Virus record (IMG/VR): IMGVR_UViG_3300047994_000104
Span: 1-22,365 of that record
Source of the DNA: a virus
Length of the DNA stretch: 22,365 nt
Reading direction: 5' to 3' (one strand)
Shown here piece by piece: positions 1 through 22,365 of this stretch. Both the position numbers and the translations under genes were made by a program. The notes under the pieces were generated by a model. It was given only the letters and a program-made list of their open reading frames with translations. It was not told where the DNA came from and did not search any database. Each line of letters opens with the position of its first letter. The first letter of the stretch is position 1.

Positions 1-11
1 CAAGCGCACGT

Positions 12-233
12 GTGTCTAAGTTGCAAACCGAATGCAGGCGGATTGTTCGTTCGCATTACGGCGCTTATCGCATCGGACTCGTCGAGACTAGGGCCGAGAT
101 TTTGAACTGCGCGCGTAAGGCCGAAAAAGGTAGCGCGTGTGATTTGGCGGAAGAGCTTCAACACCGTCTCGAAGTTGCTACGCAACTCACGATCAAAGAA
201 CTCGCCGAAAACGCGAAAGGATGGACCCTGTGA
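12..233 (+). CDS. Small hypothetical protein, possibly 5'-truncated
   Basis: A 73-residue reading frame with a GTG start near the window edge. The frame stays open to base 1, so the true start may lie outside the window. The product is predicted to be mostly alpha-helical and charged, with two cysteines (in NCARK and SACDL) and no motif I can name. Its stop TGA overlaps the GTG of the next gene (GTGA), which suggests translational coupling and supports it being a real phage gene. No function can be assigned. Confidence 0.55.
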   Translation: MSKLQTECRRIVRSHYGAYRIGLVETRAEILNCARKAEKGSACDLAEELQHRLEVATQLTIKELAENAKGWTL

Positions 234-715
234 GCAAAGTTGAATGCGCGTGCGAGATGTGCAAGGGTGCGTGTCAAAGCAAGCCGGGATGGTTCAAGCC
301 GGGCGAAGCCGAGAAGGCAGCGAAGTTACTGGGCATTCCCACGGAAGAGTTCTTTCGCACGAAGCTGGCCGTCGACTGGTGGACACCGGATGACAAACAC
401 CCGAACACGGTGTTCGTGCTGGCGCCAGTGCTGGTCGGCAGGAACCCCGGCACGGAGTACCCCGGCGACCCCCATGGCCGCTGCGCGTTGCTCACCGAAG
501 ATGGCAAGTGCAGCATCCATGCAGCCAAGCCGCACGAGTGCGCCCGCTACGTACATACGAATACGAAGGCCGTCATCAACAGGCGCAAGGATCGCATCGT
601 GGATGCGTGGAGTACAGATGAGGCACAGGCGCAGATACGCCAGTTGCTAGGCCGGGAGCCTGAGGCCGCTGAATACGATGGCGACTTCGGCATCCTTCAG
701 CAAATGTTTTCGTGA
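230..715 (+). CDS. Cysteine-cluster protein, YkgJ-like
   Basis: About 161 residues. Near the N-terminus there is a dense cysteine cluster (CACEMCKGAC, Cys 6, 8, 11, 15 from the GTG) and later three more cysteines at about 85, 94 and 104 in GRCALLTEDGKCSIH and PHECARY. This spacing is like the YkgJ/CxxCxxCC family (PF03692), thought to bind Zn or Fe-S. The start is set at GTG 230: AAAGG at 216-220 lies at proper distance and the GTG overlaps the TGA of the previous gene. An ATG at 221 in the same frame sits almost on top of that Shine-Dalgarno and is less likely. The metal and the role in the phage are unknown; the family match is by cysteine pattern only. Confidence 0.65.
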   Translation: MSKVECACEMCKGACQSKPGWFKPGEAEKAAKLLGIPTEEFFRTKLAVDWWTPDDKHPNTVFVLAPVLVGRNPGTEYPGDPHGRCALLTEDGKCSIHAAKPHECARYVHTNTKAVINRRKDRIVDAWSTDEAQAQIRQLLGREPEAAEYDGDFGILQQMFS

Positions 716-724
716 AGGCACGCC

Positions 725-985
725 ATGAAATCCAACCTAGCACTGCTCAGCTATGACCCGTTCCCCGAAGACGTGAAGGCACGAGTTCGCATCCGGCACG
801 AAGACTGGAACGTGAGCGTCGCGCTCGCAGTCATCGACATGTTGCAGAAGGTCATCATCGTCATCGCGCTCGTGGCTTTGGTCGTGATGATCTGTTTGTC
901 GGCCACGGCACACCAACGCTTCGACGCAGCAAAGGTGCCGCAACCACATCAGAACGGCCACCAGCGCGCTCCGTTGATCGTGTAG
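725..985 (+). CDS. Small single-pass membrane protein
   Basis: An 86-residue protein with one strongly hydrophobic segment at residues 41-60 (VIIVIALVALVVMICLSA), preceded by a charged, Arg-rich region and followed by a polar His/Gln/Pro-rich tail. It starts ten bases after the previous stop with AAGG upstream. It lies far from the lysis cassette, so a holin role is not suggested by context; it may act at the host inner membrane early in infection. No family recognised. Confidence 0.6.
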   Translation: MKSNLALLSYDPFPEDVKARVRIRHEDWNVSVALAVIDMLQKVIIVIALVALVVMICLSATAHQRFDAAKVPQPHQNGHQRAPLIV

Positions 986-986
986 G

Positions 987-1000
987 GGTGTCAGCACACC
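987..1000 (+). promoter_or_regulatory. Hairpin between Shine-Dalgarno and start codon
   Basis: A perfect inverted repeat GGTGT-CAGC-ACACC ends exactly one base before the ATG at 1001. The AGGGG Shine-Dalgarno (984-988) overlaps the 5' arm. Folding would either mask ribosome binding or shorten the distance between SD and start. The hairpin is seen in the sequence; a regulatory effect is inference. Confidence 0.35.
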
Positions 1001-1276
1001 ATGAAGCAGCTAAAGCTCGCCAAACGGGCGGATAGACGCCCGCGTTCGCCACTGCACACGCTGACGGAGATTGCTGGACAGCTAGGCATCACGCTTTCCG
1101 ATCTGCGCGCCGAATTCGCCAACGCTGCAAAGCGTGGTGAACCCATCCCCAAGCCCGAGTTCGCTCGTGACATGGGGTCTATCCGACAAGCCTATTACAA
1201 CGCCGGCCGAGTCATCGACTGGCACAGGAAGCAACATGAACGAACCGAAGAAAAGCCGCACGCAACAGAAGCGTGA
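1001..1276 (+). CDS. Small basic protein with possible helix-turn-helix
   Basis: 91 residues, with a basic N-terminus (KQLKLAKRADRRPR) followed by a segment TLTEIAGQLGITLSDLRAE at about 20-38 that has the spacing of a helix-turn-helix (A..LG.T...L). The rest contains aromatic and charged residues and an acidic/His tail. The start follows TAGGGG and a small hairpin. The 3' end overlaps the following gene (ATG 1236) by 41 bases in another frame. DNA binding is a weak inference; the gene is otherwise unassigned. Confidence 0.55.
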   Translation: MKQLKLAKRADRRPRSPLHTLTEIAGQLGITLSDLRAEFANAAKRGEPIPKPEFARDMGSIRQAYYNAGRVIDWHRKQHERTEEKPHATEA

Positions 1277-1568
1277 ACGTCGCATGCAGAAGCGCGGCCT
1301 ATTGGGCATGAAACAACTGCACAAGCCCATGAGTCCGGTGCTGGGCAAGCTCATGCACGACGGCATCATGGAGAACATCAAGCCCAAGCCCTACGTACCC
1401 GGCACACCGAGTCCACTGCCGGTCGATGCCGACCAGCAGGACTGGGCCAACACCACCACCACCGAATGCGCCACGTGCGACAAGCAGCACGACTCGTGGC
1501 CGTGCTGCAAGTCCGTGCCCGGTCAGCGGATGCGCACCCGCCATGAGGAAGTCACTGGGGGCCGGTGA
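1236..1568 (+). CDS. Small Lys/Arg-rich protein with C-terminal cysteine pattern
   Basis: 110 residues from ATG 1236, chosen because AGGA lies six bases upstream and the N-terminus MNEPKKSRTQQKRERRMQKR is a plausible basic, nucleic-acid-like segment. A start at 1134 would lie deep within the previous gene. The C-terminal part has a CATCDKQHDSWPCC pattern that could bind a metal ion. Followed by an AT-rich promoter region. Function unknown. Confidence 0.55.
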   Translation: MNEPKKSRTQQKRERRMQKRGLLGMKQLHKPMSPVLGKLMHDGIMENIKPKPYVPGTPSPLPVDADQQDWANTTTTECATCDKQHDSWPCCKSVPGQRMRTRHEEVTGGR

Positions 1569-1582
1569 ACTTTACAAAGAAA

Positions 1583-1637
1583 TTTCTGCAATTCCCAAAA
1601 AATCGGTTGACCGGCATCGCAAGACTTGATAAAGTCT
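1583..1637 (+). promoter_or_regulatory. Promoter with palindromic operator, copy 1
   Basis: A -35-like TTGACC at 1607-1612 and a -10-like GATAAA at 1628-1633 are separated by 15 bases, with an A/T-rich stretch upstream. The -10 box lies inside the inverted repeat AGACTT-GATA-AAGTCT (1622-1637). The 55 bases align without gaps with 3980-4034 (about 41 identical; the 16-bp palindrome is identical). This repetition at two gene starts is the main evidence. The short spacer and imperfect -10 suggest an activator or repressor acts at the palindrome. It would drive the small gene at 1687 and the DUF932 gene. Confidence 0.65.
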
Positions 1638-1686
1638 AGTCATCGGATCACAGAGGGTGACCCGAGCAACTAGAAGGAAACACATC

Positions 1687-1938
1687 ATGTCGCGCATCGT
1701 CATCAATGTCAGCAAGAACGGTCAGCAACTCTTCTCCACGTCGCGTGCCTCGCTGCCCGCCAGCGACGACAGCAAGGTCGCTGTGAACGACAGCAAGGCC
1801 ATGGAAGTCGCTGCCGGTCTGCGCGCCGGCTTCCCCGAGTCGGACGGCTACACGGTCGAAGTGTTCTACATCTGCCGCCCCGCCGGGCACGCCACGCAAC
1901 TCGTCAAGTCCGGTGAGTCATTCGTGATGGCCGAATAA
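1687..1938 (+). CDS. Small hypothetical protein, first gene behind promoter 1
   Basis: 83 residues from ATG 1687, preceded by AGAAGGAAA, a strong Shine-Dalgarno. This start is preferred to an earlier in-frame start at 1657 because of the ribosome site. The sequence begins with an alternating beta-like segment (SRIVINVSKNGQQLFSTS) and contains AVNDSKAMEVAAGLRAGFPESDGY. It is probably a small alpha/beta protein. No family recognised. It is separated from the DUF932 gene by an 80-bp spacer with a hairpin. Confidence 0.65.
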   Translation: MSRIVINVSKNGQQLFSTSRASLPASDDSKVAVNDSKAMEVAAGLRAGFPESDGYTVEVFYICRPAGHATQLVKSGESFVMAE

Positions 1939-1979
1939 CACAGCCGCTTGTCCCTTTCATCGGGGGGCTTGCGGCTGTG
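1939..1979 (+). other. Long-stem hairpin in intergenic spacer
   Basis: CACAGCCGC (1939-1947) pairs perfectly with GCGGCTGTG (1971-1979); inside, CCC (1952-1954) can pair with part of a G run. No T tract follows, so this is more likely an attenuator, processing site or mRNA stabiliser than an intrinsic terminator. It starts directly after the stop of the 1687 gene and ends 40 bases before the next ATG. Confidence 0.45.
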
Positions 1980-2018
1980 CTCATTCCGAGCACAGCACCC
2001 CAACTAGGAGAATTGAAC

Positions 2019-3044
2019 ATGCATGAACTTTCATTCAACAAGGGCAAGGCCGAAATGGCGTATGTCGGCGAAAAGCCGTGGCATTCGCTCGGTCAGGAAC
2101 TCACGAAGGGCGCATCGCTCGAGACGTGGGAGCAGGAAGCCGGTTTCAACTGGGAAGCCAAGCGAGCCACGGTGCAGTACGAAGTCGAAGGCAGCGGTGG
2201 CAACATGCTCAAGTATGAAGGCCGGGATGTCATCTACCGCAGCGATACGCTGGCTCCGGTCGGCGACGTGTCCAGCAAGTATCAGATCGTGCAGCCCAAG
2301 CAGACACTGGGCATGTTCCGCAAGCTCGTGGAAGAAAATGGGTGGTGGATTCACACCGCTGGCGTGCTCCGTGGTGGCGCGCGTCTGTGGGTCATGGCGA
2401 GTCACGACAGCCTCATCAGCAAGGTCGCCAAGAACGATGCGATCAAGTGCCACATGCTCGTGGCAACGTCGCTGGACGGCTCGTTGCGCACGCTTGCCAA
2501 GCCGGTCACCGAGCGTGTGGTCTGCGCGAACACGCTGGCGATAGCGCTGGCCGAAGACGGTGGCGAAGTCAGCATGTCACACCGCAGCGCGTTCGACCTG
2601 AACGACATGGCCGACTCGCTGGATCAGACCATCGTTAGCTTCACCCAGTTCACGGAGCGCATGAACGAACTCGCCGAGACCATGGTGGGCACCGACGAAG
2701 CTCTGGCGATCCTGCGCAACCTGTTCGGCGCGCCGACCGTGAAGGCTCTGAACCCGAAGGCACCTGACTTCGAGTTCCAGCGTCTGATGGCCCAAGTGTC
2801 CGGCACGGACGGCAAGGTGCGTGAGCAGCGCAGCGTCAGCCGCTGCATGGAGCTTTTCAGCGGCGAAGGCATCGGCTCATCGCTGCCGGGCTCGGTCGGC
2901 ACCGCATGGGGCTTGCTGAACTCGATCACGGAAATGGTAGACCATCATCTAGGCAGGACGGCAGACGGTCGCATGGACAGCGCGTGGTTCGGTCGTGGCG
3001 AAACCATCAAGGGTGCCGCACTGGCCGCTATCGCCGAAGCGTAA
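2019..3044 (+). CDS. DUF932 family phage/plasmid protein
   Basis: 341 residues from ATG 2019, with TAGGAG eight bases upstream. The protein matches by eye the DUF932/TIGR03299 phage/plasmid-like family: an N-terminal EKPWHSLG segment, a middle with VSSKYQIVQPKQ and GGARLWVMA, the segment TERVVCANTLAIAL at about 163-176, and a C-terminal TAWGLLNSITEMVDHH with GRTADGRMDSAWFG near the end. Family length (about 300-370) fits. The biochemical role of the family is not established; it is common on phages and conjugative plasmids, often near replication or partition genes. Here it shares its promoter type with a ParB-like gene. Confidence 0.85.
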   Translation: MHELSFNKGKAEMAYVGEKPWHSLGQELTKGASLETWEQEAGFNWEAKRATVQYEVEGSGGNMLKYEGRDVIYRSDTLAPVGDVSSKYQIVQPKQTLGMFRKLVEENGWWIHTAGVLRGGARLWVMASHDSLISKVAKNDAIKCHMLVATSLDGSLRTLAKPVTERVVCANTLAIALAEDGGEVSMSHRSAFDLNDMADSLDQTIVSFTQFTERMNELAETMVGTDEALAILRNLFGAPTVKALNPKAPDFEFQRLMAQVSGTDGKVREQRSVSRCMELFSGEGIGSSLPGSVGTAWGLLNSITEMVDHHLGRTADGRMDSAWFGRGETIKGAALAAIAEA

Positions 3045-3053
3045 GCAAACACC

Positions 3054-3088
3054 GCAGGGGCTCCGGCCCCTGCACTCACAAAGAGTGC
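3054..3088 (+). other. Two overlapping hairpins after the DUF932 gene
   Basis: GCAGGGGC-TCCG-GCCCCTGC (3054-3073) is an 8-bp stem closed by a UNCG-type tetraloop. It shares two bases with a second hairpin GCACTC-ACAAA-GAGTGC (3072-3088), so the pair may compete. No T tract follows. Likely an mRNA 3'-end stabiliser or weak terminator that separates DUF932 from the next small genes. Confidence 0.5.
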
Positions 3089-3094
3089 AAAGAC

Positions 3095-3274
3095 ATGACC
3101 ACGAAGTACAAGTTCAAGCCAAAGGGGCAATGCAAGTATTGCGGCCGTGTGCTTGTCTGCGCGAACATTCCGAACCGTGGACCAGTGATGGCGCACAGGT
3201 ATGGTGAGCGACAAGCGTGTGATCGTTTGCGTCAGTTCGGCCGGGACATGGTTAGCAAGAGTGCAAAGACATGA
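3095..3274 (+). CDS. Zinc-ribbon-like microprotein
   Basis: 59 residues: MTTKYKFKPKGQCKYCGRV at the start, with CxxC at Cys13-Cys16, further Cys22 and Cys42, and His33. This fits a small zinc-binding fold, although the second CxxC is not complete. The start codon and its upstream region are part of a 30-base sequence that is repeated exactly at the start of the next gene (3257-3286). Its TGA overlaps the next ATG (ATGA). Function unknown. Confidence 0.6.
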   Translation: MTTKYKFKPKGQCKYCGRVLVCANIPNRGPVMAHRYGERQACDRLRQFGRDMVSKSAKT

Positions 3275-3513
3275 CCACGAAGTACAGCAAGCCGGTGGCG
3301 CGAGTCATGCCGGTTGTCATCAAGGATGGCGCTGGGGGTTACCGACCACTCGTCGTCACCCTGACCGGCAACATGCTTGAGCTTCGACTGCATCGGCGAA
3401 GCAAGAGCTATTTCGTCAACCTAGAGCACGCCTACTATGGCGCGATCAAGGCCGAGATTTTCCGCAATGCCATGGAGAAGGCCAAGGCGAAGAAAGCGAA
3501 GTCGAAGAAATGA
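3271..3513 (+). CDS. Small hypothetical protein with Lys-rich tail
   Basis: 80 residues. It shares its first five residues (MTTKY) with the preceding microprotein because of the duplicated initiation region. The middle has beta-like segments (MPVVIKDGAGGYRPLVVTLTG, in part) and the end is a Lys/Ala-rich helix (AMEKAKAKKAKSKK). The stop overlaps the ATG of the next microgene. No family recognised. Confidence 0.6.
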   Translation: MTTKYSKPVARVMPVVIKDGAGGYRPLVVTLTGNMLELRLHRRSKSYFVNLEHAYYGAIKAEIFRNAMEKAKAKKAKSKK

Positions 3514-3680
3514 CTCGTGGCGTGCGGCGGGAGCAAACGCAGTACAGGGATGGCCCATGGCCGTTCCTCTACAGCTACGTCGCAGGCCGGGGTCTAGTTC
3601 GCAACGTAGGCATGTCGCGCAAACGGGCTAGAACGCCCCAACACGAGGCTATCGCAAGACTGGGGAGCAAAGACACATGA
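3510..3680 (+). CDS. Microprotein of 56 residues in an overlap chain
   Basis: This short frame begins MTRGVRREQTQYRDGPWPF and ends ARLGSKDT. Its ATG overlaps the stop of the previous gene (ATGA at 3510-3513) and its own stop overlaps the ATG of the next gene (ATGA at 3677-3680). The exact fit at both ends, in a block where this is the rule, is the main support. It is basic, with several aromatic residues. Function unknown. Confidence 0.55.
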   Translation: MTRGVRREQTQYRDGPWPFLYSYVAGRGLVRNVGMSRKRARTPQHEAIARLGSKDT

Positions 3681-3973
3681 CAACGCAGATCGTCGCCCAA
3701 AGAGCCTATACGGGCCAGCTAAAGCACAGTGTCATCGCTCGTGACGGCGAGGTTGCCAAGGGTTCACGAGTTACGCTCGTGTGGTTTCGCTCGTACCTGA
3801 CGCCGGACACCCTGTTCTTGCGTCACGACTACTTTGCATCGGGATATGACCGCCAAGGCCGCTACATCACTGGCTTCGTGGTCAGTGAGACATCTATGGA
3901 AGGCATCGTGTATCACGCCTACCCACCCGAAGCGTCAACCCACAAAGCCGGCCCGCCACCCCGTTCGATCTGA
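3677..3973 (+). CDS. Small hypothetical protein
   Basis: 98 residues, beta-rich by appearance (SRVTLVWFRSYLTPDTLFLRH, in part; GRYITGFVVSETSMEGIVYH). The start follows GGGGAGCAAAGACAC. It is the last gene of the 3095-3973 overlap chain; the second palindromic promoter starts just behind it. The mRNA probably runs on into the ParB-like gene. No family recognised. Confidence 0.6.
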   Translation: MTTQIVAQRAYTGQLKHSVIARDGEVAKGSRVTLVWFRSYLTPDTLFLRHDYFASGYDRQGRYITGFVVSETSMEGIVYHAYPPEASTHKAGPPPRSI

Positions 3974-3979
3974 ACTATT

Positions 3980-4034
3980 TTTCTGCGATTGCAAAGAAAA
4001 CGCTTGCACCCAGTCGAAAGACTTGATAAAGTCT
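3980..4034 (+). promoter_or_regulatory. Promoter with palindromic operator, copy 2
   Basis: TTGCAC (4004-4009), a 15-base spacer and GATAAA (4025-4030), with the identical palindrome AGACTTGATAAAGTCT at 4019-4034. It has the same layout and the same distance to an upstream TTTCTGC element as the copy at 1583-1637. It precedes the ParB-like gene with a 43-base leader and a good Shine-Dalgarno (CTAGGAGAAAC). Confidence 0.65.
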
Positions 4035-4077
4035 CTTTGTCCCGCATCACTTCCACAACCCTTCTAGGAGAAACAAC

Positions 4078-5082
4078 ATGGAAGCAAACACTCAAGCCGC
4101 AACGCCGGCACCCACCGCAGCCGCCAAGGCCGCGTCTTTCTTCGTGACTCGTGGCGCCAGCTACATGATCGACCCCACGAAGATCATGCGGCAAGACGGC
4201 TGGAACTCGCGGTTCGACTTCGGCGAACTCAAGTTGCTGGCCGACAGCATCCAGCACGAACTGGAGACCAACCCGGACAGTGGCGGACTCGTGAACGACA
4301 TCCGTGTCGAGCGACTCGCCAAGCCCACCGAAGACGGCAAGCTCTTCCGCCTCATCGATGGTGACCGCCGCCTGAGCGCCATCGAATCGCTCATCAAGAA
4401 AGGCGTCACGTTCCCGAAGGGCATCCCGGCCAAGATCGAAGATGCGCCCACGAAGGCCAACACCGAAGCACAGACGCGCGATCAACTGGTGCGCATGTAC
4501 GTCGCCAACACCGGGTTGCAGTTCAACCCCATGGAAGAGGCGATCCACTTCGACAAGCTCAAGCAAACGGGCATGACGATCAAGGAAGTGGCAGCAGCCA
4601 CTGGCCGGCATGTCAGCGGTGTCACCCGTGCATCGTTCCTGCTCAAAGCCGACAAGCGTCTGCGTGACGCCGTGGAAGCCAAGCAGATCGGTGCCACTGC
4701 CGCCATCGACATCCAGTCAGCGGCGCGCGGCGATCCGGAATTGCTGACGCAACTCATCGACGAAGCCCTTGCAGCCAAGACCAAGACCGCCAAGAAAGCC
4801 GTCACCGCCAAGGTCAAGCAGGCCAAGGTCAAGGTTGCCAAAAAGGAAGGCCGCAAGCTCAAGATGCGCGCTCTGAGCAACGAGCAACTGTCGCAATTGG
4901 GCGCCAAGATGAGCGAGCTTCTGATGGCCGACATGAAGGCACTGGGGCTGGCCGAAGACACGAAGCTGACCGACTGGCTGGCCGCTTGCGAAGCCGACGT
5001 GAAGCTCGGCTACTCGTTCGGCGTGCTGCAAGGTCTCAAGGCCGCAGCCGGCTTTCCGGTCGACCTGTTGTCCGGCAAGTAG
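4078..5082 (+). CDS. ParB-like nuclease/DNA-binding domain protein
   Basis: 334 residues. After an Ala/Pro/Thr-rich N-terminus, residues about 30-130 form a ParB/Srx-like domain with the hallmark LIDGDRRLSA (Gly95-Asp-Arg-Arg98), the CTP-binding arginine motif of the superfamily. A helix-turn-helix region follows at about 160-190 (GMTIKEVAAATGRHVSGVTRA). Then comes a Lys/Ala-rich linker (KTKTAKKAVTAKVKQAKVKV) and a helical C-terminus. No ParA is found in the window, so plasmid-like partition is not implied. Phage ParB-like proteins often act as transcription regulators or nucleases. It is a candidate regulator of the two palindromic promoters, one of which is its own; that link is inference. 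Confidence 0.8.
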   Translation: MEANTQAATPAPTAAAKAASFFVTRGASYMIDPTKIMRQDGWNSRFDFGELKLLADSIQHELETNPDSGGLVNDIRVERLAKPTEDGKLFRLIDGDRRLSAIESLIKKGVTFPKGIPAKIEDAPTKANTEAQTRDQLVRMYVANTGLQFNPMEEAIHFDKLKQTGMTIKEVAAATGRHVSGVTRASFLLKADKRLRDAVEAKQIGATAAIDIQSAARGDPELLTQLIDEALAAKTKTAKKAVTAKVKQAKVKVAKKEGRKLKMRALSNEQLSQLGAKMSELLMADMKALGLAEDTKLTDWLAACEADVKLGYSFGVLQGLKAAAGFPVDLLSGK

Positions 5083-5096
5083 TAAGATCACAAGAG

Positions 5097-5170
5097 CAGG
5101 CAGGGTAGCGCCCTGCAAACCGAGTACGCGGCGCGTACCGAATGGGGTGGGAAGCCCTGTACAGGACACC
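5097..5170 (+). promoter_or_regulatory. Structured RNA leader of three hairpins
   Basis: Within 75 bases behind the ParB-like gene lie GCAGGG-TAGCG-CCCTGC (5100-5116), GTACGC-GGC-GCGTAC (5124-5138), and CCTGTACAGG (5156-5165) enclosed by GGTG (5146-5149) and CACC (5167-5170). None is followed by T residues. The Shine-Dalgarno of the next gene (AAAGGAAA) follows directly. It could be a cis-regulatory leader, an RNase processing region, or protein-binding DNA. The pairing is seen; function is inference. Confidence 0.45.
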
Positions 5171-5187
5171 GCCGAAAGGAAACCATC

Positions 5188-5325
5188 ATGACCGAAGAAC
5201 AAGCCCGTGCCGTCGCTCGCCTCATCATGGCAATCGTAGGCGCGCTCAAAGACACTAGCGGCCGGACGGGCGAGAGCGAGAGCGCCATCACCAACGCGCT
5301 GATGGCGCTTAAAGTGCCCGAATGA
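5188..5325 (+). CDS. Microprotein of 45 residues
   Basis: The frame begins MTEEQARAVARLIMAIVGAL and ends NALMALKVPE. It has a strong Shine-Dalgarno (GAAAGGAAACC) and its TGA overlaps the ATG of the next gene (ATGA at 5322-5325). It is predicted to be almost wholly helical and amphipathic. No family recognised. It sits behind the three-hairpin leader, so its translation may be the regulated step. Confidence 0.55.
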   Translation: MTEEQARAVARLIMAIVGALKDTSGRTGESESAITNALMALKVPE

Positions 5326-5630
5326 ACGGGCTTCAACTCATGGCCGTGCTGCAAGACATGAAAGACAAGGGATGCGATATGACGTGGCCCGTTGTCATCG
5401 ATCACGGTGAACATCAGCGCAGCGTGGACGTGATCGGCACGTGCGATCACCACAAGGTCATCTGCGTGGAAGAACTCACCGAAGAGCTTGCCGAACTGGC
5501 CGAAGCTCTGGCCGACACCGACGATGTGAAGGTCGTCCGCGACGACGGCACCATGGGTGCCATGGACATGCAAGACGTTGCGGACATGGTTCTCAGTGTC
5601 GGGCCGTTCGACAAGTCCAAAGCACACTGA
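5322..5630 (+). CDS. Acidic hypothetical protein
   Basis: 102 residues, strongly acidic in its second half (EELTEELAELAEALADTDD, DMQDVADMV). The N-terminus MNGLQLMAVLQDMKDKGCDMTWPV is typical of small phage proteins with an alpha/beta core. It is coupled to the previous microgene. It is the last gene before the intrinsic terminator, so it probably ends the early/middle transcript. Acidic small phage proteins sometimes mimic DNA or inhibit host enzymes; nothing here proves this. Confidence 0.6.
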   Translation: MNGLQLMAVLQDMKDKGCDMTWPVVIDHGEHQRSVDVIGTCDHHKVICVEELTEELAELAEALADTDDVKVVRDDGTMGAMDMQDVADMVLSVGPFDKSKAH

Positions 5631-5666
5631 CCACAACCACCACAACCGGCACCAGTGCTACATTCG

Positions 5667-5685
5667 GCCCCGCAAGGGGCTTTTT
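5667..5685 (+). terminator. Intrinsic terminator of the early/middle block
   Basis: GCCCC-GCAA-GGGGC followed directly by TTTTT: a 5-bp G+C stem, a stable GNRA tetraloop (GCAA) and a T tract. It lies 37 bases after the stop of the 5322 gene. A textbook Rho-independent terminator. Confidence 0.85.
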
Positions 5686-5691
5686 CATGGC

Positions 5692-5728
5692 TGTACGGTT
5701 GACGCATACAAGGCCGCGCTCGTCAATT
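5692..5728 (+). promoter_or_regulatory. Weak candidate late promoter
   Basis: TTGACG at 5699-5704 is a good -35 box, but 17 bases downstream only GTCAAT/TCAATT (5722-5728) is available as a poor -10 (3 of 6). It is placed between the early terminator and the folded leader region. The overlapping TGTACGGTTGAC (5692-5703) recurs with one change at 5859-5870. A phage-encoded activator could compensate for the weak -10. Low confidence. Confidence 0.3.
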
Positions 5729-5734
5729 CAGAGG

Positions 5735-5944
5735 GACATGAGCGCAGTAGTTTCGATGCAGGGTGTACCTCCTACCCTTGCATCGTCTTTGAGCTTGCCG
5801 CAAGGCACACTCATCGGGTCGCAGGCGTGTCGCGCTGGCACGCATTGGATCAGCCTTGTGTACGGTTCACTCAGCCCCGCATGCGTGCGTAGTTGGGGCG
5901 CTAGCCGGCTTTGCAACCGGCACAGGGACACGCATGCGGTTTTT
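5735..5944 (+). ncRNA. Putative structured late-leader RNA
   Basis: No credible gene occupies 5631-5967. The stretch behind the terminator can fold into: hairpin A, CGATGCA (5754-5760) with TGCATCG (5779-5785) plus GGGT/ACCC, loop GTACCTCCT; stem B, CGCAAGGC (5799-5806) with GCCTTGTG (5853-5860), enclosing GCGTG (5825-5829)/CACGC (5839-5843); and the terminator hairpin at 5877-5939 with TTTTT. If transcription starts near 5735 the RNA would be about 210 nt. Its size and location before a lambda R-like endolysin resemble lambda 6S RNA made from pR' and stopped at tR'. The stems are seen; the existence of a transcript is inference. Confidence 0.45.
5877..5944 (+). terminator. Long-stem terminator with tRNA-like inner arms
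   Basis: A perfect 10-bp stem CCGCATGCGT (5877-5886)/ACGCATGCGG (5930-5939) is followed by TTTTT (5940-5944). Within the 43-base interior lie a D-arm-like GCG-TAGTTGGGG-CGC (5887-5901) and an anticodon-arm-like GCCGG-CTTTGCAA-CCGGC (5904-5921). There is no T arm, so it is not a normal tRNA. As a terminator the interior is unusually large. It lies 24 bases before the ATG of the endolysin. Confidence 0.55.
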
Positions 5945-5967
5945 CTTCACCTAATGGAGAAACAAAA

Positions 5968-6504
5968 ATGACACCGAACGAACTTGCCTTTCAGGACATG
6001 ATCGGCATTTCCGAAGGCACCACCACATCACCACTCACGAAGAATGCCGGCTATGACGTGATCGTCACCGGCATCGACTCGCAGGGGCATCCGACGCCGG
6101 AGATCTTCACCGACTACTCGCACCACCCGTTCGCCACTGGACGTGCGCCCAAGGTCATCAATTCACACGGGCTCACGAGCACCGCCAGCGGCAAGGTGCA
6201 AATCCTGTTCCACTGGTGGAGTGTCTATCAAGCCAAGTTCCATTGGCCCACCTTCGCACCGGAGTTCCAAGACGCCTACTACCTGCAAATCCTGCAGGAG
6301 CAGGGAGCACGAGCAAGGTTGGCGATGAATGACTTCTACGGAGCGTTGCAGAAGGTCAGCGGCCAGTGGGCTAGTCTTCCGGGCAAGGCATACGTGGCGC
6401 AGCATCAGCACACAGTCGCCCAGTGCGCGAAATGGTACGTGCAGCAGGGTGGCACACTGGTCGAGCCGCCAACGCTCAACACAACGGGAGCACAAGCATC
6501 ATGA
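5968..6504 (+). CDS. R: Endolysin, lambda R-type lytic transglycosylase
   Basis: 178 residues. It aligns by eye along its length with phage lambda gpR (GH104-type transglycosylase, 158 residues). Shared elements include AFQDMIGISEGT (compare AFLDMLAWSEGT), GYDVIVTG, IFTDYSHHPF, the SGKVQ.L..WW.VY segment, and WASLPG near the C-terminus. The essential Glu (Glu19 in lambda) corresponds to Glu16 in SEGT. The enzyme cleaves the MurNAc-GlcNAc bond of peptidoglycan with formation of an anhydro product. No signal peptide or membrane segment is visible, so it needs a holin for release. GGAG lies ten bases before ATG 5968. It is the first gene after the late-leader terminator and overlaps the holin gene by four bases. 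Confidence 0.9.
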   Translation: MTPNELAFQDMIGISEGTTTSPLTKNAGYDVIVTGIDSQGHPTPEIFTDYSHHPFATGRAPKVINSHGLTSTASGKVQILFHWWSVYQAKFHWPTFAPEFQDAYYLQILQEQGARARLAMNDFYGALQKVSGQWASLPGKAYVAQHQHTVAQCAKWYVQQGGTLVEPPTLNTTGAQAS

Positions 6505-6941
6505 CCGACACCGCCGACGCAGACGCCGAAGCGAAAGCACTCGTGGACGCCACGAAGCCACCTACCACAACCACCACCGTGACACAAACACCGCCGACAC
6601 CGCCGGCAGTCACGACGATCACCACACCGGCAACTCCCACGCAAGCACCGGTGCTGCCTTTCTACAAGCAGGCGCCCATCTGGATCACGTTGCTTCTGAT
6701 GCCACTGGTCTACATCGTCGTGTGCATCGTGCTGTGGCCGGGCAGCGCCTACCCATCCGAGACTCGCACCCAAGTCATCACCGCCATCATCGGGTTGCTG
6801 ACTCTCATCGGCGGGTACTGGCTCGGTTCGTCATTGAACTCGAGCAAGAAAGACGACGCGCTGCAAGCAGCGGCCAGCGCGCCAACCACGGTAGTCAACA
6901 ATGCCGCTTCCAACATTCCCCCCACCACAACCCCTCAGTAG
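6501..6941 (+). CDS. Probable holin with two membrane segments
   Basis: 146 residues from ATG 6501, whose ATGA overlaps the endolysin stop. The N-terminal 55 residues are Thr/Pro-rich and soluble. Membrane segments lie at about 60-79 (IWITLLLMPLVYIVVCIVLW) and 92-109 (VITAIIGLLTLIGGYWLG), followed by SSLNSSKKDD and a polar tail. The pattern GGYWLGSS..S..K after the last segment is typical of 3TM-type phage holins (PF11351-like), though here only two segments are clear. Position next to the endolysin supports the role: timed permeabilisation of the inner membrane. Confidence 0.75.
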   Translation: MTDTADADAEAKALVDATKPPTTTTTVTQTPPTPPAVTTITTPATPTQAPVLPFYKQAPIWITLLLMPLVYIVVCIVLWPGSAYPSETRTQVITAIIGLLTLIGGYWLGSSLNSSKKDDALQAAASAPTTVVNNAASNIPPTTTPQ

Positions 6942-6954
6942 GAGCAAACACACC

Positions 6955-7338
6955 ATGACTCGATACACCCGCAAGCACAGCAACACACCGTTCTTCCTGC
7001 CCACCATCGCAATGCTCGTCATCGCATTCGTGCTGGCGTGTCTGTTCGGTGGACTCGGTGGATGCACAGCCACCACACCCGGCACGACGGTAGTGCCCAC
7101 CGCAACCATCAACGATCAGACCGCGCTCGCCTATGACGCTGTGACATTCAGCAGCACCACGGTGAACGCGTTACTCAGATCGGGCAAGATGACACTGGCA
7201 CAACACAAGGTCTGGCAACAAAAGCTCGCCACCATCTACGCAGCCATTCCAGCGGCCACCACGGTTGCACAACTGGTTGATCTGACAGCACAAGCACAGG
7301 CAGTGGCAACCGCCAACGGAGCATCACCGCCCAAGTGA
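6955..7338 (+). CDS. Small phage lipoprotein in the lysis region
   Basis: 127 residues from ATG 6955 with TAGGAG upstream. A basic N-terminus is followed by a hydrophobic segment (TIAMLVIAFVLACLFG) and a lipobox LGGC with Cys37, which suggests signal peptidase II processing and a lipid anchor. The mature part is Ala/Thr-rich and helical, with the A.AYD.VT......LL..GKMT pattern seen in lipoproteins beside phage holins. It may be an outer-membrane spanin-like factor, but it is neither short nor Pro-rich and no inner-membrane partner is visible. Confidence 0.65.
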   Translation: MTRYTRKHSNTPFFLPTIAMLVIAFVLACLFGGLGGCTATTPGTTVVPTATINDQTALAYDAVTFSSTTVNALLRSGKMTLAQHKVWQQKLATIYAAIPAATTVAQLVDLTAQAQAVATANGASPPK

Positions 7339-7419
7339 CACCACGAGTCACGTGTGATCATCGACCAACACAGAGCATTCAGACTGCTCCAACACATCCG
7401 CAAACGGAGAAAGAACGCC

Positions 7420-7776
7420 ATGACACCCGCACAACTGCAAACCATCATTGCCGATGCACAACTGGCAATCACCACCATCGGCACCGCAGCACCGCTACTG
7501 TTCCCCGGTGCCGGCGCTGGTGTGACCGCAGCCACTGCCATCGCATCCGCCGCACTGACCGCCATCCAGAACGCGAGCAACGCCGGCACCGATGTCACCG
7601 ATGCACAACTGCAAGCCATCCAGTCCGGCGCCGCAGCATCGCTCGCCGATGGATCACTCGCCGAATCCCAAGCTGCATCACTCGTGACCCAAAGCGCAAG
7701 CGCAGCACAGGCTCAGGAAGCGACGAACGCCACGGTGAGCACCACTGCTACCACCAGCAACGCATCAGGGGCTTAA
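7420..7776 (+). CDS. Alanine-rich phage protein with hydrophobic segment
   Basis: 118 residues from ATG 7420, preceded by GGAGAAAG. A GTG at 7354 in the same frame has no ribosome site. A helical N-terminus (MTPAQLQTIIADAQLAITTIG) leads into an Ala/Gly-rich hydrophobic region (APLLFPGAGAGVTAATAIAS), then a polar Ala/Ser/Gln-rich tail. The sequence type often follows holin and lipoprotein genes in phages. It might be membrane-active. Function unknown. Confidence 0.6.
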   Translation: MTPAQLQTIIADAQLAITTIGTAAPLLFPGAGAGVTAATAIASAALTAIQNASNAGTDVTDAQLQAIQSGAAASLADGSLAESQAASLVTQSASAAQAQEATNATVSTTATTSNASGA

Positions 7777-7855
7777 ACGCTTGATTTAGGGGCTTGGCAG
7801 GCATGACTCGCCGGTCAGGCTTCTAGCACGAGCGATAACAGTCCTACATTTAACC

Positions 7856-8335
7856 GTGAATGACGACGAAGATGACGGCCCACCGGGCGACCAGCGAACT
7901 ACGTCAGTCCGCGGCGTCAAGCGTGGCACAACTCGCCGGCTTGCAGCCGAAGCAATCCAGCAAGCCGGCATCACTGGACAACTGCCGCACGAGATTCTGT
8001 TGTCCATGGCGCGCGGCGAAGTGCAGAAGGTTCCCGCCGAAGTCGATCAGACCAACGGACGAGTCATCAAGTGGAAGTTCACGATACTTGGCGATCAGGA
8101 TCGAAGGGACGCAGCCAAAGCAGCCGCGCCCTACTTCGCACCCAAGATCAGCCAAGTCGAGCTAATTGGCGGACTGAACGATGAGCAACTTGCTAGCATC
8201 ATTGCAGGCGCTGCCGCCGAAGCAAAGATTAGCGTTAGCTTTGATAGAGCAGGCGAGACGAGCGAAACTCGAGTCGGACAAGCTACTGATTCGCTTGAAC
8301 GCCGAAAAGCAAAGTCTGCCCCTGACGTTCCGTAA
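7856..8335 (+). CDS. terS: Probable terminase small subunit
   Basis: 159 residues from GTG 7856 (no good ATG in frame). The N-terminus is acidic (NDDEDDGPPGD), then come a basic region and LPHEILLSMARGE...DQDRRDAAKAAAPYFAPKISQVEL at about 42-102. This pattern (few-residue loop, then rRDAAkaAAPYfhPK) is characteristic of one group of phage small terminase proteins. It would bind the packaging site and recruit TerL. Its last 155 bases overlap the TerL frame. Call rests on pattern and on the location directly before terL. Confidence 0.7.
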   Translation: MNDDEDDGPPGDQRTTSVRGVKRGTTRRLAAEAIQQAGITGQLPHEILLSMARGEVQKVPAEVDQTNGRVIKWKFTILGDQDRRDAAKAAAPYFAPKISQVELIGGLNDEQLASIIAGAAAEAKISVSFDRAGETSETRVGQATDSLERRKAKSAPDVP

Positions 8336-9767
8336 TGTTCCGTCACTCGTCCTAAACCCTGACCATCCGCTCCATGACCTGATGCACCGCAAGACAGTGT
8401 GTGATCCGGACGGCATCACTCGTCCGGTTCGATACAAGGTCTATTGGGGTGGCCGTGGCAGTGCGAAGTCTTGGGGCTTTGCCGAAGCACTCATCCGCAT
8501 GGCCGCAGTGTCACCGCTGCGCATTCTGTGTGTCAGAGAGTTCCAGAATTCCATCCGTGACTCGTCACACCGCACGCTGAAAGACACCATCGCCCGGCTT
8601 GGGCTCGAGTCATGGTTTCATGTCACGAGCGAATCGATCAAGTCACGGGCGGGCGCAGAGTTCATCTTCAAGGGAATGTTCGGCAATGAGCAAGGCATTC
8701 GCTCAGTCGAAGGGGTGGACATCTGTTGGGTAGAAGAGGCGCAGTCAGTCTCAGTGCTTTCGTGGCGCGCTCTATCGCCCACCATCCGCAAGGCGGGCTC
8801 TGAAATCTGGGTGAGCTACAACCTTGTGCAAGAGGAAGACGCAACGCATCAGCGGTTCGTCATTCATCACAGGCGTGGCTCGATAGTCCATCACATCAAC
8901 TATGACTCGAACCCGTATTTCCCCGGCTCAGTGCTGGAAGAGGAAATGCTGGACGACAAAGAGACCGATTACGAGCTTTATGAGCACATCTGGCTTGGAA
9001 GACCGCAACGTAGATCGAACGCCATCATCTTCAATGGCAAGTACAGAGTAGAGGCATTCCCCGACGAGCTTTATCAGCAGGCGGACCGTCTCTACTACGG
9101 TGCGGACTTCGGATTCAGCACAGACCCCAACACACTCGTCCGGTCATTCGTGATCGAAACACCCGGCCGGCGCAGACCTGAGCGCCGGCTGTACGTGTCA
9201 CATGCGCAGTTCGGCTATCACGTGGACACGCAAGACATGCCGGACATGTATGACCTTGTGCCCGGTTCAAGAGATTGGCCGATCAAGGCCGACATCGCCA
9301 GACCCGAAACGATCAGTGCGCTGCGCAAGCTCAAGTTCATCATCAGCGGCGCAGAGAAGTGGCAAGGCTCAGTCGAAGACGGTATCCAGTACCTGCGCTC
9401 GTTCGATGAGATAGTCATTCACGCCCGCTGCAAGGAATTTCAGCAAGAGGCGTACATGTACCGCTACAAGGTCGATCCAAAGATCGTCGATGAGCGTGGA
9501 CAGCCGCAAGTCCTGCCGAAGATCATCGTCGACAAGTACAACCACGCATGGGATGCGCTTCGCTATTCGATGGACGGCATGATTCAACGATCAGGCGAAA
9601 TCGGCATGTGGGCTAGACTTGGCAAAGATACGCCGGTCACAGTGCACGGAGTCGAGTCAGTGGTCCGGCCCCGCCGCATGGCGTCATTGCAGTTGCCGAT
9701 GCAGCGTAAGATGGCGCAAAGTCCGCAGATTCAAACACCGGAGCGCACCGTATGGACAAGCCTCTGA
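8181..9767 (+). CDS. terL: Terminase large subunit
   Basis: 528 residues. Walker A GGRGSAKS at 90-97, Walker B VDICWVEEA at 179-187 with the catalytic glutamates, and a coupling-motif-like SEIWVSYN at about 207-214 form the packaging ATPase. The C-terminal RNase H-like nuclease has the expected acidic residues Asp309 (YYGADFGFS), Asp371 (IKADIARPE) and Asp458 (NHAWDALRY). Family: Terminase_3/PBSX XtmB-like. It cuts the concatemer and drives DNA into the prohead through the portal. The ATG at 8181 lies inside terS; the segment before the ATPase (ALPPKQRLALALIEQARR) looks like the usual N-terminus, so I keep it. A TTG at 8295 is an alternative. Confidence 0.95.
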   Translation: MSNLLASLQALPPKQRLALALIEQARRAKLESDKLLIRLNAEKQSLPLTFRNVPSLVLNPDHPLHDLMHRKTVCDPDGITRPVRYKVYWGGRGSAKSWGFAEALIRMAAVSPLRILCVREFQNSIRDSSHRTLKDTIARLGLESWFHVTSESIKSRAGAEFIFKGMFGNEQGIRSVEGVDICWVEEAQSVSVLSWRALSPTIRKAGSEIWVSYNLVQEEDATHQRFVIHHRRGSIVHHINYDSNPYFPGSVLEEEMLDDKETDYELYEHIWLGRPQRRSNAIIFNGKYRVEAFPDELYQQADRLYYGADFGFSTDPNTLVRSFVIETPGRRRPERRLYVSHAQFGYHVDTQDMPDMYDLVPGSRDWPIKADIARPETISALRKLKFIISGAEKWQGSVEDGIQYLRSFDEIVIHARCKEFQQEAYMYRYKVDPKIVDERGQPQVLPKIIVDKYNHAWDALRYSMDGMIQRSGEIGMWARLGKDTPVTVHGVESVVRPRRMASLQLPMQRKMAQSPQIQTPERTVWTSL

Positions 9768-9952
9768 GAATGTCCGACCACGAAGGTCGAATCATCCTGC
9801 ACATGGATGACGAACCGATGCCCCGCATGGCACTCGTCGCATCGGTGCCCCCACTGGTCGGCGTGGAAGCCCGCGAAATCTCAGTCATGGAGTTCATCTG
9901 CGCTGGTGGCTGGATCGACACCGAGCGCTTGCCGCTCATCCCGCTGGAATGA
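9752..9952 (+). CDS. Small hypothetical protein overlapping terL end
   Basis: 66 residues. ATG 9752 lies 16 bases before the end of terL, with GGAG at good distance. The sequence MDKPLRMSDHEGRIILHMDD is followed by a hydrophobic/acidic part and ends LPLIPLE. The stop overlaps ATG 9949 of the next microgene. Possibly a small beta protein. No function assigned. Confidence 0.55.
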   Translation: MDKPLRMSDHEGRIILHMDDEPMPRMALVASVPPLVGVEAREISVMEFICAGGWIDTERLPLIPLE

Positions 9953-10113
9953 TCATGGATGCACCACTGGTCGAGCAACCGCTTCCGGAAGCTGCCGGCA
10001 CTGGCATGTTCATCGGCTATTCCAAACACATCTTTGCCAGCTACGTGCCACAGTGGCCCCGCTGGCACGGCCCCGGATGCGTTTATCGGACCACGAGCAA
10101 CTTGCCCGTGTGA
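9949..10113 (+). CDS. Microprotein of 54 residues
   Basis: The frame starts MIMDAPLVEQPLPEAAGTG (ATG 9949 overlapping the previous TGA; ATG 9955 is an in-frame alternative) and ends VYRTTSNLPV. It contains FIGYSKHIFASYVPQWPRWH, rich in aromatics. The stop at 10111-10113 overlaps an in-frame GTG (10110) of the next gene. The double overlap supports it. Function unknown. Confidence 0.5.
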   Translation: MIMDAPLVEQPLPEAAGTGMFIGYSKHIFASYVPQWPRWHGPGCVYRTTSNLPV

Positions 10114-10118
10114 ACATC

Positions 10119-10835
10119 ATGGCGAATCACGAACACATTACCCATGACGAACTTGAACGCCGGCTGTTCGAGTTCGCCAAACTCATCATCGACCGGATCA
10201 AGTCGGGTCACGCAACACTCGTGTCGATGATTCAAGGTCTGCAATCGCAGATCGATTCCCTTAACCAAACGGAGAAACGCATCATGTCTCAAGTCCAAGT
10301 CGATAGCGCACAGATCGACGCGCTCACCACCGCAGTCGCCAGTCTCAGCACCATCACCACGCAACTGCAGGCGGACAACACCGCGCTGGTCGGTCTCGTT
10401 CAGTCGGTCGAGCAGCAACTGGCAGCGGCTATCGCAGCCAATCAGCCGCTTCCGGTTGCCGACCTGACCAACACGCTGCAAACCATTCAGGGAGTGGTTT
10501 CGTCGCTGACCGCAACCGACGCAGCCGACACCGCCATCACGAGCGCACAGACCGCAACCACGGCAGTCGCCGCGTCGCCGGCCGTGCCCGCAACGGCACC
10601 CGCTGCACCCGCGCCGTCGCCGGTTTCGAGCACCACCACTGCACCGGTCATCCCGGTCGTGGACCTGAACCCGGCACAGGGCGCAACCGCCGATCCGAAT
10701 ACCGGCATGATCCAAGGTGTGCACCCCACCGTGACCGAAGATGGCACAGTCACCGGCACCGGCACTGCGCCTAACGCTGGAGATCCGACCGGTGAAACGT
10801 CGCCCGTGCCCGCGAGCGCGCCCACCGGTCCGTAA
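10119..10835 (+). CDS. Coiled-coil protein with Ala/Pro/Thr-rich tail, two possible starts
   Basis: 238 residues from ATG 10119 (GTG 10110, overlapping the previous stop, is also possible). Residues 1-55 are a charged helical segment (THDELERRLFEFAKLIIDRI). An internal ATG at 10284 has a strong Shine-Dalgarno (ACGGAGAAACGC) and would give a 183-residue form that begins MSQVQVDSAQIDALTTAV. The next 100 residues show heptad-like repeats (LSTITTQLQADNTALVGLV) typical of small phage structural or scaffolding coiled coils. The C-terminus is low-complexity Ala/Pro/Thr. Location just behind terL fits a virion or assembly role; this is inference. Confidence 0.65.
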   Translation: MANHEHITHDELERRLFEFAKLIIDRIKSGHATLVSMIQGLQSQIDSLNQTEKRIMSQVQVDSAQIDALTTAVASLSTITTQLQADNTALVGLVQSVEQQLAAAIAANQPLPVADLTNTLQTIQGVVSSLTATDAADTAITSAQTATTAVAASPAVPATAPAAPAPSPVSSTTTAPVIPVVDLNPAQGATADPNTGMIQGVHPTVTEDGTVTGTGTAPNAGDPTGETSPVPASAPTGP

Positions 10836-10837
10836 CT

Positions 10838-10900
10838 CGTTCTAGGAACGGCAAACCGGACGACAGCACTGCGCAGAGCGTCGCGGGATTCGTAACCCGC
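10838..10900 (+). other. Two hairpins before the 10923 gene
   Basis: CGTTC-TAG-GAACG (10838-10850) lies just after the stop of the coiled-coil gene. GCGGG-ATTCGTAA-CCCGC (10883-10900) is an anticodon-arm-like hairpin with the loop core TTCGTAA, preceded by GCGCAGAGCG, which looks like the end of a tRNA D arm. No acceptor stem or T arm is present, and no T tract follows. Confidence 0.4.
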
Positions 10901-10922
10901 ACCTACATCAAAAGGAAGACCC

Positions 10923-11486
10923 ATGGAGCCGATGCACTCACGAGTTCTCATCATGGCGTGCATCGTGCTGGTTTTCTGCATCGGCGCCTTGATTGCGCTC
11001 ATGTTCGATTGGAGCAAGATCATGCAGCTACTGCGCCGCACACTGGACCGAATGAACGCATGGGCCAAGCCGGAATACTGCACACTGAGCACCACGGCGG
11101 GATACCACTGCACTCGCACATTGGGCCACAAAGGTCCGTGCAAGCTCAAGGCGAACGCCATTTCCAGTCAGCAGATGTCGATGCTGACTGACGAAGAGTG
11201 GATCAAGGCAAGGCAGCGTGCGGGCTACCCAACAGGCGATTTGTTCGCTCAGGTGGACCATGGCAAGGCGGCGAAGCGTTTGATCGATCCTGATGCCGAT
11301 AAGGCCCCTTCCCACATCGAACAAGGCAGGGGCGCCGGAATGTCTTCGGCCGTTGCATCACGATTCGTGACCAATGCACTGCGTAAGTCTTCGATCAGCA
11401 CTCCGGTGGCGCCGACCCGTGCGGGTTTGCAAAGTCCGCAACCGGTGCGCTATTCTGATGCGCCTGTTCAGGTGAAACGCAAGTAA
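10923..11486 (+). CDS. Membrane-anchored protein with Cys/His motif
   Basis: 187 residues. Good Shine-Dalgarno (AAAAGGAAG). One membrane segment at about 8-28 (VLIMACIVLVFCIGALIALMF), short N-terminus. Then a Cys/His-rich stretch YCTLSTTAGYHCTRTLGHKG and PCKL (about 52-74), which could be a small zinc knuckle; similar C-x(n)-HxC-GHxGPC patterns occur in small phage and actinobacterial proteins. The C-terminal half is polar and probably disordered (SSISTPVAPTRAGLQSP). Role unknown. Confidence 0.6.
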   Translation: MEPMHSRVLIMACIVLVFCIGALIALMFDWSKIMQLLRRTLDRMNAWAKPEYCTLSTTAGYHCTRTLGHKGPCKLKANAISSQQMSMLTDEEWIKARQRAGYPTGDLFAQVDHGKAAKRLIDPDADKAPSHIEQGRGAGMSSAVASRFVTNALRKSSISTPVAPTRAGLQSPQPVRYSDAPVQVKRK

Positions 11487-11501
11487 TGGGGGTCACATGA
11501 A

Positions 11502-11822
11502 GTGAGCAAGACGCCAAGATGTAGTGCGCATCCGCAAGCCGGGGGAATCACGAACATGGGCTTGCGAATGGACACCGACACACTGGACGACGCCACACGG
11601 ATTGCACTGTGCGACTCCGCTGGTCAGGCGTGGCGTCAGTGGTCGTGGAGCGCAATGCTCACCGCAGTGCAGCAACGTGTCTATGATGCAGTGCAGCCGG
11701 CACCGAACCCGAAAGCTCGGGATACCGAATGGATGTCTGAACGGGCAGCGCGCTCGCCGCAACTGCCCGCCAATGAAGTCTTCCGCACGTCGTTCAATCG
11801 ACTGCGCAAGCAAGGTTCCTAA
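11502..11822 (+). CDS. Small hypothetical protein
   Basis: 106 residues from GTG 11502, with GGGGGT about ten bases upstream. ATG 11556 in the same frame is an alternative and would drop 18 residues. The sequence contains LDDATRIALCDSAGQAWRQW and SPQLPANEVFRTSFNRLRKQG, both helical. No family recognised. The context between packaging and fibre genes suggests a late role. Confidence 0.5.
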   Translation: MSKTPRCSAHPQAGGITNMGLRMDTDTLDDATRIALCDSAGQAWRQWSWSAMLTAVQQRVYDAVQPAPNPKARDTEWMSERAARSPQLPANEVFRTSFNRLRKQGS

Positions 11823-11847
11823 ACTCTCCTGAAAAGGCCAACCACAC

Positions 11848-12033
11848 ATGAACGTCATCCCGAAAGGGTCCAAGGTTCAGGTCAAGCAACCGCCACCGAT
11901 CATCGGCACGGTCGATGCCCTGAAATTCGACGAAGACCTTCACCAATTCCTCTACCACGTGACTTTCGAGAAAGACGGCGAGCCGCAAGCTCTCTGGCTC
12001 ACGGAAGCACAACTCGATCAGGTGCCAGCATGA
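11848..12033 (+). CDS. Small SH3-like beta protein
   Basis: 61 residues. After MNVIPKGSKVQVKQPPPIIG comes a pattern GTV.....DEDLHQFLYHVTFEKDGEPQALWLTEAQL typical of small SH3-like/KOW-like phage proteins of unknown use. AAAAGG precedes the ATG. The stop overlaps the next start (ATGA at 12030-12033), so its translation is coupled to the first fibre-block gene. Confidence 0.55.
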   Translation: MNVIPKGSKVQVKQPPPIIGTVDALKFDEDLHQFLYHVTFEKDGEPQALWLTEAQLDQVPA

Positions 12034-12725
12034 AGACGCAACGCGAATCACTCACCGCGCTCACCGCGCTGGCATCGTCCATCGGTTACCCCGCCGAACT
12101 CGTGGACCCGATGCAGGCAAAGGGCAAGTTCCATGGTGTCTTCCACGAAGCCATCCCCGGCAACGTGCGGGAATACATGAACTTGCTGGAACTCTTGGAC
12201 AACTTCGCCCCCAAGGGAACCGTCGAAGACGCGGTGGCCGAATACAAAGACCTGATGGCAAGACTGGATCGCACGCGCCGGGTCATCCGTGAAGTCGACT
12301 GGCACAACACGGTCATGACCATCGGGAAGAACTACCTTCTCGACAATGGCATGGCCGGCGCCAGCTACACCGCTGCCTTCTACATGGGACTGGTGTCTTC
12401 GGTCAGCTACACCGCCATCAGCGCGGCCGACACGGCGGCGAGTCACGCCGGCTGGACCGAAGGTGGCAACGCCAACGCTCCGACGTACAGCGGCGCCCGC
12501 AAGACGACGGCGTGGTCTGCGGCCAGTGCAGGGGCCAAGGCATTGTCTGCCGCACTGGTGTTCACGTTCACCGGCTCAGGCACCGTCAAAGGGTGCTTCC
12601 TGAGCACGGCCAGCACCGTCGACGCAACCTCGGGCACCCTGTTCAGCGCCGGCTTGTTCAGCGGCGGCGATCAGCCCGTGGTCAGCACCAACACGCTCAG
12701 TGTCAGCTACAGCCTGAGCATCTGA
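12030..12725 (+). CDS. Putative virion structural protein of the fibre block
   Basis: 231 residues. The N-terminal 95 residues are helical (SLTALTALASSIGYPAEL... VREYMNLLELLDNF). The rest is beta-rich and contains VDWHNTVMTIGKNYLLDNGM, AFYMGLVSSVSYTAISAADT and ASHAGWTE, a set of motifs common in phage tail or capsid-decoration proteins, with a Gly/Ser/Thr-rich C-terminal jelly-roll-like part. Function by similarity of pattern only; it probably sits at the tail or fibre-adaptor region. Confidence 0.65.
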   Translation: MKTQRESLTALTALASSIGYPAELVDPMQAKGKFHGVFHEAIPGNVREYMNLLELLDNFAPKGTVEDAVAEYKDLMARLDRTRRVIREVDWHNTVMTIGKNYLLDNGMAGASYTAAFYMGLVSSVSYTAISAADTAASHAGWTEGGNANAPTYSGARKTTAWSAASAGAKALSAALVFTFTGSGTVKGCFLSTASTVDATSGTLFSAGLFSGGDQPVVSTNTLSVSYSLSI

Positions 12726-12747
12726 CGAACTAGAGCCGCTGTGTTCT

Positions 12748-12817
12748 CAGCCTTTGGGCTGGAACGGTCAAGGCAGCACCGGACCCGGTAACCGGTATCA
12801 ATCCAATTTCACTGGAT
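12748..12817 (+). promoter_or_regulatory. Three tandem hairpins before the first fibre gene
   Basis: CAGCC-TTTG-GGCTG (12748-12761), ACCGG-ACCCGGTAA-CCGGT (12778-12796) and ATCCA-ATTTCAC-TGGAT (12801-12817) stand in a row in the 96-base spacer; the last ends four bases before the ATG and contains the only GGA that could serve as Shine-Dalgarno. Translation of the 12822 gene may thus depend on unfolding. No T tract. Confidence 0.45.
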
Positions 12818-12821
12818 CGTC

Positions 12822-13766
12822 ATGACGACTGCAAGTTTCGCTGACCGTGTCCAAGAGACAACCACAGTCACAGGCACCGGTACGGCAACACTGCTTGGCG
12901 CAGTCACCGACTATCAAGCGTTCTCTGCCGCGTTCACTGCAGCCAGCACATCGGTCTACTACCTCATCGACGATGGCGCCGGCAACTGGGAAGTCGGCAT
13001 TGGCACGTACACCCTGAGCGGAACCACACTGTCACGCACAACAGTGTTGGCATCCAGCACCGGCAGCGCGATCAGCTTTGCGGCCGGTACGAAGAAAGTC
13101 AGCAACGTCTTCCCCGCCGCCGCTCTGCAACAGATGCTCAATGGGGCCGTGCGCGCGGTCACGGGCACGAGCGACACACTACTGAGCACTGATCGCGGCG
13201 CACTCGTCACATACTCGAATGCTAGCGCCATTGCGGTCGGCATCGCTGTTGCCAGCGCGGCCGGCTTCGGATCGAACTACACGGTCGAAGTCTTCAACAA
13301 GAACAACGGCGCGGTCACGATCACGCCGACGACGAGCACGATCAACGGTGCGGCCACGCTCGTGCTCAATCGCGGCGACTCGGCGCTCATCTCGTCGGAT
13401 GGCACCAACTATCAGGCCACCGTCACGCGGCTGCAAAGCAGAGGCGAAGTCGCACTCACCGATGCCAGCACGGTCGCCATCGACTGCTCCCTCGGTGACA
13501 ATTTTTACCTGCTCGCCACGTCGGGGGTGGGGGGCACGCGCGCTCTCGGCGCTCCGACGAACATGGTGGCTGGTCAGGTCATCAACATCCGCTACAAGCA
13601 AGACGCTGTAGGCTCTCGGTTGCTTACCTACAATTCGGTTTTCAAGTGGCCGGGGGGCACGGCTCTTACTGCAAGCACCGGCGCGAATGCGGAAGACATG
13701 ATCTCAGCGCAATACAGCGCGGTCGATGCAACGTGGTTTAGCGTTGGCAATAGGGCATTTTCGTGA
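12822..13766 (+). CDS. Tail fibre-type protein
   Basis: 314 residues. The N-terminal 100 residues (ADRVQETTTVTGTGTATLLG, then YYLIDDGAGNWEVGIGTYTL, TTVLASSTGSAISFAAGTK) are the typical start of many phage tail-fibre/appendage proteins. The C-terminal part is beta-rich with GALVTYSNAS and NFYLLATSGVGG. It likely forms a trimeric appendage or attaches one to the particle. The stop overlaps the GTG of the next gene (GTGA). Confidence 0.75.
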   Translation: MTTASFADRVQETTTVTGTGTATLLGAVTDYQAFSAAFTAASTSVYYLIDDGAGNWEVGIGTYTLSGTTLSRTTVLASSTGSAISFAAGTKKVSNVFPAAALQQMLNGAVRAVTGTSDTLLSTDRGALVTYSNASAIAVGIAVASAAGFGSNYTVEVFNKNNGAVTITPTTSTINGAATLVLNRGDSALISSDGTNYQATVTRLQSRGEVALTDASTVAIDCSLGDNFYLLATSGVGGTRALGAPTNMVAGQVINIRYKQDAVGSRLLTYNSVFKWPGGTALTASTGANAEDMISAQYSAVDATWFSVGNRAFS

Positions 13767-14605
13767 GCCGCTTCGTCTACGATCAGGATTCGGGGCTCAT
13801 GCTGCCCGGATGTGCGGAGCGCAGGGATGGCAAGCGTGCAGTGGCCGGCAAAAGGATTTGCGAAGTAAACGCAATCGGTCCAATGCTATTCGGGCCACTG
13901 ATTGACAACTTGTCCCCCCTGATCCTCTCCGACAGTCCTTCGTTCTTTTACAAGCTGAACGAAGCGAGTGGCACCACGATGATCGATTCGGGAAGTGGCG
14001 CCAATAACGGGACCTATTTTTCCAATGCGACCTTGAATTATCCGGGCTTCACGTCGCCTTCGTGTATTTCAGTCGGCTCCAGCACGGTCAATCACACGGC
14101 GCTTGCCATTAGCACTACGGCTAATCTCGTGGGTAGCAGTCCGTTCAGTCTCGTATGCGCGTTCAAGGTGGCAACTGGGTCGACGGATCGTGCTCTGATC
14201 ACGAAGAACGTGCCCGGCTCCACTTACGCGGACTATTTCCTGCGCATAAACGCAGCAGGAACGATGCACTTCGACACGAGCAACACCTCGGGCGGCTCCG
14301 GCCTCACCGTCATTACCTCGGTAGCAAGGTTTGACGATGGCGTACCCCACCTTTGCGTGGTGGAACGCGACTTTTCAGCCTCGACGATCACGATGTACAT
14401 AGATAACGTCAGCGTCACCAGTGCGACGTTTTCAGGCTCTATTGGAGGATCAACAGCACAAGTGGGAATAGGTTGTTCATATTCGCCATCCCTTGGCACT
14501 TATTCGACTCAGCCGCTGAGTGGTATTTTGTCCCATTGCGCTCTTATTAAGAGCGTTTTAGGCCCGACTCGGCGTGCTGCCTATCAAGCGGTGTTTTTGA
14601 CTTAA
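13763..14605 (+). CDS. Fibre-block protein with LamG/concanavalin-like domain
   Basis: 280 residues from GTG 13763, overlapping the previous stop. After about 55 residues a jelly-roll domain begins: SPSFFYKLNEASGTTMIDSG, then GANNGTYF, SPFSLVCAFKVATGSTDRAL, and HLCVVERDFSASTITMYIDN near the end. This order is that of LamG_3/concanavalin-like domains, which bind sugars or form adhesins. A role in host recognition is likely. The DNA is visibly richer in A/T and uses codons (TTT, ATT, AAT) more than its neighbours, which points to recent exchange of this adhesin. Confidence 0.7.
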   Translation: MSRFVYDQDSGLMLPGCAERRDGKRAVAGKRICEVNAIGPMLFGPLIDNLSPLILSDSPSFFYKLNEASGTTMIDSGSGANNGTYFSNATLNYPGFTSPSCISVGSSTVNHTALAISTTANLVGSSPFSLVCAFKVATGSTDRALITKNVPGSTYADYFLRINAAGTMHFDTSNTSGGSGLTVITSVARFDDGVPHLCVVERDFSASTITMYIDNVSVTSATFSGSIGGSTAQVGIGCSYSPSLGTYSTQPLSGILSHCALIKSVLGPTRRAAYQAVFLT

Positions 14606-14618
14606 GGGGAGGCGATTT

Positions 14619-15896
14619 ATGCTCGCTTTCCGCCCCATCTCAGGCGCCCCGCTATCTGACCCGTCGGGCCCGGGTGCCCTCAATTACAACGCCTCGATCA
14701 CGGAGACGTGCAGCGCGACGGAAACAGAAAGTTCGCTGTTCGGAACCGCCGCAACCGTTACCGAAACCGGCACAGCAGCGGACAGCGAGTCGGCTTCGTT
14801 AGCCTATTCGGCGTCGATCACCGAAACAGGTAGTGCCACCGACACCGAATCAGCAGTTGCGCCCGGCATCGCATCGGTGTCTGAGATTGGCAGCGCAATC
14901 GATACCGTCAGCAGTTCAGCCGGCGCCGCGAGCGCGGCGGTCACCGAAGCAGGCAGCGCGGTCGATCAGAGTCAGGTTGGCATCGTGTACTCCGCATCGC
15001 GCGCCGAAGCCGGCACAGCGGTGGACACTGAAAATGGCGTTGTCGTCACGAACTACTTTGCTGCCGACACCGACTCAGGAAGCGCCACCGATGTCGAGTC
15101 ATCGTTGCAGGGGCTTTCTGCGCTGGACTATGAGACGAGTTATGGGACCGGCGACGCATCTAGCGCCCTGTTTACGGCCCTTTCGTCTGTGGGCGAGGCC
15201 GGGATAGCCACCGACACCGAATCGGTCCAATTTGGGCCTTCTGCGGCAGTTGTCGAAGCCGGCACAGCGGCGGATGTGGTCAGTGCGGCGCTGACCGGGC
15301 TCATGCGTGGTGTGATCGAAGCAGGCGCAGTGGCCGACACAGAGTCGATCATCGCATCCAGCAGAAGTCAATCCGTGGCCGAAGTCGGCAGCGCTCGAGA
15401 CCTGAGCACAACCGGCATCCTCGTGTCCGTGTCGATCACTGAAACAGGCAACGTTCACGACACCGAGTCTGCCGCTCCGCACTTCAACTCGACCGTCACC
15501 GAAGCAGGCACCGCGCACGAAACCGAAAGCAGCGTGATGGGCAGCGGGCAATCGGTGAACGAAGCCGGCAATGCACAGGACAAGCCCAAAGCATCGACCA
15601 ATGTGCTTCGCATTCAAGTCGAAGCAGGCAATGCGGCGGACATTTCGTCTGCAGTGATCGTCTTCCACTACACCGGCAGAGTCATCGAAACCGCCAATGC
15701 ACAAGACACCGAAGCGACAACACTAATGTGGCTGGCGAACATGATCGAAGCCATGGATGCCGAAGACATCGTGCGGGCACTGAGCATCAATGGATACACT
15801 CTTGGCAACAAGCACGTGATCAAGGTCGAATACAGACGACGCGTGTGGGTAGCCGGTGTGAGTCCGACTCGTGAGCTTGAATCGACATGGCAGTAG
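14619..15896 (+). CDS. Repeat-rich fibre-like protein
   Basis: 425 residues with GGGGAGG before the ATG. After a short N-terminus (MLAFRPISGAPLSDPSG) follow about 18 imperfect tandem repeats of 20-22 residues with consensus (S/T)(V/I)(T/V)E(A/T)G(S/T)A.D(T)ES followed by a variable hydrophobic stretch. Examples: SITETGSATDTESA, AVVEAGTAADVVSA, STVTEAGTAHETES. One copy (about residues 168-188) is degenerate. Such regular repeats suggest an extended beta-structure or stacked rod. The C-terminal 35 residues (KHVIKVEYRRRVWVAG) are not repetitive. The array resumes in the next gene in another frame. Confidence 0.7.
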   Translation: MLAFRPISGAPLSDPSGPGALNYNASITETCSATETESSLFGTAATVTETGTAADSESASLAYSASITETGSATDTESAVAPGIASVSEIGSAIDTVSSSAGAASAAVTEAGSAVDQSQVGIVYSASRAEAGTAVDTENGVVVTNYFAADTDSGSATDVESSLQGLSALDYETSYGTGDASSALFTALSSVGEAGIATDTESVQFGPSAAVVEAGTAADVVSAALTGLMRGVIEAGAVADTESIIASSRSQSVAEVGSARDLSTTGILVSVSITETGNVHDTESAAPHFNSTVTEAGTAHETESSVMGSGQSVNEAGNAQDKPKASTNVLRIQVEAGNAADISSAVIVFHYTGRVIETANAQDTEATTLMWLANMIEAMDAEDIVRALSINGYTLGNKHVIKVEYRRRVWVAGVSPTRELESTWQ

Positions 15897-16010
15897 CAAC
15901 CATTGCAGAATCAGGCAGCGCGGCGGATTTGTGCGGCGCAGTGCTTGGCTTTGCAGCAGAGACCGACGAGGTTGGCGCAGCACTGGACACGTCTGCGGTC
16001 ATTCAGGTCA
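14688..16010 (+). repeat. Coding tandem repeats, about 60-66 bp unit
   Basis: About 18 degenerate copies in the 14619 gene and two more at the start of the 15887 gene, recurring at the DNA level as GTCACCGAAGCAGGCAGCGC-like words spaced by roughly 60-66 bases. The units vary in sequence and length, so this is an old, diverged array and not CRISPR. Confidence 0.7.
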
Positions 16011-16498
16011 CAGGCGGCTACCCTGACCCCGGTTCCGTGGCCGCTGGCGTCATCTATGGTCCCGGTGGATCGCTAGTTGGCACCTTGACCTATGCGGGCT
16101 TCGCAACGCCGGGTGACCCGCCTAATCCACTGCCAAGCAAACGCCGCTCGACACCGGCACCGATTCTGGATAAGCGACTGAGCGATGTCCGGCTCTATGA
16201 CATCGACCTGACTGCGTTGCTGGACGATGCAGAAACCATTCTGTACATCAAGAGCATTACAGCCGACCGTGGCTCGATTGGATTCGGCAATGCCTACATC
16301 AACCCTGCCCCGGTCTACTACAAACTGTTGGACAACTGGGCAGCGGCTGGCAAGGTCGTGCAGGTACTGATTCAAGGGGGCTTGCTCCCATCAGGCGTGT
16401 GCGACATGGAATGCTTGTGCAGACTCGTGGTCGTGACCAACGAAAACGCGTCTATCGAAGCACCGTTCGTGCTTCGGTTGACCAACGACGTGCAATGA
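15887..16498 (+). CDS. Putative fibre-adaptor/structural protein
   Basis: 203 residues. The ATG overlaps the last 10 bases of the previous gene. The first about 40 residues are two further copies of the same repeat (TIAESGSAADLCGA and AETDEVGAALDTSA). Then come a Gly/Pro-rich linker and a C-terminal beta domain (about 100-203: KRLSDVRLYDIDLTALLDDA, VVQVLIQGG, RLVVVTNENASIEAPFVLRL) of the kind found in small phage fibre/tail adaptor proteins. The stop overlaps ATG 16495. Role inferred from context. Confidence 0.6.
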   Translation: MAVATIAESGSAADLCGAVLGFAAETDEVGAALDTSAVIQVTGGYPDPGSVAAGVIYGPGGSLVGTLTYAGFATPGDPPNPLPSKRRSTPAPILDKRLSDVRLYDIDLTALLDDAETILYIKSITADRGSIGFGNAYINPAPVYYKLLDNWAAAGKVVQVLIQGGLLPSGVCDMECLCRLVVVTNENASIEAPFVLRLTNDVQ

Positions 16499-19029
16499 AG
16501 ACCCGCATCCACGTACATGACTCGTCAGGCGCCACCATAGTGGGCGAACTCGAGTCACGGGGCAAGAAACGGACGGAAGTGCAGGCTTCATCCCGGTTCA
16601 GCAAGTTTCAGATCGAAGAGTTCTTGCAACGTTTGCTTGGCAAGGGTACGAGCGACGAAGCAGCCGGTCATCCGTTCCATGGCAATCAGTGGGTGGAAGT
16701 CGCGGGCCAGAAGGTCAACGTGTCCAAGACCGGTACGCTCAAAGACAAGCTGATGCACCTGTTCACGCAGGGGCACAAGTTCACCAATCAGGAACTCGCC
16801 ACCTTGCTGGGCGAATCCGTCGACACGATCCGCTCGCGCCTTTCCAAGATCAAGAAAGAGACCCCGCCCGGTGGACTGTTCCTTGAACGGTCGGCGAGCG
16901 GTCATTGGTCGTTGAAGCAGGCAGACGGCGAGTTACCTACTCCGGTTGTGCCCGAAGCGGTAGAACACGAGGCCGAAACGGCCATTTCCAAGGCTGCAAA
17001 GCAGGCGCTGGCACCAGCACCCCTGCCCGAACCCGTTAGCGCAGTGACGGTGCCTCAAAACGCGCCGGAGCCACAGGTTTATGAGTTGATGGAGCCGGTG
17101 CCTGAGCCGATCCCCACGCAATTGACGCTTGCGGAGAAGTTGCTGCCCGAACTCAAAGAGCCGACGCTGCCGAGCGCTCCGCTGCCCAAAGACAAAGCGG
17201 ACAACATCTACAAGGCAACGCTCGAGCTATGGGGCAATCAGACTGCACACGCGTTCCCTGATGCCAGCAAGGTCGAGCCGGAAGCCGTTGCCGCGCTGGC
17301 GCAGGGATGGAAGAACACCAAAGCGAATGCGATGGCGCAGTGGTCGGCCAACGTGCACGGCACGGTCAAGGCCCCGATCAAGGCGCAAGCCGTGTTCAAG
17401 GCCGACGAGCAACTGGTCAAAGACTTGATCGACGGAAAGCCGTTCGATCAAGCGCAAGCCGACTGGAAACTGAACACAGCCGGCGAGAAGGCCGGTACGT
17501 GGCCCCCTGACCCCGACAAGGAAGCAGTGGCGGAGGCACTAAAGGCGCACAAAGCGGCAGAGGAAGCGAAGGCGAAGGCCGATGCCGAGTTTTTCGTAGC
17601 GGCGAAGAAAGAAGCACAAGAGGCTGCACTCGCCGAAGCCTACAAGGAACACGCACCACACTTCGATGTCATCTCCGACTACGTGCCCGATGACCACATC
17701 GGCATCTTGTTGCACGACTTTCCATCGGTCTACAAGTCGGAGATAACAAAGCTCAAGTCCACGCTTTCCAACGGACACACCGACAAGATCGGCAACAAGA
17801 TCGGTGTGCAGAAGGGACTGGAGCAAGAACTCGCCGAATCGAAGCCGTTCCAAGCCATCAAGGCGCAGTACGCTGGCAAGGGCAGTTATGCGTCGCTAGA
17901 AGCCGAACTCATCAGCGAATGGGCCGGAAGCTCGGGGGGTCACAACGCCACATCCAATGCCGCGCAACTGGCAATCAGGGATGCGTTTGGCATGAAGCAA
18001 GAACACCTGTACATGGGCCAGTTGTGGCACTACACACAGCACAGCGGCGACGAAGATAAGGTCTACGCGTTGTCTGCGTCACAACTGGGCATCAAGTACG
18101 AAACCCCGGCACAGAAAGCCACGTTTCGTGCGGGCCTGCGTGACTTCGTGCGTGCTCAGTACAACCGCACCCAAGCACACCTGAAAGACAAAGGCATCGA
18201 TCACGTCTACGTCGCTCGTGGTAGTGGCGGGCATCTAGGCATCGACAAGACGACAGAGGCGAGTCACGGCAACATCACGTTGCAGCCGGCAAGCTCATTC
18301 AGCGCCAACTACGGCACCGCTCGTGGCACTTTCTCAGGTGGAGAAGCCGTGTATCTGGTCAAGGTTCCGGCATCGCAAGTGTTGTCTACCTACGTGACCG
18401 GGTACGGGTGCACGAATGAACACGAGGTTGTCGTGCTGGCGCATCCGAACCTGCAAGCGGTTCGTATCCCCGCAGGGGTGGGTGGACACATGACCGGATC
18501 GCTGGAAGATGCAGTGAATCACGTTGCGGCGACCATGAAGAACGCGCCGACCCTTTCGCATCAGCAGATGGAAGCGAGTTTTGCCAAGCTCTCCACTGCG
18601 CAGCAGAAGGCACACACCATCGCAGTCAAGGCAGCGGAAGCAGGCATCCACAAGCCAGTACTCCCGAAGATGCCCAAAGGCATCAGCAACTACACGAAGA
18701 GCTATGTGCAGGCCGCGAAGGAAGCCAGCAAGAAAGGTGATGTAGCCGGGTATCACGCTGCACTGGCCGAATTCGAGAACACGAAACTCAAGACCGGATA
18801 CAAGTTCACGGCCACAACACCGTACATGGCGAAGCTAGGTGAGCACGTGAACGCACTCGCGGTCTACAAGGAACACGAAGCGAAGATCAAGGCCGATCTG
18901 AAAGTAAAGACGAAGGCAGCGAAACCGCAGAAAAAAGCCGTGCACGTGCACATTCACGAGCAGACGAAGCATCCGAGCACAATACCGGCTTCTGCGCTGC
19001 ACACCGCCGCGTGGCCGAAGGCAGCTTGA
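16495..19029 (+). CDS. Large multidomain protein with predicted ADP-ribosyltransferase domain
   Basis: 844 residues from ATG 16495 (ATGA overlap). Order: HVHD tag (6-9); motif HPFHGNQW (59-66), common in phage head-associated effector proteins; winged-helix-like domain (80-142: FTNQELATLLGESVDTIRSRL); Pro-rich linker (148-235); helical Ala/Lys-rich region, charged around 340-386; predicted ADP-ribosyltransferase domain (about 560-670); helical Ala/Lys-rich C-terminus with VHVHIHE at 816-822. The R-S-E residues are Arg575 (VYVARGSG), Ser600-Ser601 (PASSFSANYGTAR), and Glu642-x-Glu644 (NEHEVVVLAHP). Together with YLVKVPASQVLST this is the layout of phage arginine-type mARTs. Probably packaged or injected and modifying host proteins, as T4 Alt does; inference. 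Confidence 0.7.
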   Translation: MKTRIHVHDSSGATIVGELESRGKKRTEVQASSRFSKFQIEEFLQRLLGKGTSDEAAGHPFHGNQWVEVAGQKVNVSKTGTLKDKLMHLFTQGHKFTNQELATLLGESVDTIRSRLSKIKKETPPGGLFLERSASGHWSLKQADGELPTPVVPEAVEHEAETAISKAAKQALAPAPLPEPVSAVTVPQNAPEPQVYELMEPVPEPIPTQLTLAEKLLPELKEPTLPSAPLPKDKADNIYKATLELWGNQTAHAFPDASKVEPEAVAALAQGWKNTKANAMAQWSANVHGTVKAPIKAQAVFKADEQLVKDLIDGKPFDQAQADWKLNTAGEKAGTWPPDPDKEAVAEALKAHKAAEEAKAKADAEFFVAAKKEAQEAALAEAYKEHAPHFDVISDYVPDDHIGILLHDFPSVYKSEITKLKSTLSNGHTDKIGNKIGVQKGLEQELAESKPFQAIKAQYAGKGSYASLEAELISEWAGSSGGHNATSNAAQLAIRDAFGMKQEHLYMGQLWHYTQHSGDEDKVYALSASQLGIKYETPAQKATFRAGLRDFVRAQYNRTQAHLKDKGIDHVYVARGSGGHLGIDKTTEASHGNITLQPASSFSANYGTARGTFSGGEAVYLVKVPASQVLSTYVTGYGCTNEHEVVVLAHPNLQAVRIPAGVGGHMTGSLEDAVNHVAATMKNAPTLSHQQMEASFAKLSTAQQKAHTIAVKAAEAGIHKPVLPKMPKGISNYTKSYVQAAKEASKKGDVAGYHAALAEFENTKLKTGYKFTATTPYMAKLGEHVNALAVYKEHEAKIKADLKVKTKAAKPQKKAVHVHIHEQTKHPSTIPASALHTAAWPKAA

Positions 19030-19030
19030 T

Positions 19031-19273
19031 ATGGCAACGAACATGTGGTTTCCCGATGCCAACGGTGGCGCCGACTGGATCAAGAAAGGCCCGCAAGCGT
19101 GGGATTTGCCCGCCTACAAGTCGCGCGAGTTCTTTCAGGCCATCGGCGGCATCGATCAATTGGAAGCATTCAAGACATCCGTTGCCTACAGGGCAGCAAT
19201 CGACAACCATCTGATTCACGATGACGAGTGGGTCGGTGACTATCTAGACTTCGCAAAAGGAAAAGGGCCATGA
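19031..19273 (+). CDS. Small protein coupled to the ADP-ribosyltransferase gene
   Basis: 80 residues; ATG one base after the previous stop, and its own stop overlaps ATG 19270. The sequence begins MATNMWFPDANGGADWIKKG and contains LPAYKSREFFQAIGGIDQLE and HDDEWVGDYLDF. Acidic, rich in Trp/Phe/Tyr, without membrane segments. The fixed place between the transferase and the modular His-rich protein suggests a partner, chaperone or inhibitor, but nothing in the sequence proves it. Confidence 0.55.
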   Translation: MATNMWFPDANGGADWIKKGPQAWDLPAYKSREFFQAIGGIDQLEAFKTSVAYRAAIDNHLIHDDEWVGDYLDFAKGKGP

Positions 19274-20526
19274 AAAATGTTCACGTCCACGTCCACGGCG
19301 GTCTTTCAGACGTTCTTCCACGTGTGCACGTGGGCGACGACGAACACGGTATCCGACGCGATCAGAACGGTATGTTCGCGACTTCGTCGGGAACAGGCGA
19401 GCAGCACGCCGCTACCGCAGAGATTCATGCCTCGCTGGCAACCCGCAAAGGCACCGATCATCCTCACTACGCCGCCCACATGGCGGCTAGTGAAGCGCAT
19501 AAGCAAGCCGCAACGTTTCTCGCGCAAGCGAACAAGGCGCAACACCCCGGCGCGGCCATCGAAGCGGAACGGCACGCCAAGTCGGCCCGTGTTCACGAGA
19601 ACATGATTAACAAGGGGCGCGGCAGTGACCCGGCTGGCGAGTCTGCACGGCAGAACAAAGCCATGTCCGATCCACGAGTCATGAAGGGGAACAAGGAACG
19701 CATGGCCGAACTCGATGCCAAGTACCCGCAGAAGGGCGCGAAAAAGGCCAAGTCCAGCGTCAAAGACTTCTCGATGCTAGATGCGTTCATCAAGTCGCAG
19801 TCGGGCGACTGCGGTTGCAGCATGGACAAGGATCAGGACGAAAACGATCTGACCACGGTCAAGAAATTCACCAACGCGCAGAGTGCATTGGACGGAGACG
19901 ACACCGTGGACCCGGCGACAAACCTGCCCGAATACAAGTCGTCACCAATGTTGAAGATCGGCAAGTTCGTGAACTCGCAGTCTTCGATGGACGATGACAT
20001 GGATCAGGAAGTGTCCGGCGAGCCCGGCGACACGATGGACACCCTGCGTCAGTTCGTCGGCGATGACTGGTCGAAGTGGAATGCGGAGCATGCGCATGAA
20101 AAGTCTGTGGCACATCGCTACATGGCAACACTTCACTCCAGCAATGCCAAGCACTACCCAGTGGGGTCACAAGCTCATCAGCACCACGAGACGGCGGCAC
20201 ATCATCACAACACGGCAGCGGACGAGCATCAGGAAGCTATTGCTGCGCATAGCAGCGGCCGGCATAACGAGATTGCGATGCATGATCGGATTGCGAAGTT
20301 TCATGCTGGCATTGCGAATGAGCATGCTTACTTGCCGAAAGACCATCCAAACGCAAGCTATAACAATCCAAAGGCAAAACGTTTTCCCAATGCCGGGAAC
20401 ATTAAGGCGGCGAGTGCTGATGCCATAGTTGTGCTGGATGCGTTCGTCGGTGACTCGTGGGCCGCATGGAACGCCAAGCACAAGACCCGCATTCACATGG
20501 ACACGCTGCGTCAGTTCGTGAAGTAA
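19270..20526 (+). CDS. His-rich modular head-associated protein
   Basis: 418 residues. N-terminal MKNVHVHVHGG followed by VHVGDDEHGIRRDQNGMF and a helical His/Ala region (HAATAEIHASL... AIEAERHAKSARVHEN). In the middle short motifs recur: LDAFIKSQS (170-178), VKKFTNAQS (197-205), IGKFVNSQS (230-238), LRQFVGDDWSKWNAEH (259-274), LDAFVGDSWAAWNAKH (389-404), and LRQFVK at the end. A second His-rich helical module lies at 274-356 (HQHHETAAHHHNTAADEHQ). The pattern H..RD..G.F with His/Ala helices occurs in proteins next to phage portals. It may be a scaffold, internal head protein or metal-binding factor; exact role unknown. Confidence 0.6.
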   Translation: MKNVHVHVHGGLSDVLPRVHVGDDEHGIRRDQNGMFATSSGTGEQHAATAEIHASLATRKGTDHPHYAAHMAASEAHKQAATFLAQANKAQHPGAAIEAERHAKSARVHENMINKGRGSDPAGESARQNKAMSDPRVMKGNKERMAELDAKYPQKGAKKAKSSVKDFSMLDAFIKSQSGDCGCSMDKDQDENDLTTVKKFTNAQSALDGDDTVDPATNLPEYKSSPMLKIGKFVNSQSSMDDDMDQEVSGEPGDTMDTLRQFVGDDWSKWNAEHAHEKSVAHRYMATLHSSNAKHYPVGSQAHQHHETAAHHHNTAADEHQEAIAAHSSGRHNEIAMHDRIAKFHAGIANEHAYLPKDHPNASYNNPKAKRFPNAGNIKAASADAIVVLDAFVGDSWAAWNAKHKTRIHMDTLRQFVK

Positions 20527-20530
20527 CCCA

Positions 20531-22150
20531 ATGCCCAAAGTCAGCATCAGGCAAGCAGTGCGTGACGCCATCAAGGCGGACGCCGAAGCTCGAGCGCCAA
20601 TCGCATCGGCCAAGCGCACGGTGCCACTGGTCGACGGCACAGCTACGAAGGTTGCCACACTCGACTCGTTCAACAACTATGCACAGAAACTAGGTGTTGG
20701 CGCGGACAACCCGCTGACCACGGCCAGCTACGGGTTCAATCCGATCACTCGTCTACGCACGCAACTGGAATGGATGCACCGTGGCAGTTGGATCGCTGGT
20801 GTCGCCATCGACATCATCGCCGACGACATGACGAAGGCAGGAGTCGAGTTCAAGAACGAGATTCAGCCGGAAGACATGAAAAAGCTGCACAAGGCAGCGA
20901 CCAACCTGCAACTGTGGGAGAAGATCAACGAGACGATCAAGTGGGCGCGTCTGTACGGTGGCGCCATCGCAGTCATGCTCATCGACGGTCAGGACTTCTC
21001 CACGCCGCTCAAGCTCGAGTCCGTGGGCAAAGGCAGGTTCAAGGGATTGCTCGTGCTGGACCGCTGGATGGTCGAGCCTTCGCTGCAAGACCTAGTGACC
21101 GAAATGGGACCGAATCTTGGCTTGCCCAAGTTCTACACCGTGCAGGCCAACGCGCCCGCGCTCCGTGGCAAGACGATCCACTACAGCCGACTCGCGTTCC
21201 GACTGGTCGGCGTGAAGGTGCCGTATCAGCAGCAACTGACGGAACAGTTGTGGGGCATTAGCGTCATCGAACGTCTGTATGACCGGATGGTCGGCTTCGA
21301 CGGTGCGTCGACCGGCATCGCACAACTGGTCTACAAAGCCTATCTGCGCACCCTTTCGATCAAGGGCATGCGTGAAGTGGTCGCCATGGGCAACGAAGCT
21401 CTGGATGGCCTTGTGAAATACGTCAACCTGATGCGCACGTTCCAAAGCATCGAAGGCATGACGATGATCGACGGCGAAGACACCTTTGAGGCGCAGACCA
21501 CACAAGCCTTCTCAGGTCTGGCCGAAGCCAGCGGCGTGTTAGCCGAACAGTTGTCGGGAGCGTTGCAGATCCCGCTGACTCGTCTCTTCGGCCAGTCCCC
21601 CAAGGGATTCAGCGACGGCGACAACGATGTGCGCAACTATCACGAGTCGATCCATCGCAAGCAGGAAGCCGAATTGCAGGTTGGCGTGACCACCATGTTC
21701 ACGTTGCTGGCTCAGTCCGAAGGCGTGGCCTTCGACGATCAGGACGAACTCGAGGTTGAATTCAATCCGTTGGGTCAACTGACCGAAGTGGACAAGGCAT
21801 CGGTGGCAACACAGAACGCCCAGACCATCGTGCAGGTTCACGAAGCCGGGCTCATCAGCGATCAAGTCGCGCTGCAAGAACTCAAGCAGCAGTCACGAGT
21901 CACGGGCATGTTCACCAACATCACCGACGAACTCATCGAAGCAGCGGACGACACACCACAAGACCCGATGGAACAGATGCCAGTCGATCCGGAGACTGGA
22001 CTGCCCGCGCCACCCGAAGGTTCGGACCCGGAATCAGACATGCATGGCAGCACGTTGCCACAACCGAAGATGGAGAGAAAGAGTGCCAAGCCTCAAGCGC
22101 AAGCAAAGCCGATGGCTCAAGGTGCGAAACGCGGAACGGCGCTTCATTAG
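20531..22150 (+). CDS. Portal protein, DUF1073 type
   Basis: 539 residues. Matches by eye the DUF1073 (PF06381) portal family: N-terminal LDSFNNYAQKLGVG, then RLRTQLEWMHRGSWIAGVAID, WARLYGGAIAVMLIDG (138-153), KTIHYSRLAFRLVG (214-227) and PLTRLFGQSPKGFSDGDND (348-366, in part). The portal forms the dodecameric ring at one capsid vertex through which TerL pumps DNA. The C-terminal 60 residues are acidic and Pro/Gln-rich and carry no 2H-phosphoesterase (Acb1) domain. Its end overlaps the next gene by 68 bases. Confidence 0.9.
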   Translation: MPKVSIRQAVRDAIKADAEARAPIASAKRTVPLVDGTATKVATLDSFNNYAQKLGVGADNPLTTASYGFNPITRLRTQLEWMHRGSWIAGVAIDIIADDMTKAGVEFKNEIQPEDMKKLHKAATNLQLWEKINETIKWARLYGGAIAVMLIDGQDFSTPLKLESVGKGRFKGLLVLDRWMVEPSLQDLVTEMGPNLGLPKFYTVQANAPALRGKTIHYSRLAFRLVGVKVPYQQQLTEQLWGISVIERLYDRMVGFDGASTGIAQLVYKAYLRTLSIKGMREVVAMGNEALDGLVKYVNLMRTFQSIEGMTMIDGEDTFEAQTTQAFSGLAEASGVLAEQLSGALQIPLTRLFGQSPKGFSDGDNDVRNYHESIHRKQEAELQVGVTTMFTLLAQSEGVAFDDQDELEVEFNPLGQLTEVDKASVATQNAQTIVQVHEAGLISDQVALQELKQQSRVTGMFTNITDELIEAADDTPQDPMEQMPVDPETGLPAPPEGSDPESDMHGSTLPQPKMERKSAKPQAQAKPMAQGAKRGTALH

Positions 22151-22365
22151 CAAGTTGCTAGGCATCGCCAAGAACATCCAGCACATCATCGACTCGATCA
22201 AGGATGACCCGACAGTGAGTCACGCGCTCGCCATTGCCAACTCGTTGAACGCCTACGGCAACATAATCGAGCCATGGGCGAAAGCGACAGCGCGAGCGAC
22301 GCTTTCGGACATCAACAAGCGCAACATCAAGGCTTGGGAAGAACAGAGCCGGGAAATTGGCAAGG
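22083..22365 (+). CDS. Probable head morphogenesis (MuF-like) protein, 3'-truncated by window
   Basis: An open frame from GTG 22083 with GGAG seven bases upstream runs to the window edge (94 codons) without a stop. After a basic start (PSLKRKQSRWLKVRNAERRF) come helical segments ISKLLGIAKNIQHIIDSIKD and ANSLNAYGNIIEPWAKATAR with KRNIKAWEEQSREIGK. This is the usual N-terminal pattern of MuF/SPP1 gp7-like minor head proteins, which normally follow the portal. Only about a quarter of the expected protein is visible. Confidence 0.65.
   Translation, partial: MPSLKRKQSRWLKVRNAERRFISKLLGIAKNIQHIIDSIKDDPTVSHALAIANSLNAYGNIIEPWAKATARATLSDINKRNIKAWEEQSREIGK

Follow-up and report, generated by a model that had tools for sequence, protein, structure and literature searches.

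The stretch from 5666 to 5944 of the window, by which we mean an IMG/VR record taken in full (22,365 bases), is probably the untranslated leader of a late operon under antitermination of the Q/AlpA type; for a family of related phages that share its layout, the case for such a leader is strong. In the mechanism that we propose, RNA polymerase entering the leader would stop at a first intrinsic terminator (T1) or, past a structured RNA, at a second (T2), and these stops would keep the lysis and packaging genes silent early in infection. In the late phase, an antiterminator of the Q/AlpA type would load on the polymerase at an upstream promoter, and the loaded polymerase would pass both T1 and T2. 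The window phage appears to follow the logic of its relatives, with a promoter and an antiterminator of its own that are not recognisable in this fragment.

Organization of the probable leader region in the window

Intrinsic terminators are present before the late genes of the window, and the stretch between them (5690-5861) is non-coding and strongly folding (Table 1). By the layout of the family, T1 would be the promoter-proximal terminator. T2 has a perfect stem of 11 bp, made of CCGCATGCGTG (5877-5887) and CACGCATGCGG (5929-5939), which encloses GCCGG...CCGGC and is followed by TTTTT at 5940-5944; it was missed by a simple terminator scan because its loop is long, and by itself it is not exceptional against shuffled sequences (z -1.0). 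About 23-24 bases further on lies the endolysin gene (ATG at 5968), whose product gave a match to phrog_90, a PHROG family of endolysins (E 2e-36), and has about 45% identity to phage 186 P and lysozyme R proteins. The endolysin, TerL and portal genes are all on the + strand and form a co-directional late operon downstream of the leader. The order described in the earlier note, with a terminator, a folded non-coding stretch, a second terminator and then a lambda R-type endolysin, was confirmed.

Table 1. Coordinates of the leader and late-gene features in the window.
Feature	Position	Strand	Basis or remark
Weak extended -10-like site, TGC-TACATT, abutting the T1 stem	5656..5664	+	Chance-level score
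T1, first intrinsic terminator, GGCCCC-GCAA-GGGGCT (GGCCCCGCAAGGGGCT) + TTTTT	5666..5685	+	Terminator scan; counterpart in relatives
P1 5' strand (ATACAAGGC), closing helix of the multibranch structure	5706..5714	+	Predicted fold
P2 hairpin (GCGCTCGT...ATGAGCGC)	5716..5745	+	Predicted fold
Hairpin A, loop GUACCUCCUA	5754..5785	+	Predicted fold; counterpart is the GUCUCC hairpin of the relatives
P4 hairpin, GCAA tetraloop	5791..5812	+	Predicted fold
P5 hairpin	5817..5851	+	Predicted fold
P1 3' strand (GCCTTGTGT)	5853..5861	+	Predicted fold
T2, second terminator, 11-bp stem with inner hairpin, then TTTTT	5877..5944	+	
Endolysin, lambda R / phage 186 P type, first gene past the leader	5968..6504	+	PHROG and protein matches
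TerL, late gene used for finding related phages	8181..9767	+	

The folding energy of positions 5690-5950 is -110.2 kcal/mol, as compared with -96.9 +/- 4.9 kcal/mol for shuffled sequences (z -2.7), and none of 200 shuffles was as good. The minimum free energy fold is a five-way junction with four hairpins and a closing helix. The loop of hairpin A contains the anti-Shine-Dalgarno sequence, with ACCUCC located 81 nt past T1, and is predicted to be open (P unpaired 0.89). No Rfam covariance model matched the RNA, even at E 1, and nucleotide searches with this region of the window returned zero relatives.

A shared leader layout in related phages

Among named phages, Edwardsiella phage vB_EpM_ZHS, of 71 kb, is the nearest (TerL 57%, portal 54%, ParB 37%). 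Further relatives came from searching viral contigs with portal and TerL, while an endolysin-based search of such contigs gave none, and the leader gaps were located with a simple purpose-written gene finder. A gap of about 400-850 nt that folds very stably and has a terminator early on lies upstream of TerL in the closest relatives. Around 15 relatives, comprising ZHS and IMG/VR contigs, share one layout: a sigma70-like promoter, T1, hairpin A with a CUCC loop, T2 and then late genes, with the leader on the strand of TerL and 1.4-4.7 kb ahead of it. For most members the distance from the -35 to T1 is 81-94 nt and that from T1 to T2 is 181-204 nt. The first gene downstream is the endolysin in the window, as against an MmcB-like gene in most relatives, and nothing in the window RNA is alignable in sequence with the leaders of the relatives.

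The -10 region and the initial transcribed sequence of the relatives form an ungapped motif of approximately TANTAT-N8-C.ATT.G.TAGTGGTGG, which may hold a pause site. Leave-one-out scans over about 15,000-21,500 positions placed the true promoter site first in 9/10 loci, with L081 as the failure; for the loci in that scan the motif is found once per locus, with true sites scoring at least 25 and everything else about 15 or less. The divergent loci L249 and L187 have motif scores of 17.9 and 12.6. Inspection by eye of the spacer between -35 and -10, where a binding element for a Q/AlpA protein was sought, revealed no conserved motif.

Hairpin A is kept in position across the family, with the CUCC motif 59-86 nt past T1 in 14/14 measured members, the window included. 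The sequence GTCTCC is present in 10/15 members where 0.85 would be expected (P 4e-10), and the CUCC motif is enclosed in a loop in 12/14 against a background of 24.5% (P 2.5e-6); both of these values treat members as independent, and some are close kin. CUCC hairpins in L046 and L066 were rejected, as they fall in coding sequence. A descriptor of the family, consisting of T1, a CUCC-loop hairpin 59-86 nt later and T2 within about 300 nt under a strict T2 test, was scanned over 6.35 Mb containing 978 T1-like terminators; it was found at 11 places, of which nine are leaders of relatives, one is the window (at 5680, T2 lying at +262) and the last, in L008, is on the minus strand. Because the descriptor was drawn up with knowledge of both the family and the window, it is partly post hoc, and this result is supportive and not independent. 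Thirteen leaders aligned with MAFFT diverged too far for RNAalifold to be of use (6 pairs). The four closest leaders gave 51 pairs, 10 of them with two-sided changes, a modest degree of support given the small number of sequences.

An AlpA/Q-like protein encoded upstream of the leader in the relatives

Every leader-bearing relative with enough upstream sequence has, upstream of the leader, a gene for a protein of about 210-270 residues with a CxCxxxCC cluster and a C-terminal helix-turn-helix (the zinc/HTH family), which was found by HMM. This gene ends 80-1640 nt upstream of T1 in 12/12 members of our coordinate table, and in six relatives it ends 28-52 nt before the -10; the family was also found in L243, L246, L249 and L187. 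Pfam and PHROGs give it no function, and our survey of the literature, with most subscription journals outside its scope, yielded no paper describing either the protein family or the leader.

An AlphaFold model of the protein (pLDDT 85) has AlpA as its sole convincing match in the PDB (7xyb/7xya; E 1.4e-3, probability 1.00, TM 0.70 by AlpA length), and the third match in a viral library is a protein annotated as antitermination protein Q. Sequence similarity between the protein and AlpA is not detectable. Distant homologues occupy the position of Q, with early genes on one side and terminase on the other, in the temperate phages Shewanella QDWS, Bordetella PHB09 and Burkholderia Bcep176; the gene order in QDWS is RusA, homologue, TerS, TerL, and Achromobacter CF418P1 has a distant homologue upstream of TerL. 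Downstream of the gene, Bcep176, QDWS and L260 each have a terminator and a promoter-like sequence that carries a ATTCGATACACG-like motif. The modelled fold and the location of the gene suggest that the protein may act as an antiterminator in the relatives.

Search for a promoter and an antiterminator in the window

The earlier note had found no Q homologue in the window, correctly: no homologue of the AlpA-like protein is encoded in the 5.6 kb upstream or elsewhere in the 22-kb fragment. A scan of positions 5000-6700 yielded no sigma70-type promoter. Near T1, TGC-TACATT is the best -10-like site, with a score that is inside the range of the relatives and at chance level for the window; it is probably not the leader promoter. 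The window holds no copy of the relatives' promoter and initial transcribed motif, the best match nearby on the + strand scoring 2.6 against 25-37, and a minus-strand match at 6056 (score 15.1) lies inside the endolysin gene and was judged to be chance. Since both the promoter motif and the AlpA-like gene are missing from the window, we infer that the promoter and antiterminator of this phage have diverged or moved, or that it uses another protein.

An RNA start near 5735, as had been suggested, is not supported. The closing helix 5706-5714/5853-5861 implies that the folded RNA must begin before 5706, and a start at 5735 would cut the structure; the promoter of the relatives lies upstream of T1, and there is no recognisable promoter at 5735.

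If T1 ended the upstream operon, T2 blocked stray transcription and the late promoter lay downstream of 5945, the two terminators would serve as insulation and the folded stretch would have no role. The lack of a recognisable upstream promoter in the window, the absence of an antiterminator gene from the fragment and the ordinary score of T2 alone against shuffles are consistent with this; however, the layout and the position of hairpin A are conserved in relatives whose promoter is upstream of T1, and T2 stands very close to the start of the endolysin gene, and we consider insulation unlikely. Of the readings considered, a lambda-like late leader fits best, because the relatives combine the conserved layout with the promoter motif and the AlpA/Q-like gene. 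What holds of the original proposal of such a leader is the order of terminator, RNA, terminator and late genes, which is kept in these relatives, and what does not is the start near 5735.

Possible roles of the structured RNA

The conservation of the CUCC hairpin gives some substance to the idea, also raised in the earlier note, of a new RNA switch, while pairing of the loop with T2 or with Shine-Dalgarno sites, as the means by which it might work, is unsupported. We tentatively suggest that the leader RNA with its CUCC hairpin could be a working device of the late switch, acting with an AlpA/Q-type antiterminator or, in this phage, instead of one.

A trans-acting small RNA seems improbable. 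Here the T2-terminated transcript would itself be the product, and the CUCC loop would pair with the Shine-Dalgarno sequences of phage or host mRNAs, which would account for a predicted open loop that copies the anti-Shine-Dalgarno and for the retention of the loop motif in relatives. The relatives, however, mostly have GUCUCC and not ACCUCC, and GGAGAC is unenriched before gene starts (7/366 versus 31 for GGAGAA); moreover, the transcript is a prediction from sequence. It is very improbable that the folded leader acts in cis, either as an antiterminator like HK022 put that modifies the polymerase or as a switch that holds T2 open: the conserved hairpin and its position would suit such a role, as would an alternative GCCCC/GGGGC pairing (5874-5878/5895-5899) predicted to block the 5' arm of T2, but the complementarity between the A loop and the 3' arm of T2 is not clearly better than in pairs taken from different phages (permutation P 0.08) and is weakest in the window, and the relatives have a candidate protein antiterminator instead.

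Comparison with known antitermination systems

Like the lambda pR'-6S RNA-tR' and phage 21 leaders, those of the relatives have a promoter, a promoter-proximal terminator, a late operon and a Q-like gene just upstream, whereas the window shares with these systems the terminators and the late operon only. Both the relatives and the window differ from lambda and phage 21 in that a conserved structured RNA is flanked by two terminators some 200 nt from each other; the window differs further in its lack of a recognisable Q or promoter, and Rfam gave no lambda RNA. Lambda Q carries an inserted zinc finger, and AlpA, for which a sigma-dependent pause is required, binds between -35 and -10 and passes terminators (PMC9371919); 21Q likewise binds at a paused polymerase (PMC6606751).

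The relatives resemble the AlpA system of Pseudomonas aeruginosa (alpB and PA0807 promoters) in the predicted AlpA fold of their protein. The PA0807 promoter has predicted tandem terminators at +26 and +247 (PMC7969949), the same geometry as in this leader family. Unlike AlpA, the protein of the relatives has the CxCxxxCC cysteine cluster; its sequence shows no similarity to AlpA that could be detected, and no conserved binding element was seen between -35 and -10. Compared by layout, and not by put sequence, HK022 put is alike in that a structured leader RNA opens a phage operon, and differs in that here terminators lie on both sides of the RNA and the relatives have a protein candidate.

To our knowledge, no Q or AlpA system has an RNA device between two terminators. 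We regard the leader family as a new form of Q/AlpA-type late control in which the leader RNA is structured and conserved. The results link a zinc/HTH family of phage proteins that has no name to the fold of the AlpA/Q antiterminators and to a specific late leader, and about 15 phages of the group, together with several temperate phages, gain a late-gene switch that can be tested. The conserved structured RNA inside the leader raises the question of whether late antitermination here uses RNA structure.

Additional features of the window and its relatives

A second structured stretch lies past T2 in L038 (5065-5524) and also in L012, L022, L175 and L188. Seven members have CGTATAG or GGTATAG 1-9 nt past T2, a stretch of which none was seen in the window. 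Among the post-T2 hairpins of the relatives, GGGTTAGCGCC occurs in five and TGCTTCATG in four, with variants; the element II hairpins of the relatives (GGGTTAGCGCC, GCTGCTTCATGC) are not above chance in the window. A gap past parB in the window (5083-5187) contains a perfect hairpin, GCAGGGTAGCGCCCTGC, that resembles the GGGTTAGCGCC hairpin.

In the window, a long ORF of about 840 residues (16495-19029) is without a PHROG match, and another ORF (14619-15896) is made of short TETGSATDTESA-like repeats and perhaps encodes a structural or fibre protein. The TerL ORF of L066 (2935-4800) has an intein-like insert (CIPAGVLVSTACGD...VLVHNC). The TerS-like (7856-8335) and TerL ORFs of the window, which are in different frames, share about 155 nt, and a similar overlap is present in L012 (7261-7719 and 7589-9079).
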